From: Oscillibacter sp.
GTDB taxonomy: Bacteria; Bacillota; Clostridia; Oscillospirales; Oscillospiraceae
Direction of reading: 5' to 3'
Length of the DNA stretch: 62,721 nucleotides
Assembly: GCA_017527365.1 (NCBI GenBank)
Contig: JAFXQD010000052.1
Span: forward strand, 1-62,721
Positions 1-62,721 of this stretch are shown here, piece after piece. The notes under the pieces were generated by a model. The model searched no databases and was not told the DNA's origin. It was given only the letters and a program-made list of their open reading frames with translations. Positions within the stretch are counted from its first letter, which is position 1, and every line of letters starts with the position of its first letter. Position numbers and translations under genes: made by a program.

Positions 1-19
1 GCGTGAATAAAATCGTCCG

Positions 20-47
20 GCCGCGCAAATCTGACGGTTTGCGCGGC
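20..47. terminator. Perfect inverted repeat, possible terminator
   Basis: Ten bases (GCCGCGCAAA) are repeated as a perfect inverted copy after an 8-base loop. No T-run follows on either strand, so it may be a weak terminator or part of the damaged mobile element next to it. Confidence 0.4.
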
Positions 48-134
48 TGGGCGTCATATCTTTACTCGCTCCCTGTTCCCCGACCCACTTTGAGCCGGGG
101 ATTTTTCTTGTCAATCCGCCTCCACAGGCGACGC

Positions 135-749
135 TTACAACAAACAGATTGTATAATTCCTGTCCGTAGCCACGCCAACGCAAATCTGGTTTCCGGATAA
201 TCCCCGCAGTCGGCTTCCGTCTTCATGAACGACAATATCACGCATTCGCACGGTATAATAAGTTTCGTCCAAGTATGCGCTTCCAGACAACACAATCTCC
301 CTTTGGTAATCTTGAAGCGTTAAAAACAGCTTGTTAAGCCAATATTTGGAGGTTGAAAAGGCGTTTTTGTTGCTCCATGAAGCAGCGCTTAAACTCACGT
401 GTCGAAATACGCTCAGGCAATATTCTATCCATTCGCTTACGGAGATTTTCCGCGAATCAAAAATCGTATTGGTTGTCGGACGGAATTTATGGCCGTGTGC
501 GCACTTGTAGCGTTGTATTCCGTTGCTGTCCAAACCATCTCGTTTAAACTGATTCGTTGAGCATATCGGACAGCTTTTGGGCACGAATGAATTAATCATC
601 AACGCTTCGCCCGTATCCGCCAACGCCGGGTGGCGTTGGCGGTAATGTTCCTGATAATTGAGTTTCATGAACTCCTGCGTAGGCGTCATATTTGCGCTCC
701 TATCCCACGGCGTTTCTTTACGGGACGTCGTCTTTTTGCCCTTTGCCAC
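135..749 (-). pseudogene. Truncated IS transposase (zinc ribbon plus start of DDE domain)
   Basis: The 204-residue product has an N-terminal zinc-ribbon (CPIC at about residues 60-63, then a second C/H pair around 80-85) of the kind found in IS1595/ISXO2-like transposases, followed by a helical region and the first catalytic-looking segment LDETYY near residue 161. It stops shortly after, at a TAA codon, where full-length relatives continue for over 100 residues with the remaining acidic residues. The start is a GTG. No inverted terminal repeats were identified. The composition is clearly AT-richer than the downstream chromosome, in keeping with an acquired and decayed element. Family assignment is by motif only. 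Confidence 0.65.
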
Positions 750-1452
750 CCTTTGTTGCTCCCTTTCTCAATATGCAACAAATGATAGCAATTTCAGCCC
801 CCATCTGCAAGCGGGGAGTTTATAATATATATATATATATGCTATGTATATACGTCCATCTCATGCAGGACACGAAAGTCAAGGAAATTGACAAGTTGGA
901 GGGGATTGACAAATTCATGGAGGTATGAGATAATGAAACTGGTAGGGAATCCCCTGTCAGCCTCTGTCGGCTATACCGATTTGTTACCGGAAATTTACCG
1001 GAGCGAAGCCGGCACTGGCAGGGCTAATTAGGACTAACTGTGACTGGAAATGGTCGAACAGTGCGACAAATGGTATGAACTGTGACTAAAAAGGCGCGGC
1101 AGGGAGACAAGCCCCATAAAGGTCAAGGACATGATACTGAAAGAAGCCGTTGACGAAAGACGCGGAAGTTATGGGTAAAACGGGGGATTCCGGCAACTTT
1201 TCCTTGTGATTTCGGGCAGCGAAAAGTGTCGTAAAACCAAGGCGGCAATGATATTCGGCGATTGAAATTCGCGCCCTGCGCGCAGACCGGCGTCCCGGAG
1301 CGCCCGACGGAGAGCAGAGAGCGCTAAGAACAGTCGCCGACTATTATTAGGGAAAGAATTTCGTTGCAGGGGCGAATCTTTCCCGCAAATTGCCCTCAAA
1401 TGCGCGAATCCTGTCGCTATTTGACAGAATTTAAAGGAAACGGGATGATTTT
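750..1452. other. Gene-poor stretch with no supported gene
   Basis: About 700 bases without a convincing reading frame. It contains an (AT)n tract near 824-841, a good promoter-like pair at 906-934, and a short frame around 1120-1175 that reads like the tail of a lost protein (contains KDMILKEAVDERRG). It looks like debris from a mobile element lying between the transposase fragment and the patatin operon. Confidence 0.5.
906..934 (+). promoter_or_regulatory. Sigma-A type promoter with no obvious gene behind it
   Basis: TTGACA at 906-911 and GATAAT at 929-934 with a 17-base spacer. No gene begins for some 500 bases. It may serve the patatin operon with a very long leader, or be a relic. Confidence 0.45.
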
Positions 1453-2352
1453 ATGAAGTACGCGCTTGTCTTTGGGGGCGGCGGCGGGAAAGGCGCCTAT
1501 GAAATAGGCGTTTGGAAAGCGCTCGATGAGATGGGATACGCGAATCTCTTTTCCTGCGTTATCGGAACTTCCGTAGGCGCGTTAAACGGCGCTTTGTTCT
1601 GCCTGAAAAATATCCAAGACGCGGAGCAGGCTTGGCTCCGGGATTTGGGCGAAGCGCAACTGCTGCGGTTGAACTTGAACCCGAAAAAACTGCCCGAAAG
1701 CCTTCCCGCCGGACTTTTCAATCAGGAAGGATTGAAAAATCTGCTCGAACGCCACCTGCCGGACGTTATGCCCGACACGCCGGACTTTTACGTGTGCGCG
1801 TCCGAAATCTCCGGGCGCGACGAAAAGCCGAATTTTATTCAGGCGCTCTTTCGACCGGAAAAATATAAGGCGCAATACATAAAAATGAACGGGCTTTCCC
1901 GTCGGGAGGCGGCGCCGTTTTTGCTGGCGTCCGCCGCGATTCCTATCGTTTTCTCTCCCGTGCGCAAGCGTCGGGACGGCGGAATGCTTGCGCGGAATAA
2001 TGTCCCTTACCATGAAGCCGCCCGCATGGGATACGAAAAAATTCTCGCGGTTTCTCTGGGCAATGATGCCGTTCACGTAGAAAGGCTTGATATTTGCGAG
2101 GAGCGGCGCGGCACAAAGTACGAACAGGAACCGATTTCTTCCGAAAACAACGGCTTTTCCGACGCGCTTATTTTATGCCCCACCGTTTCGTTGGAGAGAG
2201 GCCCGTTTTCCGGGCTTCTGGACTTTTCCGAAAAGAACGCGAAATGGCGCATGGAACTGGGATATGAAAATTGCATGAAGCTGTACCGCGAAAACATCGA
2301 GTCGTTTTTCGCGGAAGCGCCCCGTATTCCGAATTGTCGTGCGCAACTCTAA
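1453..2352 (+). CDS. Patatin-like phospholipase
   Basis: A 299-residue patatin-family lipid acyl hydrolase. Visible are the glycine-rich oxyanion loop (GGGGGKG, residues 8-14), the nucleophile elbow GTSVG with Ser40, and the partner aspartate in DGG at residues 175-177, so the Ser-Asp dyad is intact. There is no signal peptide, so it is expected to act in the cytoplasm on the inner leaflet or on free lipids. The start at 1453 is preceded by a poor AAAGGA site about 14 bases away; an ATG at 1445 runs into a stop after three codons. The next gene begins 13 bases downstream with a strong ribosome site, so the four genes to 8658 look co-transcribed. Patatin enzymes serve as membrane-damaging effectors in several bacterial defence systems; that role here is inferred from its neighbours. 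Confidence 0.88.
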   Translation: MKYALVFGGGGGKGAYEIGVWKALDEMGYANLFSCVIGTSVGALNGALFCLKNIQDAEQAWLRDLGEAQLLRLNLNPKKLPESLPAGLFNQEGLKNLLERHLPDVMPDTPDFYVCASEISGRDEKPNFIQALFRPEKYKAQYIKMNGLSRREAAPFLLASAAIPIVFSPVRKRRDGGMLARNNVPYHEAARMGYEKILAVSLGNDAVHVERLDICEERRGTKYEQEPISSENNGFSDALILCPTVSLERGPFSGLLDFSEKNAKWRMELGYENCMKLYRENIESFFAEAPRIPNCRAQL

Positions 2353-2365
2353 GGAGGCAAACGCT

Positions 2366-4972
2366 ATGAATTTTCGCATGGAAGGGCTCGCGTCAACGGA
2401 ACTGGCGGAGAAGCTGGAGAAGCAAATCGCCGGAATTGACCGCATACGGAAAATAAATTCCTACGGCCTGATTTCGCCGGAAACCGACGCCGCGCTTGCG
2501 TCCGTAAGAGACAGGGCGGAGGCTTTGCGTCGAAAATTCCGAACCGGCGAGTATGAAATTGCCGTGGTCGGGCTTGAAAAGGCGGGAAAAAGCACGTTCG
2601 CCAACGCCCTGATGGGAAACGACATTCTTCCCGCAAAGCCGCTCCGCTGCACGTATACCACCACCAGCGTTCGCTGGGCGGAGGAAGACCGCGCCGAAAT
2701 CACCTTTTTCGGCGCGGAGCGTTTTATCGAGGCCTTCCGGGCCAATCTGCGGAAAATGGGCATTCCCCACGCGGACACCCTGACGCCCGCGTCGCTTTCT
2801 TTGGAGGATTACCGCAGAGAATTTGACAAATTAGGCGAAGAGACAAAAAGCTATTATCGAAACTCCGTCAACGAGGACATCGAGACCATCCTGAAAAATT
2901 ACTCCTCGACGCTCGGCAGATATATCGGGGCGCCCCCGCTTCTTGTCTCCGGCGCGGAGCGGATTTCCGCGCCGGAATTTCGGCGCTTTATCGAAATTCC
3001 GGAATACGCGATTGCCGTCAGGGAAATCACCGTCTATTCCTCCAAACTGGATAGAATGCGTAACGCCGTCATCTACGATGTTCCGGGCTTTGACTCCCCT
3101 ACGGAAATGCACAAGTCGCAGACACGCGACAAAATGCGCCGCTCCGACGCGATTCTGCTGGTCACAAACGCCGAGACGCCCAGCTTTAACGGGCCGTCGC
3201 TGGATATGTTCCGGACGGTCACGGACGACGACGGGCTGACGCTGGGGGATAAGCTGTTCGTTTTCGCCAACAGAGCCGACACGGTGGAAAACCTGCCCGC
3301 CAATCTGGAGGACTTGAAAAACGAGTTGCTCCGATACCGGATGATGCCCAAAAGCCATTTCGGGCGCGTCGTGCCGGGCTCCGCGAAGGGGCGCTTGCAG
3401 GCTCTGGGCGTCCTGCCGGGGCAGGATGTCGCCAACGCCCTGAAAAGCAAAGGGCGCTCCGACGGCGTGAAGGAAATCTACGAAAAGCTCGCGGAATACA
3501 ACCGCACGGAACGCGCAAAAGTTCTGGAACGCCGCGCCGGAAAAGTGGAAAGCGACATCCGGCGCATTTTCGAGGAACTCTTTCAGGGGCAGGAGGAAAG
3601 CGCGTCCGGGTTTTGCCGCGCCAGAGACAGCCTGACGCTGGAAAAGTTCACGTCGGCTCAGAACGCCATCAAGGCGCTGTTGGAGGGCTACCGAACCGAC
3701 CTGAACGAAAAGTTTTCCCGCGAAAAGCGTCCTTTGACAAACAAGCTGCTGGCGGAAGTCGTGAAAAAAATCGACTCTGCCGGAGAGCTCGGCGTGACGG
3801 ACGAGGAAATGGAGCGTTACGGCAAGGGAATCGAAGTGCCCGTGCAGAACCCCACGGCGGTGGACGTGGAACTCCGCAAGGATAAGCGCCCCCGGATTTA
3901 CGACGCGTTCCGCAAGGGCGTTGTGAATCTGGCGGAGGAGGAGCGCCGCGCCTGCGAAAGCCGGATTGAAGAACTGATGCTCAAGGGAATCGGCGTTTTC
4001 CCCCAAAGCGATACGGGCGGGGAACTGCGGAAGCGCGTTCGGGGCTATATCGAGTCCGTGAAGGGGGAAATTTCCGGCAGGGGGTATTACGACAGCCTTA
4101 TTTTCCGCTTTTCCGACGACATTTTTAATATCCTCCTCCAATTTCCGTTCGGAGATATGGCAAGATTCAATTATTTCGACAAAAACCGGGATATTTTTTA
4201 CAGCCTCTCCATGTTCGACCGCGACGCCGACCCGTCGAAGCCGCCCGAAGAACAGCCCTTGCTCTACCAGCTTCTTTTCCACCGCGTCCCCGACCATGCG
4301 GGAAACGCTCCCGGCGCCGACGCGGACAGGAAAGTTCTTGACGCGGCGCTGTCGCTGGCGGAATCTTACGTAATGGAGCCGCCGGAAGGCCGCTTGAAAA
4401 GGCTTATCGCCGCGTATGCGCGGGAGAATCAAAACGACGCGCTTCCGCAGATGAAGGAAGCGATTCAAAGTCTGCTGGCGTCGCGCCTGCAAACGAGCAG
4501 AGAGGAACGCAAACGCCTTCTGGCGGACTGGATAGAATTTGAAGTGGAAGCGGACGTGGGCGAGGACGACGCGGACGTAAAACCGGAGCCCCGCGAAAAG
4601 AGACTGCCTCACGACGAGAACTGGTATAAAGCTCAGTTCCGGGACCGCCCTTCCCCGACGTATGACACGGTGAAAGCGGATTTGAACGCGGATATTGACA
4701 TTTTGCGCGGGGTTCTGGAAAACGCCGTCGTTCCGGCTGTCTGCATTGAGACGCCGTTCCTTTCGTTGGAACGCGCCCTGATTCGCAACATTCTGGAGGA
4801 CATCGAACGCGGAAAGGGATTTCAGGACTTCCTCTCCGAGAACATGCCGCTCATCGCCGCCGAGGAGTACCGCATTTTGGACGAGCGGGAGCAGAAGCGC
4901 AATGTCCAGAAAGCCATTCGCATGGAAATTCGGGACATTCTCAAGGAAATGAACGGGGAGGGCTCGTTATGA
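2366..4972 (+). CDS. Dynamin-like GTPase A
   Basis: An 868-residue large GTPase of the bacterial dynamin family. The G1 P-loop GLEKAGKST lies at residues 69-77, G3 is DVPG (about residue 236) and G4 is NRAD (about 306), followed by a long helical region rich in charged residues that would form the stalk. I chose ATG 2366 because AAGGAGG lies at 2351-2357; a GTG at 2339 in the same frame lies inside the patatin gene and has no ribosome site. It ends by overlapping the next GTPase through ATGA, which implies translational coupling and probably a 1:1 complex. Paired dynamins in bacteria form hetero-oligomers that tether or remodel membranes. Substrate and trigger cannot be read from the sequence. 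Confidence 0.85.
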   Translation: MNFRMEGLASTELAEKLEKQIAGIDRIRKINSYGLISPETDAALASVRDRAEALRRKFRTGEYEIAVVGLEKAGKSTFANALMGNDILPAKPLRCTYTTTSVRWAEEDRAEITFFGAERFIEAFRANLRKMGIPHADTLTPASLSLEDYRREFDKLGEETKSYYRNSVNEDIETILKNYSSTLGRYIGAPPLLVSGAERISAPEFRRFIEIPEYAIAVREITVYSSKLDRMRNAVIYDVPGFDSPTEMHKSQTRDKMRRSDAILLVTNAETPSFNGPSLDMFRTVTDDDGLTLGDKLFVFANRADTVENLPANLEDLKNELLRYRMMPKSHFGRVVPGSAKGRLQALGVLPGQDVANALKSKGRSDGVKEIYEKLAEYNRTERAKVLERRAGKVESDIRRIFEELFQGQEESASGFCRARDSLTLEKFTSAQNAIKALLEGYRTDLNEKFSREKRPLTNKLLAEVVKKIDSAGELGVTDEEMERYGKGIEVPVQNPTAVDVELRKDKRPRIYDAFRKGVVNLAEEERRACESRIEELMLKGIGVFPQSDTGGELRKRVRGYIESVKGEISGRGYYDSLIFRFSDDIFNILLQFPFGDMARFNYFDKNRDIFYSLSMFDRDADPSKPPEEQPLLYQLLFHRVPDHAGNAPGADADRKVLDAALSLAESYVMEPPEGRLKRLIAAYARENQNDALPQMKEAIQSLLASRLQTSREERKRLLADWIEFEVEADVGEDDADVKPEPREKRLPHDENWYKAQFRDRPSPTYDTVKADLNADIDILRGVLENAVVPAVCIETPFLSLERALIRNILEDIERGKGFQDFLSENMPLIAAEEYRILDEREQKRNVQKAIRMEIRDILKEMNGEGSL

Positions 4973-7797
4973 AGGTTGTGCTGTTGGACGGAACGCCGCA
5001 GGACAAGCAGGCGCTTGTGGAAAACTGGAAAAATCCCGACGCCGTTTTCCTGCTCCGCTCCGAAGAATTGAAGCTCTACGAATACATTGACAAGTTCATC
5101 AAAAAAAGCGACGTGCTATACCGCATTCGCATTTGCTATGAGCTGACCGGGCTGGATGTCGATTACTGCGAAGTGGAGAACCCCGACGCGGATTTCGCGC
5201 AGAACATCGGCGCGGTCGAAAGCTGCCATGCCGAAACGCTCAGCGAACTGCTCTCACTCGTCAATCCCGCGAAAACTTCCTACGTAACCGTGAACGGGGA
5301 TATTGGCGCGGACGAGAAGAAAATAAAGGCGACGCGAGCCCAGTTGGGGGAAATTGTCCAGCAAATGATATATTTGCAACTGCCGTTGCATAAAATCAGG
5401 GTGCGCACGGCCAAGGAAATGAAAACCGCCGAGTCCGTCCGCGTGTTTGAAAAGCGCCTTGGGGAACTCCGGGAGGAAACGCGTCGGGCGCTCTTGAAAA
5501 TGGAGCGCGACAAGGGCGCTTTCTATGATTCGGTATTGTGGGAAGGAGTTTACGGAAGCCTGAGCCGGATTTTCGACTATCTGTCGCAATCCGCGCAGGA
5601 TGAGATGAAAATCGCCGTGGCCGCCACCAAAAAAACCGGGAAGAGCGTCATTGTCAACAGCATTATCGAGCAGGAACTGGCGCCCACCAGTCTGGAGCAG
5701 GCCACGCCCAATAACTGCGTTTACAGGCGGCGGGAGGACCAGTACAGCCTGCAATCCGAAGGCGGGAAGCTCCGGGGTTTTGGCGCGGGCAAGGAAGGCG
5801 CCGCCGGACTGCGCTCGGAATTGACGAAAGAGTTCAAGCAGGCGCAGAAGTCGGAGGGCATTGCCATTCCCGATATGAACATTGGCTATATGTCCAAGGC
5901 GCGGGGAATCAGCTCCTATGTCATTACGGACACGCCGGGACCCGACCGCGAAGGTCACGAAGGCGCGGAAGAGATTGCGCGTAAGGCTGTCCGGGGCGCG
6001 GATATGGCGATTTACGCGATTGACTACTCCAAGCACCTGACCAAAGACGAAGCCGCGTATCTAAAATGGATTGTCGATGAGTTTAACAAAAACGGGAAAT
6101 ACTATTCCCTGATTTTCGATGTCAACAGGATGGACACGCGCTATCAGGACAAGGGACACAAGAGCGTCCCGCGAAGCCTGGATTTCATCCGGAACGAGCT
6201 GATTAAAATCGATTCGAGCTTCCAATCCTGCATTCTGTTCGGAACGTCCGCGCTGACCTATTTCTACGCGCTGGCGGCGGCGCAGATTCCGGGATGCGAA
6301 ACGCTGGCGGAGCAAGGCGGCCTGTCGGAGCTTCCGGAACTTCTTGAGAAGTACAAGGAAGACGACGACATTTTTGGCGAGGAAGACGCGGCGGGCGACG
6401 ACGCGGACCCGAAAACCGTCTTAAATTTCCTTGACGAAAGCGTAAGCCGCCTGAAAAGATTCCACAGCATTCAGGCGCGGTCGCTGGAAGACCTCAAGCA
6501 ATTCAGCGGAATGCAAAGCCTGTTAAGCTACGTCGGCTATGTGGCGCGGGAAAAGGCCAGAACGGAAAAACTCAACTCGCTGATGCACAAAATTGACCGG
6601 GAATATGCGGATATTGTGAATTTGTTTCACTTTCAGGAACTCCAAGACGCCCTTGCCAAAAATCGTGACAGGCTGGAGGAAATTCAGAAACTTCTGAGCG
6701 AGTTCGCGGGGGAAGTCGGGAAAATTGACGACAAGGATTTCCCGGAAGTCTATCAGCGTTGCAAGGCGGGGGAAGTCAAAAGCGACTGGATTCGTGAATA
6801 CGGACAGAGATACCCGTTCCACTGGGAAGACGTGGCCAAGGCGGTTATCGGCGATTTGAAAGCGCGACTGGAAATCCGCAGCCTTCTGGATGGCATAGTC
6901 AACAATACAATGCGGGCGCTTCTGAAAGACGAATATCGAACGAAGCAGGAGCAGGCCGGCATCGGGCATAAAAAGAAAATAGGCGGTCGTGAGGAAGTGC
7001 TCCTTGGAGCGCAGGAAATTAAGGAGTGCGTCTGGACAGCCGCAGAAAAGGCCGTCAATACCCTGCCCGCCAAAATTAACGAGAGTTTCATTGAGGCGGA
7101 CAATATCGTGCGGAGGAACTACGAATTAGCTGAAAAGGATATGGAAGCCGTCTTCCAATCGCGTCAAGAACGGCTTAAGGAGACTGTGGAATACTATTCC
7201 CGCCGGATGTTGGAGGATTACTCTATCCCCTTTGACATGGAAACCCCGGTTTTCGAGTTTGAGTTTCCGCGGGACAGCATTGGCAATGTCAAAGCGAATA
7301 TCCGGGTCAAACTGGACGACCTCAAAGACATGGCGGCGAGATTGGAAAACGCCCTGAGGAACGCGCCGTTGACTCGCAGTGCGTCGACTCTGTTCGGGCA
7401 CCTTCTGAATTTGCTGAGCTTGATGGCTCTTGACGAGAAGGACATCCCCCCTATGTACTATAATGCGGACGCGTTCATCATGGAATATCAGAATAACTTT
7501 GCCTACAGCCTCGTTGCGGATTTGTCACGAGAGCGCTATGAGCGCGAGTATCAAAGCGACTTGAACAGAGCGGTGAAAGTGCGGAGGGATTACTTCGACT
7601 CCATCCAAAAGCAAATGGACGAGGAATCGCGCCGGATGCAAAACTTCGCCGTCCGCGTCTACAATATGCTGGACATCAGCGGAAAGTTGGATATGGAAAA
7701 ACAGCGGATTGAAAAACAGCGCGAGGATTTGAAGCGCGTCCAAGGCGCTGTGGCGGGGTTGCAAGACGGGTGGGGCAATGTCCGCCCGGAGTCCTGA
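4969..7797 (+). CDS. Dynamin-like GTPase B
   Basis: A 942-residue second large GTPase, translationally coupled to the first by an ATGA overlap. An N-terminal region of about 200 residues of unknown type precedes the GTPase domain. The P-loop ends in TGKS (Lys225), but the usual first glycine is replaced (ATKKTGKS), and the residue after Ser is Val rather than Thr. G3 reads DTPG and G4 NRMD. The C-terminal 500 residues are predicted mostly helical with strong coiled-coil character, as in a dynamin stalk. The altered P-loop suggests a slow or regulatory GTPase partnering with GTPase A. Assignment to the dynamin superfamily rests on motifs, size and pairing. Confidence 0.8.
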   Translation: MKVVLLDGTPQDKQALVENWKNPDAVFLLRSEELKLYEYIDKFIKKSDVLYRIRICYELTGLDVDYCEVENPDADFAQNIGAVESCHAETLSELLSLVNPAKTSYVTVNGDIGADEKKIKATRAQLGEIVQQMIYLQLPLHKIRVRTAKEMKTAESVRVFEKRLGELREETRRALLKMERDKGAFYDSVLWEGVYGSLSRIFDYLSQSAQDEMKIAVAATKKTGKSVIVNSIIEQELAPTSLEQATPNNCVYRRREDQYSLQSEGGKLRGFGAGKEGAAGLRSELTKEFKQAQKSEGIAIPDMNIGYMSKARGISSYVITDTPGPDREGHEGAEEIARKAVRGADMAIYAIDYSKHLTKDEAAYLKWIVDEFNKNGKYYSLIFDVNRMDTRYQDKGHKSVPRSLDFIRNELIKIDSSFQSCILFGTSALTYFYALAAAQIPGCETLAEQGGLSELPELLEKYKEDDDIFGEEDAAGDDADPKTVLNFLDESVSRLKRFHSIQARSLEDLKQFSGMQSLLSYVGYVAREKARTEKLNSLMHKIDREYADIVNLFHFQELQDALAKNRDRLEEIQKLLSEFAGEVGKIDDKDFPEVYQRCKAGEVKSDWIREYGQRYPFHWEDVAKAVIGDLKARLEIRSLLDGIVNNTMRALLKDEYRTKQEQAGIGHKKKIGGREEVLLGAQEIKECVWTAAEKAVNTLPAKINESFIEADNIVRRNYELAEKDMEAVFQSRQERLKETVEYYSRRMLEDYSIPFDMETPVFEFEFPRDSIGNVKANIRVKLDDLKDMAARLENALRNAPLTRSASTLFGHLLNLLSLMALDEKDIPPMYYNADAFIMEYQNNFAYSLVADLSRERYEREYQSDLNRAVKVRRDYFDSIQKQMDEESRRMQNFAVRVYNMLDISGKLDMEKQRIEKQREDLKRVQGAVAGLQDGWGNVRPES

Positions 7798-7911
7798 ACG
7801 CGCCGCGTTCCGTTGCCGGATAAGCGAAAACAACGCCGTTGGTCTGACCTGACGGGCGGTTTTGCCGCCTGTCGTCGGGGCAATGGCACAAAGCGAAAAG
7901 GAGGACTTACC

Positions 7912-8658
7912 TTGAGCCAGTTCTTTTTTAATCCTCTGGTCTTTCAGGCCGCCCGCAACCGCTACCGCGACCGCTTGGAGGAGATGAATCCCATTCTGTT
8001 TCCCGACGGACAGAAATCGTTGCTGGACAAGGACATGTCCCCGGAGGAAGCGGACAAGGCGACGGAGGACGCGCTGGAAATTCGCCTTCATCAGGGAAGC
8101 GTGTCGGGGAATCTGGCGTTCTTCGCCAAGACGTTTTCTGACGGGAAAGTCAGTCCCGACCTTGCGGAATCCGTGCGGAACATCGTCCTGTCTATAGACG
8201 GCAACCGCCCGCTTTTAGAGCGGGGAATACGGTCCTGTTTTGGGGATAAGACGCTTCCGGCGTTCCTTATGGGCATGGTCGTCGGCATGGGCGCGGGCGC
8301 GTTCGTGACCGCGCAATTCTTCTTGAAGCGGCCCAAAACCGTAATTAGCGCGACGCATGTTTCCGCTAAAGTTCTCCACGCAATCGCAAAAGCCGCGAAC
8401 CTTTCGGCGGCGAATGCGGTTCTTCTCGCGCAGAGCGACGCTCCCGCCGCGTCGGGCGGCGCGTCAAATTCTCCGGAAAATTGGCCTGTCGTTTTGGCGG
8501 CGGCATTGGCGGCGGCGGTTGTGGGAATCGCCCGTTATCGGAGAGCGAAGAAGAAACCCGCAAGCCCGGCGCAAGGCGAAATATGCAATCAAAAGCAGGC
8601 TCATGAAGTACTGAAACTGACGGAGTGCCTCGCCGACATTTACAGGAACGAACGGTAA
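7912..8658 (+). CDS. Two-helix membrane protein of the patatin/dynamin operon
   Basis: A 248-residue protein of no recognised family. I place the start at TTG 7912 because AAAGGAGG at 7897-7904 lies 7 bases before it; the in-frame upstream ATG at 7813 has no such site. The first 125 residues are soluble, then come two hydrophobic segments (one containing FLMGMVVGMGAGAFVTAQFF, the other WPVVLAAALAAAVVGIARY) separated by an Ala/Ser-rich linker, and a basic tail. It lies 114 bases behind GTPase B on the same strand. A membrane anchor or membrane sensor for the dynamin pair is a plausible role, inferred from context only. Confidence 0.72.
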   Translation: MSQFFFNPLVFQAARNRYRDRLEEMNPILFPDGQKSLLDKDMSPEEADKATEDALEIRLHQGSVSGNLAFFAKTFSDGKVSPDLAESVRNIVLSIDGNRPLLERGIRSCFGDKTLPAFLMGMVVGMGAGAFVTAQFFLKRPKTVISATHVSAKVLHAIAKAANLSAANAVLLAQSDAPAASGGASNSPENWPVVLAAALAAAVVGIARYRRAKKKPASPAQGEICNQKQAHEVLKLTECLADIYRNER

Positions 8659-8912
8659 GCGCGAATTTGGCGTTGATTCCGGGGGGAAGGCGTTCGCCGA
8701 AGTGGCGCGGCGAACTGCGCGACCCGGCGTATTTTCGGACGGTTCGGCTTGTCGACGGCGGCGCGGGGAGTGCGCGGGCGCACGGGCGGAACCCCGCCCC
8801 CGCGAGCTTTACGAACTCAGCCGCCCCGCCGACGCGCAGCGCATACTCCGCGCAAAAACGGGGCATACTGTCCCGGCGTCCCCGCACGGGGACAGATTGG
8901 AGGTTGCCTGTC

Positions 8913-9131
8913 ATGACGGACAAAATCGCCCTGACGCTGGCTATCGTCGGCGCGTTGAACTGGGGCAGTATCGGGCTGTTCGGGTTCGACTTCGTCGGCT
9001 TCCTGTTCGGCGGACAAATGGCGGCGCTTTCCCGCGTCGTCTTTACGCTGGTCGGGCTCGCGGGGCTGTGGTGCGTTATGCTCCTGTTCCGCGACAACGA
9101 ATCGACGGAGCCAAAGCCCCGTATGGCGTAA
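8913..9131 (+). CDS. DUF378 family small membrane protein
   Basis: A 72-residue protein that matches the DUF378 pattern: an N-terminal helix with NWG (residues 15-17), then GLFGFD, and a second helix before a short charged tail. The start is ATG 8913 behind GGAGG at 8899-8903; the frame is open far upstream but without a plausible start. Members of this family are common in Firmicutes and have no established function. It stands alone on the plus strand, followed by a repeat and a terminator. Confidence 0.8.
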   Translation: MTDKIALTLAIVGALNWGSIGLFGFDFVGFLFGGQMAALSRVVFTLVGLAGLWCVMLLFRDNESTEPKPRMA

Positions 9132-9193
9132 GCCTTCCGAATCCCCCGGCGCGTTGCGCGTCCGGGGGACGCGTGTTTTCCGCCCGTGCGGTC

Positions 9194-9330
9194 GCGCAAG
9201 ACCCCCTTTGTCACTGCGTGACATCTCCCCCAAAGGGGGAGAGACAAACCCGCCGGGCATTGCAAAAAAGCCCTCCCCTTTGGGGAGGGCGGCGCGGAGC
9301 GCCGGGAGGGGGCAAGGTCTGATATAGCTT
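9194..9330 (+). repeat. Interspersed two-hairpin repeat, copy A
   Basis: About 137 bases made of two modules: a hairpin with CTCCCCCAAAGGGGGAG, then about 30 bases, then CCCTCCCCTTTGGGGAGGG with a GGCGCGGAGCGCC arm, ending TCTGATATAGCTT. Copy C (40405-40540) matches over its whole length in the same orientation; copy B is inverted. It does not encode protein. It has the look of a non-autonomous REP/MITE-like element. Confidence 0.8.
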
Positions 9331-9360
9331 GACGCCTCTGCCCGGAACGGCGGGAGGCGC

Positions 9361-9391
9361 AAAAAAACGCCCCCGCTCCGGGCGGGGGCGC
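9361..9391 (-). terminator. Rho-independent terminator
   Basis: GC-rich stem CGCCCCCGC/GCGGGGGCG with a 4-base loop; read on the minus strand it is followed by a run of seven T, as expected behind the zinc-ribbon gene at 9461-9739. Confidence 0.75.
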
Positions 9392-9460
9392 GAACGTTTG
9401 CAGACGCGGGGCGGCGCAAGCCTCTTAGCAACCCACGCGGCGCGGGGCGGTCGGACGGCT

Positions 9461-9739
9461 TCAAGCCTGCTCGCGCATACGGGCGAAACACTCGCTGCAA
9501 TAGACGGGGCGGTCGGACTTGGGCTCGAACGGGACGCGGGCGACGCCGCCGCAGTTGGCGCACACGGCCTCGAAATACTGCCGGGGGCCGCGGGCGGCGT
9601 TCTTGCGGGCGTCGCGGCAGGACTTGCACCGCTGGGGCTCGTTCTGGAAGCCGCGCTCGGCGTAGAACTCCTGCTCCCCGGCGGTGAAAACGAACTCGTT
9701 GCCGCATTCCTTGCAGACAAGAACCTTATCTTCGTACAT
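9461..9739 (-). CDS. Zinc-ribbon protein, CxxC-x17-CxxC type
   Basis: A 92-residue protein with four CxxC pairs: CKEC (9-12), CKSC (about 38-41), CANC (about 60-63) and CSEC (about 81-84). The first and second pair, and the third and fourth, are spaced as in small zinc-ribbon proteins of the CxxC-x17-CxxC class. It is preceded by AGGAGAGGG on the minus strand and followed by a strong terminator. The SigH-like gene ends only 35 bases upstream, so the two may share a transcript. The biological role of the family is unknown. Confidence 0.8.
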   Translation of the reverse strand: MYEDKVLVCKECGNEFVFTAGEQEFYAERGFQNEPQRCKSCRDARKNAARGPRQYFEAVCANCGGVARVPFEPKSDRPVYCSECFARMREQA

Positions 9740-9774
9740 CTTTTACCCTCTCCTGTGATGGAATTATATCGCGT

Positions 9775-10425
9775 TCAGCTTTCGCTGAGGTCGCCGGAAG
9801 GCGTGCGCCGCGCAACCTTGCGCCGGATGCGCTGCACGGCGTTGTCCACGGACTTGGGGGGCTTGCCGACGGCGCCGGCGATTTCCCCGCATGAAAGGCC
9901 GTCCAGATAGTACCCTAAAACCACTGCTTCAAATTCGGACAACCGCTTCCGGACACTGGAAAGGAGAGCCGTTGCGCGCTCCCGGTCGATGAGGTACTCT
10001 TCGGGGTCGCGCTGGGCCAAGGGGGGCAAAAGTGTGCGGGCATTGCCGTCAAAACCGGGAGAATTAAGGGAAACGGACTGGGTAGACGCTTTTCGTTTGT
10101 CGCGCACGGAATCGCGCAGGAGGGAGGAAAGGCGGCTTCGGACGCAGATTTCCGCGAACGTGCGGAAAGACGCCTCTTTCCGGGGGTCGTACTCCCGGAT
10201 GGCCTTTATCAGCCCCAACATGCCCTCCTGAATCAAGTCCTCGCTGTCCCACCCGGCGAGGAAGAAGGGGCGGGCGCAACTGCGGACAAGGCGGTAATGG
10301 CGCCGCACAAGGGCGTCCTCGGCGCGGGGGTCGCCGGAGGCGGCGCGTCGGCAAAGCTCCTCGTCGGGGACGGGGGCGGCTTCGGGGGGCTGTCCGTAGG
10401 CGGATTCTGTGGGCGAGTCAAACAT
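9775..10425 (-). CDS. sigH: RNA polymerase sigma factor, SigH-like
   Basis: A 216-residue sigma-70 family protein. Region 2 reads DLIQEGMLGLIKAIREYD with the downstream FRTFAEICVRSRL block, and region 4 contains YYLDGLSCGEIAG and KSVDNAVQRIRRK, all close to the pattern of the early-sporulation factor SigH, which also has this length. The in-frame TTG at 10461 is part of the -35 box of a consensus promoter, so translation must start later; ATG 10425 is the first candidate and lies exactly where transcription should begin. The presence of coat genes nearby fits a sporulating host. SigH is the best call; a related SigH-like factor cannot be excluded. Confidence 0.82.
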   Translation of the reverse strand: MFDSPTESAYGQPPEAAPVPDEELCRRAASGDPRAEDALVRRHYRLVRSCARPFFLAGWDSEDLIQEGMLGLIKAIREYDPRKEASFRTFAEICVRSRLSSLLRDSVRDKRKASTQSVSLNSPGFDGNARTLLPPLAQRDPEEYLIDRERATALLSSVRKRLSEFEAVVLGYYLDGLSCGEIAGAVGKPPKSVDNAVQRIRRKVARRTPSGDLSES

Positions 10426-10431
10426 GGGGGT

Positions 10432-10461
10432 ATTATAACCGTCCTCAATAGAAAATGTCAA
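10432..10461 (-). promoter_or_regulatory. Consensus promoter of the SigH-like gene
   Basis: On the minus strand TTGACA (10456-10461) and TATAAT (10432-10437) with an 18-base spacer. Only six bases separate the -10 box from ATG 10425, so the message would begin at or next to the start codon. Confidence 0.8.
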
Positions 10462-10553
10462 GCGTTTTCTCCTGTCATTCGCAAATTTTTTCTTTAGAAA
10501 TTTGGTGAATTTGGCGGTTTCAGTCCAAATATTTACTGTTTTAGTTCATATTT

Positions 10554-11645
10554 TTACTTGTTCCCGTCTCCGGGAAAATCGGGCGACAACCGCGCCGCGC
10601 CGGCAACCGGATTGGCGGAAAAGCCTCCAGGGAGCGGCTTCCCCAAGTGCCTGTACGCCGCCTCCGTGACGCAGCGCCCGCGGGGGGTGCGCGTCAGGAA
10701 GCCCAACTGCATCAGGTACGGCTCGTAAACGTCCTCCAACGTCACGGCCTCTTCCGCAATCGTGGCGGCCAAGGTGTCCAGCCCCACGGGGCCGCCCCGG
10801 TAGTGGTCGATAATCGCGCCCAGCATACGGCGGTCGACGGGGTCAAGCCCCAAGTAGTCGATTTCCAACGCACACAGCGCCATATCCGCGACGGCTCTTG
10901 TAATCACGCCGTCGGCGCGGACTTGCGCGTAGTCCCGGACGCGCCGCAACATGCGGTTGGCGATACGGGGCGTGCCCCGGCTCCGCCGCGCTATCTCGAA
11001 GGCGCCTTCCGGCTCGATGTCCACGCGCAGGATTCCCGCGCTCCGCGTGACGATAAGGGCAAGCTGTTCGGCGCTGTAGAGTTCCAGCCGCAGGGTCACG
11101 CCGAAGCGGTCGCGCAGGGGTGCGGACAACTGCCCGGCGCGGGTCGTGGCGCCTATCAGCGTAAAACGGGGCAAGTCCAGCCGGATGGAGTTCGCGCTGG
11201 GCCCGCGCCCCACGATGATGTCAAGCGCGTAATCCTCCATAGCCGGGTACAGAATCTCCTCGACGCTCCTGTCAAGGCGGTGTATCTCGTCCACAAAGAG
11301 GATGTCGCCCTCGTTCAAGTTCGTGAGGAGCGCGGCAAGGTCTCCGGGCTTCTCGATGGCGGGCCCCGAAGTCACGCGGATATTGACGCCCATTTCCTGC
11401 GCGATAATCCCGGCAAGGGTCGTTTTGCCAAGGCCGGGCGGCCCGTGCAACAGGGTATGGTCAAGCGATTCCCCGCGCTTTTTCGCCGCCTCTATGAAGA
11501 TTTGCAACTGCTCTTTCGCCTTCTCCTGTCCGACGTAATCCCGCAGGGCTTTCGGACGGAGCGAGCCCTCCTGCGCGTCCTCCTGAAGGAAGGTCTTGGC
11601 GACAAGCGGCTCCTCGTAAATGTCGTTCCCGAAGTCAATGCTCAT
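10554..11645 (-). CDS. ruvB: Holliday junction branch migration ATPase RuvB
   Basis: A 363-residue AAA+ helicase that drives branch migration of Holliday junctions with RuvA. Walker A GPPGLGKT is at about residues 66-73, Walker B is VDEIHRL, and sensor I lies in IGATTRAG; the C-terminal winged helix contains the conserved [11 protein letters not shown]. Length is normal for the family, with a slightly long C-terminal tail. It is the last gene of ruvC-ruvA-ruvB. Unusually, a repeat element of about 115 bases separates it from ruvA. Confidence 0.97.
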
Positions 11646-11666
11646 AGTTCACGCCCGTTTCCGTCA

Positions 11667-11782
11667 TTTGCCCCTCCCGGCGCTACGCGCCGCCCTCCCC
11701 AAAGGGGAGGGATTTTTCGCAATTCCCGACAGGTTTGCGTCTCCCCCTTTGGGGGAGATGTCACGCAGCGCCAGAGGGGGTT
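11667..11782 (-). repeat. Interspersed two-hairpin repeat, copy B
   Basis: Inverted relative to copies A and C. The same two modules are present (CCCTCCCCAAAGGGGAGGG and CTCCCCCTTTGGGGGAG). It lies between ruvA and ruvB within one operon and abuts the ruvA stop region. Confidence 0.8.
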
Positions 11783-11783
11783 G

Positions 11784-12377
11784 TCATTTCATCATCTTTT
11801 TGAGGCTCTGCCGTATGAGTTCCTCCACCGACAGGCTTGCCGCGTCCGCGCCTTTGAGCGCCGTCTGGATTTCCTGCGGAGAATAACCCAGCGCGGCGAG
11901 GGCTTGCGCCGCCTCCGCCGCCCTGCCCATGGCGGACGGCGGCGCGCTTCCGGACGCGTCCGGAGCGGCGAACGCCTCCCCGGCAAGGCGGTCTTTCAAC
12001 TCTAAAATCATGCGCTTGGCGATTTTCTTCCCGATTCCCGGCGCGGCGGTCAAGGCGCGTTCGTCCTCCGCGACCAGCGCCATTTTCAGCGCGTCGGGCG
12101 TCATGGCAGAGAGTATCGCAATCGCGGCTTTCGGCCCCACGCCCGAAACGCCCAGCAACATGCGGAACGCGTCCAGCTCCCTTTGCGTTGCGAAGCCGTA
12201 CAGGTCAAAAATGCCGTCGCCGACTTGCAGGAACGTATAGAGCTTTCCGCGCTGTCCGCGCCTCAACGCCGAGAGCGTGTTCCCGGTCGTGCGGCAGGCG
12301 TAGCCGACGCCCCCGCAGTCGATGACCGCCAGCCCCGGCAAGAGTTCCGCGACAACGCCGTCAAGATAGTAAAACAT
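11784..12377 (-). CDS. ruvA: Holliday junction binding protein RuvA
   Basis: A 197-residue protein that clamps four-way junctions and loads RuvB. The N-terminal OB-fold begins MFYYLDG, the paired helix-hairpin-helix motifs include GVSGVGPKAA and APGIGKKIAKRM, and the C-terminal domain III (RuvB-contacting) follows an Ala/Pro-rich linker. It begins 15 bases after ruvC. The repeat B starts right behind its stop codon. Confidence 0.97.
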   Translation of the reverse strand: MFYYLDGVVAELLPGLAVIDCGGVGYACRTTGNTLSALRRGQRGKLYTFLQVGDGIFDLYGFATQRELDAFRMLLGVSGVGPKAAIAILSAMTPDALKMALVAEDERALTAAPGIGKKIAKRMILELKDRLAGEAFAAPDASGSAPPSAMGRAAEAAQALAALGYSPQEIQTALKGADAASLSVEELIRQSLKKMMK

Positions 12378-12392
12378 GGTTTTTCTCCTTAC

Positions 12393-12902
12393 TTATACGG
12401 TTTTCCCGTTCGGGGCGGGGCGGGGAAGCCGGGACGTGGCGCTCCGTGCGTGGCACAGCGCGATACTGAGCGCGTCGGCGGCGTCGTCGGGCTTGGGGAG
12501 CGACTTCAATCTCAGTATGCGCCGCGTCATGTCCATGACCTGCCGCTTGTCCGCCTTGCCGTACCCCGTGACGGCGATTTTCACCTGAGAGGGCGTGTAC
12601 TCGCACAGCGGGACGCCGCAACGCTCGACGGCGCAGAGAATCACGCCCCGGCTGTGCGCGACGGCGATTCCGGTCGTGCGGTTCGTGTTGAAAAAAAGCC
12701 GTTCCACGGCGACAACGTCCGGTTTGAGCGTCTCCAGCAACTCTTGCGCGTCGCGGTCGATTTGCAGGAGCCGCTTGGACAGCGGCAGTCCGGCGGGGGT
12801 GGTAATCGCGCCGTAGGATTCCATGCGCGCTTGTGCGCGTTCCGCCTCAATCAGCCCGAAACCGACGATGGCGTATCCGGGGTCAATGCCGAGTATCCGC
12901 AC
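12393..12902 (-). CDS. ruvC: Holliday junction resolvase RuvC
   Basis: A 169-residue RNase H-fold endonuclease that cuts Holliday junctions. The catalytic acids are visible: Asp7 in GIDPG, the Glu in AVERLFF, and the pair in KPDDAADAL near the C-terminus. It starts at GTG 12902 behind AAAGGGGGG. A promoter at 12924-12952 makes it the first gene of ruvCAB. Confidence 0.97.
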   Translation of the reverse strand: MRILGIDPGYAIVGFGLIEAERAQARMESYGAITTPAGLPLSKRLLQIDRDAQELLETLKPDVVAVERLFFNTNRTTGIAVAHSRGVILCAVERCGVPLCEYTPSQVKIAVTGYGKADKRQVMDMTRRILRLKSLPKPDDAADALSIALCHARSATSRLPRPAPNGKTV

Positions 12903-12923
12903 GCAATCCCCCCTTTCGGGGAG

Positions 12924-12952
12924 ATTATAGCAGACTGTCGGCGCAAGCGCAA
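12924..12952 (-). promoter_or_regulatory. Promoter of ruvCAB
   Basis: Minus strand TTGCGC (12947-12952) and TATAAT (12924-12929) with a 17-base spacer. The same TTGCGY/TATAAT pairing recurs at four other genes of this window. Confidence 0.7.
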
Positions 12953-12984
12953 GAAAAATAAACGGACGGGGAAAGCTCTCCCCG

Positions 12985-13314
12985 TCATACGCCGTACTTT
13001 TTGCGCCGCTTCCACGCCGTGCGATAGACTTCCATTTCGTCTCTCGCGCCGATTACAACGACCTGCATTTCCGCCTCCGTGCGGACAAGCCGATAAACGA
13101 CGCGAATGCCCGAACTCCGCAACTTGATTTTCAGCAAGCCCGTCAAGTCGTATCCGCTCTGATTGCCGAGGGGCTTTCCGTATCCGCCCTCCCGGAGCGG
13201 CAGAGGATTCGCCCGCACTTTGTCCATCATCTTTTGCACAAGGACTCTACGGCTTTTGTCCGGCCGTTCCAAGTCCTTGACGGCCTCCGGAAGATAGAGA
13301 AGTTTCCAATTCAC
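12985..13314 (-). CDS. RelE/ParE-family toxin
   Basis: A 109-residue protein with the RelE/ParE layout: an N-terminal helix pair (LPEAVKDLERPDKSRRVLVQ), a central KPLGNQSGYDLTGLLKIKLR strand region, and IRVVYRLVRTE before the C-terminal RDEMEVYR helix. In the family such proteins are mRNA interferases or gyrase poisons; which applies here is unclear. Its GTG start overlaps the stop of the upstream antitoxin gene by four bases. Confidence 0.85.
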   Translation of the reverse strand: MNWKLLYLPEAVKDLERPDKSRRVLVQKMMDKVRANPLPLREGGYGKPLGNQSGYDLTGLLKIKLRSSGIRVVYRLVRTEAEMQVVVIGARDEMEVYRTAWKRRKKYGV

Positions 13315-13514
13315 TCAAACTCATCCTCTGCGCAGTCGGCGAGGTCTTGTTCCGTAATGCCGAAACGCCGGTTGACCTCTTCCCATGAAAGCGTTTTCGA
13401 CGGGTCGCAACGCGCCAAACGTTCCGCCGCGATTGCGGACAGTTCCTCGTCTTCCGACAAGAAGAAATCGGCGCCGATTTGTGCGTACTGGGCTTTTCCC
13501 GTTACTCGTCGCAT
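13311..13514 (-). CDS. Antitoxin of the RelE-type pair
   Basis: A 67-residue acidic protein whose second half (SWEEVNRRFGITEQDLAD) resembles the toxin-binding tail of RelB-like antitoxins. Antitoxin first, toxin second, with a GTGA overlap, is the standard gene order. The promoter at 13541-13569 lies 30 bases upstream and is probably autoregulated. Confidence 0.8.
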   Translation of the reverse strand: MRRVTGKAQYAQIGADFFLSEDEELSAIAAERLARCDPSKTLSWEEVNRRFGITEQDLADCAEDEFE

Positions 13515-13540
13515 GGCAAGCCACCCCCTTATAGGCTTCT

Positions 13541-13569
13541 ATGATAGCAAACGCCGCGCCCTTTGTCAA
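13541..13569 (-). promoter_or_regulatory. Promoter of the RelE-type module
   Basis: Minus strand TTGACA (13564-13569) and TATCAT (13541-13546) with a 17-base spacer. Confidence 0.75.
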
Positions 13570-13653
13570 CCGACGCGAAGAATTTGTCACAGGGACAGGC
13601 GGGGCGGGATATGATGGAGTAGCCGAACCGGGCGCGGAGAGGAGGCGCGGAGA

Positions 13654-13809
13654 ATGCGCGGAAAAAACGGGGTCGTCCTATTGGGAATCTGCGCGGCGGC
13701 GCTGGGGATGGGAATCCTGATAGCGGAAATCTTTCCGGCGGGGCTGTTGCTGTTCGTGACGGCGTTCCTGCTTATCGCTTGCGGCTGCGTCTGCTGTCGC
13801 GGACGGTGA
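13654..13809 (+). CDS. 51-residue membrane peptide with cysteine tail
   Basis: A small protein starting at ATG 13654 behind GGAGAGGAGG. It is nearly all hydrophobic (two short helices around a Pro-Ala-Gly turn) and ends with CGCVCCRGR. I know no named family. It lies 45 bases upstream of spoVM on the same strand, so it may belong to the sporulation cluster, but nothing else supports a role. Confidence 0.55.
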   Translation: MRGKNGVVLLGICAAALGMGILIAEIFPAGLLLFVTAFLLIACGCVCCRGR

Positions 13810-13854
13810 CGCGGCGGCGCGGAAGCGTTTGGAACTGTGAAAGGAGCTTGTGGT

Positions 13855-13941
13855 ATGAACATCGTGGTATGGAAGGCGCCGAAGAGCTTGCATGGGCTGT
13901 TGCGGACGTTGTTCGGGATGAAGAAGCCGAAACAGGCATAA
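13855..13941 (+). CDS. spoVM: Stage V sporulation protein SpoVM
   Basis: A 28-residue peptide, MNIVVWKAPKSLHGLLR followed by TLFGMKKPKQA. SpoVM of spore formers is 26 or so residues long and has the pattern KxPKxLxGxxRxxxG, with the key proline near position 9; all of that is present. It is an amphipathic helix that recognises the convex forespore membrane and recruits the ATPase SpoIVA. The start follows AAAGGAG at 13840-13846. The position, just ahead of sipL and spoIVA, strongly supports the call. It is short enough to be missed by routine gene finding. Confidence 0.88.
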   Translation: MNIVVWKAPKSLHGLLRTLFGMKKPKQA

Positions 13942-14001
13942 CTTTTCCCGGCGGCTCATAGAGTGGGGCAGGAACCGCAGGGAAAGGGAGGGTTGCCGCG
14001 T

Positions 14002-15528
14002 ATGGAACTGGAACTGCAAACGACGGACATAGAAGCCTACGAGGTTGCGGACGGCTTGACGCTCGCGCAGGACGAGAGCGCGGAAACGATTGTGCCGGAC
14101 TACTGCCCCGACATGGCGCGGGTGATAGCGGCGGAAGGCGCGGTGTTCCTGCACGGGCAGGAGTTGCGGGAAGGCCGGGCGCAAATTACGGGAAGCGTGC
14201 AGGTCAATATTTTGTACGCGCCGGACGGGGAAAGCGGCGTCCGGGCGCTGGAAGTGTCCCTGCCGTTCACGGCGGAGAGCGCCGACCGCGCCCTGTCGGA
14301 CTGCGAGGAAGTCGCGGCGGAGACCGTGATAGAATCGCTGGAGACGCGGACGCTCAACCCGCGAAAAGTCTTTACGCGCTGTCGCCTCTCCACGCGCCTG
14401 ACGGGCTACCGCAAAAAGACGCTGCGCCTGACGACGGACGTTTTGTCGGGCGGCGGGCACAGGCTGGAAAAGCGGCGGGAACGCCAAAAGCTGTCCCTGC
14501 CGGCGCAGGTCGTCCGGCGGGAGTTCGAGTTCTCCGACGCGCTGACGCTTCCGCCGGGGCGCCCCGGCGCGGTCGAACTGCTCTGCGCGTCCGCCGCGCC
14601 CAGCGTCGCGGAGACGCGCATTATCGGCAACAAGCTGATTTGCAAGGGCGTTTTCGCGCTGTCGGTTCTGTACCTGACCGACGAGGGGGAATGCGCGTCG
14701 CACGCGGCGGAACTGCCCTTCTCGCAAATCCTTGAAATCGCCGAAGCCCCGGAGGACGCGCCCGCGTCCGTGCGCGTGACCTTGAGCGGCGCGGACATCC
14801 GCCTTGACGGGGGCGACCCCGACGGGCGCGAAATCGAAGTCACGCTCTATCTCGACGCGTTCGCCGTCGTGCGCCGGGAGTGGGAGCTGGAACTGTTGCG
14901 CGACTTCTATTCCACGGCGTTCCGGACGCGCTACGACGCCGCGCCGCTGGCGGCGGTCGAGGCGTGGGAGAGCCGGACGCGGCGGCAGTCGGCGCGGGAG
15001 GTTCTGGAAACAAGCGTCCCGGCGGACGAAATCCTGTCGTTGCGGATTCTCTGCGGGGCGGTCGCGGCGGACGCCGACGGCCTGCGCTGTCCGGTCATAA
15101 TCCGGGCGCTGTACGGCGACGAGGGCGGCGCGACGCTGGCCGCCGAACGGCGGGCGGAAGTCCGCTGCGAGGCGGACTTGCCCGACGGCTGGCAAGTAAC
15201 GGCGCGGGCGGAGGTTTTGGAAGAGCCGAGGGGGAGCGTGTCCGAACGCGGGCTTGACGTGCGCTTCACGGTCGATTTCCGCACGGAGGAGGCGCGGACG
15301 GCGCAAATACCGTGCGTGACGGCGGCGGAGCTGGACGAGGACGCCCCGAAGGAAACCGCCGACGCGCCGTCGCTGGTCTTGCGGCGGATGTCGGCGGGCG
15401 AAAGCGCGTGGGACATGGCGAAAGCCTGCGACAGCACGGTCGAGGCGATACTGGGCGCGAACTGCCTGACCGACGAGGCGGAACTGCCCCGCGACGCGCT
15501 GATTCTCATTCCGCGCCAGCGCGGGTAA
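14002..15528 (+). CDS. sipL: Spore coat morphogenetic protein SipL (DUF3794 and LysM)
   Basis: A 508-residue protein with SPOCS/DUF3794 domains (around residues 25-300, the first with the typical VPDYCPDM start) and a C-terminal LysM domain (about 455-508, SAWDMAKACDSTVEAILGAN). This is the architecture of SipL of Clostridioides difficile, which binds SpoIVA through its LysM domain and replaces SpoVID of Bacillus. I use ATG 14002 because AAGGGAGG lies at 13983-13992; GTG 13963 in frame has no ribosome site. It sits between spoVM and spoIVA, the two proteins it works with. Confidence 0.88.
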   Translation: MELELQTTDIEAYEVADGLTLAQDESAETIVPDYCPDMARVIAAEGAVFLHGQELREGRAQITGSVQVNILYAPDGESGVRALEVSLPFTAESADRALSDCEEVAAETVIESLETRTLNPRKVFTRCRLSTRLTGYRKKTLRLTTDVLSGGGHRLEKRRERQKLSLPAQVVRREFEFSDALTLPPGRPGAVELLCASAAPSVAETRIIGNKLICKGVFALSVLYLTDEGECASHAAELPFSQILEIAEAPEDAPASVRVTLSGADIRLDGGDPDGREIEVTLYLDAFAVVRREWELELLRDFYSTAFRTRYDAAPLAAVEAWESRTRRQSAREVLETSVPADEILSLRILCGAVAADADGLRCPVIIRALYGDEGGATLAAERRAEVRCEADLPDGWQVTARAEVLEEPRGSVSERGLDVRFTVDFRTEEARTAQIPCVTAAELDEDAPKETADAPSLVLRRMSAGESAWDMAKACDSTVEAILGANCLTDEAELPRDALILIPRQRG

Positions 15529-15582
15529 TCCGGGGCGCGGGAAGGAATCGGACAAGGATTCCGACGCGGGAAAGGACGGCGT

Positions 15583-17058
15583 ATGAACCGGAGCATTTAT
15601 CAGAACATCGCCACGCGCACGGCGGGCGACATTTACATTGGCGTGGTGGGGCCCGTGCGGACGGGCAAATCTACCTTTATCAAGCGTTTCATGGAGACGC
15701 AGGTTATCCCGAATATCGAGAACGTGTACCGCAAGGAGCGGGCGCGGGACGAACTCCCGCAGAGCGGCTCCGGGCGCACGATTATGACCGCCGAACCGAA
15801 GTTTGTGCCCGAAGAGGCGGCGCAAATCCGGCTGGAGGGCGGCGCGTCGTTCTCCGTGCGCCTTATCGACTGCGTGGGCTACATGGTGCGCGGCGCCATG
15901 GGGCAGTACGAGGGCGACGCCCCCCGCATGGTCACAACCCCGTGGTTTGACCACGAAATCCCCATGACGGAGGCCGCCGAAGCCGGGACGCGGAAAGTTA
16001 TCGCGGAGCATTCGACCATAGGCATAGTTATCACGACCGACGGCACAATCTCCGACATCCCCCGCGAGGACTATCAGGCGGCGGAGGACAGGGTGATTGA
16101 AGAGTTGCAGGAGCTCGGCAAGCCGTTCATCGTGCTGTTGAACTCGGCGGAGCCGGAGAGCGCCCGCGCTCAGGCAATCGCGGCGGACATTGCGCGTCGC
16201 CACGGCGTGAACTGCACGCCCGTAAACTGCCTTGAATTGAGCGAGGAGGCAACGGCGGACATCCTGCGCGGCGTCCTGTACGAGTTCCCCATGCAGGAGT
16301 TGCGCCTGCGCCTTCCCGCTTGGGTGGACGCGCTTCCCATGGAACACCCCATACGCGCCGATTTGTACGCCGCTATCCGCGAACAGGCGGCTTCCCTGCG
16401 GCATATCCGGGAAGTGGAGGGCGTCGTTTCGCGCTTGGGCGAGGGCGAGAACATCGAGGGCGCGGAAGTCGAGTCCTTGGACTTGGGGACGGGCGTCGCG
16501 TCGGCGCGGCTGTCCCTGCCCCGCGCCCTGTTCTACCAGACCCTGTCGGAACAGTCGGGCTTTTCGGTCTCCGACGACGGCGACTTGATGAGCCTTTTAA
16601 CGCGCCTCTCCGACGTGAACGCCGCTTACGGGCGCGTCGCCGACGCCCTGCGCGACGTGCAGGAAAAGGGCTACGGCATTGTCGCGCCCGATATGGCGGA
16701 GCTGAAATTAGAGGAGCCGGAGATTATGAAGCAGGGCGGGCGCTACGGCGTGCGCCTGAAGGCCAGCGCGCCGTCCATCCACATGATACGCGCCGACATA
16801 CAGGCGGCGGTGTCGCCGATTGTGGGCGACGGCAAGCAGTCGGAGGACATGGTGAACTACCTGTTGCAACAGTTCGAGGGCGACACGCGCAAAATCTGGG
16901 AGACGAACATTTTCGGGCGGAGCTTTCACGAGCTTGTCAACGACGATTTGCAGGCGAAATTGCGCCGTATGCCGGAGGACGCGCAGAAGAAGTTGCAGGA
17001 GACCTTGACGCGCATTATCAACGAGGGAAGCGGCGGGCTGATTTGCATTATCCTGTAA
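15583..17058 (+). CDS. spoIVA: Stage IV sporulation protein A (SpoIVA)
   Basis: A 491-residue TRAFAC-class ATPase that polymerises on the forespore surface as the coat basement layer. Walker A is GPVRTGKST (residues 23-31, Lys29), the switch region reads DCVGYMVRGAMG, and the protein ends in GGLICIIL as SpoIVA proteins do. Length matches the family. It is the third gene of spoVM-sipL-spoIVA and is followed by a convergent terminator. Confidence 0.97.
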   Translation: MNRSIYQNIATRTAGDIYIGVVGPVRTGKSTFIKRFMETQVIPNIENVYRKERARDELPQSGSGRTIMTAEPKFVPEEAAQIRLEGGASFSVRLIDCVGYMVRGAMGQYEGDAPRMVTTPWFDHEIPMTEAAEAGTRKVIAEHSTIGIVITTDGTISDIPREDYQAAEDRVIEELQELGKPFIVLLNSAEPESARAQAIAADIARRHGVNCTPVNCLELSEEATADILRGVLYEFPMQELRLRLPAWVDALPMEHPIRADLYAAIREQAASLRHIREVEGVVSRLGEGENIEGAEVESLDLGTGVASARLSLPRALFYQTLSEQSGFSVSDDGDLMSLLTRLSDVNAAYGRVADALRDVQEKGYGIVAPDMAELKLEEPEIMKQGGRYGVRLKASAPSIHMIRADIQAAVSPIVGDGKQSEDMVNYLLQQFEGDTRKIWETNIFGRSFHELVNDDLQAKLRRMPEDAQKKLQETLTRIINEGSGGLICIIL

Positions 17059-17063
17059 ACGCG

Positions 17064-17098
17064 AAAAGAGCGGAACCGGGGTTTCCGGTTCCGCTTTG
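17064..17098. terminator. Bidirectional terminator between spoIVA and rpsR
   Basis: Stem AGCGGAACCGG/CCGGTTCCGCT with a short loop, placed between two convergent genes. A short T or A stretch flanks each side. Confidence 0.75.
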
Positions 17099-17103
17099 CG
17101 CTG

Positions 17104-17361
17104 TCAGTCGGTGACGTAGGGCAGGAGGGCGATTTGCCGCGCCCGCTTGATGGCCTCGGTCAACTGCCGCTGGTGCATGGCGCAGGCGCCCGTGGTGCGG
17201 CGGGGCAGAATCTTGGAGCGCTCCGAAAGGAAGCGCGCAAGTTTCTTGCTGTCCTTGTAGTCGATTTGGGCGGTCTTTTCGGCGCAGAACTGGCACACCT
17301 TGCGGCGGCGTCCGCGTCCGCCGGGTCTGCCGCCCGGCTTTCCTTCTCTGTCATATGCCAT
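17104..17361 (-). CDS. rpsR: Ribosomal protein S18
   Basis: An 85-residue S18 of the small ribosomal subunit. Visible are the basic N-terminus, CQFC (the zinc-binding type, with KVCQFCAEK), the core [23 protein letters not shown], and the conserved end. It is the last gene of rpsF-ssb-rpsR, 26 bases behind ssb. Confidence 0.97.
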
Positions 17362-17387
17362 TAGGAAAAACTCCTTCCTGTCAGAAA

Positions 17388-18185
17388 TCAGAACGGCAAA
17401 TCGCCGTCGTCGTCGGACATCTCGGCGAAGCCGGAGGGGGCGGGCTTTTCGGCGGGGGCGGCGCCGTTGTCGGCGGAAGGCGCGGTGCCGTCGTTCGCGG
17501 GGGCGGAGGCGTTGTCCGCCGCAGGCGCGGCGCCGTTGTCGGCGGCGGGGGCGGAATCGTAGCCGCCGTAAGAGGACGCATAGCCGCCGTAAGAAGAGCC
17601 GTAGCCGCCGGAGGAATTGGACGAGTAACCGGAGGCGTAGCCGCCGTAACCGCCGGAGGAGCCGCCGTAGCCGGGGGCGGAACCGTAGCCGCCGGAGGAA
17701 TTGGAGGCGTAGCCGGGGTTCGAGCCGTAGCCGCCGGAGGAATTGGACGAGTAACCGGAGCCATAGCCGCCGTAGCCGGGGGCGGAGCCGTAGCCGCCGG
17801 AGGAGGAGCCGCCGTAAGCGGGGGCGGCGCCGTAGCCGTTGTTAAACTCCCCGTTGGGGGCGTCGCGGCGGCTGTCGCCGAAATAGATGTTGTCGGCGAC
17901 AATCTCAATGGACGTGCGGCGGTTGTTGTCGCGGTCGGTCCACTCCCGCGTCTGCAGGCGCCCGTCCACAACTATCATGCGCCCCTTGGCAAAATAGCGG
18001 CTGACGAACTCCGCCGTGTTCCGCCACGCCACAACGTCGAAAAAGTCGGATTGTCTGGCGCCGTCCTGACCTTTGAAGTCCCGCTCCACCGCGATGCGCA
18101 TGGTGGTGACGGCAATGCCGGCCTGCGTGCGGCGGAGTTCGGGGTCGCGCACAAGCCGCCCCATAATACTTACCTTGTTCAGCAT
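17388..18185 (-). CDS. ssb: Single-stranded DNA-binding protein with long Gly/Tyr/Ser tail
   Basis: A 265-residue SSB. The OB-fold (residues 1-105) begins [18 protein letters not shown], and the protein ends in DDDGDLPF, the acidic tip that binds partner proteins. Between them lie about 95 residues of repeated Gly-Tyr-Ser units ([20 protein letters not shown]) and then an Ala/Pro/Asp linker; typical SSBs of this lineage are 140-180 residues. I start at ATG 18185, behind AAAGAGGAAG, 33 bases inside the longest frame. It lies between rpsF and rpsR in the conserved operon. The tail is expected to be disordered. Confidence 0.95.
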
Positions 18186-18198
18186 GGATTCTTCCTCT

Positions 18199-18495
18199 TT
18201 ACTCGCCCTTGCAGACAATCAGGGAGCGCATAACGCCTTCGGTGATACGGAACACGCGGTCGAGCTCCTTGGGGAACTCCGGCCCGCTGGTAAAGGACAT
18301 CAGGACGTAGTAGCCCTCGTTCTTGAACTTGATGGGATAGGCGAGCTTGCGCGTCCCCCATTCCTCGACTTCCACGGCGGAGCCGTTCTGCTCGGCCAGT
18401 TCGCGGAACTTCGCCACGGTCGCGGCGACGCCTTCCTCTCCCTGCGCGGGGTCGATAATGTATACGACCTCATAGTTGGCGGAAATCTTAGCCAT
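18199..18495 (-). CDS. rpsF: Ribosomal protein S6
   Basis: A 98-residue S6, with YEVVYIIDP at the N-terminus, EEWGTRKLAYPIK in the centre and IVCKGE at the end. It binds S18 in the 30S platform. First gene of rpsF-ssb-rpsR, with a consensus promoter 90-118 bases upstream. Confidence 0.97.
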   Translation of the reverse strand: MAKISANYEVVYIIDPAQGEEGVAATVAKFRELAEQNGSAVEVEEWGTRKLAYPIKFKNEGYYVLMSFTSGPEFPKELDRVFRITEGVMRSLIVCKGE

Positions 18496-18584
18496 ACTTG
18501 CACCTCCTTCTGGACAAACGGCTTTCGCGTCCGGCGCGAAAGCAAGGATTTTTTCCGTGCGCCGTGCTGACGCACAGTTTGTTT

Positions 18585-18613
18585 ATTGTAACGGCGCCGG
18601 GGCGGTTTGTCAA
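18585..18613 (-). promoter_or_regulatory. Promoter of rpsF-ssb-rpsR
   Basis: Minus strand TTGACA (18608-18613) and TACAAT (18585-18590) with a 17-base spacer. It leaves a leader of about 80 bases before rpsF, long enough for the S6:S18 autoregulatory structure known in other bacteria; I did not identify that structure with certainty. Confidence 0.82.
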
Positions 18614-18687
18614 GCGCCTTTTTTCGCGGCGCCGCGAAAAAACATCCCGCCGGCGCGTATTTGCAAGGAAAAAAGTCAAGGTTTCTC

Positions 18688-18716
18688 TTTACAAACGCGG
18701 AAACGTCGGATATAAT
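18688..18716 (+). promoter_or_regulatory. Promoter of prfB
   Basis: TTTACA (18688-18693) and TATAAT (18711-18716) with a 17-base spacer, 32 bases before the prfB start and divergent from the rpsF promoter. Confidence 0.8.
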
Positions 18717-18747
18717 ACCGCCATACCATGGAAAGGAACGGGGAAAC

Positions 18748-19872
18748 ATGGCGCTCATTGAATACGACACCTACAGGCAGAAGTTGCGGGAGCTCAAGCC
18801 CGAACTCGACAAGCTCTCCGCCGCGCTGGATTTGGACGGGGCGCGGCAGGAATCCGCCCGCCTGACCGCAGAGACCGAACAGGACGGCTTCTGGAATGAC
18901 CTCGCCCGTTCCCGCAAGGTGCAGACCCGCTTGAAGCAGTTGCAGAACAAGATTTCCCGGCAGGAGAAGCTCCTTTCCGAGTGGGAGGACTTGTCCGCGC
19001 TCTGCGACATGGGGCGGGAGGCCGACGACGCCGAAATCTTAGCCGAGCTGAAAGAGGAGTACGCCGCGCTGGAGGCGCGGGCGGAGGAAAGCCGGATGTC
19101 AACGCTTCTTTCCGGGGAGTACGACGGCAACAACACAATCTTGCAATTCCACGCGGGCGCGGGCGGCACCGAGGCGCAGGACTGGGCGCAAATGCTCTAC
19201 CGCATGTACACCCGCTGGGCGGAGCGCCACGGGTTCGCCTACAAGACGCTCAACTATGAGGACGGCGACGAGGCGGGGATTAAGTCGGCGGCGATTTCTA
19301 TCGAGGGCGAAAACGCCTACGGGCTTCTCAAAAGCGAAAACGGCATACACCGCCTTGTGCGCATTTCCCCGTTCGACGCCAACGCCCGCCGCCATACGTC
19401 CTTCGCGGCGGTCGAGGTCATGCCCGAAATGGAAGAGGACGATTCCATAGAAATCCGGGACGAGGACATCGAAATGCAGGTCTACCGGGCTTCGGGCGCG
19501 GGCGGCCAGCACGTCAACAAGACTTCGTCCGCCGTGCGGCTCATCCACAAGCCCACGGGCATTGTCGTCGCGTCGCAACAGGAGCGGAGCCAGTTCCAGA
19601 ACAAGGACAACTGCATGAAAATGCTCCGGGCGCGCCTGCTGGAATTGAAGGAACAGCAACACGCCGAGAAGATTTCGGACATTAAGGGCGTGCAGATGAA
19701 AATCGAGTGGGGCAGCCAAATCAGGTCTTACGTGTTCATGCCCTACCAGTTGGTGAAGGACACGCGCACGGGCTACGAAACCAGCGCCATTGACAGCGTG
19801 ATGGACGGCGACCTTGACGGCTTCCTCAACGCCTATTTAACCAAGCTCGCCACGGGCGAACTCCAACGCTAA
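18748..19872 (+). CDS. prfB: Peptide chain release factor 2 without programmed frameshift
   Basis: A 374-residue RF2 that terminates translation at UGA and UAA. The stop-recognition tripeptide SPF is at residues 207-209 and the catalytic GGQ at 252-254. In most bacteria an in-frame UGA near codon 25 forces a +1 frameshift that autoregulates RF2. Here the corresponding place (18826-18831) reads CTG GAT within one continuous frame, so that control is absent. The start is ATG 18748 behind GGAAAGGAA; the -10 box lies just upstream, excluding earlier starts. Confidence 0.96.
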   Translation: MALIEYDTYRQKLRELKPELDKLSAALDLDGARQESARLTAETEQDGFWNDLARSRKVQTRLKQLQNKISRQEKLLSEWEDLSALCDMGREADDAEILAELKEEYAALEARAEESRMSTLLSGEYDGNNTILQFHAGAGGTEAQDWAQMLYRMYTRWAERHGFAYKTLNYEDGDEAGIKSAAISIEGENAYGLLKSENGIHRLVRISPFDANARRHTSFAAVEVMPEMEEDDSIEIRDEDIEMQVYRASGAGGQHVNKTSSAVRLIHKPTGIVVASQQERSQFQNKDNCMKMLRARLLELKEQQHAEKISDIKGVQMKIEWGSQIRSYVFMPYQLVKDTRTGYETSAIDSVMDGDLDGFLNAYLTKLATGELQR

Positions 19873-19898
19873 TCCCCCGCCGTATCCATAAAGCGGAA

Positions 19899-19935
19899 TA
19901 AAAACAGCCCTCTCCCGCGTCGCGGGAGGGGGTAG
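19899..19935 (+). terminator. Hairpin behind prfB
   Basis: CCCTCTCCCGCG and its inverted copy CGCGGGAGGG with a tight loop. The T-run is missing, so termination strength is uncertain. Confidence 0.5.
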
Positions 19936-19990
19936 CGCGTCGAACTCAGGCGCGAAAAGGCTTGGCGCTTTACGAAAGGATGTGTTTCCC

Positions 19991-21367
19991 ATGCCGCAAA
20001 AGCCGAACGAAAACAAAATGGGCGTCATGCCCGTCGGGCGCCTCCTGTTCGGAATGGCGATTCCTATGATGTTCTCCATGCTCTTTCAGGCGCTCTACAA
20101 CGTCGTGGACAGCATTTTTGTCGCCCGCATCGGGCAGGACGCCCTCAACGCCGTGTCGCTGGCGTTCCCGTTGCAGAACCTGATGATTTCCGTCGGCGTC
20201 GGCACGTCCGTCGGCATGAACGCGCTCTTGTCGCGCTCTCTGGGCGAGGGCAAGCAGGACGCCGCCGACCGCGCCGCCAACGTCGCAATCTTTCTCAGCC
20301 TGTGCAGTTTCGCGGCGTTCGCCGTGATTGGGCTGGGCTTCTCCGGGCTGTTCTTCCGCTCCCTCACGCAAAACGAGCAAATCATCCGCTACGGCTCCGC
20401 CTATACGGGCATTTGCTTGGGCGTTTCCGTCGGCGCCATGGGGCAGTGCTGTTTTGAACGGATGTTGCAGTCCACGGGGCGGACGGGCCTTTCCATGGCG
20501 ACGCAGGTCACGGGCGCGGCGATTAACATTGTCCTCGACCCTATCCTGATTTTCGGCTTGTTCGGCTTCCCGCGCATGGAGGTTGCCGGAGCCGCCGTCG
20601 CCACCGTCGCCGGGCAGATTGTCGCGGCGCTCATGGCGCTGTGGTTCAACGTCCGCCGCAATCCCGACGTGCGTTTGAGCGCCCGCGAAATCCGCTGGCA
20701 CGCCCCCACGGCGCGGGAGATTTACCGCGTCGGCGTCCCGTCGATACTCATGATGTCCGTGGGCTCCGTGATGAACTTCTTCCTCAACCGGATTCTGATT
20801 TCCTTCACGGAGGCGGCCACCGCCGTTTTCGGCGTCTACTTCAAGTTGCAGAGCTTCGTGTTCATGCCCGTGTTCGGCTTGAACAACGCCATGGTGCCGA
20901 TTGTCGCCTACAACTACGGCGCGGCGAAAGCCGAACGCATGAAGCAAACCATCCGGCTGGCGGCGGCGTCCGCCGTGTGCCTCATGACTGCGGGGCTGCT
21001 CCTGTTCCAGTTCGCGCCGGGCGCCCTGCTGGGCTTCTTCGACCCGTCGGAGGAAATGCGGAGTATCGGCGTCGTCGCCCTGCGGATTATCAGTTTCTGC
21101 TTCCCGTTCGCGGGGTTCGGGATTGTCTCTGGCTCCGTCTGCCAAGCGATTGGGAACCCGTTCCATACGCTGGTTATCTCCGTGTGCCGACAGTTGGTGG
21201 TGCTGTTGCCGTCGGCGTGGCTCTTGTCGCTGACGGGGCGGCTGGAATGGGTGTGGCTCGCCTTCGTCATCGCCGAGGGCGCGTCCATGCTGTTGAGCGC
21301 GGTATTCCTGCGGCGGACGCTCAAGGACGCCGACGAAAATTTCCGCGCAAGGGGCGTTGCGGCTTGA
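19991..21367 (+). CDS. MATE family efflux transporter
   Basis: A 458-residue multidrug/toxin extrusion protein with about 12 hydrophobic segments and two internally related halves. The first helix carries the typical MFSMLFQALYNVVDSIFVARIGQDALNAVS pattern in parts, and the second half begins with REIYRVGVPSILMMSVGS. Such proteins export cationic compounds in exchange for Na+ or H+. ATG 19991 follows GAAAGGA; a GTG nine bases earlier is possible. No regulator gene is adjacent. Confidence 0.92.
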   Translation: MPQKPNENKMGVMPVGRLLFGMAIPMMFSMLFQALYNVVDSIFVARIGQDALNAVSLAFPLQNLMISVGVGTSVGMNALLSRSLGEGKQDAADRAANVAIFLSLCSFAAFAVIGLGFSGLFFRSLTQNEQIIRYGSAYTGICLGVSVGAMGQCCFERMLQSTGRTGLSMATQVTGAAINIVLDPILIFGLFGFPRMEVAGAAVATVAGQIVAALMALWFNVRRNPDVRLSAREIRWHAPTAREIYRVGVPSILMMSVGSVMNFFLNRILISFTEAATAVFGVYFKLQSFVFMPVFGLNNAMVPIVAYNYGAAKAERMKQTIRLAAASAVCLMTAGLLLFQFAPGALLGFFDPSEEMRSIGVVALRIISFCFPFAGFGIVSGSVCQAIGNPFHTLVISVCRQLVVLLPSAWLLSLTGRLEWVWLAFVIAEGASMLLSAVFLRRTLKDADENFRARGVAA

Positions 21368-21428
21368 CCCGGAACCGCCGATATGTAAGCGCAAACGCAA
21401 CCGCATGAAAAGAAAGAAGGGAGAGACG

Positions 21429-24400
21429 ATGATAGAGGAAAAGACCCTGTTGGAGCGACTTCGGAAGGGCTTCCAAGACGGGATTGTGTACGCAAGCCAG
21501 CTAAGGAAAAAAGAAAAGCTGTGCGCCGCGCTGAACCGCCTTTCCCTGTCGGAAGGACAGACGGCGGCGCAATGGCTCGCGGCGCGGGGCTTGACATGGG
21601 CGGAGACCGGTTACGTCGAGGTCGACATGCGCCCCAGAGGGAAAGCCCATTCCCCCGGCGGCTTCACCGCCTACGACATCGCGCACTTTGCGTTCCGCAA
21701 ATACCCCCTTGTCGGCGCCTACGTCCTGACCCCGGAAGAGGACAGGCTTCTTTATCAGGAATGCAAGACCACCATCAAGCAGTTTTTGCGCGCCGACTAT
21801 TCCGCCGACCGTCAGGCGTGCGCCGTGCTCATGCTGGAGGCGGTGCGCGCCGTGCGCGGCTGGAACTGGCGCGACCGCGACGCCGCCGCCGCCGAGGGCG
21901 AGTTCTGGCGCTACCTGTTTCAGCAATTTGGAATCCATACGGAAAACTCGTCCACGGCGGAAGAACGCCTGATTGACGGCTTCACCATGGCGATTGAGAC
22001 CGTGGCGGAGTTCTACCGCCGCTTTCAGGCGCCCAAGGGGCGCTTGCAGTACAGCACGACTTTGCTTTTGCACGCCCTTTCGCCGCGCTCCGAGACGGAG
22101 GACTTGTTCCGGGAGCTGTTCCACTTCTACACCCGCACGTTGCGCTACCAGTACCGCGCCGGGGACGTGGGCTTCGCGGCGCTGGCCGAGGATTTGCTGG
22201 CGCGGTGGGACGCCGAGGCGGAAGCCCGCGACCCGGCGGCGCAGGAGCGCAAGGGCCCCCGCCAGAAAACGCACAAAATCGGGCGCCCGCGCAAGGAGGA
22301 CTTAATCGAGCTGGAATCGCCCCCGATTTCCGGCTTCCACGCGCTGTTCCGCTACCGCCCGGACTACGCCGCCGCGCTCTGCGACGAGATTGTCCGGAAA
22401 ATGGACATCCTGCTCAAAGAGGAGGAGCCGCTGGACACCGCCCGCGACTACTGGGGCTTGCTCTTGACGGAGTGGTACCGCCGCAAGGCTTCGGCGGAAC
22501 GCGCCCGCATTCAGGAGGCGCGGCGCGCCGTCCGCCCCGAATACGTGGCGGTGTCGTCGGGGGCTATCTCCCTGCGCTACGCCATGCGCCGGGGGCGCGT
22601 CGGGCTGGAAATCCCCGGCATACGCCTGCCCGCTTTGAGCGACGAAATGCCCGTCCTGCGCGTCTTTCAGGGCGGCGAGGCCATTTATTCCGAGACGCTG
22701 GAAGCCTCCGGGACGATTCCCACCACCGCCGGGCGATTCCTGCCCCTTGACGAAATCGGCTTTGACTTCTCCCAGCCGCCCGAACTGGGCGCGGAAATCA
22801 AATACCAAGGCGCCCTGCTCTACCGCTCCGGGGAGGAGCTCCGCCGCAAGTGGCTTTTGTTCGACGAGGCGGGGAACCTGCGCAAGCCCAAAAGCGGCGA
22901 GGCGTGGCTGTTCGTCGGCTCCGGGCAGGAAGTCTCCGTAGACGGCGGCGACGCCGCGCTTTGCGACTTCCCCGGACGGCTCTACCGTATGCAAATGGGC
23001 GGCGTGTCGCGCCTGTCCGTGGACGGGCGGGAGGTGTTTTCGGCGACGGTCTCGCGCTTCCGCCATCATACGTCCCTGCGCCGCGTCGGGCTTCTCCGCG
23101 CCGACGCCAACGGCAAGCTCTGCGACATCCTCCCCGGCGCCTTCAAACTGCTTATCCGCATGACCGACTACGACCGCGCCATACGCTACCGCGTCCGCGC
23201 CGACGGCGAGGAGGTTCCCCGCGACGCGCTGGAAATCGGCAAGAGCGAAATTGCCTTCACGCCCCCCGGCGCCCCCCAAGCCCCGCACTGCGTGCAGGTC
23301 TTTGACCAGAACGGCGTCCTGCGCGACGAGTACAACTACATGATTCTCAACGGGTGCCGCGTCGCCATGGACCGCCGCCTGTACCGGGAAGGCGCCGACG
23401 AGGTCAACGTCAAGATTTCATGGAACACGCGCTCCCGGCAGTACGCCCTGCCCCTGCCCCCCGGCACGGACACCGTCCCCATCACCCTGCCGGGGCTGCA
23501 CTACCCGCTGGAAATCGAGGCGCCCGTCGTGCACTGCTCCTTCCGGGGGCGCAACGCGTTCTTGTCGGCGGAGGCCGTATGGCACAAGGACATCGCCCCC
23601 GACGAGGCCTTGACGCTCCGCCTGCCGTCCGGGTGGAACGGGCAGGCCATGCTCGGCATTGCGCCCGTGCCGCCCGACGAAAGCGGCGGACGCTTCAATC
23701 TGGGCGCGTTGCTTGCGCGGGGCGGCGACTTCGGCGCGGAGGCGCCGCTGTGGGTCTCCCTCTGGGACGGCGCCGGCCCCAGCCGCCGCGTCAATTACCA
23801 AATCGCCACGCTGATGTTCCGCCCCGCCTTCCGCCGCAACCCGCTGGAAGTCGAAAACGGGCGGCTGCTCTGGCAGGCGGAGGACAATTTTGTAGGGGAG
23901 GCGGGGAGCCGCTTCGAGGTCGTTTGCATACGCCCCAACGGCGCCGAACTGCGCTTCCAGACCGACGCCTCCGACGCCGCGCTGTGCGATACCCGCGACT
24001 TCCGCGAGGGGCGTTACGCCTGCAAGGTTTACCCGCTTGACGGCGAAAGCGTCGCGCCCGACGCCGCGCCCCTCTTCGACGGGAGCGTGATTATCGGCGA
24101 TTCCCGCAAGTTCGCTTTCTCCGGGAAGCAAATCGTCGTCACGGGCGCGCTCTGCTGGGACTTCGACGCCGACGACCTAAAGAGCGTCCCCATGGAATCC
24201 GGTTGCGGCGTCCTGCGCGACATCCAATATCAGGGCGCGAGCCTGCCCCCCGGCGAAAGCATCCAGTCCTCCGAATACTCCGCCACCCTCTACTATACCG
24301 ACGAGGACACCGGGGACCTGTTGCCCTTCCATACCCGCGCCGACGATTACTTTGAGCAGGTCAACCCCGTCACGCTCTGGACTATCAACGAACACCTGCT

Positions 24401-24581
24401 TATTTTGCAGGGCGCCACGGGCGACACGCTCTATATCGACAACCAGACCGCCACCATTTTGTACCGCAACCCCGACAGCGTGATGACCCGCGACGAACAG
24501 CGCGAGCGGCTGGAAACCCCGGACTATTTCGAGTACCGCGTGGAGGACGCCCCCCGCGAGGAGAACGCCGATTCGGAGTAA
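21429..24581 (+). CDS. Large protein of unknown function (1050 residues)
   Basis: A 1050-residue soluble protein I do not recognise. The first 290 residues are helical (contains FTAYDIAHFAFRKYPLVGAY and a Trp/Arg-rich block near 145-155); a basic linker with KIGRPRKED, resembling an AT-hook, lies near 300; residues 410-1030 are strand-rich with repeated segments that look like several Ig-like or beta-sandwich units. No signal peptide, membrane segment or catalytic motif was seen. I start at ATG 21429 behind AAGGGAG (21417-21423). It sits alone between the MATE exporter and a strong terminator. Composition matches the chromosome, so there is no sign of recent transfer. Confidence 0.8.
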   Translation: MIEEKTLLERLRKGFQDGIVYASQLRKKEKLCAALNRLSLSEGQTAAQWLAARGLTWAETGYVEVDMRPRGKAHSPGGFTAYDIAHFAFRKYPLVGAYVLTPEEDRLLYQECKTTIKQFLRADYSADRQACAVLMLEAVRAVRGWNWRDRDAAAAEGEFWRYLFQQFGIHTENSSTAEERLIDGFTMAIETVAEFYRRFQAPKGRLQYSTTLLLHALSPRSETEDLFRELFHFYTRTLRYQYRAGDVGFAALAEDLLARWDAEAEARDPAAQERKGPRQKTHKIGRPRKEDLIELESPPISGFHALFRYRPDYAAALCDEIVRKMDILLKEEEPLDTARDYWGLLLTEWYRRKASAERARIQEARRAVRPEYVAVSSGAISLRYAMRRGRVGLEIPGIRLPALSDEMPVLRVFQGGEAIYSETLEASGTIPTTAGRFLPLDEIGFDFSQPPELGAEIKYQGALLYRSGEELRRKWLLFDEAGNLRKPKSGEAWLFVGSGQEVSVDGGDAALCDFPGRLYRMQMGGVSRLSVDGREVFSATVSRFRHHTSLRRVGLLRADANGKLCDILPGAFKLLIRMTDYDRAIRYRVRADGEEVPRDALEIGKSEIAFTPPGAPQAPHCVQVFDQNGVLRDEYNYMILNGCRVAMDRRLYREGADEVNVKISWNTRSRQYALPLPPGTDTVPITLPGLHYPLEIEAPVVHCSFRGRNAFLSAEAVWHKDIAPDEALTLRLPSGWNGQAMLGIAPVPPDESGGRFNLGALLARGGDFGAEAPLWVSLWDGAGPSRRVNYQIATLMFRPAFRRNPLEVENGRLLWQAEDNFVGEAGSRFEVVCIRPNGAELRFQTDASDAALCDTRDFREGRYACKVYPLDGESVAPDAAPLFDGSVIIGDSRKFAFSGKQIVVTGALCWDFDADDLKSVPMESGCGVLRDIQYQGASLPPGESIQSSEYSATLYYTDEDTGDLLPFHTRADDYFEQVNPVTLWTINEHLLILQGATGDTLYIDNQTATILYRNPDSVMTRDEQRERLETPDYFEYRVEDAPREENADSE

Positions 24582-24593
24582 CCCCGCGATAAG

Positions 24594-24623
24594 AAAGGCC
24601 CCGTCCGTGGGACGGGGCTTTTC
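24594..24623 (+). terminator. Rho-independent terminator
   Basis: AAAGGCCCCGTCC, a 4-base loop, then GACGGGGCTTTT followed by CT. This is a textbook stem with a T-run behind the 1050-residue gene. Confidence 0.85.
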
Positions 24624-24673
24624 TCCGCGCAACTTGGCGGGGCGTTCCGCGCATTCTCTGTGTAAAATGACGG

Positions 24674-24702
24674 TTGAAGCCGCCGGGGAAATAGAGTATA
24701 AT
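24674..24702 (+). promoter_or_regulatory. Promoter of the aminotransferase gene
   Basis: TTGAAG (24674-24679) and TATAAT (24697-24702) with a 17-base spacer, 37 bases before the start codon. Confidence 0.75.
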
Positions 24703-24739
24703 ATAAATTGAAAATTCAGGCCGAAAGGATGATGAGAAC

Positions 24740-26026
24740 ATGGCGGAATTTGTGAAGGAATACGCGGCGCTGACGCCGGAAGAGCGGGCGCGGGAGTATG
24801 ACGCGGCGCGTGAGGAATGGGAGCGCTTCAAGGCAAGCGGCCTGAAATTGAATATGGCTCGCGGCAAGCCCGGCAAGGAACAGCTTGACGTGGTCAGCGG
24901 GATTTTTTTCCGTATGCTCGAACACGACGAGTACCTTTCCGACGGCGAGGACGTGCGCAACTACGGCGAGCTGGCCGGACTGCCGTCCGCCCGCCGCCTC
25001 TTTGCCGATATTCTGGACTGCAAGCCCGAACAGGTCTTTGTCGGCGGCAACGCGAGCTTGCAACTGATGTACGACACGATTTCCAAGGGCTTCACCCACG
25101 GGCTTCTGCACAGCTCCGGGCCGTGGTTCAAGGAGGGGATGATTCGCTGGCTCTGCCCCGTCCCCGGCTACGACCGCCACTTCCGCATTACCGAGGACTT
25201 CGGCTTCGAGATGATTCCCGTGCCCATGACCCCCAACGGCCCCAATATGGATTTTGTGGAGTCCGCCGTCAAGGACCCCAGCGTCAAGGGGATGTGGTGC
25301 GTGCCCAAGTATTCCAACCCCCAAGGCGTCATTTACTCCGAGGAAACCATTCATCGACTGGCGTCCATGAAAACCGCCGCGCCCGACTTCCTGCTCATGT
25401 GGGACAACGCCTATGTCGTGCACGAGTTCGAGGGCGAGTACCAGCCCTTCCCCGACATGCTCTCCGTCTGCGCCGAGCACGGCAACCCCCACCGCGTCAT
25501 TGAGTTCGCGTCCACGTCGAAAATCACGCTTCCCGGCGCGGGCGTGTCGTGCTTCGCCTGCTCCGTCGAGAACATGACGTATTTGAAACGCCTGCTTTCG
25601 GTACAGGCGATTAGCTTCGACAAGGTCAACCAACAGCGCCACGTGCTCTATCTGCGGAGCAAGCAGCGCACGCTTGACCTTATGAAAGAGCACGCCGCGA
25701 TTCTGCGCCCCAAGTTCCGCTGCGTGGAGGAGACGCTGGAAAACAAAATCGGAAAGCTGAACATCGCAAAGTGGAACCATCCCAAGGGCGGCTACTTCAT
25801 TTCGCTGGACGCCATGCCGGGGACGGCGCGCCGTGCCTTGCACCTGTGCCATCAGGCGGGCGTGACCATGACGGCGGCGGGCGCCACGTACCCTTACGGG
25901 CTCGACCCGCTCGACAGCAATATTAGAATCGCGCCATCGTACCCGCCCATCGGCGAACTGCGCAAGGCGGCGGAAATCCTGTGCGTGTGCCTGCGCCTCG
26001 CCGCGCTTGAAAAGTTGGAAGGATAA
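24740..26026 (+). CDS. PLP-dependent aminotransferase, aspartate aminotransferase type Ic
   Basis: A 428-residue fold-type I aminotransferase. The Schiff-base lysine lies in STSKITLPGAG (about residue 257), the substrate-proximal WDNAYVVHEF and the NPQG motif are present, and an Arg for the alpha-carboxylate is in NIRIAPSYPP near 395. The sequence style (GKPGKEQLDVV at the N-terminus, KWNHPKGGYFISLD) fits the subgroup Ic aspartate aminotransferases, sometimes annotated as MocR-like aminotransferase domains, which convert aspartate plus 2-oxoglutarate to oxaloacetate plus glutamate. The start follows GAAAGGA. It is monocistronic. Confidence 0.88.
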   Translation: MAEFVKEYAALTPEERAREYDAAREEWERFKASGLKLNMARGKPGKEQLDVVSGIFFRMLEHDEYLSDGEDVRNYGELAGLPSARRLFADILDCKPEQVFVGGNASLQLMYDTISKGFTHGLLHSSGPWFKEGMIRWLCPVPGYDRHFRITEDFGFEMIPVPMTPNGPNMDFVESAVKDPSVKGMWCVPKYSNPQGVIYSEETIHRLASMKTAAPDFLLMWDNAYVVHEFEGEYQPFPDMLSVCAEHGNPHRVIEFASTSKITLPGAGVSCFACSVENMTYLKRLLSVQAISFDKVNQQRHVLYLRSKQRTLDLMKEHAAILRPKFRCVEETLENKIGKLNIAKWNHPKGGYFISLDAMPGTARRALHLCHQAGVTMTAAGATYPYGLDPLDSNIRIAPSYPPIGELRKAAEILCVCLRLAALEKLEG

Positions 26027-26142
26027 GCGGAAACGCCCCGTTTTCGATAGCCGCCGCGCCGTCTTGGGGCTTGCGGCGCGGACGCCCGAAGAGCGCGCAA
26101 ACGGCGGCGTTTTCCCGAAAATTTACATGCAACACATTGCAA

Positions 26143-26197
26143 ATTTGTCCTTCCCCCGGAACGGGGGAAGGTGTCGCGCAGCGACGGATGGGGGCGA
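26143..26197 (+). repeat. Diverged single-module repeat, copy E
   Basis: CTTCCCCCGGAACGGGGGAAG followed by TGTCGCGCAGCGACGGATGGGGG. The sequence differs from copies A-D but keeps the plan of module 1: a C-run/G-run hairpin, then a TGTCGC...GCGAC hairpin, then a G-run. Confidence 0.55.
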
Positions 26198-26245
26198 ATG
26201 CCGCGATTGCCAACGATTAAAATCCGGAAAAGCCCCGAAAAGCGA

Positions 26246-26274
26246 TTGACGCGGCGGCGGGAATCTGTTAAAAT
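26246..26274 (+). promoter_or_regulatory. Promoter of the NfnAB-type operon
   Basis: TTGACG (26246-26251) and TAAAAT (26269-26274) with a 17-base spacer. Confidence 0.72.
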
Positions 26275-26346
26275 TAAAACAATCTTGCGAAACGCAATGG
26301 CGGACAGCGCGTGACGCAAACCTGAAAAGGGGAAAGAAGGAACACT

Positions 26347-27186
26347 ATGTACAAAATCGTGCGCAAAGAGGAACTGCGCCCCACGGTCACGCTTTACGAG
26401 ATTGAGGCGCCGTTAATCGCAAAGAAAGCCCAGCCCGGACAGTTCGTCATCCTGCGCGTGGACGAGGGCGGGGAGCGCGTGCCCATCACCATCAACAGCT
26501 ACGACCCCGAAAAGGGCACGGTGACCATTATCGTGCAGACCGTCGGCGCGACGACCGAAAAGCTTAAAGCCTTGAACGAGGGCGACTGTTTGCAGGATTT
26601 CGTGGGGCCTTTGGGACGCGCCAGCGAAACGGAGGGCAAGAAGAAAGTGTGCGTCGTGGGCGGCGGCGTGGGGTGCGCGATTGCGTATCCCGTGCTGAAG
26701 AAATTCCACGACGACGGCGCGGAGGTGCACGGGGTTATCGGCTTCACGACGAAAGACCTTTTGATTCTTGAGGACGATTTCCGCGCCGCCACCGACGTGC
26801 TGAAAATCTGCACGGACGACGGCTCCTACGGCCAGAAGGGGCTTGTCACGGACGCGCTCAAAGAGCTGATTGAGGCGGGCAACCAGTACGACGAGGTTTT
26901 CGCCGTCGGCCCCATGGTCATGATGAAGTTCGTCAGCAAGACGACCGAGCCTTACGGAATCCCGACGACCGTTTCCATGAGCCCGATTATGATTGACGGC
27001 ACGGGCATGTGCGGCGGGTGCCGCCTGAGCGTCGGCGGAGAGATGAAGTTCGCCTGCGTGGACGGCCCCGACTTCGACGGGCACAAGGTCGACTGGGACA
27101 TCGCCGTAAAGCGCAACCAGATGTACCACGACTGGGAAGTCAAGAAGCACGAGGAAACCTGCAATCTGCTGAAAAAGGGGGCGTAA
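26347..27186 (+). CDS. nfnA: NfnA-type FAD/NAD-binding oxidoreductase subunit
   Basis: A 279-residue protein of the sulfide/dihydroorotate dehydrogenase-like FAD/NAD-binding class. The N-terminal FAD-binding barrel is followed by a nucleotide-binding region with VVGGGVGCAIAYPVLK, and the C-terminus holds the [2Fe-2S] cysteines in GTGMCGGCRLSV and KFACVDGP. With the following gene it forms the NfnAB arrangement, which bifurcates electrons between NADPH, NAD and ferredoxin. The genes are separated by two bases. A role purely in glutamate synthase-like chemistry cannot be excluded. Confidence 0.88.
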   Translation: MYKIVRKEELRPTVTLYEIEAPLIAKKAQPGQFVILRVDEGGERVPITINSYDPEKGTVTIIVQTVGATTEKLKALNEGDCLQDFVGPLGRASETEGKKKVCVVGGGVGCAIAYPVLKKFHDDGAEVHGVIGFTTKDLLILEDDFRAATDVLKICTDDGSYGQKGLVTDALKELIEAGNQYDEVFAVGPMVMMKFVSKTTEPYGIPTTVSMSPIMIDGTGMCGGCRLSVGGEMKFACVDGPDFDGHKVDWDIAVKRNQMYHDWEVKKHEETCNLLKKGA

Positions 27187-27188
27187 CC

Positions 27189-28589
27189 ATGGCGAGAAAG
27201 GCGAATATGTCGTTGCAAAAGAATCCGATGCCCTCCCAAGAGCCGGATGTGCGCAACCACAACTTTGAGGAAGTCGCGTTAGGCTACACGGAAGAACAGG
27301 CGCTCGACGAGGCGCAGCGCTGCCTGCGCTGCAAGAACCGCCCCTGCATGGAAGGCTGTCCCGTCATGGTGCGCATTCCGGAGTTTATCGAGAAGGTGGA
27401 AGCGGGCGAGTTCGAGGAGGCTTACCAGATTATCTCCGCCACGTCCGCGCTTCCCGCCGTATGCGGGCGCGTCTGCCCGCAGGAGAGCCAGTGCGAGAAA
27501 TACTGCGTGCGCGGCAAGAAGGGCGACCCCGTCGGAATCGGGCGCCTTGAGCGGTTCGTCGCCGACTGGCACAATGAGAACGTCAAGGCCAAGGCCGAAA
27601 AGCCCGCGTCCAACGGACACCGCGTCGCGGTTATCGGCTCCGGCCCTGCCGGGCTGACCTGCGCCGGCGATTTGGCGCGCAAGGGCTATGAAGTCACCGT
27701 GTTCGAGGCGTTGCACCTTGCGGGCGGCGTGCTCGTGTACGGTATCCCGGAGTTCCGTCTGCCCAAGGCGATTGTGCAGAAGGAAGTCAACGGCTTGAAG
27801 GATTTGGGCGTCACGATTTCCACGGACACCGTGGTGGGGCGCACGATTACCGTGGACGAGCTCATGGAAGAACAGGGCTTCGAGGCGGTGTTCATCGGCT
27901 CCGGCGCGGGGCTCCCCATGTTCATGAACATCCCCGGCGTCAACTACAAGGGCGTGCTGTCGGCGAACGAGTTCCTGACGCGCATTAACCTTATGAAAGC
28001 CTACCTGCCCGGTTCCGACACGCCCATTATTCACCCAAAGAAAGTGGCGGTCGTGGGCGGCGGCAACGTCGCCATGGACGCCGCCCGCTGTGCCAAACGC
28101 CTTGGCGCGGAGGTCTACATCGTCTACCGCCGCGGCATGGAGGAGCTTCCGGCGCGTAAGGAAGAGGTCGAACACGCCGTTGAAGAGGGCATTATCTTCA
28201 AGACCCTTAACAATCCCGTGGAGATTCTCGCCGACGAGAACGACAACGTGACGAAAATCCGCTGTATCGAGATGGAGCTTGGAGAGCCGGACGCGTCCGG
28301 GCGCCGCCGCCCCATTGAGAAGCCCGGCAGCGAGTTCGAGCTTGAAGTTGACTGCGTGATTATGGCGTTAGGCACCAGCCCCAACCCGCTGATTAAGTCC
28401 ACGACGGCGGGATTGGAAATCAACCGCAAGGGCGGAATCGTGGTCAACGAGGACGGCCTGACCTCCCGCGAGAACGTCTACGCGGGCGGCGACGCCGTGA
28501 CGGGCGCCGCGACCGTCATTCTGGCCATGGGCGCCGGCAAGACCGCCGCCAAAGCCATTGACGAGGCTTTGAGCAAGAAGGACGCGTAA
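27189..28589 (+). CDS. nfnB: NfnB / NADPH-dependent glutamate synthase small-chain-like oxidoreductase
   Basis: A 466-residue flavoprotein. The N-terminal domain carries two [4Fe-4S] cysteine sets (CLRCKNRPCMEGCP and CGRVCPQESQCEKYC), then an FAD-binding GSGPAGLTCAGD and an NADPH-binding VVGGGNVAMDAARCAKRLG. This matches the GltA/NfnB family. Directly behind nfnA, it should form the ferredoxin:NADP+ complex with transhydrogenase activity, typical of strict anaerobes. A true glutamate synthase large subunit is not present in the window, which favours the Nfn reading. Confidence 0.9.
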   Translation: MARKANMSLQKNPMPSQEPDVRNHNFEEVALGYTEEQALDEAQRCLRCKNRPCMEGCPVMVRIPEFIEKVEAGEFEEAYQIISATSALPAVCGRVCPQESQCEKYCVRGKKGDPVGIGRLERFVADWHNENVKAKAEKPASNGHRVAVIGSGPAGLTCAGDLARKGYEVTVFEALHLAGGVLVYGIPEFRLPKAIVQKEVNGLKDLGVTISTDTVVGRTITVDELMEEQGFEAVFIGSGAGLPMFMNIPGVNYKGVLSANEFLTRINLMKAYLPGSDTPIIHPKKVAVVGGGNVAMDAARCAKRLGAEVYIVYRRGMEELPARKEEVEHAVEEGIIFKTLNNPVEILADENDNVTKIRCIEMELGEPDASGRRRPIEKPGSEFELEVDCVIMALGTSPNPLIKSTTAGLEINRKGGIVVNEDGLTSRENVYAGGDAVTGAATVILAMGAGKTAAKAIDEALSKKDA

Positions 28590-28610
28590 GCGCGTAACCG
28601 AAAAATATCC

Positions 28611-28643
28611 GCGCCGCAATCCCGTTTTGGGGACTGCGGCGCC
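28611..28643 (+). terminator. Hairpin behind nfnB, first of a near-identical pair
   Basis: GCCGCAATCCC and its near-inverse GGGGACTGCGGC around a GTTTT loop. The same hairpin recurs at 28813-28846. Confidence 0.6.
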
Positions 28644-28666
28644 GAATCAGGAAAGAAGGCGAGCTT

Positions 28667-28807
28667 ATGACAATGACGGAAATCACGCGCCTGATTTTGG
28701 GGTTGCGCGAGGCCGGATGGAGCGAGGAGAAAATCAACGATTTCCTGATTTATATTGAATCCGGAAACGACGCCTACAAGCCCCGTCCGGACGACGACAA
28801 ACAATAA
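28667..28807 (+). CDS. 46-residue protein of unknown function
   Basis: A small acidic protein beginning MTMTEITRLILGLREAGW, with a helix-turn-helix-like pair of short helices (LREAGWSEEKINDFLIYIE) and a DDDKQ tail. The start follows GAAAGAAGG. Similar short proteins occur in Clostridia without assigned function. It lies behind nfnB and is flanked on both sides by copies of the same hairpin. Confidence 0.6.
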   Translation: MTMTEITRLILGLREAGWSEEKINDFLIYIESGNDAYKPRPDDDKQ

Positions 28808-28812
28808 CGAAC

Positions 28813-28846
28813 CGCGCCGCAATCCCGTTTTGGGACTGCGGCGCGA
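28813..28846. terminator. Hairpin between the 46-residue gene and sstT, second of the pair
   Basis: CGCCGCAATCCC/GGGACTGCGGCG with a GTTTT loop, nearly identical to 28611-28643. It lies between convergent genes. Confidence 0.65.
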
Positions 28847-28852
28847 TTTGCG

Positions 28853-30118
28853 TCATACGTCCAGCTTGCGCTTGCCGCCGAGGAAATACGGCAGTTCCTT
28901 GCCTTCCTTCTTCCAGTGCGCGTACTCCGCGATAGAAGCAAAGAGCACGTCGCCCGACGAGTTCAGCGCCGTTTCCACGCTGTCCTGAATCACGCCGATG
29001 ATGAACCCCACGCCCACAACCTGCATGGCAACGTCGTTGGAAATCTCAAAGAGCGAACAGGCCATAGGGATGAGCAACAGGGAGCCGCCCGCGACGCCCG
29101 ACGCCCCGCAAGCCGCCATGGTCGCCAACAGGCTGAGTATCAGCGCCGACGGGAAATCGACGTTGACGCCGACCGTATTCGCCGCCGCCAGCGTCATGAC
29201 GGAAATCGTCACGGCGGCGCCGTCCATGTTAATCGTGGCGCCGAGCGGGATGGACACGGAATAAGTCTCGCGGTCAAGCCCCAGCCGTTCGCACAGCGCC
29301 ATATTCACCGGGATGTTGGCGGCGGAACTGCGCGTGAAGAACGCCGTGACGCCGCTTTCGCGCAGGCACCGGAATACCAGCGGGTAGGGGTTGCGCCGCA
29401 GGCATACGAACGCTATCAGCGGGTCAACCACGAGCGCGACAAAGACCATACAGCCCACAAGCAACAGCAACAGTTTGCCGTAAGTGGTAAAGATTCCGAG
29501 GCCGTTTGTGGAGACCGTGCTGAACACAAGCCCCATAATGCCGAACGGCGCGAGGTTGATTATCCAGCGCACCGTCTGCGACACCGCGTCCGACAGGTTC
29601 GCCAATACCGCCTTTGTGCTCTCCGTGGCGACGCTTTTCAGCGCGAGCCCCACGACCACCGCCCAGAGCAAAATTCCGATGTAGTTGGCGTTGACCAGCG
29701 ACGCCACCGGGTTGGCGACGATGTTCATCAACAGGTTGCGCACGACTTCCCCAATGCCGGACGGCGCGGAAGTCACGTCGGGGATTTCCGCCAGCGCGAT
29801 GGTCTGCGGAAACAGGAAACTGCCTATGACGCCCGTCAAAGCCGCCAGAAACGTGCTCACGACGTAGAGCGTCAGCACCAGCCCGAAGCGGCGGTTCATG
29901 CCCTTGGAGCTTTGCACAAGGGCGCTCATAATCAGCACAAAGACCAGTATGGGGGCGATTGCTTTCAAGGCGCCGACAAACAGGTCGCCCAGAATCGCAA
30001 TCCACGACGCGCCGGGGACGGCCAGTCCCAGAACGGCGCCGACAATCAGCCCCGCCGCGATACGGAGTATCAGGCTGAACTCGTTGTAGGCTTTCGCCAG
30101 TTGTTTCAAGGTTTTCAT
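28853..30118 (-). CDS. sstT: Serine/threonine:sodium symporter (SstT type)
   Basis: A 421-residue transporter of the dicarboxylate/amino acid:cation symporter family. It has the serine-rich hairpin [13 protein letters not shown], the signature [12 protein letters not shown] and the second hairpin [13 protein letters not shown], as in SstT. About eight membrane segments and two re-entrant loops are expected. It imports serine or threonine with Na+. The ATG 30118 follows AGAGAGGAG; a longer frame upstream crosses a terminator hairpin and was rejected. Confidence 0.92.
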
Positions 30119-30170
30119 GAAGGCTTCTCCTCTCTTTCTGCCCCGCCGCGGGGGAATTAGCAAAACGCCT

Positions 30171-30208
30171 CCCCACGCGCCCGCCCTTTCGCGGGGCGGG
30201 CGCGCTTT
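30171..30208 (-). terminator. Terminator between the lipoprotein gene and sstT
   Basis: CGCGCCCGCCC and GGGCGGGCGCG form a strong stem downstream of the lipoprotein gene on the minus strand. Confidence 0.65.
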
Positions 30209-30230
30209 CGGGAGGAGAAGCCGCGCCAAT

Positions 30231-31739
30231 TCAGACGGCTTCCGTTTTGAGGGTGGGCGAGGTGATTCCGTCGGGAGGTTGCGTTCCATTGCGGCGTTGC
30301 CCGTCTTTCATGCCGCCGTCAAACGCCCCGTTTGCGCCGGGCGTCCCGCGTTTCGCGCCGCGAGGGAATCCGGCGCCGGGCGTGTGCCCCCCGTCCTGAC
30401 CGCCGCCGAAACCGCGTCCCATGCGGCCTCCGCCGCCCATCTGATTCGGAATCGCGTCAACTTTCTGCCCGTTGACCGTCACCGTTCCGCCGGTGAAAGT
30501 TATCGTCCCGTCAATGTCGAACGCGGAATTTCCGGTCACGTTGACGGCGCCGCCCGTGATGACGAGGTTTCCGTTGGCGTCAATGCCGTCGGTGTCGCCG
30601 GGGCCTACTTCCACGTCGATTTCCCCGCCGTTGATTTCAATCGTAGGCGCGTAGGCTCCGGATTTCGCGGCGGCGTTTATGCCGTCGTCGGCGGCGTAAA
30701 TTTTGACGCTCCCGCCGTTGATACGGATATAATTTCCCTCAAGCCCTTCCAAAGCGTTGATGTCCGCCGAGCCGCCGTCGATTTGCAACACGCCGGAAGC
30801 CGTGATTCCGTCGTCGGCGGCTTTAATGGCAAGGCTTCCGCCCGCGAGGTAGACGTTGCCCTTTTGGGGGTCCTCGTCGTTGCCGGAGTGGACGCCGTCT
30901 TTCCCCGCCGTAATCGCAAACGTTCCGTCGGCGATTCCGACGCCGTCTTTCCCGGAAAGCGCGTGCCCCGCCGCCGTGATTTCATACGTCCCGCCCGCGA
31001 CGGCGAGGTCGTCCTTGGAGACAATGCCGTGCTTGGCGGGGGAATCAACGGTCAGTTTTCCGTTGCCGTTCAGGGTCAGGTCGCCTTTGGAAAAAATCAC
31101 GCCGTCCGCGTTGTTTTCGTCAACGGCGCGGAAACTGCCGCCGTTGGACAGCGCGTTTTCCGTTCCGTCGGCCAGCGTGACAAAGACTTTATCCGCCTGC
31201 TTCACGTAAACGGCGGCGAAGTCGTCGGAACGGACGGAGGCGCCGTTCAGGACGATTTGAACCTTATCCTCTTTCCCGGCGTCCACGACGACGGAGCCGT
31301 TGTCGAGGGAGCCGGAGAGGACGTAAGTCCCGGCGGCGGAGATGACCGCGCCGGAGCCGGAGACATCCACGGAAGGGGAATCGCACGAAGCGGACGCGCC
31401 GTTCAGCTTGATAAAGACGGCGGAATCGGCGTCCCAAGCCGCGGACAAATCCCGGTTGGAAAAGTCGAACGTTTCCGCGCTTTCGGCGCCCGTCGCGGCG
31501 GGTTCGACCGACGCCTGCGCGGCGCCGCCGTCCCCGTTCGCGTCGCCGGATACCGTCCCTTGCGCGGGGGCGGGCGCGTCCCCGTCGCCGGATACCGTCC
31601 CTTGCGCGGGCGCGGAGAACGCCGGGGGGGCGCTTTCCGCGCCCGACGCGCCCGGCTCCGTCGCGGCGGCGGCGCAGGCGGACAACAGCGCCGCCGCCCC
31701 TAAAATCGCCCAAAGCCCTCTTATCCGTTTGTTTTTCAT
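30231..31739 (-). CDS. Carbohydrate-binding domain lipoprotein (DUF4353-like)
   Basis: A 502-residue secreted lipoprotein. Residues 1-22 are a signal peptide with lipobox LLSAC. A Gly/Ala/Pro linker contains two copies of [10 protein letters not shown], encoded by a 28-base direct repeat at 31541-31568 and 31583-31610. The remainder is a beta-helical domain built of repeated strands ([41 protein letters not shown]), as in DUF4353 carbohydrate-binding-domain proteins. The tail is Gly-rich ([14 protein letters not shown]). It is likely held on the outer face of the membrane and binds polysaccharide. Start ATG 31739 follows GGAG. Confidence 0.85.
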
Positions 31740-31847
31740 GAAACCCACTCCTCAAGTCGCACGCGCAAGGCGCGGCTCTGTTTTCAACTGTCAGGCGGCA
31801 TTCTATCCCCTCCGACTTAAAATTTCCTGAAAGCCCGCGAAAATTTC

Positions 31848-32432
31848 TCACTTCTTCGCGGGCTCGCCCTCCGGGAAGATGATTTTGTTCACAAAGAAGA
31901 AAATCACCATGGAGATTCCGCCGTTGAGCACGACCGTCACAATATTGTACGCCGCCGCCGGGACGAACGCGCCCCCGACCGCCACCCATACGCAGTTGAT
32001 AGAGTTCACAATGCAGGTTATCACGCAGAACGCGATAAAGTACCACATAATCTGGTAGGCGACATTGCCCTTGCTCCGGAAAACGAGGTTGCGCTGCAAC
32101 GGGAAGTTGACGCACTCGCCGATAACCATGGCGACAAGGTACGCGAAGAAGTAGCGCATACCGCCGGAATTGGCGTCGTAGCCGAGGATGTTCCATTGGA
32201 AGTCGAAAACCTTCCCGGCGATTTCCCAGTGTACGGGGAGCGCGGGCCAGCCGAAGTCGGTCTCCGGCAGGGACGCGAACGCCGCCGGCAAAAACGTCAG
32301 AATCAGGTACTTGAACACCGTGATAACGTTGCTGACGATGACGAACAGCCCGCCTTCCCGTATCCATTTGGCGGCGGCGGGATGCTTTTCCGCGAACCCG
32401 TTCCACCAGTTTGTAAACGCGTTGCCTTTCAC
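31848..32432 (-). CDS. GtrA family membrane protein
   Basis: A 194-residue protein with four hydrophobic segments and the GtrA pattern (FVIVSNVITVFKYLILTF, then ECVNFPLQRNLVFRSKG, then a C-terminal NKIIFPEGE). GtrA proteins are thought to move undecaprenyl-linked sugars or aid surface glycan assembly. It starts at GTG 32432 behind GAGGGGG, 11 bases after the GH3 gene stops, so it probably shares that transcript. An insertion of about 30 residues after the second helix is unusual for the family. Confidence 0.85.
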   Translation of the reverse strand: MKGNAFTNWWNGFAEKHPAAAKWIREGGLFVIVSNVITVFKYLILTFLPAAFASLPETDFGWPALPVHWEIAGKVFDFQWNILGYDANSGGMRYFFAYLVAMVIGECVNFPLQRNLVFRSKGNVAYQIMWYFIAFCVITCIVNSINCVWVAVGGAFVPAAAYNIVTVVLNGGISMVIFFFVNKIIFPEGEPAKK

Positions 32433-32443
32433 AAGAATCCCCC

Positions 32444-34870
32444 TCACTCCATGGAACGCGCCTTTTTCAGCGCTTTGCGTTGCTTGAAATAGCCCGAAAT
32501 AATCTTGCCCAACCCTTGGAAGAATGCGATTGCGTGACCGTTGACAATCGTCAGAATGCCCTCGCACATCTCCTGCGACACCATGCCGCCCGTCATTTTG
32601 CCGATTCCCCGGAACGGCATGTTGTAGACGAAGATGATATTCAAATCGGGCTTGCCCTTCTTCATGCTCCGGTTGAGCATGGCGGTCATAATCTTGTAGG
32701 CAAGGCGGGCTTTCAGGCTCTTAGCGTAGTAGAGCTGGCAAATGGCGTCGTTCATGCCGATTGTCCCGCTCCAGCGCCCGTCGGGGATGGGATGTCCCAA
32801 CAACGCCTCAAACTCGCCGTCGGACACGTTCTCAATCTCGCCGGAGTAGTAGGAGGGCATTTTGCCGCGCTCGTAGGGCGCGGGGGCTTCCGTGCCCTTG
32901 ACCGCAAGCGTGCCTTTCAGGCGGATGTCGGACGCCGACGCGCCGATGAAAACGCCGTACTCGCCGCCGTCCACCTCGAAACGGTTGGTTTTCACATTGA
33001 AATAGCGGAAAGCCTTGTCGTCGAAGGGAATCGTGACGGACTTGCTTTCCCCGGCTTTCAGAAAGACTTTCTGGAAGCCCTTCAACTCTTTGGCGGGGCG
33101 ATAGACCGTCGGGTTTTTCGCGCTTACGTACAACTGCGCGACTTCCGCGCCGTCGCGGTCTCCCGTATTCTTAATCGTGAACGTCGCGCCGCCGTCCGTT
33201 ACGGTCAAATCGGAATATTCAAAGGTTGTGTAGCTCAGGCCGAAGCCGAACGGGAACAGCACGGGCTTTTTGACGGTCTCGAAGTAGCGGTAGCCGACGT
33301 AAAGCCCCTCGCGGTATTCGACCGTGCGCTCCTGCGCGGGGAAGTAGGGCGACGAGGGAACGTCGTGGTATTTCAGCGCGTAGGTTTCGGATAGTTTCCC
33401 GGACGGGTTGATTTTGCCTGTAATGGCGTCCAGAACCGCGCCCGCGCCCGCCTGTCCGTGCAGGCAGCCGTGAATGAGCGCCTTGCAACGCCCAAGCCAC
33501 GGCATTTCCACCGCCGAGCCCGCCGCCATGACCGCCACAATGTTTTCGTTGGCGTTCGCCACGGCGTTGATAACGTCCGTCTGGCTGCGCGGGAGCCTCA
33601 TGTTCGGGCGGTCAAGCCCTTCCGACTCGCTGATTTCGTCCAGCCCGATATACAGCAACACAATATCCGCTTTTTGGGCGAGCGCGGCGGCCTCTTCCAG
33701 CATGGCGCGGTCTCCGGGGCCCGTGCGCGGGTAGCCCTGCGCGTAGCCGACGACCTCAAGCCCCGTTTCGCCGATTAAGTCCATGGCGGCGTCAAGTTTC
33801 GTGCAGTTCACGACCGACGACCCCGCGCCCTGATAGCGCGGGTTCTTGGCGAACTCCCCGATAACCGCCACTTTCGCGCCGGGTTTCAGAGGCAGTATGC
33901 CGCCCTCGTTCTTGAGCAGTACCAGCGATTCCGCCGCCGCCTTCCGCGCCAAGGCGTGGTGGGCGTCCTTGTCGAACGGCTTGCCCTTCAGCGGGTTCAC
34001 GGCGGCGCGGGTGGACAGAATCACGTCCAACAGTTCGTCAAGGCGCCGGTCGATGACTTCCTCGGAGATTTTGCCGTCCCTGACGGCGGCTATTAACTCC
34101 TCGTCGCTGTCGCCGCCCGTGGTGGGCATTTCCAAGTGCCCGCCCGCCCGGACGCCTTCCACGTGGTCGTTAGACCCGCCCCAGTCGGAGACGACATAGC
34201 CGTCAAAGCCCCATTCGTCGCGCAAGATTTCCTGCAACAAATGCGGGTTCTCGTTGGCGTAAGTCCCGTTAATCATGTTATAGGACGACATGATGGCGCG
34301 GGGGCGCGCCTCCCGCACGGCGATTTCAAACGCCGTCAGGTAGATTTCCCGCAACGTGCGCTCGTCTACGACGGAATCCGACGCCATGCGGCGAAGCTCC
34401 GTATTGTTGGCGGCGAAGTGCTTGGGGCACGCCGCCACGCCGTTGGACTGTATGCCCCGGACGTACCCGGCGGCGATTTTGCCCGCCAAATACGGGTCTT
34501 CCGAAAAGTATTCAAAGTTGCGCCCGCAAAGGGGGTTGCGCTTGATGTTCACGCCGGGACCCAGCAAAACGCACACGTCCTGCGACGCGGCTTCCTCGCC
34601 CAGCGCCCGCCCGATTTCCTCGCCCAGTTCGGGGCTCCACGAGTTGGCGACGGTCGCGGCGGTGGGGAAGCAGGTCGCGGGCAGGGAGCCGTTCAAGCCC
34701 AACTGGTCCCCCGCGCCCTCCTGCTTGCGGATACCGTGGGGGCCGTCCGCCATGGTCATGCCCTCGATGCCCAGACGCTTCAAACTGCGGCTTTCCCAGA
34801 AGTCCTTGCCGGAAAAGAAATAGCATTTTTCCTCCAAGCTCATCTGCGAAATCAAGTCCTGATGTTTCAA
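32444..34870 (-). CDS. Glycoside hydrolase family 3 (beta-glucosidase type)
   Basis: An 808-residue cytoplasmic GH3 enzyme in the usual domain order: TIM barrel (1-300), alpha/beta sandwich (about 300-540), fibronectin-III-like domain (about 590-660). The nucleophile is Asp229 in VVSDWGG, and the substrate loop KHFAANNTE is intact. It hydrolyses terminal beta-linked sugars such as glucose or xylose; exact specificity cannot be read. A C-terminal tail of about 100 residues (after PSYYSGEIENVS) extends beyond the fold and includes basic helices. It begins 75 bases after a second, membrane-bound GH3 gene. Confidence 0.93.
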   Translation of the reverse strand: MKHQDLISQMSLEEKCYFFSGKDFWESRSLKRLGIEGMTMADGPHGIRKQEGAGDQLGLNGSLPATCFPTAATVANSWSPELGEEIGRALGEEAASQDVCVLLGPGVNIKRNPLCGRNFEYFSEDPYLAGKIAAGYVRGIQSNGVAACPKHFAANNTELRRMASDSVVDERTLREIYLTAFEIAVREARPRAIMSSYNMINGTYANENPHLLQEILRDEWGFDGYVVSDWGGSNDHVEGVRAGGHLEMPTTGGDSDEELIAAVRDGKISEEVIDRRLDELLDVILSTRAAVNPLKGKPFDKDAHHALARKAAAESLVLLKNEGGILPLKPGAKVAVIGEFAKNPRYQGAGSSVVNCTKLDAAMDLIGETGLEVVGYAQGYPRTGPGDRAMLEEAAALAQKADIVLLYIGLDEISESEGLDRPNMRLPRSQTDVINAVANANENIVAVMAAGSAVEMPWLGRCKALIHGCLHGQAGAGAVLDAITGKINPSGKLSETYALKYHDVPSSPYFPAQERTVEYREGLYVGYRYFETVKKPVLFPFGFGLSYTTFEYSDLTVTDGGATFTIKNTGDRDGAEVAQLYVSAKNPTVYRPAKELKGFQKVFLKAGESKSVTIPFDDKAFRYFNVKTNRFEVDGGEYGVFIGASASDIRLKGTLAVKGTEAPAPYERGKMPSYYSGEIENVSDGEFEALLGHPIPDGRWSGTIGMNDAICQLYYAKSLKARLAYKIMTAMLNRSMKKGKPDLNIIFVYNMPFRGIGKMTGGMVSQEMCEGILTIVNGHAIAFFQGLGKIISGYFKQRKALKKARSME

Positions 34871-34944
34871 TCCTCCCTCTCCTTTCCGAAAGCGGAGACG
34901 ACCGTAAAGCCGTCTCCGCGCACAATTAAGGCGTAAAGGACGCC

Positions 34945-37851
34945 TTACTTCCCGGATTTCTTCTTATAGTTGCGGTAGAGCAGGAACCACAAGACCGCCG
35001 CGCAAGCGACGATTACGGCGTCAATCGTGTACATGGTCATTTTCCACGGAGCCATGCCCGTATTGAGGTTGCCTTCCGCGTACTGGCGGCTGTTGGCGAC
35101 GACGTAGAGGATATTCTTGGCGGAGTTGCGCATAGCCTGCTTGGCGCCGTTGGTGTCGCGGAAACGCACGTCGTTCGTGGCGGTGGCGTAGTTCACAAGC
35201 ATGAGGTCGGAGCCGTTGCGGATTCCTTGGTCGGCGCTCATGTAGCCGTAGACGCCGAAGTAGTCGGTCTCGACGAAGCCCTTGAAGCCCCATTCGCCGC
35301 GCAGAACGTCGGTTTGCAATTCCTTACAGCCGCCGCTCCAGCGGTTGCCGACATAGTTGAAGGAGGACATGACCGCGAGGCAGTCGGAATCCTTCACGCA
35401 CTTCTCGAACGGGCGGAGGTAAATTTCGCGTATCGCCTGTTCGTTGCTCCACGTGCAGAGCATGTCGCAACGGTTGCCCTCTTGGTCGTTCATTGCGAAG
35501 TGCTTCATATAGGCGTACACGCCGTTCTTCTGACAGCCCGCGACGGCGGCGGCGGCGATATAGCCGGAGAGAACCGGGTCTTCCGAATAATACTCGAAGT
35601 TGCGCCCGGCGAAGGCGGTGCGGTGGATGTTCATGGCGGGGGCGTACCAGCCGGAAACGTCCATTTCGTTCGCCATTTTGCCGATGCTGTCGCCGAACTG
35701 CTCCGCGAGCTCCTTGTTAAACGTGGCGGCGATGACGACGCCCACGGGGAAGCCGACGGAGCCCACGCCCGTGAAGTTGTTGTTGATGGAGGACGGGCCG
35801 TCGCAGTCGTTCGTGCGGACTTTGCCCACGGACGCCACAGCCGCCGTCTGGTAGCCGCCCAAGGAAATAATGGCGTTCATGTCGTCGAGCGTCATTTGGT
35901 CCATGAGCTTATCCCATTGCGGGTCGTCCTTGTCCAGCCCGCGCACGTCGGAGAGGGTCAGACCGTTTTTCGCGCCCGTCGTGACGGGGGCGGCGTCGGG
36001 GTTCTCGTCCATGGCGGTGGCTTCCGCCGTCAGATAGTTGCTGATGTTGTAGAAGGTCGCCTTCTTATCGGCGGCAAGTTCAAAATCAGTGGGGGCGGCG
36101 GTGGCGGCGGCGTAGTTGGCGAAATGCCCGGCGCGGGACAGGTACGTCACGTTGCCCGCCGCGAAGTCGAACAGGTTCGACGCCGTGACCTTGTCGCTTT
36201 CGCGCTTGTTGCTGTTATTGTAGACCACCATTTCCGGCACGTTCCAGACCTGCATTCCAATCTGGGAGTGGGAGTCGCGGTTGATGGAAATGACGTAGCT
36301 TCCCGCCTCCAAGACGTAGCTTCTCGAACGCTGGTAATCGTAGGACATCAAATCGTCCTTGTTGACGGAGATATGGACAGTCTGCGTCTCTCCGGGCTGG
36401 AGCAGGTTCGTTTTCTCGAACTGCACAAGGTTGGAAACCGCCTTCTCAATGCCGCCGTCGGCGTAAGGCGGGTTGCAATAAACCTGCACGACTTCCTTGC
36501 CCGCGACATCCCCGGTGTTTTGCACAATCACGTCAAACTCTACCGTGGTGTCGGTTTCGGTGAGGCTTCCCATAGTCTGGGAGAAAGTCATATAGGAGAG
36601 CCCGTGACCGAAGGGGTACTGCACGTAGTCGCTGTAGTTAATCAAGCCCTCGGCGGCGGCGGTCTCATAGAAGCGGTAGCCGACGTAAATGCCCTCGACG
36701 TAGTTCACGAACGACGGAATGACCTCCGCGCCGCCGAAAGACGTTGTGGACTTGAACTCGTCCATGTTGGTATAGTTGAAGTCGCCGAAGTTGTTCCACC
36801 ACGGCGCGGCCTTGAAGTCGCGGACGTAGGTGTCCACGAGCCGCCCGGACGGGTTGACGGTTCCGGCGACAATCTCGCCCAAAGCCGCAAAGCCCACGTG
36901 CCCCTGCGACGGCGCCCAGAGGACGCTCTTAATCTGGGGGTAGTTCTCGATGAAGGTCAGGTTGAAGGTGTTGGAGCAGTTGACGACCACAATCACGTTG
37001 TCGAACTTGGAGCAGACCAAATCGAACAGTTCGCGCTCGCGGTTGGACAGGTCAAGGTAGGTGTCGCCCTCGTTCCAGTCGTTCCCGGCGTTGAGCGCGT
37101 CGTCGTAGGTGGCGGCGGTGTAGGTTGTGCCGTCCTGATACGTGCCGTTGACAATGCCGCTCATGTCATGGGGAATGTCGGCGCCCTCGCCGCCCGACCG
37201 GGCGATGAATACCATGGCGGTGTCGGAGAACTTCTGCGCGTTGGCCATCATGTCGTCGGTGTACAGGGAAACGGCGGGTTCGGGGAGCGTCCAGTCCTGC
37301 GCCCACATGCCCACTTCCGGGCGCCCGTCCTTGTACTTTACGTAGAAGTTGGACAGCTCGGCGTTGGTCTCAATCCCGGCGTCGTTGAGCGCCTGCAAGG
37401 GCGTGACTTTCTCGTAAGCGTCGTTGAGCCCGCCGGAGCCCGCGCCGCCGTAGCACGCCGCCGTGGACGCCCAGCCGAACACGTTGAGCTTGTCGCCCGA
37501 CGCCATGGGCAGGAAGCCGCCCTTGTTCTCGACCAGCACGATGCCCTCGCGGGCGATTTGCACGGCCAGTTCCTGCGCCTCCTTGGCGGTGGCTTCCTCA
37601 ATCGTGCCGCGCCCCGTCACGAGGTCTAACATTGTGCTCATGGGCCCGGTGCAAATCAGGTTGACGCACAGCGTGATTGCCAGAAGCATGGCCAGAAGCG
37701 CGGAGCCCCGGACAAGCCCCTTCTTCTTCCCCATGCGCCCGGCGGCGACGGCGGCAACAATGCCGACAACAAGAATCACCGCGATTGCGATAAGGTAACT
37801 CTTGATGGAGTTCAGCACGTTGACGACATCTTCCATGTTGATACTGAGCAT
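34945..37851 (-). CDS. Membrane-anchored GH3 enzyme with inverted domain order
   Basis: A 968-residue protein with hydrophobic helices at the N-terminus (about residues 14-35 and 50-70) and one near the C-terminus (about 938-957). The sandwich domain with REGIVLVENKGGFLPM comes first (from about residue 90), then a fibronectin-III-like part, and the TIM barrel last, with the nucleophile Asp863 in VETDYFG. This inversion of the usual order is known for some rumen-bacterial beta-glucosidases. The catalytic part should face outside, tethered at both ends. Start ATG 37851 follows GGAAGGAG; promoter at 37905-37933. Confidence 0.9.
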   Translation of the reverse strand: MLSINMEDVVNVLNSIKSYLIAIAVILVVGIVAAVAAGRMGKKKGLVRGSALLAMLLAITLCVNLICTGPMSTMLDLVTGRGTIEEATAKEAQELAVQIAREGIVLVENKGGFLPMASGDKLNVFGWASTAACYGGAGSGGLNDAYEKVTPLQALNDAGIETNAELSNFYVKYKDGRPEVGMWAQDWTLPEPAVSLYTDDMMANAQKFSDTAMVFIARSGGEGADIPHDMSGIVNGTYQDGTTYTAATYDDALNAGNDWNEGDTYLDLSNRERELFDLVCSKFDNVIVVVNCSNTFNLTFIENYPQIKSVLWAPSQGHVGFAALGEIVAGTVNPSGRLVDTYVRDFKAAPWWNNFGDFNYTNMDEFKSTTSFGGAEVIPSFVNYVEGIYVGYRFYETAAAEGLINYSDYVQYPFGHGLSYMTFSQTMGSLTETDTTVEFDVIVQNTGDVAGKEVVQVYCNPPYADGGIEKAVSNLVQFEKTNLLQPGETQTVHISVNKDDLMSYDYQRSRSYVLEAGSYVISINRDSHSQIGMQVWNVPEMVVYNNSNKRESDKVTASNLFDFAAGNVTYLSRAGHFANYAAATAAPTDFELAADKKATFYNISNYLTAEATAMDENPDAAPVTTGAKNGLTLSDVRGLDKDDPQWDKLMDQMTLDDMNAIISLGGYQTAAVASVGKVRTNDCDGPSSINNNFTGVGSVGFPVGVVIAATFNKELAEQFGDSIGKMANEMDVSGWYAPAMNIHRTAFAGRNFEYYSEDPVLSGYIAAAAVAGCQKNGVYAYMKHFAMNDQEGNRCDMLCTWSNEQAIREIYLRPFEKCVKDSDCLAVMSSFNYVGNRWSGGCKELQTDVLRGEWGFKGFVETDYFGVYGYMSADQGIRNGSDLMLVNYATATNDVRFRDTNGAKQAMRNSAKNILYVVANSRQYAEGNLNTGMAPWKMTMYTIDAVIVACAAVLWFLLYRNYKKKSGK

Positions 37852-37904
37852 ATGTTCGTCTCCTTCCTGTTGTTCCGAATCAAATCGGGATTCGCGTTGA
37901 TGAA

Positions 37905-37933
37905 ATTATAATGCGCGTTTCGCAAATGCGCAA
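37905..37933 (-). promoter_or_regulatory. Promoter of the GH3 operon
   Basis: Minus strand TTGCGC (37928-37933) and TATAAT (37905-37910) with a 17-base spacer. Confidence 0.7.
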
Positions 37934-38011
37934 GCGTCCCTTGGCATTTTTGGAAAATCGCACAAAAACAAGGGCGATTTCCGTACAAAAAGGACAAGTT
38001 GAAAACGGGGC

Positions 38012-38039
38012 TTGACAGCGGCGGCGGAAACGTTGTAAC
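38012..38039 (+). promoter_or_regulatory. Probable promoter of nrdG
   Basis: TTGACA (38012-38017) and TGTAAC (38034-38039) with a 16-base spacer. The -10 box is weak. Confidence 0.5.
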
Positions 38040-38063
38040 CTGTGCGGGAAAGGGGGCGGCGCC

Positions 38064-38639
38064 TTGCATTACGGGACTGTCAAAAACTGCGACATCGCCA
38101 ACGGGGAAGGGGTGCGCGTAAGCCTCTTCGTTTCGGGGTGCGCGAACCGTTGCAGGAACTGTTTCCAACCGGAAACTTGGGATTTTGAGTACGGGGAGCC
38201 GTTCGGGGCGGAAACGGAGGCGCGCATACTGGAAATGTTGTCGCCGCCATATATCGCGGGGCTGTCGGTGCTGGGCGGGGAGCCGTTCGAGCCGTCCAAC
38301 CAACGCGCCCTTCTGCCGTTCCTGCGGCGCGTCAAGGCGGCGTACCCCGGCAAAAACATCTGGTGCTACTCCGGCTTCACGCTGGAAGAGCTCCAAACCG
38401 ACGGGAGCCGCCCGCGCTGCGAGGCGACCGACGAAATGCTGTCGTTGCTGGACGTGCTGGTAGACGGGCGCTTTGTCGAGGAGTTGAAGGACATTTCCCT
38501 TCGCTTTCGCGGGAGCCGCAATCAGCGCCTCATCGACCTGAACGCGACGCGCAAAACAGGTGAAATCGTATGTCTTCCGGACAGGCGGCGGGAAATCGCG
38601 CCGTTGCACGACGGCGAAAGCAAGGGGGAGCGCTTATGA
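38064..38639 (+). CDS. nrdG: Anaerobic ribonucleotide reductase activating protein NrdG
   Basis: A 191-residue radical SAM enzyme that installs the glycyl radical on NrdD. The [4Fe-4S] motif CxxxCxxC is at Cys26-Cys30-Cys33 in SGCANRCRNC, and the SAM-binding VLGGEPF follows at about residue 71. It starts at TTG 38064 behind AAAGGGGG. Its partner nrdD is not in the window, so the two are unlinked or nrdD lies elsewhere. The stop overlaps the next gene through ATGA. Confidence 0.92.
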   Translation: MHYGTVKNCDIANGEGVRVSLFVSGCANRCRNCFQPETWDFEYGEPFGAETEARILEMLSPPYIAGLSVLGGEPFEPSNQRALLPFLRRVKAAYPGKNIWCYSGFTLEELQTDGSRPRCEATDEMLSLLDVLVDGRFVEELKDISLRFRGSRNQRLIDLNATRKTGEIVCLPDRRREIAPLHDGESKGERL

Positions 38640-39106
38640 ACGTAAGAAAAGCGGAGGAAAAGGACGTTGAGGCCGTGCTTCGGCTGTTGGCACAGGTGAA
38701 CATGGTGCACCACAACGGGCGCCCGGACATATTCAAGGGGCCTACGACTAAGTATACGGCGGAACAGTTGCCCGGTATTTTCGCCAACCCGGAAACGCCC
38801 GTCTTTGTCTGCGTTGACGACGCCGACGCCGTGCTGGGCTACGCCATGTGCGTTTTCAAGCGGCATGTCAACGACAACCTTCTAACCGACGTGAAAACGC
38901 TGTATATCGACGACATCTGCGTGGACGAGGCCGTCCGGGGCGGGGGCGTCGGGCGGGCGCTCTACGAACGCGCCGCGCAATTCGCCAAGGAATCCGGCTG
39001 TCACAACGTGACGCTCAACGTCTGGACGCTCAACCCGCCCGCCATGCGCTTTTATGAGAAGCTCGGCATGAAGCCGCGCAGAATCGAAATGGAGCAAATC
39101 CTGTGA
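38636..39106 (+). CDS. GNAT family N-acetyltransferase
   Basis: A 156-residue acetyltransferase. The acetyl-CoA loop reads VRGGGVGRAL (about residues 101-110) after the strand IDDICVDE, and the last motif is NPPAMRFYEKLGM. The substrate is unknown; the central LYIDDICV region resembles GNAT proteins acting on small molecules or protein N-termini. ATG 38636 overlaps the nrdG stop, so the pair is translationally coupled. Confidence 0.88.
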   Translation: MNVRKAEEKDVEAVLRLLAQVNMVHHNGRPDIFKGPTTKYTAEQLPGIFANPETPVFVCVDDADAVLGYAMCVFKRHVNDNLLTDVKTLYIDDICVDEAVRGGGVGRALYERAAQFAKESGCHNVTLNVWTLNPPAMRFYEKLGMKPRRIEMEQIL

Positions 39107-39128
39107 CGCTCGCCTTTCGGGGCAACGC

Positions 39129-39163
39129 AAAGCCGGGAGAGGAACGCCCTCTCCCGGCTTTGT
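39129..39163 (+). terminator. Rho-independent terminator behind the acetyltransferase
   Basis: AAGCCGGGAGAG and CTCTCCCGGCTT with a 7-base loop, followed by a T-containing tail. Confidence 0.82.
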
Positions 39164-39208
39164 AACAAAATGTTTTCAATTTGTTCATAAATTTTTTCCA
39201 AAAAACGC

Positions 39209-39237
39209 TTGCATTTTATCCCGGCTTGTCGTATACT
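39209..39237 (+). promoter_or_regulatory. Promoter of the pilin transcript
   Basis: TTGCAT (39209-39214) and TATACT (39232-39237) with a 17-base spacer, within an AT-rich stretch. It implies a leader of roughly 430 bases before the pilin gene. Confidence 0.72.
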
Positions 39238-39243
39238 GTCAGG

Positions 39244-39676
39244 CAAGGAACACATAGGGCGGCGGCTCGCGGAATGGGTCCAATCATCCCGCAAGCCTAT
39301 TTTGAGTGAGACAGGTGATAAAAGTCAGCCACTCAACACACCGGAAGAAATTCCGGACCGCAGGGGGTAGTATAACCGTTTTTGGCGTTTCCTTGCAAGA
39401 TTCGTTCGGCCGCTTTTACTTTCTTCGGCGGCGCGGGATTTTGACAGGGGTTCCGTCTCGAATCGGGCGGGGCGCGCCAAGCGTGAAAACGGCTGTCGCT
39501 TGCGGAATCGCTTTTGAAATATTGTCGGGCGCAATCGTGCTTTGACGGTTTTCGGGCGGCGTTGAGTAGTTCACTCGGCGCCGCCTTCGTGTGTTCCGGA
39601 AGGGTCGCCGGAGCGGGGGACAGCCCCCCGCCCGTGCGCGGCCTGTCCGGAATCATGCAAAGGAGGACTGTTAAGC
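39244..39676 (+). promoter_or_regulatory. Long structured leader of the pilin gene
   Basis: No gene is supported in these 430 bases. Near the 5' end three hairpins follow each other: ATAGG...CCTAT enclosing GGCTCGCGG...CCGCAAGCC (39254-39300), TTGAGTG...CACTCAA (39302-39336), and CCGGAA-GAAA-TTCCGG with a GAAA tetraloop (39341-39356). A stronger GC hairpin, GGCGGCG...CGGCGCCGCC, lies at 39555-39588. I could not match it to a known riboswitch class. It may be a cis-regulator or a small RNA ending at the GC hairpin. Confidence 0.5.
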
Positions 39677-40267
39677 ATGAGAAAACTGAATAAGAAGACG
39701 GGCTTCACGCTGGCGGAACTGCTCATCGTGGTGGCGATTATCGCCATTCTGGTGGCAATCGGAATCCCGGCGTTCTCGACGGCGATGGAGCGCTCCCGCG
39801 AGACCGTCGACCTGTCCAACATCCGCGGCGCCTACGCCGAGTTCATGGCGGGCACGCTGGGCGGCAACGCCAACACCGGGTACTACAAGATTAACGTTAA
39901 GCAGAGAAACTGCGCCGATTGGGTTATCGACTGTAGCGGCTTTCTCTCGAACATCGTGAAGGTGGACAGCAATAAATACGTAACGCCCACCGAAATGCCC
40001 ACAGACGATAACTTTAAAACAGGCGACGTGTGGGTCAAATTCACGACCATGGCGGCGGAGAGTAGCGGTACTAACGAAACCGCCAACCCTTCCGAAAAGC
40101 CGCGAATCGCCTTTGTCAAAACTAACAATGACAACACCCAGCCTAATGGCGTTACCATAATTAGTACGCCGACCAACTACAGTCCTTCAACGCCGACTAC
40201 TGCGGGCTTGGTTGCCAAAGGCGACGGTTGGTATCTGACATATGAAGTCCCTGCGGCAGCTCCCTAA
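39677..40267 (+). CDS. Type IV pilin-like protein (prepilin)
   Basis: A 196-residue prepilin. The leader peptide is MRKLNKKTG, cut before FTLAELL, and the hydrophobic stalk helix LLIVVAIIAILVAIGIPAF follows with Glu5 of the mature protein present. The globular part is Thr/Asn/Ser-rich with a Cys pair (RNCADWVIDCSG). The start follows AAAGGAGG. No pilus ATPase, platform or peptidase genes are near, so it is an orphan pilin or pseudopilin. From about 39880 on, the coding sequence is clearly AT-richer than its 5' part. Confidence 0.92.
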   Translation: MRKLNKKTGFTLAELLIVVAIIAILVAIGIPAFSTAMERSRETVDLSNIRGAYAEFMAGTLGGNANTGYYKINVKQRNCADWVIDCSGFLSNIVKVDSNKYVTPTEMPTDDNFKTGDVWVKFTTMAAESSGTNETANPSEKPRIAFVKTNNDNTQPNGVTIISTPTNYSPSTPTTAGLVAKGDGWYLTYEVPAAAP

Positions 40268-40404
40268 TACCGCAAGCAATCCGCGCCCGTAACAGACCTG
40301 TCAAGGTGGGGCGGCGTATAAATCGCGCTAATGCGCCGCGCCACGCGCAAGCCCTCTCCCGCCCACGCGGGGGAGGGCGTTTTGTCGCCCACACCCGGCG
40401 CGGT

Positions 40405-40540
40405 GCGCAAGACCCCCTCCGGCGCTGCGTGACATCTCCCCCAAAGGGGGAGACACAGACCTGTCGACATTGCAAAAATGCCCTCCCCTTTGGGGAGGGT
40501 GGCGCGAAGCGCCGGGAGGGGGCAAGTCTGATTTAGCTTA
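40405..40540 (+). repeat. Interspersed two-hairpin repeat, copy C
   Basis: Same length, orientation and modules as copy A (9194-9330). Its right end TCTGATTTAGCTTA contains, on the other strand, the TAA stop codon of the parvulin gene. A further hairpin (CCCTCTCCCGCC...GGGGGAGGG) lies just before it at 40350-40380. Confidence 0.8.
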
Positions 40541-42130
40541 CCCGACCTGTTTCATGCCAAAGTCCTGTTGTTGAATGTCGGCTTCTTCAAGGGATTTCGA
40601 CCACTCTTCGTAAGCGTCGGATTTGAGCTTGTCAAATACCTGAACCTGCCAGCGGGCAAGGGGGTCGTCGCCGACATAGTACATAATGTGGTAGCCGTAA
40701 GTGGTTTCGACAATATCGGTGTCGCCGGGCTTGCGCGCCGCGTCAAAGCACCAGTCGTTGAACTCCGCGACCATGTCGCCCTCGGACACGCGCTCGTAGA
40801 GCCCGCCGTCGGACTTGCTCCCGGCGTCGTCGGAATGTTCCTCCGCCAGCACCGCGAAAGATTCCTCCGTCGCGTCGCCGTCCTGCCACTGTTGATAGAT
40901 TTCGTCGGCTTCCGTTTTCGCCGCCGCCATCAGCGCGTCGTGCTCCTCCTCGTAGCCCTCGTCGCCCTCGGACAGCTCGCCCTCCTCCGGTTGAATCAGG
41001 ATGTGCCGCACGTCCACGGTTTTGGTCTCGTCGCGGAAACGCCGCTCGAACTTCACGACATAGTACAGGTCGCCGTTCTCGATAACTTTCACGTCCCCGG
41101 CCTTGCGGGCGTCCTCAAAGAGCCAGTCGGCGAACTCGTCGCTGGTATAGGTACAGCTTTCGTAGCTCTCCTTATCGCCGGAGAACGCGGACGCGTTGTC
41201 CATGCCCTCGATAAGCGCGGAGAGCGTCCCGCCGTCGCGGACGCCGGACGCCAGCGCGTCGGCGGCGTTTTTAGCGGCGGTTTTCGCCGCCTCCGCCGCG
41301 CCTTCCGGTATCGGCAAGTCGTTGCCGTCGTCGTCCTTTTCCGCCTCCACGCCGCCGTCAACCGACGCCGCGTCGTAGGCGACGAAATCATAGCTCCGCT
41401 TGTCCTCGTCGTAGGCGGCTTGGATTTCCTCCTCCGTATACGTCAGTTTGTCCTGATAGGCGTCGGAAAAGGCGTCGAAGCGCAGGAGGCGCAGGAGCTC
41501 GGACTTGTACACGCCCTCGCTCATCGTGGGGCCGAACGTCGCTTGGAGATACCGCCGGACGCTCGTCCCCGCCGAACGCGCCGACTTTTCCAGCGCCGCC
41601 ATGCTCTCCTTGTGCTGTTCCTCCACGCTCTCCGGGAACGCGAAGCCCTCTTCCGACGCCTGCTTGAGCCCGTTCTGCACGGCCGCAAGCTGTTTGAGGG
41701 CTTCCTTGAGGAAGTAGTCCTTCCACGTCATCGTCTCGCCCTCGGCCAGCTCCAGATTCAGGAATCCCGCCGCCGTCTCGTTGACCTCTTGGCTGTCTAG
41801 CGGCAGGGAAGTCGAAAGCCCGAAGTAGCTCGCCAAGGACGACCACTGATTCATGAATCCCAAATAGGCGTTGCGGTAGTAGAAATTGACCTGCGCGGCG
41901 CTGTACTTCTGCCCGTCGGCGGTCAGAGCCGTCGCCGAACGGGTAATAATGTTGGAGTTCCAAATGACGGACACGACTACCACCGCCGCGAACGCGGCGC
42001 CAATCAGCCCGTAAAGCAGGTTGTTGCGCTTCTCTTCCTTACGTTGCTGGGCCTCGCGGGCGGTTCTCGGCGGGATTGCCCCCGACGCGGTCAAATCCTT
42101 CCGGTTTTGCTTTTCACGTGATGCGCTCAT
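40538..42130 (-). CDS. Membrane-anchored parvulin-type peptidyl-prolyl isomerase
   Basis: A 530-residue foldase of the PrsA/SurA type. A charged N-terminus is followed by one membrane helix (about 39-60, LLYGLIGAAFAAVVVVSVIW), a helical chaperone region, and a rotamase domain with VDVRHILIQ (about residue 367) and GSKSDGGLYERV. It should fold exported proteins outside the membrane. The domain contains a long acidic insertion (EGELSEGDEGYEEEHD). The stop codon is supplied by the end of repeat C. A good promoter lies at 42194-42222. Confidence 0.9.
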   Translation of the reverse strand: MSASREKQNRKDLTASGAIPPRTAREAQQRKEEKRNNLLYGLIGAAFAAVVVVSVIWNSNIITRSATALTADGQKYSAAQVNFYYRNAYLGFMNQWSSLASYFGLSTSLPLDSQEVNETAAGFLNLELAEGETMTWKDYFLKEALKQLAAVQNGLKQASEEGFAFPESVEEQHKESMAALEKSARSAGTSVRRYLQATFGPTMSEGVYKSELLRLLRFDAFSDAYQDKLTYTEEEIQAAYDEDKRSYDFVAYDAASVDGGVEAEKDDDGNDLPIPEGAAEAAKTAAKNAADALASGVRDGGTLSALIEGMDNASAFSGDKESYESCTYTSDEFADWLFEDARKAGDVKVIENGDLYYVVKFERRFRDETKTVDVRHILIQPEEGELSEGDEGYEEEHDALMAAAKTEADEIYQQWQDGDATEESFAVLAEEHSDDAGSKSDGGLYERVSEGDMVAEFNDWCFDAARKPGDTDIVETTYGYHIMYYVGDDPLARWQVQVFDKLKSDAYEEWSKSLEEADIQQQDFGMKQVG

Positions 42131-42193
42131 ATCGCTTGTTGCTTCCTCCTTAAAGTCAAAATAAAGCGCGTCTGCGCTTGTGCGCGTCCCCGT

Positions 42194-42222
42194 ATTATAG
42201 CGTATCCGCCGCCGCCGCGCAA
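42194..42222 (-). promoter_or_regulatory. Promoter of the parvulin gene
   Basis: Minus strand TTGCGC (42217-42222) and TATAAT (42194-42199) with a 17-base spacer. Confidence 0.75.
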
Positions 42223-42273
42223 GCGTTTTTTTCGGGATTCGCCGAAAAGGGGCGAATTTCCTGCGCGGACGCC

Positions 42274-42302
42274 TTGCGCCGTCCCCCGAAAGGGCGTATA
42301 AT
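42274..42302 (+). promoter_or_regulatory. Promoter of the BrnT-type module
   Basis: TTGCGC (42274-42279) and TATAAT (42297-42302) with a 17-base spacer. The -10 box overlaps the in-frame ATG at 42301 and so rules that start out. Confidence 0.75.
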
Positions 42303-42324
42303 GGGGCGCAAGGGGGGATTGTCT

Positions 42325-42591
42325 TTGTTTTTTGAATGGGACGAGGCGAAAGCGGCGGCGAACTGGAAGAAACACCGGGTCGATTTCAAAGACGCCATGC
42401 GCGTCTTTGAGGACGAGAACCGCAAGGAATATTATGACGCCGCGCACAGCGACGACGAAGACAGGTACATCACGATTGGCATGGCGGACAACGTTCTTTT
42501 CGTCGTATACGCCGAGCGCCGGGAAACGGTTAGAATCATTTCCGCCAGACACGCCAACCGCAGGGAAAGGAGATTGTACTATGATTGTTAG
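42325..42591 (+). CDS. brnT: BrnT family toxin
   Basis: An 88-residue BrnT-type ribonuclease toxin. It begins FFEWDEAKAAANWKKHRVDF, the family hallmark, followed by DDEDRYITIGM and VVYAERRETVRIISAR, then the RRERRLYY tail. I set the start at TTG 42325, seven bases behind AAGGGGGG (42310-42317). The ATG at 42301 lies within the -10 box. Toxin precedes antitoxin, as in brnTA operons, and the genes overlap by 11 bases. Confidence 0.88.
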   Translation: MFFEWDEAKAAANWKKHRVDFKDAMRVFEDENRKEYYDAAHSDDEDRYITIGMADNVLFVVYAERRETVRIISARHANRRERRLYYDC

Positions 42592-42790
42592 GTATGCTTT
42601 GAGTATCAATCCGAAACCGCACCCGCCGCTGACCCCGGCGGAAATCGCGGAGATTGAAGCCCGCGCCCCGCGTGACGACGAGATTTTCTATGACGAGGAC
42701 TGCCCCAAAATGACCGAAGAACAGTTGCGGCAGTTCAAGCGCGTCCGCCCCCGTCCGGACGCCGCAGAAGCCGTGCGCAAAACCGGATAA
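42581..42790 (+). CDS. BrnA-like antitoxin
   Basis: A 69-residue acidic protein starting at ATG 42581 inside the end of brnT. It contains PPLTPAEIAEIEA and a C-terminal TEEQLRQFKRVRP. It lacks an evident ribbon-helix-helix of classical BrnA, but matches the small antitoxins that follow BrnT in Clostridia. Identification is mainly by position. Confidence 0.7.
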   Translation: MIVRYALSINPKPHPPLTPAEIAEIEARAPRDDEIFYDEDCPKMTEEQLRQFKRVRPRPDAAEAVRKTG

Positions 42791-42796
42791 CGCAAA

Positions 42797-42826
42797 CGCC
42801 CTCCCCCGCATAGCGGGAGAGGGTTT
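42797..42826. terminator. Terminator between the toxin module and hemW
   Basis: CCCTCCCCCGC/GCGGGAGAGGG with an ATA loop between convergent genes. Confidence 0.6.
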
Positions 42827-42843
42827 CGCGTTGCCGCCGGGCG

Positions 42844-43956
42844 TCATTCCGACAGTTCGAGGGCGCGGGCGATAATCTGATTGGACACCAAGAAGCCCCG
42901 CGCCGTGAGCGACACGCGCCCGCCGTCGGCGGCGGCGTAGCCCGCCTTGACGCATTGCGACAGGAATCCCGCGTCGAACGCCCGCCCGAACCGCGCCGCG
43001 TATTCCGAAAGCGGCACGCCGTCCGAGGTGCGCAAGCCCAGCATGAGCCATTCCCGCGCCCGCTCCCGCGGCGAAATCGCGGACGATTCCGAACGCGCCC
43101 AATCGCGGCGGACAAACGCGCCCAAGTCCCGCGCCCACGCGAACCGCTCCCCGTCGAAATCCGAATGCGCCCCCGCCCCGAAGCCCAAGTATTCGCCCAG
43201 CGTCCAGTATTTCAGGTTGTGCCGCGACTCATAGCCCGGCTTTGCGAAGTTCGACACTTCATATTGTCGATAGCCGCGCCGCGACAGCGCGTCAACCGCC
43301 CGCAGGTACCGCTCCGCCTGCGCGTCGTCGTCGGGGAAGGGCAAGTCCCGGCGACTGCATAGCGGCGTCCCCGGCTCGACCTTCAAGCCGTAGCACGACA
43401 TATGCTCCGGCAACAGTTCTGCGGCGCGTTCCACGCTCTCCCGCCACGATTGCGCCGTCTCCCCCGGCAAGCCGTATATCAAATCCAGCGACACGTTTTC
43501 AAACCCGGCGCGGCGCAATACTTTCACGGCGTCCGCCGCCTGTTCCGCCGTATGCACGCGCCCGACGGCGCGCAAGAGCGCGTTGTCGAACGACTGCGCG
43601 CCCAGCGACACGCGGTTATACCCGGCGGCGCGGAGTTCGGCGAACCAGCCCCCGACGGAATCCGGGTTGGCTTCCGCCGTGATTTCGGCGTCCGGAGCGA
43701 CGGCGTACAAGCCCCGCACGGCTTGCAGAATCCGCACGAGCCGCGCCGCGCCCAGATACGACGGCGTGCCCCCGCCGACGTAGACCGTATCGACAACGCG
43801 GGCGGCGGCGCGGGGCGCGAACGCTTCCAACTGCGCTATGAGCGCGTCGGCGTAATCGTCCATGCGTTCTTCCGCCCCGGCGAGGGAGTAGAAGTCGCAA
43901 TAGGCGCATTTGGACTTGCAGAACGGGACATGAATATATAATCCTAACTTTCGCAT
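42844..43956 (-). CDS. hemW: Radical SAM heme chaperone HemW
   Basis: A 370-residue radical SAM protein of the HemN/HemW family. The cluster motif is Cys13-x3-Cys17-x2-Cys20 in HVPFCKSKCAYCDF, followed by YVGGGTPS. HemW lacks the extra cysteine of the true oxidase HemN directly after this motif, and here Phe follows Asp (CDFYS). HemW is thought to deliver heme to apoproteins. The long frame upstream was rejected in favour of ATG 43956 behind AGGAG. Confidence 0.9.
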   Translation of the reverse strand: MRKLGLYIHVPFCKSKCAYCDFYSLAGAEERMDDYADALIAQLEAFAPRAAARVVDTVYVGGGTPSYLGAARLVRILQAVRGLYAVAPDAEITAEANPDSVGGWFAELRAAGYNRVSLGAQSFDNALLRAVGRVHTAEQAADAVKVLRRAGFENVSLDLIYGLPGETAQSWRESVERAAELLPEHMSCYGLKVEPGTPLCSRRDLPFPDDDAQAERYLRAVDALSRRGYRQYEVSNFAKPGYESRHNLKYWTLGEYLGFGAGAHSDFDGERFAWARDLGAFVRRDWARSESSAISPRERAREWLMLGLRTSDGVPLSEYAARFGRAFDAGFLSQCVKAGYAAADGGRVSLTARGFLVSNQIIARALELSE

Positions 43957-44026
43957 GGCTCGCGCTCCTGTCTCGTATTTTTGGGAAAGTATAGCGCCCC
44001 GCGCCAAAAATGGACAGCAAAAATAT

Positions 44027-44055
44027 TTGACAAAAAGCCCGGAAGCGCGTATACT
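44027..44055 (+). promoter_or_regulatory. Promoter of the tat operon
   Basis: TTGACA (44027-44032) and TATACT (44050-44055) with a 17-base spacer, 40 bases before the first tat gene. It probably also serves the reductase and Rnf-like genes, as no strong promoter or terminator was seen before 45459. Confidence 0.8.
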
Positions 44056-44094
44056 TCTTTTGTCGCTTTTTACGGACGGAGGGAGGCGCGGCGA

Positions 44095-44439
44095 ATGCGA
44101 ATCGGCGTCAGCGAATTGATAGTTGTGCTCATAGTGGCGCTGTTGGTGTTGGGGCCGGACAAACTGCCCCGGTACGCCCGGAAACTGGGCGCGGCGCTGG
44201 CGGAGTTCCGCAAGGCGTCCGACGCGGCGGCGCGGGAGATACGCGAGAACGTCGCCGAGCCGCTGGCGGAGGCGCAGAAGCCTTTGCGCGACGCCATGGA
44301 GCCGTTGGCGGAAACGGAACGCGCCGTCAAGGAAAACTTGCGGGAAGCGCAGGATTCCTTGACGAATATCGGCAAAGACGCCCCGAAGGCGGCGCAAGCG
44401 GTCGGGGCGGCGGAAACGGTCAAGGAGGGTGCGGAATGA
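44095..44439 (+). CDS. tatB: Twin-arginine translocase subunit, TatA/TatB type (long)
   Basis: A 114-residue single-span protein with the Tat N-terminal pattern MRIGVSELIVVLIVALLVLGPDKLP, an amphipathic helix, and a long charged, coiled-coil tail. The tail length is closer to TatB, while Gly-Pro after the helix occurs in both. Its stop overlaps the next tat gene by ATGA. Confidence 0.88.
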   Translation: MRIGVSELIVVLIVALLVLGPDKLPRYARKLGAALAEFRKASDAAAREIRENVAEPLAEAQKPLRDAMEPLAETERAVKENLREAQDSLTNIGKDAPKAAQAVGAAETVKEGAE

Positions 44440-44612
44440 GAATCGGAGTTACGGAGCTGATGGTGATTCTTGCGATAGTGGTCATAGTCTTTGGCCCCAC
44501 GCAGATTCCGAAGCTCACGCGCATGATGGGCAGGGGCGTCAGTCAGTTCAAGAAGGGATTGGACGAGGCGGAGAATGAAGCGGAACAGGGCAGCGCCGAC
44601 GAAAGCCAGTGA
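44436..44612 (+). CDS. tatA: Twin-arginine translocase subunit TatA (short)
   Basis: A 58-residue protein, MRIGVTELMVILAIVVIVFGP then TQIPKLTRMMGRG and a short acidic tail. It has the size and hinge of TatA, the pore-forming subunit. It starts within the stop of the previous gene and runs 38 bases into tatC. Confidence 0.9.
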   Translation: MRIGVTELMVILAIVVIVFGPTQIPKLTRMMGRGVSQFKKGLDEAENEAEQGSADESQ

Positions 44613-45408
44613 CGCGGCGCAAGCGTCCGAAAGCGGCGCGGAAAAGCCCGAAAGCGCGGCGGGAAGCCCCGGCAAGGCGTCGGGGGAAATGGGCGTCACG
44701 GAGCACTTGCGCGAGTTGCGCAACCGTCTGATAGTCTGCCTTGCGGCGCTGTTGTTGTGCATGGGCGCGGGGCTGGCGTTCGCCGACCGCGCCGTAAGGG
44801 CGCTCCTTGCGACGGGCGAGGCTTACGGCTACAGGTTCGTGTACCTGTCGCCGCAGGAAATGCTCTTGCAGTACGTCTCCGTGGCGTTCGTGTGCGCCGT
44901 GTGCGTGACGTTGCCCGTCGCGCTTTACGAAGTCTGGGCGTTTCTCCGCCCCGGACTGAAACGCAACGAGCGCGTGTTCTACATTCTAACCATGCTGTCC
45001 GGGCTTGCGTTCGCCGCGCTGGGCATTCTGTTCGCGGCGAAAGCCCTGATACCGTTCATGTTGCGCTTTCTTATGACGCTCAACCGCGAAAGCGGCGCGG
45101 CGGCGTCCGTCAGCGTGCAGAACTACGTCTCGTTCCTGTTGACGATTTTTGTCATTTTCGCCGTCGTCTTTGAACTGCCCGTCGCAACGGTTCTGCTCAC
45201 GCAGTTGGGGCTTGTGAAGATTGAATGGCTCAAACGCGCCCGCCGCGTCATGATTGTCGTGACGTTCTTTGTCGCGGCGGTCATCACCCCGCCCGACATC
45301 GTGTCGCAGGTCATGGTGGCGTTGCCGCTGTTGGGGCTGTACGAGTTCAGCATACTGGTCAGCGCTTTGGCGGCGCGTCTGCGCAAGCCAAACCCGGAGG
45401 AGGAATAA
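44575..45408 (+). CDS. tatC: Twin-arginine translocase subunit TatC
   Basis: A 277-residue protein with six membrane segments that recognises RR signal peptides. The conserved EHLRELRNRL (about 43-52) opens the family domain, and TLPVALYEVWAFLRPGL and ITPPDIVSQ are present. The first 40 residues are an Ala/Ser/Lys-rich cytoplasmic extension. It begins inside tatA, so the three genes are tightly coupled. A Tat substrate follows 50 bases later. Confidence 0.95.
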   Translation: MKRNRAAPTKASDAAQASESGAEKPESAAGSPGKASGEMGVTEHLRELRNRLIVCLAALLLCMGAGLAFADRAVRALLATGEAYGYRFVYLSPQEMLLQYVSVAFVCAVCVTLPVALYEVWAFLRPGLKRNERVFYILTMLSGLAFAALGILFAAKALIPFMLRFLMTLNRESGAAASVSVQNYVSFLLTIFVIFAVVFELPVATVLLTQLGLVKIEWLKRARRVMIVVTFFVAAVITPPDIVSQVMVALPLLGLYEFSILVSALAARLRKPNPEEE

Positions 45409-45409
45409 G

Positions 45410-45424
45410 CCGGAAAATTTCCGG
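45410..45424 (+). repeat. Short palindrome between tatC and the reductase gene
   Basis: CCGGAAA, one A, TTTCCGG. It may form a small hairpin in the message or be a protein site; no T-run follows. Confidence 0.4.
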
Positions 45425-45458
45425 TCGAATTTCAAATTGTTCATAGGGAGGAATCGCA

Positions 45459-47546
45459 ATGGCAGAGAAAGAAATCACCCGGCGGACTTTCGTAAAGGGA
45501 CTGGCGGCGGGCGTCGCCAGCATTGCGGCGCTGGGCGTGCTGGAAAAAGTCGGCGGGTCGTCGTCGGGGGGCGGCGGCGCGTCAAGCGTCGCGGCGTCCG
45601 GGACGGCGAGCCTGTCCGACGGCATGAAGGCGGAGCTGTCCGCCGCCACAAGCGGGCTGTCCTTCACCCCCGGCACGTACTCGGCGAGCGCCCGCGGAAT
45701 CGCCAGCGACGTGGTAGTGACTATGACGTTCGACGAGACCAAAATCACGGACGTTCAGATTGACGTGTCCGGCGAGACGCCCGACATCGGCGGCAAAATC
45801 GGCGGGCAAATGGCGCAGGCGATTTTGGACAAGCAGTCGGCGGACGTGGACGTTGTCGCCACGGCCACCGTCACTTCCAACGCCATACGCACGGCGGCGG
45901 CAGACTGCATTTCGCAGGCAAGCGGGCAGGCGGTCACGCTGGGCGCGTCCGAAAGCGCGGCGGCGTCCGACGATTGGCTGGGCAAGGCGCCCGAAATCGC
46001 CGACGCCGACATTACCGAAACCGTGGACACCGACATCTTGATTGTCGGGCTTGGCACGGCGGGCTGGCCCGCGCTCATGACCGCCGCCGAAGCCGGCGCG
46101 AACGTCCTCGCAATCGAGAAGAACGCCGAGCCGACGAGCGTCCGGGGCGACATGGGCGCGATTGGCACCAAGTGGCAGAAGGAGACGGAGAAGAAGTTCC
46201 CCAAGACCGCCATCGACAAAATGGAGGCTATCGAGGACATCGTGCGCTACGGCACGGGCTACGTCAACTTTGACCTTGTGCGCTTCTGGGCGGACAACAG
46301 CGCGGAAGCCATCGAATGGATTGGCGGCATTTTGGAGGATTCCGGCAAGTACAAAATCTGGCACGAGGGCGCGGTCGGCGACACGCGCTATCCCGAACGC
46401 GACAAGGCTTACGCCACCGGGCACAGCCCCGAAAAGACGAGCCGCTACAAGGACGACGATACCGTCACGACCAACGGCGTTTTCCTTGACTACCTCCGGA
46501 AATTGAAGTACGACCCGGAAAAAACAATCCGTTGCAATACGGCGTTAGTGCGGCTCGTGCAGAACGAAAACGGCAGGGTTGTCGGGGCAATCGCGCAGGA
46601 TACCAACGACCAGCATTACGTAAAAATCAATACGAAAAAGGGCGTCATCATGTGCGCGGGCGGCTACCTCATGAACACCGCCATGATGAACGCCTTACAG
46701 CCCATGACCCAGAAAATGAAGGTTCAGTGCCGTATCGGCTCGCGTTGCGACGGCTCCGGCATTAAGGCCATGCTCTGGGCGGGCGCCGAAATGGACCCCA
46801 TCCACACTTCCATGATGTTCAACCGTTGTTGCGTCAAGCCCGACGAGACCGCCGGAGCCGACACCACGGGCGAATGGTTCTGGTTCGGCGAACAGCCCTT
46901 CTTGAAGGTCAACCTCAAGGGCGAGCGGTTCTGCAACGAGTCGGGGCCCTACGAGTTTATGTTGCACTCCATGATGATGCAACCCAGCCATACCTACTGC
47001 GACATCTTCGACGCCAACAACAAGCAGTACACCGAACAGTTCCAAGAGGTGGGATGTTGCCGCCTGTGGGACTTCGACAACGGCGCGCCCCCCAACCGTT
47101 ACTATGACGACTGCTGGAAGTCCAACGAGGAACTCATTGAAAAGGGCTATCTCCAGAAGGCGGACACCCTCCCCGAACTCGCCAAAAAGCTGAACATCCC
47201 GGAAGAGGCTTTCGTGAACACCGTCCAGCGCTACAACGTGCTCTGTATGCAGGGCAAGGACGAGGATTTCGGCAAGGCGCGGCACCGCATGACGCCAGTC
47301 AATCAGGCGCCTTATTACGGCGTCCGAACCGCCGCTTGGCACCTGACCACCCTTGACGGCGTCCGCATTAACGCCGACATGCAAGTGTTGCGCGAGAACG
47401 GGACGACCATTGACGGGCTTTACGCGGCGGGCGACTGCTCCGGCGGCTTCTTCGCCAACTGCTACCCCAACCTCTTCACGGGTCTTGCCTGCGGGCGGAG
47501 CATGACCTTCGGGCGGCACGCCGCCTTGGTCCTCTCCGGCATGTGA
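45459..47546 (+). CDS. Tat-exported FMN- and FAD-containing reductase (fumarate reductase-like flavoprotein)
   Basis: A 695-residue exported flavoprotein. The N-terminus has the twin-arginine motif TRRTFVKG and a hydrophobic stretch, then a Gly/Ser linker. Residues about 70-150 form an FMN-binding domain with the covalent attachment threonine expected at Thr137 (VVATATVTS). From about 188 an FAD-binding domain begins with DILIVGLGTAGWPA. This fits extracytoplasmic reductases related to fumarate and urocanate reductases. The C-terminal NRxGG active-site arginine block of fumarate reductases is replaced by FANCYPNLFTG, so the acceptor is unknown. It lies between tatC and Rnf-like genes, its likely exporter and electron source. 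ATG 45459 follows GGGAGG. Confidence 0.9.
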   Translation: MAEKEITRRTFVKGLAAGVASIAALGVLEKVGGSSSGGGGASSVAASGTASLSDGMKAELSAATSGLSFTPGTYSASARGIASDVVVTMTFDETKITDVQIDVSGETPDIGGKIGGQMAQAILDKQSADVDVVATATVTSNAIRTAAADCISQASGQAVTLGASESAAASDDWLGKAPEIADADITETVDTDILIVGLGTAGWPALMTAAEAGANVLAIEKNAEPTSVRGDMGAIGTKWQKETEKKFPKTAIDKMEAIEDIVRYGTGYVNFDLVRFWADNSAEAIEWIGGILEDSGKYKIWHEGAVGDTRYPERDKAYATGHSPEKTSRYKDDDTVTTNGVFLDYLRKLKYDPEKTIRCNTALVRLVQNENGRVVGAIAQDTNDQHYVKINTKKGVIMCAGGYLMNTAMMNALQPMTQKMKVQCRIGSRCDGSGIKAMLWAGAEMDPIHTSMMFNRCCVKPDETAGADTTGEWFWFGEQPFLKVNLKGERFCNESGPYEFMLHSMMMQPSHTYCDIFDANNKQYTEQFQEVGCCRLWDFDNGAPPNRYYDDCWKSNEELIEKGYLQKADTLPELAKKLNIPEEAFVNTVQRYNVLCMQGKDEDFGKARHRMTPVNQAPYYGVRTAAWHLTTLDGVRINADMQVLRENGTTIDGLYAAGDCSGGFFANCYPNLFTGLACGRSMTFGRHAALVLSGM

Positions 47547-47574
47547 GCGCGTCGGAACGAAAGGAGGGGCGCTT

Positions 47575-48936
47575 ATGACAGGGCGCACATTTCGCGGCGG
47601 CGTCCACCCCGACGACGGCAAAGCCTATTCGCGGGACGCCGCGCCGGTCGCGTATGAGCCGACGGGGGAGCTTGTCTTTCCGCTCTCCCAGCACATCGGC
47701 AAGCCCGCGAAACCCGTCGTCAAGCCCGGCGACGCCGTTCTCGTCGGACAGCTTATCGCCGAACAGGACGGCTACGTGTCCGCGAACATCCATTCTTCCG
47801 CGTCCGGGACGGTCAAGGCGATTGAGAAGCGCCGCACGTTAATGGGCAATCTTGGGGAATGCGTCGTGATAGAGAGCGACGGCAAATTCAACGCCGTCGA
47901 GGGCATGGGCAAAAAGACGGAGTGGCGGAATCTGGGGCGGGAGAAAATCCTTGCAAAAATCCGCGAGGCGGGCGTTGTGGGCATGGGCGGCGCGTCGTTC
48001 CCGACCGCCGTCAAGCTGGAGCCCAAAGACCCCGGCGCGATAAGATACGTTATCGCCAACGGCGCGGAGTGCGAGCCGTTTATTACGTGCGACGACCAGT
48101 TGATGAGGACCCGCGCCGGGGAGATTGTCAAGGGCTTGAAAATCATGCTGTCGCTGTTCCCCAACGCGGAAGGCGTGGTTCTGATTGAGGACAACAAGCC
48201 CGAAGCGATAAAAGCCATGACGGAAGCGGCGGCCATGGAAAAGAAAATCCGCGTCCGCGCCGCGCCGACCAAGTACCCGCAGGGCGGGGAAAAGTCGATA
48301 ATCAAAGTTGTGGCGGGGCGCGACACCAAGATGAGCCAGCTCCCCGCCGAAGCCGGGTGCATTGTGGACAACGTTTCCACGGTGTGCGCGATTTACGAGG
48401 CGGTGTGCCTGAACACGCCGCTGATACGCCGCGCCGTCACGGTGACGGGGCCCGCCGTCAAGACGCCGGGCAACTTCATCGTGCGCGTGGGCACGGCGTT
48501 TAGCGAACTGTTGGAGGCGGCGGGGGGCGTCGCCGACGGCGCGGAAATCCGCAAGGCGATAGCGGGCGGCGCCATGATGGGAATCGCCCTCGCCGACTTG
48601 GGCGCGCCCATACAGAAGGCCAGCAACGCTTTGACGCTGTTCGCGGAGGACGAGGTAGAGAAGGCGCAAGAAAAACTAACGCCCTGTATCCGTTGCGGGC
48701 GTTGCAACGAGGTCTGCCCCATGGGGCTCACGCCGCAGATGATGGGCGCCGCCGCCGAACGCAAGGATTACTATAAGTACGAACATCGGCTGTACGGCTT
48801 GGAGTGCGTTTCGTGCGGCTCGTGCACCTACGTCTGCCCGGCGAAACGTCCGCTCATGCAGTTGTTCAAGGACGCCAAAGGCGCGATTCTGGCGGCGCGG
48901 AACGCCGCAAAACAGGGAGGAGGCGCGGCAAAATGA
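47575..48936 (+). CDS. rnfC: Rnf-like electron transport subunit RnfC
   Basis: A 453-residue RnfC. It shows the N-terminal lipoyl-like barrel (about 30-105), the NADH/FMN-binding fold with GMGGASFPTAVKL (about 138-150) and YPQGGEK, an SLBB region, and two [4Fe-4S] sets, CIRCGRCNEVCP and CVSCGSCTYVCP. All key residues are in place. It is the NAD(H)-reactive cytoplasmic face of the Rnf complex. It begins 28 bases behind the reductase gene with AAAGGAGGGG and overlaps the next gene by ATGA. Confidence 0.94.
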   Translation: MTGRTFRGGVHPDDGKAYSRDAAPVAYEPTGELVFPLSQHIGKPAKPVVKPGDAVLVGQLIAEQDGYVSANIHSSASGTVKAIEKRRTLMGNLGECVVIESDGKFNAVEGMGKKTEWRNLGREKILAKIREAGVVGMGGASFPTAVKLEPKDPGAIRYVIANGAECEPFITCDDQLMRTRAGEIVKGLKIMLSLFPNAEGVVLIEDNKPEAIKAMTEAAAMEKKIRVRAAPTKYPQGGEKSIIKVVAGRDTKMSQLPAEAGCIVDNVSTVCAIYEAVCLNTPLIRRAVTVTGPAVKTPGNFIVRVGTAFSELLEAAGGVADGAEIRKAIAGGAMMGIALADLGAPIQKASNALTLFAEDEVEKAQEKLTPCIRCGRCNEVCPMGLTPQMMGAAAERKDYYKYEHRLYGLECVSCGSCTYVCPAKRPLMQLFKDAKGAILAARNAAKQGGGAAK

Positions 48937-50459
48937 GCTATCACGTTTCATCCTCTCCCCACGTCAGAAGCCCGTTGAGCACGGGTCACGTCATGTACGA
49001 CGTGATTCTGGCTTTAATGCCCGCGACGCTCTTCGGCGTCCGGATGTTCGGCGTCCACGCGCTCCTTGTCGTGCTCATGAGCGTGGCTTCCGCCGTCACG
49101 ACGGAATACGTTTTCGACTATATCGCCGGGCGCGAAAACACGCTTTACGACGGGAGCGCCGTCCTGACGGGCTTGCTGTTGGCGCTGTGCATTCCCGCTT
49201 CCGTGCCGCTGTACGTGCCCTATATCGGCTCCGTGTTCGCAATCGCGGTTGTCAAGGGGCTGTTCGGGGGGCTGGGCAAGAACTTCATGAACCCCGCCCT
49301 CGGCGGGCGCGTGTTCCTGTTGCTGTCGTTCGGCGGCGCGATGACGCGCTACGCGATAGACGGCGCAACCAGCGCGACGCCGTTGGCGAATCTGGAAAGC
49401 GGCGCCGCCGTGAACGTCGTGCAAATGTTCACGGGGCACGCCGGGGGCGTCTTGGGCTGTTCCACGTTCGCGCTTTTGCTCGGCGGCTTGTACCTGTGGG
49501 TCATTGACGCGATTTCGTGGCGGATTCCGGTTTCCGTGCTCCTGAGCTTCTCCGTATTCGTCGCGCTGTTCAGCGGCGGCATGAGCCTGCCCGAACTCTG
49601 CGCCCATTTGACGGGCGGCGGAATCGTCATGGCGGCGTTCTTCATGGCGACAGACCCCGTGACATCCCCCGTCACGGCGCCCGGACAACTGCTCTACGGC
49701 TGGCTTATCGGGCTTTTGAGCGCGTTCTTCCGCGTGTTCGGCTCCTCCGCCGATTCCGTCAGCTACGCCGTGATTTTGGCCAACGTCGCAACGCCGCTTA
49801 TCGACGAATTGGTGATTCCGCGCCCGTTCGCCTACCGCAACAACGCCGTGGAAGCCGTCCCGGACGCGGGCGGCGAAAGCAAGTCGGCGTTGCGGAGAGC
49901 CGCCGCGCCGCTGTGCGTGCTCGCCGTGTCGGTCGCGTTATTGTGCGGCGTGGCGGGCGTGACGGCGGGCGTTATCGAAAAGCGCCGGCTCGCCGAACAT
50001 CTCGCCGCCTACCGCGTCCTGTTGCCCAACGCCGTTGACTTCAGCCTTCCGGAAGCCGCCAACCAAGCCGCGCCGGGCTTCGATACGTCCGCCTACGGCA
50101 ACATCGTGATTCAAGAGGCGGCGGCGGGCGCGGACGCGGTCGGGGCGGCGGCGGGGCAGGTCGTCGCCGTGCGCACGTCCGACGGGCGCGACGGCCCGAT
50201 TACCCTTTCCGTCGCCTTCCTGCCCGACGGGACTTTGAACGGTATCCTTTACTCGGAGCTCAACGAAACGCCGGGAATCGGCATGAAAGTCGGGGAGGAT
50301 GCGTTTACCGGGCAGTTCGCCGGGATTCCCGCGCAGACGCTGACGCTCGGCGACGGCATTGACGCCGCGTCCGGGGCTACGATTTCCTCCGCCGCCGTCG
50401 TGAACGCCGTCAACGCCGCGATTGCCTTCCATGACGCCTACGGCGGCGCAATGAATTGA
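48933..50459 (+). CDS. rnfD: RnfD-RnfG fusion protein
   Basis: A 508-residue protein that joins two Rnf subunits. Residues 1-310 are RnfD, a polytopic membrane protein with the FMN-attachment region DGATSATPLA (about 145) and FMATDPVTSP. A linker follows, then one membrane helix (about 325-345, LCVLAVSVALLCGVAGVTAG) and the FMN domain of RnfG with the site DAASGATISS (about 480) and ETPGIGMKV. In other bacteria RnfD and RnfG are separate neighbouring genes. There is no stop or frameshift between the two parts. ATG 48933 overlaps the rnfC stop. Confidence 0.92.
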   Translation: MSYHVSSSPHVRSPLSTGHVMYDVILALMPATLFGVRMFGVHALLVVLMSVASAVTTEYVFDYIAGRENTLYDGSAVLTGLLLALCIPASVPLYVPYIGSVFAIAVVKGLFGGLGKNFMNPALGGRVFLLLSFGGAMTRYAIDGATSATPLANLESGAAVNVVQMFTGHAGGVLGCSTFALLLGGLYLWVIDAISWRIPVSVLLSFSVFVALFSGGMSLPELCAHLTGGGIVMAAFFMATDPVTSPVTAPGQLLYGWLIGLLSAFFRVFGSSADSVSYAVILANVATPLIDELVIPRPFAYRNNAVEAVPDAGGESKSALRRAAAPLCVLAVSVALLCGVAGVTAGVIEKRRLAEHLAAYRVLLPNAVDFSLPEAANQAAPGFDTSAYGNIVIQEAAAGADAVGAAAGQVVAVRTSDGRDGPITLSVAFLPDGTLNGILYSELNETPGIGMKVGEDAFTGQFAGIPAQTLTLGDGIDAASGATISSAAVVNAVNAAIAFHDAYGGAMN

Positions 50460-50475
50460 AAGGGGGCGGAATTTT

Positions 50476-51060
50476 ATGAAAGATTGGAAACGGCCGCTTG
50501 AAAATCCCGTCTCCGCGCTGTTCCTGCTTGGAACCTGCCCCGCGCTGGCGGCTTGCGACACCTTCTGGAACGCCCTCCTAATCGCCGCCGCGACGGTCGT
50601 CGTATTCGACTTGACGAACGCCGTTTTGTACCTGTTGCGCGGCGTGGCGGCGGGCGCGGCAAGGCTGGCGGCTTTGCTCGTGACGGCTTCCGCGCTGTCG
50701 GGAATCGCCGTCCTGCTCGTCGAGGCGTATTTCCCCGCGCAGTACGAGGCCGTCGGGCTTTACATCCCGCTGACGGCGTTGCAGTGCGCGGCGCTTGACC
50801 GGGTTCTGCCCGACGCGGAAACGCCGTCGGGGCTGTCCAAACTTGTGCGCCCGCTCGCGCTGTATGTCCTGACGCTGTGCGCCGTCGGGCTGTTGCGCGA
50901 ACTGCTGGGCGCGGGGACGGCGTTCGGCGTCCCGCTCCTGCCGTCCGGCATGGAGGCGTTGGCGTTCTTCCGGAGTGCCCCCGGCGCGTTCCTGACGCTG
51001 GCTTTCGTCGCCATGGGCGCCAAAGCCGCCGGACTGTTCAGAGAGGAGGCGCCGCAATGA
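50476..51060 (+). CDS. rnfE: Rnf-like subunit RnfE
   Basis: A 194-residue membrane protein with about six helices. It keeps NPVSALFLLGTCPALA with the first conserved cysteine (Cys21) and IPLTALQCAALDR with the second. In Rnf these bind half of a [2Fe-2S] cluster shared with RnfA. It starts behind AAAGGGGG and overlaps the following gene by ATGA. Confidence 0.9.
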   Translation: MKDWKRPLENPVSALFLLGTCPALAACDTFWNALLIAAATVVVFDLTNAVLYLLRGVAAGAARLAALLVTASALSGIAVLLVEAYFPAQYEAVGLYIPLTALQCAALDRVLPDAETPSGLSKLVRPLALYVLTLCAVGLLRELLGAGTAFGVPLLPSGMEALAFFRSAPGAFLTLAFVAMGAKAAGLFREEAPQ

Positions 51061-51617
51061 GCGAGTATTTAATTGGCGCCGTCGCCGCCGCGCTGGTCAA
51101 CTATTGGACGCTGGCGCGGGAGGAATCCGCCGACGCGATAACGCGCCTGAAACAAGCGGGCTGTCTGGGCGGCGCGACCGTCCTTGTCGCGCTCAAAACG
51201 GCGGGGCTGTCGTATGTGCTGTATTACGGCGTCCTGTCGCCGCTGGGCATGGGCGCGGCTCGCGTCCCGCTGTGTTTCCTTACGGCGTTCGCCTGCGCGT
51301 GGGCGACGGGGCAACTGGCGCGGAACGGCGCCGGGGCTTGGGCGGAGTTCGTCGAAACCCGCTGGCCGCTTGTCGCGCTGAACGCCGCCGTTCTGGGCGC
51401 GGCGCTCTACGGCGTCTCGCCGGGGGTCGGCTTTACGGGAATGCTCCTGTCCGCTTTCGGAGCGTCGGCGGCGTTCGCGCTGTCGCTGTTGTCGCTGACC
51501 GCGATACAGGCGCGCACGGACGTTGACGCGCTTCCGGAAAGCGTTCGCGGCTTCCCTGCGCTCCTGCTCGCCGCCGCGCTGATTTCCATGGCGTTGACGG
51601 CCTTCGCGGGGCTGTGA
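51057..51617 (+). CDS. rnfA: Divergent RnfA-like subunit lacking the cluster cysteines
   Basis: A 186-residue membrane protein with the RnfA length and topology. The start YLIGAVAAALVNYW and the end FAGL match RnfA, but the LGxCPF block near residue 26 is replaced by REESADAI, and NCAVLG near residue 110 reads NAAVLG. Both cysteines expected to ligate the [2Fe-2S] cluster are therefore gone. It is the last gene of the set; rnfB, which normally follows rnfA, is absent and a terminator and a convergent gene come next. Confidence 0.85.
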   Translation: MSEYLIGAVAAALVNYWTLAREESADAITRLKQAGCLGGATVLVALKTAGLSYVLYYGVLSPLGMGAARVPLCFLTAFACAWATGQLARNGAGAWAEFVETRWPLVALNAAVLGAALYGVSPGVGFTGMLLSAFGASAAFALSLLSLTAIQARTDVDALPESVRGFPALLLAAALISMALTAFAGL

Positions 51618-51655
51618 CGGCAATCCCTCTTCGCGTTGCGCGGAGGGGCGCAAAT

Positions 51656-51693
51656 CGAAAAAGCCCGCCCCGTTACCGGGGGCGGGCTTTTCA
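51656..51693. terminator. Bidirectional terminator between rnfA and eno
   Basis: AAAAAGCCCGCCCC, a short loop, GGGGGCGGGCTTTTC. It has A-run and T-run on the two flanks and lies between convergent genes. Confidence 0.88.
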
Positions 51694-51748
51694 GTTCGCC
51701 GCGCCCGCCCGCGTTGCGCGGGACGGGACGGCGGAGTATTTAAGCGGA

Positions 51749-53148
<1,400 letters not shown>

Positions 53149-53166
53149 GAAAGAACGTTATGCTTT

Positions 53167-53343
53167 TCACAAATTTTCCTGCGGACAGCTTACGCGCCGC
53201 GCCGCTCTATGCGCGTCCAATCGGGAAACGCGTATTTTCCTATTGTCGCCTTCGCCGGAAATCGTCAGGACGCCGTTTTCGTCTATCGCAAAGGCGACGT
53301 TGCCGCCGCATTCGCCGCGCTTGACAATCGCCGCATTTCTCAC
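53167..53343 (-). pseudogene. Short fragment resembling a BspA-type surface protein
   Basis: A 58-residue frame with GTG 53343 preceded by GGAGG at a good distance. It contains GECGGNVAFAIDENGVLTIS followed by GEGDN, which matches the short motif (GxCGxNxxWxLxxxGxLxIsGxG) found before leucine-rich repeats in BspA-like surface proteins. The rest of such a protein is missing and the tail is Arg-rich. It is probably a decayed remnant downstream of the glycosyltransferase, or a chance small gene. Confidence 0.4.
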
Positions 53344-53360
53344 GAAAACGCCTCCCCGGT

Positions 53361-54377
53361 TCAGTTGAAATGGAAAATGCGGTTGGCGAGGCGGTAGGCG
53401 GTCACGTCGATTTTGCGTCCGGCGCGCCCCGGCAGGTTCAGGAACATGCCGAACATGCCGTAGCGCAGGCGGCGGTACTCCCAAGGGTGGTTTTTGCGGA
53501 TATACGCCCAGAGTTCGCGCTTCTTCTTCAGGTGCTCCGGCGTCCCGGCGACGATGAGCAGAGCCGTCGTGACGGCGGTTATCATGTCGTGGTACTTTAA
53601 TATCGTCTTGCGCTGTTTGCGGTTGCGGATATGCGGCAAGTCGACCTGCTCCATCATCAGCTTGTTGACGAGTATCTGCTGGTCAATGCGCCGAATCATG
53701 GTCTCTTCCTGCACGGACTGCCCCTCGCGCCCGATATAGTAGTGATACAGGTCAACGTTGATATAGTAGAGCGTGCGGACGTTGGCAAGGGGCACCGAAC
53801 AGTAGAGGTTATCGACATAGAAGGTGTGTTCGGGGAGTTTGAGGGCGCTTTTCCGCAAAACCTCCGTGCGGTAAATCATGGAGTGCATGAGCAGGTTTTC
53901 CCACTTGCGGAAGCGCCCCACGTCGTCCCAAGTCAGGACGCGGTTTTCGGGCAGGGCGTGGGCGTAGCGGATGGGGCGGCGGCGGTTCTCGTGCACTTTG
54001 TCGTAGATATAGTTGCTGATAACCAAATCGGCGGGGCGCTCCGTTTTGGCGAGTTCGCGCAGGCGTTCGAGCACGATTTTCAGCGCGTCCTCGTCTACCC
54101 AGTCGTCGCTGTCCACGACCTTGAAGTACAGCCCCGTCGCCTCGCGCAGTCCCGTAGCGACGGCGCCGCCGTGCCCCTTGTTCTCCTGATGGACGGCGCG
54201 CACCACGCCGGGGTGTTCGCACTCCAGACGGTCGGCGATTTCCCCCGTGGCGTCCTTCGAGCCGTCGTTTACGATGATAATCTCCACGTCGTCCCCGCCG
54301 GAGAGCAGGGTTTCCACGCAGTGTTCCATATAATCCTGCGAGTTGTAGCAGGGCGTCGCCACGCTTAAGAGTTTCAT
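53361..54377 (-). CDS. Glycosyltransferase family 2
   Basis: A 338-residue GT2 enzyme. The GT-A fold starts LLSVATPCYNSQDYMEHC, with IIIVNDGSKD and the metal-binding VVDSDDW (about residues 91-97), followed by the acceptor-side helical region. It has no transmembrane segment. The likely job is transferring a sugar to a cell-surface glycan; donor and acceptor are unknown. The ATG at 54377 has AGAGAGG upstream. Confidence 0.9.
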   Translation of the reverse strand: MKLLSVATPCYNSQDYMEHCVETLLSGGDDVEIIIVNDGSKDATGEIADRLECEHPGVVRAVHQENKGHGGAVATGLREATGLYFKVVDSDDWVDEDALKIVLERLRELAKTERPADLVISNYIYDKVHENRRRPIRYAHALPENRVLTWDDVGRFRKWENLLMHSMIYRTEVLRKSALKLPEHTFYVDNLYCSVPLANVRTLYYINVDLYHYYIGREGQSVQEETMIRRIDQQILVNKLMMEQVDLPHIRNRKQRKTILKYHDMITAVTTALLIVAGTPEHLKKKRELWAYIRKNHPWEYRRLRYGMFGMFLNLPGRAGRKIDVTAYRLANRIFHFN

Positions 54378-54480
54378 ATGCGATAACCTCTCTGTGTTTC
54401 CATGATTTTCCGGGGGCTTTGCGCCCGTTCTTGCGCTAAAAGGATAACAGTTTCGCGGCGAAAATGCAAGGGGGAAAACG

Positions 54481-54516
54481 CGGGACTGCCCCTGTTATGA
54501 GACAGCCCCGCGTCCC
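54481..54516. terminator. Hairpin upstream of the isomerase gene
   Basis: CGCGGGACTG and CAGCCCCGCG (one bulge) around a 13-base loop, between divergent genes. It lacks a T-run, so its role is uncertain. Confidence 0.35.
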
Positions 54517-54558
54517 CGCCCTGTCGAACGCCCTTAGCGGATTTGCGGCGCGTTTCCC

Positions 54559-54587
54559 TTGCGTTTTGCGGAGAGACGCGCTATAAT
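54559..54587 (+). promoter_or_regulatory. Promoter of the isomerase gene
   Basis: TTGCGT (54559-54564) and TATAAT (54582-54587) with a 17-base spacer. Confidence 0.75.
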
Positions 54588-54624
54588 GGGGATTGCAAAA
54601 TTATTGCGAAAGCGGGGTTATCGT

Positions 54625-55617
54625 ATGAAACGCAGCGAGATTAACGCCGCGCTCCGGGAAATGGAGCGCATGATTTCCGACTACCGCATTTCCCTTCCGC
54701 CGTTCTGCAACTTCACCCCGGAACAGTGGCAGACCGTCGGGCACGACTACGACGAAGTGCGCGACTGTATGCTCGGCTGGGACATCACCGACTATGGCCT
54801 TGGCAAGTTCGACGAGGTGGGCTTCTCCCTGATTACCATTCGCAACGGCAACCGCGCCATGCCCGACAAGTACCCGAAAGTCTACGCCGAAAAACTGCTC
54901 TATCTGAAAGAGGGGCAGTATTCCCCCAACCACTTCCACTGGCACAAGACCGAGGACATCATCAACCGGGGCGGCGGCAACGTCCTGATTCGCGTCTACA
55001 ACTCCCTGCCGGACGAGGAAATCGACTACAAGTCGGACGTGGCGGTGCATACCGACGGGCGGGCGCACACCGTCCCGGCGGGGGCGCAGGTGCGCCTGAC
55101 CCCCGGCGAGAGCATCCATATTTACCAGCGGCTCTACCACGACTTCACGGTGGAGCCGGGCACGGGCGCGGTACTGCTGGGGGAAGTGAGCCAGTGCAAC
55201 GACGACAATACCGACAACCGTTTCAACCCGCCCGTGGGGCGCTTCCCGGAAATCGAGGAGGACGAGCCGCCCTACCGCCTTCTGTGCGGCGAGTATCCCC
55301 CGCGCCGTAAGCGTCCGCGCTGTCCGGACGACGCCTACACGCGGGAGCTTGAAAGCGCCGCGGAGGACATCCGCAGGGATGAGAAATGGAGGGTGGATTA
55401 TATGCTTCTCAGCGAAAAACTGCGGGAAAACAGGCGTCTGGGCAGGTATACGCAGAGCGTTGCGCAGGCGCGGAAGTTCAGGGGGCGTTTCGGCGCGGAC
55501 GAGCTGGCGGAAATCTGCTTTGTCAGCCCGCAACTGCTTCAAGCGATACTGGACGCCATCGACGCGCACCCGGACTGGGACGACGAGACCGTAGCGGAAC
55601 ACGTGGACTTTGAATGA
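54625..55617 (+). CDS. D-lyxose/D-mannose isomerase with C-terminal extension
   Basis: A 330-residue protein. Residues 1-228 match the cupin-type D-lyxose isomerase family: metal ligands His103 and His105 in PNHFHWHKTED, Glu110, and His172 in LYHDF. It should convert D-lyxose to D-xylulose and D-mannose to D-fructose. About 100 extra residues follow, helical and charged (DEKWRVDYMLLSEKLREN and AEICFVSPQLLQAILDAID), which the family lacks. The -10 box at 54582-54587 overlaps an earlier ATG (54586), so I take ATG 54625; its ribosome site is weak. Confidence 0.85.
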   Translation: MKRSEINAALREMERMISDYRISLPPFCNFTPEQWQTVGHDYDEVRDCMLGWDITDYGLGKFDEVGFSLITIRNGNRAMPDKYPKVYAEKLLYLKEGQYSPNHFHWHKTEDIINRGGGNVLIRVYNSLPDEEIDYKSDVAVHTDGRAHTVPAGAQVRLTPGESIHIYQRLYHDFTVEPGTGAVLLGEVSQCNDDNTDNRFNPPVGRFPEIEEDEPPYRLLCGEYPPRRKRPRCPDDAYTRELESAAEDIRRDEKWRVDYMLLSEKLRENRRLGRYTQSVAQARKFRGRFGADELAEICFVSPQLLQAILDAIDAHPDWDDETVAEHVDFE

Positions 55618-55621
55618 CCCC

Positions 55622-55651
55622 GCCGCCCTCCCCGCAACGGGAAGGGCGGTT
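55622..55651. terminator. Terminator between convergent genes
   Basis: CCGCCCTCCC and GGGAAGGGCGG around CGCAAC, between the isomerase gene and the nuclease-like gene. Confidence 0.6.
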
Positions 55652-56804
55652 ATTCTGCCGACATAGAGCCAGATTCCGTCTCTCTCATCAGCAAAATAAC
55701 TTGCTCTTGCAAAGCCAATATGTCTTGCTTCGCGGAAATGCTGTCCAGCGCGCATATTTGACGGACGGACTGATTCGCGTCGCTGTACCAGTAAACGGCG
55801 TCGGTGTCAATCGTCAAAACGCCCTGATTAAACAGCTTATCGGGAGGGGCAAAACGCCCGTTTTTATCCAGTTTCAGCGCGTCCAGAGCGCAATACTTGC
55901 GCAGTTGCCCGACTAAATCCTTCTCCGCGTGAATGTTCAGCTTGACTTCCACCGGAAGGTACTTCCCGTCAAGGATAATGACATTATCTGCGAAAGATTC
56001 TTTCCGTCCGCGTTTGATACAGGGGCATTCGACGAAAAAACCTTTTCTGTCGCCGAGGGATTCCAGCAGATAGTCCACGTAATAGGCCCTGAACTGCTTT
56101 TCAAGAAAGAAACTGCGCCGATATTGGGAGGCGACCTGAATCCAGTTATCACCTGTAATTTTCGCAAGCGGAATTGGCATTGCAACGCTTTCCTCTAAGT
56201 AGCGCGGCACGGCGTTCTTGCTCATAATTAGAGCCTTCAACATGTCAAACTCCTTGCCGAAAACGGGAGTAATGGCGCCGCCAGTAGAAAGCGCGATAAA
56301 CGCCTTGAACTCTGAAAGGTCTATAGGCTCCTTAAGACAGTATAAACCGTCGATGCGCGCATATATTTTCGACTTCCAATGAAGCTCAACGTCAGAATCA
56401 TCATCGGAATCAACGTCAGAATCATCATCACGCTGATAATATGGGTTATCGCATACTTTGCCAACAGCAAAGATTTTTCCCCCGTACTGCTGATACAATT
56501 CCAAAGCGCGTTCCAGTGCAGAACTCAAAATGGCGTAATCATCCGAATTATATTCGTCTTTGGAACGCCGCAAAGCGCCTTTTAATCTGGATATAGTGAC
56601 GTTTGCGGTTTTCGCGTGATAAAAAAACACAATATCGCCTATTTTGCACCATTTAGGCATAGTCCACGTAGTATCTATGCCATCTTCCGCGTCAAAGAGT
56701 ATATCTTCAACATTGAAACAACCATGGACTGTTTCAAAGAAAAATACCTCCTCCAAGGTTTTGGGAAATGAGATATTGTTAATAACAGCCTGTACTTCGT
56801 TCAT
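55650..56804 (-). CDS. Probable PD-(D/E)XK nuclease with PUA/EVE-like N-terminus
   Basis: A 384-residue protein. The C-terminal half has the PD-(D/E)XK core: Asp279, then Glu286-x-Lys288 in LDGKYLPVEVK, and a QL pair near residue 300. The N-terminal half (WCKIGDIVFFYHAKTANVT ... IFAVGKV) resembles the EVE/PUA-like fold used to read modified bases. An acidic repeat, DSDVDSDDDSDVE, links the two. This layout fits modification-dependent restriction enzymes. The gene is much AT-richer than its neighbours, which suggests transfer. No methylase or partner gene is adjacent. The family call is by motif and needs structural support. Confidence 0.62.
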   Translation of the reverse strand: MNEVQAVINNISFPKTLEEVFFFETVHGCFNVEDILFDAEDGIDTTWTMPKWCKIGDIVFFYHAKTANVTISRLKGALRRSKDEYNSDDYAILSSALERALELYQQYGGKIFAVGKVCDNPYYQRDDDSDVDSDDDSDVELHWKSKIYARIDGLYCLKEPIDLSEFKAFIALSTGGAITPVFGKEFDMLKALIMSKNAVPRYLEESVAMPIPLAKITGDNWIQVASQYRRSFFLEKQFRAYYVDYLLESLGDRKGFFVECPCIKRGRKESFADNVIILDGKYLPVEVKLNIHAEKDLVGQLRKYCALDALKLDKNGRFAPPDKLFNQGVLTIDTDAVYWYSDANQSVRQICALDSISAKQDILALQEQVILLMRETESGSMSAE

Positions 56805-56838
56805 GGCGTACCTTCTATGTGTGCCGCAGAATCATAAG

Positions 56839-56866
56839 CCGCTCCCCCGCAATGCGAGGGAGCAGG
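56839..56866 (-). terminator. Hairpin behind the ABC exporter operon
   Basis: GCTCCCCCGC/GCGAGGGAGC with a short loop, 10 bases after the last ABC gene on the minus strand. Confidence 0.5.
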
Positions 56867-56875
56867 CAACAAGGC

Positions 56876-58759
56876 TTAGTCTAATTCCGCCTGCCCCGTA
56901 TAGAGGCGGTAATAGCGCCCCTGCGCGGCTAACAACTCCTCGTGGCTCCCGCGCTCGATAATCTCCCCGTGCTCCAAGACGATTATCGCCCGCGACGTGC
57001 GCACGGTCGAGAGGCGGTGGGCGATAACGAATACCGTCCGCCCCGTCATGAGCGCGTCCATGCCCTGTTCTATCAGCTTTTCGGTGCGCGTGTCAATAGA
57101 ACTGGTCGCCTCGTCGAGTATCAGCACGGGCGGGTCGGCGCAGGCGGCGCGGGCGATGTTCAGCAACTGCCGCTCGCCTTGGCTCAAACTCCCGCCGTCG
57201 CCGGAAAGCTCCGTGTCGTAGCCCTGCGGCAGGCGCCGTATGAACGCGTCCGCGCCCGCGAGTTTCGCCGCCGCCTCTACTTCCCCGTCCGACGCCGACG
57301 GGCGCCCGTAGCGGATGTTCTCGCGGACGGTGCCGGTAAACAAGCGCGTGTCCTGCAACACGACGCCCAGCGAACGCCGCAAGGATTCCTTGGCGATGTC
57401 GCGCACGTCGATTCCGTCATAGGTGATCGCGCCGTCCTGAATGTCGTAGAAGCGGTTGATGAGGCTTGTAATCGTGGTTTTGCCCGCGCCCGTGGAGCCG
57501 ACGAAGGCGATTTTCTGCCCCGGCTTGGCGTAGAGGGAGACGTTCCGCAGTACGGTTTTCTCCGGGACGTAGCCGAACGTGACGTTCTGGAAGCGCACGT
57601 CGCCGCGCAGGGGGGTTAGCGACCCGTCGGGGCGGCGCCACGCCCAGTTGCCGTTGTCGTCGGGGCGCCCGTTCTCGTCCACGCGGGTTAGGGTGACTTC
57701 CCCGGCGTCGGGCTCCGGCTCGGTCTCCATCATGTCAAACACGCGCTCGGCGCCCGCCGCCGCCGACAGTATTGTGTTGACCTGTTGCGACACCTGCGTG
57801 ATAGGCTGGCTGACTTGGCGCGAGTACAGCAGGAACGCGCCCAGCCCGCCCAAATCGCCGCTCCCTATCGCCAGCAACGCGCCGACGCAACAGGTTAGGG
57901 CGTAATTGACATAGCTCAGGTTGCCCATGGCGGGCATCATGATTCCTGCGAAAATCTGCGCCCGCGTGGCAGCGGCGCGGTACGCGCCGTTCTTCTCACG
58001 AAAGCCCGCTTTGGCGGCGTCCTCGTGGCAGAACACCTTGATGACTTTCTGCCCGCCCGTCATTTCCTCGATATAGCCGTTCAGTTCGCCCAACGCCTTC
58101 TGCTGGGCGACGAAGTAGAGGCGGCTCCGGCTTCCGATAACGCGCACGACCGCGAGCATGACGACAAGCATACCCATCGTGACGAGCGTCAAAACGGGGT
58201 TCAGCAGGAGCATGGCGGCGAGGGTGAACGTAAAGTTCAACGCGCTTGAAATCAGGCTCCCGAAGCTGTTGTTGAGCGCCTCGGACACGTTTTCGATGTC
58301 GTTGGTGTAGCGGCTCATGAGTTCGCCGTGGGTATGGGCGTCGAAATAGCGCAGGGGCAGTTTCTGCATTTTGTCGAACATGTCCTGCCGGATTTGCGCG
58401 ACGGCGTTTTGGGAGACCCCCACCATAATGCGGGCGTAGCCGTAGGAGCACGCCGCGCCGACAAGGTAGACAAGCCCCATGACGCACAGCATACGGGCAA
58501 GCCCCGCGAAATCGCCGGGGAGGATATAGTCGTTAATGAGCGGCTTCAGCAGGTACGACCCGCCGACCGTGCAAAGCGAGCTTCCGACGAGCAGGAACGC
58601 CACGAGCACGAGCGCGAGTTTGTACGGCGCGAGATAGCGGAAGAGTTTGGACACGGTGGTTTTGAGGTCTTTGGGCTTCTGGAAGCCGCCGCGCCCGCCG
58701 GGACCGTGCGAGCCGCGCCCGCCCCCTTGCGGCGCGTCCTGTTTGCGAAGTTCAGCCAT
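56876..58759 (-). CDS. ABC exporter half-transporter, catalytically canonical subunit
   Basis: A 627-residue half-transporter. A Gly-rich N-terminus (APQGGGRGSHGPGGRGG) precedes six membrane segments; the ATPase domain has Walker A GSTGAGKTT, signature LSQGERQ and Walker B LILDEATSSID with the catalytic Glu. It pairs with the upstream gene as a heterodimer of the BmrCD/TM287-288 type that exports drugs or lipids. The ATG at 58759 lies 8 bases inside the end of the upstream gene. Confidence 0.93.
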   Translation of the reverse strand: MAELRKQDAPQGGGRGSHGPGGRGGFQKPKDLKTTVSKLFRYLAPYKLALVLVAFLLVGSSLCTVGGSYLLKPLINDYILPGDFAGLARMLCVMGLVYLVGAACSYGYARIMVGVSQNAVAQIRQDMFDKMQKLPLRYFDAHTHGELMSRYTNDIENVSEALNNSFGSLISSALNFTFTLAAMLLLNPVLTLVTMGMLVVMLAVVRVIGSRSRLYFVAQQKALGELNGYIEEMTGGQKVIKVFCHEDAAKAGFREKNGAYRAAATRAQIFAGIMMPAMGNLSYVNYALTCCVGALLAIGSGDLGGLGAFLLYSRQVSQPITQVSQQVNTILSAAAGAERVFDMMETEPEPDAGEVTLTRVDENGRPDDNGNWAWRRPDGSLTPLRGDVRFQNVTFGYVPEKTVLRNVSLYAKPGQKIAFVGSTGAGKTTITSLINRFYDIQDGAITYDGIDVRDIAKESLRRSLGVVLQDTRLFTGTVRENIRYGRPSASDGEVEAAAKLAGADAFIRRLPQGYDTELSGDGGSLSQGERQLLNIARAACADPPVLILDEATSSIDTRTEKLIEQGMDALMTGRTVFVIAHRLSTVRTSRAIIVLEHGEIIERGSHEELLAAQGRYYRLYTGQAELD

Positions 58760-60485
58760 TCGACATCGCCCCTTCCTGTTGCGAGTTGCACACGTCCCGG
58801 TAGATTTCGCAGCGTTCCAGTAGTTCGGAATGCGTTCCCGCGTCGGCAATCGCGCCGTTGTCCATGACAATAATGCTGTCGGCGTCCATGACGGAGGCGA
58901 CGCGCTGGGCAATGATAAGTTTGGTCATGCCGGGAAAGCCCGTGCGGAACGCGGCGCGGATTTTCGCGTCCGTCGCCATGTCCACCGCGCTGGTCGAGTC
59001 GTCCAAAATCAGGATTTTGGGCTTTGCGAGCAAAGCGCGGGCAATGCAAAGCCGCTGTTTCTGCCCGCCGGAGACGTTCACGCCGCCCTGCCCAAGGTCG
59101 GCGTCGAGGCCGCCGGGCATGTTCTTCAAAAACTCGTCGGCGCAGGCGGCGCGGCAGGCGTCCCACAGTTCCTCGTCGGACGCGTCGGGGTTGCCCCAGC
59201 GCAGGTTTTCGCGGATAGTCCCGGAAAAGAGCGTGTTGTTCTGCAAGACCATGCTGACCGCGCTTCTAAGATGTTCCATCGTATAATCCTCTACGGGGCG
59301 CCCGCCCACGCGCACGGCGCCCTCTTGGCATTCGTACAGGCGCGGAATGAGCGAGACCAGCGACGTTTTGCCGGAGCCCGTGCCGCCCAGTATCCCCACC
59401 GTCGCGCCCGACGGAATGCGCAGATTGATATTCCGCAGAACCCAAGCGGAATCGCCGTCATGGTAGCGGAAGGAAACGTTGTCGAACTCCACGGAGCCGT
59501 CCGCGACGCGGGCGGACGCGTCCGCGTTTTCGTCGGTAATCGTGGGCTGTTCGTCCAGCGCCTCCGCGACGCGCTTCGCGCACGCTATCGCCCGCGTGAA
59601 CATCATGAACATCATGGAAAACATCATCAGCGAAATCATGATTTGCGTGATATAGGTGTAATACACCATCAAATCTCCGCTTCCGAGCGTCCCGGCGTTG
59701 ACCATGTGACCGCCGAACCACATCACCGCGATGAGCGTGGAATAGATAATCAACATCATCACGGGCATATTGATGACGACCATGCCGAACGCCCGCAGGG
59801 ACGTGCCTTTCAACGCCCGATTGCGTTCCGCGAACTTTTCGCTTTCCCGCCCCTCCTGTACGAACGACTTCACGACGCGGATTCCCGCCAAGTTTTCCTG
59901 CACCGTCAAGTTCAGGGCGTCGGTCTGCTCCTGTAAGGCGCGGAACATGGGGCTTGCCTTTACCATAATCGTCGCCACGACCGCCGCCAGAATCGGGAGC
60001 GACACCAGAAAGACGGAACTTAAACTCGCGCTAATGCGTATCGAGAACGCGATAGCCGACACGAGCATGACGGGCGAGCGCACGGCGATTCTCATGGACA
60101 TCATGAGCGTGATTTGCAGGGCGTTTATGTCGCTGGTCAGGCGCGTGACGAGCGACGCGGCGGAGAATTTTTCGATGTTTGCGAACGAGTATTCCTGTAT
60201 GCGCTCGTAGACGGACTGGCGCAGGTTCGCGCCGAACCCCATGCCCACAATCGACGACGCCGCCGCGCCGCCCATGCCGAACAACAGCGAGATAACCGCC
60301 ATGCCCACCATTTTCAGCCCTTCCCTTGCGATATAGCCCGCGTCCCCGGACGCTATGCCAATATCCACAATGTCGCTCATGACCATGGGAATGAGCAGTT
60401 CAAAGACGGCTTCGGCGGCGGAACACGCCACGCCGAGCAAAACGAGCGGGACATAGGGGCGGGCGGCGCCCCGAATTTTTTTCAT
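58752..60485 (-). CDS. ABC exporter half-transporter, degenerate-site subunit
   Basis: A 577-residue half-transporter with six membrane segments and an ATPase domain: Walker A GGTGSGKTS, signature VSGGQKQRL, Walker B ILILDDSTSAVD, where Asp replaces the catalytic Glu. That is the usual asymmetry of heterodimeric exporters. It is the first gene of the pair. A palindrome in the promoter region (60522-60533) suggests a repressor binds here, but no regulator gene is adjacent. Confidence 0.93.
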   Translation of the reverse strand: MKKIRGAARPYVPLVLLGVACSAAEAVFELLIPMVMSDIVDIGIASGDAGYIAREGLKMVGMAVISLLFGMGGAAASSIVGMGFGANLRQSVYERIQEYSFANIEKFSAASLVTRLTSDINALQITLMMSMRIAVRSPVMLVSAIAFSIRISASLSSVFLVSLPILAAVVATIMVKASPMFRALQEQTDALNLTVQENLAGIRVVKSFVQEGRESEKFAERNRALKGTSLRAFGMVVINMPVMMLIIYSTLIAVMWFGGHMVNAGTLGSGDLMVYYTYITQIMISLMMFSMMFMMFTRAIACAKRVAEALDEQPTITDENADASARVADGSVEFDNVSFRYHDGDSAWVLRNINLRIPSGATVGILGGTGSGKTSLVSLIPRLYECQEGAVRVGGRPVEDYTMEHLRSAVSMVLQNNTLFSGTIRENLRWGNPDASDEELWDACRAACADEFLKNMPGGLDADLGQGGVNVSGGQKQRLCIARALLAKPKILILDDSTSAVDMATDAKIRAAFRTGFPGMTKLIIAQRVASVMDADSIIVMDNGAIADAGTHSELLERCEIYRDVCNSQQEGAMSNG

Positions 60486-60521
60486 GCTTTCGCCCTCCTT
60501 CGCGTTTCAATTTACCGGAGA

Positions 60522-60533
60522 CTTAACGTTAAG
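60522..60533. promoter_or_regulatory. Palindromic operator-like site
   Basis: CTTAACGTTAAG, a perfect 12-base palindrome. It starts two bases after the -10 box of the ABC operon and covers the expected transcription start, as MarR-type operators often do. Confidence 0.65.
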
Positions 60534-60534
60534 G

Positions 60535-60564
60535 ATACTACCACGCGTTTCCCTACGTTGTCAA
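60535..60564 (-). promoter_or_regulatory. Promoter of the ABC exporter operon
   Basis: Minus strand TTGACA (60559-60564) and TAGTAT (60535-60540) with an 18-base spacer. Confidence 0.72.
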
Positions 60565-60576
60565 GGGCGGAATCCT

Positions 60577-60605
60577 TTGACAAACGGCGGGAAAGGGGTT
60601 ATGAT
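60577..60605 (+). promoter_or_regulatory. Promoter of uvrC
   Basis: TTGACA (60577-60582) and TATGAT (60600-60605) with a 17-base spacer, divergent from the ABC promoter. Confidence 0.78.
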
Positions 60606-60635
60606 AAAGGCAACGGATTCGGAGGGGGCGGGATT

Positions 60636-62462
60636 ATGACCAAGGACGAGTTGCGGGAGAAGGCGAACGAACTGCCGTTATTGCCCGGCGTGTATCTCAT
60701 GCTGGACAAGTCCGGGAAAGTGATATACGTCGGCAAGGCGAAACGGCTGAAAAACCGCGTCAGCCAGTATTTTCAGGACGGCTCCGGGCATTCCGACAAA
60801 ACGCGCCGCATGGTTTCCATGATTGACCGTTTCGACACGATTATTGTAAGCAGCGAGTTCGAGGCGCTCATACTGGAAAACTCCCTGATTAAGCGCCATA
60901 TGCCCCGTTACAACATCCTCCTGAAAGACGACAAGGGCTATCCGTTCGTGCGCATGAGCGGGGGAGATTATCCGCGCTTTGCGATAGTCTCCAAGTACGC
61001 CGACGACGGGGCGCGGTATTTCGGGCCGTTCGGCGGGCGTAGCGAGACCCGCGCCGCCCTTGACGCCGTGCTTTCGGCGTTGCGCCTGCCGACCTGCCGC
61101 AAGCGGTTTCCCGCCGACATCGGCAAAGGCCGCCCGTGTCTCAACTACCATATGGGGCGTTGCGACGGCTTCTGCCGTCCGGAAATGTCGGCGGACGAGT
61201 ACCGCCGGCGCATGGAACAGGCGGCGCGGCTCCTCAACGGCAAAGCCAAAGAGTTATTGAAAGAGCTTGCGGCGTCCATGGAAGCCGCCGCCGCCGAACT
61301 CCGCTTTGAACAGGCCGCGCAAATCCGCGACCGTATCAACGCCATCGGCGCGTTGTCGAACAAGCAAACCGTGATAGCGGGGCTGTGCGCCGACACCGAC
61401 ATATGGGGCTTGTGCTTGGGCGAGGGAAAGAGCTGTTGCGCGATACTGCACATGGAGGACGGAAACCTGACAAGCCGCGAAACGTCGCTCTTTCAGACGC
61501 CCTTGGAAGAGTCGGAGGCGGAGACGCTTTCCGCGCTGGCGGCGCAATACTACCTGCCCCGCGCCGTACTGCCGCACGAAATCCTGTTGCCGTCGGACGC
61601 GGGCGGCTTGGACGCGCTGTCCGACGCGCTGTCGAAACGGGCGGGGCGCAAGGTCTGGGCGCACGTGCCCCGGCGCGGCGAAAAGGCGGATTTGCTCGCT
61701 ATGGCGCAACGCAACGCCGCAGAAGAAGCGCGCCGCGCCGCCACGGAGACCGAACGCGCCGCGCATACGCTGGAACGCTTGGCGAAAATGCTGGGCTTGG
61801 AAAACCCGCCCGGACGCATGGAAAGCTATGACATCTCCAACACGGGCAAGAGCGACATGGTCGCGTCCATGGTCGTCTACGACGGCATGAAGCCGCTCAA
61901 ATCGGCGTACCGCCGTTTCCATATCAAGGAATTGGACGCGCCCGACGACTACGCGTCCATGCGGGAAGTCCTGCGGCGGCGTCTGCAACGCGCCGCCGAC
62001 GGCGACGAAAAGTTTTTGCCCCTGCCCGACGTGTTCCTGATAGACGGCGGGGAAACCCACGCGAAAACCGCGCTGGAAGTTCTGGAAGGTTTCGGGCTGT
62101 CAATCCCCGTGTTCGGCATGGTCAAGGACGACCGCCACCGCACAAGGGCGTTAGTGTCGCCGACGGGGGAGGAAATCGGGATAGCCGCCGTTCCCGCCGT
62201 GTTCGCGCTGGTCGGGCGCATACAGGAGGAGACGCACCGTTTCGCTATCACGTTCCACCGGGAAAGCCATCGGAAGAGCGCGTTGCAATCGCAACTGGAC
62301 GCCGTGCCGGGAATCGGGGCGAAGCGGCGCGAGGCGTTGCGCAAGCGGTTCGGGAGCCTGAAAGCGATACGGGAGGCGGATATTGACGCGCTGTCGGAAG
62401 TCGTGCCGAAGAACGCCGCCGAAAATCTGTGGCGGGCGTTTCACGCGACGGAAGAAAAATAA
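60636..62462 (+). CDS. uvrC: Excinuclease ABC subunit C
   Basis: A 608-residue nucleotide excision repair nuclease. The GIY-YIG domain (about 13-95) contains GVYLM and VIYVGKAKRLKNR; the UVR motif that binds UvrB lies near 215-235 (ELRFEQAAQIRDRI); the RNase H-like 5' nuclease domain spans about 375-540 with DVFLIDGG; and two helix-hairpin-helix motifs end the protein (VPGIGAKRREAL). All four parts are intact. Start ATG 60636 follows GGAGGGGG. Confidence 0.97.
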   Translation: MTKDELREKANELPLLPGVYLMLDKSGKVIYVGKAKRLKNRVSQYFQDGSGHSDKTRRMVSMIDRFDTIIVSSEFEALILENSLIKRHMPRYNILLKDDKGYPFVRMSGGDYPRFAIVSKYADDGARYFGPFGGRSETRAALDAVLSALRLPTCRKRFPADIGKGRPCLNYHMGRCDGFCRPEMSADEYRRRMEQAARLLNGKAKELLKELAASMEAAAAELRFEQAAQIRDRINAIGALSNKQTVIAGLCADTDIWGLCLGEGKSCCAILHMEDGNLTSRETSLFQTPLEESEAETLSALAAQYYLPRAVLPHEILLPSDAGGLDALSDALSKRAGRKVWAHVPRRGEKADLLAMAQRNAAEEARRAATETERAAHTLERLAKMLGLENPPGRMESYDISNTGKSDMVASMVVYDGMKPLKSAYRRFHIKELDAPDDYASMREVLRRRLQRAADGDEKFLPLPDVFLIDGGETHAKTALEVLEGFGLSIPVFGMVKDDRHRTRALVSPTGEEIGIAAVPAVFALVGRIQEETHRFAITFHRESHRKSALQSQLDAVPGIGAKRREALRKRFGSLKAIREADIDALSEVVPKNAAENLWRAFHATEEK

Positions 62463-62555
62463 CGCCCGTCCCGCGCAAACGGGAAGGGCGGCGCTTTTGC
62501 GCTCCGCGTTTTGAAACAAGCGCGAAACGCCCCGCCCGGCAATGGGCGGGGCTGT
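62463..62555 (+). terminator. Two hairpins behind uvrC
   Basis: A first stem (CGCCCGTCCCG ... CGGGAAGGGCG) is followed by a second, GCCCCGCCC/GGGCGGGGC, at about 62527-62552. Neither has a clear T-run. Confidence 0.5.
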
Positions 62556-62622
62556 CGTTATGCTTCCGTTACCGCAAACTTAGAACTGCGCAAAAACAAT
62601 TCTGTCTGAGCGGATGAGGCGC

Positions 62623-62721
62623 CAAAAGTCTCCCCCTTTGGGGGAGATGTCGCCGCAAGGCGACAGAGGGGGTCTTTTTAAACCCCCTCCCGGCGCTCCG
62701 CGCCGCCCTCCCCAAAGGGGA
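62623..62721 (-). repeat. Interspersed two-hairpin repeat, copy D (cut by window end)
   Basis: Module 1 (CTCCCCCTTTGGGGGAG with TGTCGCCGCAAGGCGACA) is followed directly by module 2 (CCCTCCCGGCGC...GCGCCGCCCTCCCC). In copy B the modules come in the opposite order, so they are separable units. Confidence 0.7.

Follow-up and report, generated by a model that had tools for sequence, protein, structure and literature searches.

A rare dynamin-like GTPase pair with a recurrent membrane partner, and a patatin beside it, in a candidate conflict operon of Oscillibacter

Our analysis of one Oscillibacter sp. contig of 62,721 nucleotides (the window, which is this whole contig) suggests that two adjacent genes for dynamin-like GTPases, here called A and B, form a rare accessory pair that stays together from locus to locus and is often followed by a two-part membrane partner, C/D. 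We tentatively favour, at less than even confidence, a reading in which the membrane-attached A and B act with the C/D partner as a conflict or defence module, with the patatin-like phospholipase encoded in front of A as a locus-specific effector. Dynamin pairs and patatin effectors are already known kinds in bacteria; what is new, judging from sequence, is that such a pair has a recurrent membrane partner in two parts and falls outside the curated models for LeoA and DynA. The features of the locus are as follows.

135..749, minus strand: transposase-like ORF fragment near the contig's left edge (InsA zinc ribbon, sub-threshold)
1453..2352, plus strand: patatin-like phospholipase, 299 aa, candidate locus-specific effector (Pfam, motifs, 13-nt gap to A)
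2366..4972, plus strand: dynamin-like GTPase A, 868 aa, first member of the pair (Pfam Dynamin_N, homologues)
4969..7797, plus strand: dynamin-like GTPase B, 942 aa (Pfam Dynamin_N, alignment A2)
7912..8658, plus strand: membrane protein, 248 aa, with a C-like N-terminal part and a C-terminal part in the position of D (BLASTP, hydropathy, position)
8913..9131, plus strand: DUF378 protein, flanking and probably outside the system (Pfam E 8e-25)
9459..12377, minus strand: conserved chromosomal block of treble-clef zinc protein, sigma factor, RuvB and RuvA (similarity to congeneric genomes)

The preliminary description had placed four same-strand genes with tight spacing in one operon. All four open reading frames are present on the plus strand, and the spacing is tight at two junctions, a 13-nt gap between patatin and A and a 4-nt overlap between A and B, but not at the third, where B and the membrane protein gene are 114 nt apart, the loosest of the three. 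The operon has good ribosome sites. Above-cut-off Pfam matches for three of the four proteins, and homologues elsewhere for A, B and the fourth protein's N-terminal part, lift the set above chance. Positions 1–10000 gave no Rfam match, and a promoter scan found 3 against 3.2 expected.

Both A and B contain a dynamin-type GTPase domain with readable motifs G1, G3 and G4, which places them in the dynamin superfamily. Protein A matches Dynamin_N (E 1e-17, 64.7 bits; Pfam) and carries G1 GLEKAGKS (with Lys75), G3 DVPG and G4 NRAD; its start is the ATG at 2366, with AAGGAGG just upstream, the mechanical ORF beginning at GTG 2339. Protein B matches the same Pfam model at residues 215–371 (E 7e-9, 36.3 bits against a cut-off of 27), carries G1 ATKKTGKS, G3 DTPG and G4 NRMD, and starts at ATG 4969 within an ATGA overlap. 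Two GTPases of 868 and 942 residues joined by ATGA, as described earlier, are borne out by the ORFs and the Dynamin_N matches. Alanine replaces the first glycine of the P-loop in all five B proteins compared, and the N-terminal region of B, of about 190 residues, is common to the B family and has no Pfam match (alignment A2). The G4 aspartate is missing from A of L014 and L065, two of eight A proteins. Homologues of A span nearly its whole length (L011, L012, L014 and others), and identity to the window proteins is 28–38% for A (five proteins) and 26–30% for B (four proteins). Pairwise identities of A correlate with those of B (r 0.89 for 10 pairs from 5 genomes, the pairs not being independent), A of L065 having been paired with B of L013, which lies on a second contig of the same genome (G1135). 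In 13 of 14 A and B proteins no 19-residue hydropathy window reaches 1.6, the exception being the second B of L014 (1.79); this is not special to the pair, since most comparison dynamins also have no such window, only two ORFs of L005 among them reaching 1.6.

The gene for B directly follows that for A in eight of the nine A-bearing loci with a visible 3′ side, at gaps of −4 to +24 nt. These loci are the window, L011 (G322), L012 (Ruminococcus sp. UBA3665), L014 (Riflebacteria), L015, L016, L065 (G1135), L067 (G1138) and L072 (G1133); the partial B genes of L065 and L067 were confirmed by the B profile (E 1.5e-20 and 1e-47). The exception, L072, comes from the window's own genus; its A, in which the G motifs are intact, lies behind a RadA-like gene, and the 20 kb read there contained no B, patatin or membrane protein. 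Two Aquificota genomes (L017 and L018) have B but no A (E 1e-5, either assembly); there B is followed by a TrkA/K+-channel-type gene instead of C/D and has a shikimate kinase gene on its other side (tested for L017). In G1017, B is without C/D and is followed by the gene for a Mutator-type transposase; this locus was matched by B, and A was found in 0 of 22 genomes of that order. In these counts L014 enters with the first of its three B genes, L069 (512 aa, a weak A match) is left out, and L015 has the C-terminal part of A only, at a contig edge and with a stop inside, an N-terminal piece of A lying at the contig edge of L070. Duplicates were dropped: L003 equals L011; L001, L002, L019, L024, L035 and L059 equal the window; L020 equals L022; L004 and L007 equal L060; and L023, L062–L064, L066 and L071 repeat known places.

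The pair is rare. With the window's genome included in each count, and with overlapping genome samples, A was found in 2 of 86 genomes of the genus, in 4 of 200 at family level (for three of these the match is confined to the GTPase domain) and in 2 of 398 in a phylum sample; B was found in 1 of 147 genomes of the order, 2 of 391 genomes of the class and, within the phylum, 5 of 398 (again with three confined to the GTPase domain). When a species-genome collection was scanned with two aligned B proteins, there were 294 pattern matches; 7 of these encode relatives, a lower bound since the scan used two short patterns. Viral contigs scanned with alignment A2 yielded 141 candidates and no relatives, phage records gave no match to the system, and the best plasmid relatives of A and B covered 32% and 29% of the query. 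On the genus and phylum-sample counts for A, we reject a core, vertically inherited set, which would have counted against the preliminary description, and regard the pair as accessory.

Since the window is the whole contig, the view ends to the left of the transposase-like fragment at 135–749; this fragment is what had been described as nearby transposase debris, and it is there, but its InsA zinc-ribbon match falls below threshold (22.3 bits against a Pfam cut-off of 26.1). GC content of the system is 0.555 against 0.618 for the remainder of the window; codon usage is not unusual, the distance of the four genes from core genes being no greater than that between core genes. DNA similarity to congeneric genomes ends at about 9459–9467, at the edge of the RuvA–RuvB–sigma–zinc block, and none of seven relatives read for at least 6 kb past the Ruv block (L050, L052–L056, L058) has A, B, the patatin or the membrane protein there (E 1e-4). 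At the same chromosomal site, G1106, the nearest relative with a visible flank, has a rubrerythrin gene and then AbiLi (E 7e-84) and AbiLii (E 2e-13). In G322 (L011), genes for BrxA, BrxB and BrxC start 256 nt past D, and a gene for a UvrD-type helicase lies upstream; these BREX and AbiL neighbours agree with the defence-like setting of the preliminary description. An integrase ORF lies 181 nt before A in L067, genes for an integrase, Fic and an IrrE-like protein lie within about 10 kb in L012, and a DO-GTPase1 protein is encoded between the further B genes of L014. Taken with the rarity of the pair, these mobile or defence-like surroundings argue for an accessory operon that has spread horizontally and is apparently mobile.

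The same data bear on whether phage is the target at all. The operon could instead be a module for membrane stress and repair, responding to antibiotics or envelope stress as IniA or DynA do; the patatin would then clear lipids that have been damaged, and the dynamins would close the membrane again. Dynamin superfamily biology suits this explanation, as does the abstract of PMC8844932, where a role for DynA in membrane surveillance against antibiotics is reported, and the Aquificota B genes do sit between metabolic and ion-channel genes. The sporadic spread and the BREX, AbiL-site and integrase neighbours, however, fit a conflict role better, and we regard a stress module as rather unlikely.

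The last gene of the operon had been described as encoding a two-helix protein. Its likeliest start is the TTG at 7912, behind GGAGG, and not 7813, giving 248 aa; two hydrophobic segments are present in it, at residues 114–132 and 191–209, but both are marginal (1.74 and 1.73 against a cut of 1.6). Among the eight loci with at least 350 nt past B (the window, L011, L012, L014, L015, G1017, L017 and L018), the first five have, after B, the small soluble C, which is without a transmembrane segment (TM), and then the TM protein D, the two apparently forming one gene in the window; at L013, C follows B and the contig then ends. The window gene shows homology to C of L012 in its N-terminal half (BLASTP E 7e-6; z 11.8 against 1000 shuffles). 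Two of ten C pairs exceed z 3, namely this one and window–L014 (3.1), as do three of 15 D pairs (L011–L015, 4.3; L012–L014a, 3.9; the two D-like ORFs of L014, 18.2), and the D half of the window protein reaches no z above 3 with any other D protein; with so few C pairs and no window-D pair beyond this value, C/D as a family is partly positional. The window gene is apparently a C–D fusion, a reading that is firm where C of L012 is concerned and positional for the rest. Hydropathy of D is 2.75–3.08 in all four other loci, a strong TM, and the second D-like ORF of L014 has none. We infer that the C/D partner supplies the membrane anchor for A and B.

The patatin gene (1453–2352) encodes a patatin-like phospholipase by its PF01734 match (E 5e-24; Pfam) and its GXSXG and DG[GA] dyad: it retains GTSVG (Ser40), DGG (Asp175) and a glycine-rich oxyanion loop, as the earlier description of an intact Ser-Asp patatin had it. 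Its place in front of A is a feature of the window only. No patatin was found by tblastn in L011–L018, and the gene upstream of A is something else in all four other loci where one is visible: a 166-aa ORF in L011, a divergent sugar transferase in L012, the integrase ORF in L067 and a rubrerythrin in L070. The last would be the upstream gene of the L015 operon, L070 and L015 being two contigs of the same genome; the upstream view is about 0.9 kb in L014 and about 0.2 kb in L065. The four genes are therefore not a conserved unit, and neither the four-gene system nor the conserved four-gene order that the preliminary description had envisaged was recovered: A–B is kept, C/D is often present and the patatin is not common to the other loci.

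This distribution would also be expected if A–B with C/D were a self-contained dynamin module for defence or membrane protection, keeping the membrane intact in the manner of DynA, and the patatin were an unrelated bystander that came to lie upstream and shares transcription. We consider a bystander patatin nearly as likely as an effector. Patatins are not confined to the operon, a match (E 1e-10) being present in 9 of 149 other sampled genomes of the family and a second patatin, a paralog, in the window's own genome; the window patatin shares 27–34% identity, across the aligned residues, with 10 other family patatins, the paralog included. A search of plasmids for close relatives gave a single, distant record (28% identity over 69%). 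A passage of PMC8844932 also describes DynA as protecting without a lipase partner. Against a bystander stand the 13-nt spacing to A and a lower GC shared by patatin (0.538), A (0.573) and B (0.536); the patatin thus resembles A and B and lies below RuvA/RuvB (0.64), which we count in favour of a patatin–dynamin link. A second lipase-fold gene is found in L012, where an Mbeg1-like alpha/beta hydrolase (E 2e-62) begins 15 nt past D. Two different lipase-fold genes at two loci, patatin and Mbeg1-like, suggest an exchangeable effector, although the link of the patatin itself to the dynamins depends on one operon, that of the window.

If the patatin is the effector, A and B may assemble as a hetero-oligomer, as in other bacterial dynamin pairs, and C/D would recruit them to the inner membrane. 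A membrane insult, for example phage entry or lysis proteins, might then alter their GTP-driven assembly, and the altered assembly would activate the patatin. The activated patatin would degrade membrane phospholipids and stop the infected cell, an abortive form of defence. Against this reading we count the lone A of L072, the B genes without A or C/D in Aquificota and G1017, the ordinary hydropathy of A and B, the partly positional C/D family, the A proteins that have lost the G4 aspartate, the unremarkable codon usage, the blurred line to Leo proteins and the absence of relatives from the viral and phage collections searched.

Known systems resemble parts of this arrangement. Patatins act as CBASS effectors, and the CBASS lipase and the DS2 phospholipase share the patatin fold and Ser-Asp dyad of the window protein; both candidates were rejected, CBASS_lipase at 16.4 against 200 bits and with no nucleotidyltransferase among the four genes (Pfam), and DS2_1_antiphage at 21.9 against 400 bits. 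Eleos (LeoA with LeoBC; LeoABC of ETEC), to which the pair had been likened, also has tandem dynamin-like GTPases in one operon. PADLOC models give weak matches: that for LeoBC matches A of the window with E 6e-7 and 26.9 bits (residues 33–269, model positions 49–160 of 601) and B with 12.2 bits, the library showing no cut-off. The curated NCBIfam LeoA model (NF041922) does not support a LeoA identity, giving B 13.3 bits against a cut-off of 325 and listing no match for A. Even so, no sharp line separates these proteins from the Leo family, since B of G322 matches the PADLOC LeoA model over most of its length (E 3e-14, 51 bits, positions 103–540 of 559). Unlike Eleos, the window family has the additional membrane partner C/D, and the window also a patatin. 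Dynamins and Eleos are counted among defence systems in a passage of PMC11811056.

According to a passage of PMC6104087, dynamin genes of bacteria mostly come as pairs within operons, and the Campylobacter pair tethers membranes as a 2:2 tetramer. Cj-DLP1 and Cj-DLP2 of Campylobacter jejuni lie side by side as A and B do in the window, and the A profile matches Cj-DLP1 (5owv) with E 4e-9, its best stretch (profile 45–124) lying in the GTPase domain only; the operon partner named in that passage is a putative HcpA-like beta-lactamase, unlike in the window (PMC6104087). DynA of Bacillus subtilis belongs to the same dynamin superfamily and has a phage-related membrane role: a passage of PMC8844932 reports that it turns static at the membrane upon infection and delays phage lysis. 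The DynmDynABac model matches in the GTPase domains. An identification as DynA was rejected, A and B reaching 37.1 and 22.2 bits against an NCBIfam cut-off of 1600; the window has two separate genes, and DynA is described as two dynamins fused in one protein (passage of PMC6104087). On a genomic island of E. coli O118, patatin-like phospholipases and the dynamin-like rdcB are named together in a passage of PMC13182975, which does not state their operon arrangement, making this a likeness by description only. Among the matches listed, titles and abstracts of open-licence literature gave no description of the operon or of the second arrangement described below.

A second dynamin-pair arrangement, here the sibling cassette, was reached from the sole plasmid match of B and is present at four loci, on plasmids from three phyla and in one genome, G443.

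L021: E. coli plasmid pTW10590_133, sibling cassette
L060: G443, a Bacillota genome, sibling cassette
L073: Lactococcus cremoris plasmid pB26B, sibling cassette, with four further near-identical Lactococcus records
L074: Treponema saccharophilum plasmid pTS2, sibling cassette

Each locus encodes two dynamins, a tail-anchored protein, a DUF87 ATPase, a nuclease and a small gene. The TM of the tail-anchored protein ends at most 5 residues from the C-terminus, and in Lactococcus a related small protein without TM precedes it; the DUF87 ATPases are 35–45% identical among the four loci. The nuclease is of LHH type in E. coli and of WHH/Colicin-DNase type in the other three, and the small gene past it encodes a SUKH protein in three loci and DUF6985 in one. 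A gene for a WYL regulator lies upstream in three of four loci. WYL regulators are typical of defence, and SUKH proteins of toxin immunity. A hydropathy window of 1.6 is absent from seven of eight sibling dynamins. They match the window B profile with E 1e-14 to 2e-20, better than the other dynamins compared, which reach 1e-11 at best, and the N-terminal regions of the second dynamins show no detectable homology to those of the B family (hhalign probability 0.1%). Like the window family, the sibling cassette has two dynamins, a small membrane protein and then effector-type genes; unlike it, a DUF87 ATPase and a nuclease–immunity pair stand in place of the lipase. On these comparisons it is a distantly related design and not the same family.

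Colicin-type nucleases in all four sibling loci, with a SUKH gene in three, raise the question of whether the window operon might serve toxin export or interbacterial antagonism, and a passage of PMC4159319 reports that leo deletions reduce the vesicle release linked to LeoABC. Among the four window genes, however, Pfam names no immunity-type protein, and we judge such a role very improbable.

The sibling cassette suggests that the dynamin-pair arrangement recurs. It is possible, if doubtful, that paired dynamins with a small membrane partner represent a general mobile conflict class in which the dynamin pair is the membrane-bound sensor and switch and the effector is exchangeable; the window family would then use a lipase, either patatin or Mbeg1-like, and the siblings a nuclease of colicin type together with an immunity-type protein. 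Bacterial dynamins are common, and only a minority have an established task. A rare, apparently mobile pair with its own membrane partner and a lipase offers a compact, testable case of how dynamins might detect damage to the membrane, or respond to it, when bacteria defend themselves. The E. coli form of the sibling cassette is itself infrequent, a near-identity search finding it in 1 of 5,426 complete genomes.

A sibling dynamin-pair cassette occurs at four loci, three of them on plasmids (of E. coli, Lactococcus and Treponema) and the fourth in a Bacillota genome. The order common to the four loci runs dynamin, dynamin, tail-anchored protein, DUF87 ATPase, colicin-type nuclease and immunity-type gene, with a WYL regulator heading the cassette in three of them. 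Four proteins of the E. coli cassette were tested against PADLOC, giving only weak matches, to LeoA and HerA/mad8.

Sibling dynamin cassettes
L021 6739-15138, E. coli plasmid
L060 197-10046, (-), Bacillota genome
L073 6026-16531, Lactococcus plasmid
L074 6534-16452, Treponema plasmid

Dynamins of the B type, named after the second GTPase of the window's pair, are also found in other arrangements. One Riflebacteria locus (L014 3634-16653) carries three, the third being shorter (688 aa), and a DO-GTPase1 protein and one further ORF sit among them. In two Aquificota genomes, a B-type dynamin without A, the first GTPase, is followed by a TrkA/ion-channel gene, possibly representing a housekeeping branch of the family.

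B-type dynamins without A
L017 724-3129, Aquificota
L018 2095-4506, Aquificota

The window's own genus also has an orphan A, downstream of a RadA-like gene (L072 3729-6290); the 20 kb covered there hold no B, no C/D (the small soluble protein and the membrane protein that often follow B) and no patatin. At the site equivalent to the window's dynamin operon, a congeneric genome carries an AbiLi/AbiLii pair instead, and this site, adjoining the conserved RuvAB block, is possibly a defence hotspot.

L050 7231-9275, (-), AbiLi/AbiLii pair

A repeat 122 nt long occurs twice beside the window's RuvB/RuvA genes, the two copies being inverted relative to each other and 87% complementary; it may be an interspersed palindromic element.

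Window 9201-9322, repeat copy
Window 11660-11781, repeat copy

Inspection by eye shows a GC-rich inverted repeat without a T-run (window 7851-7873) in the 114 nt that separate B from the membrane-protein gene.
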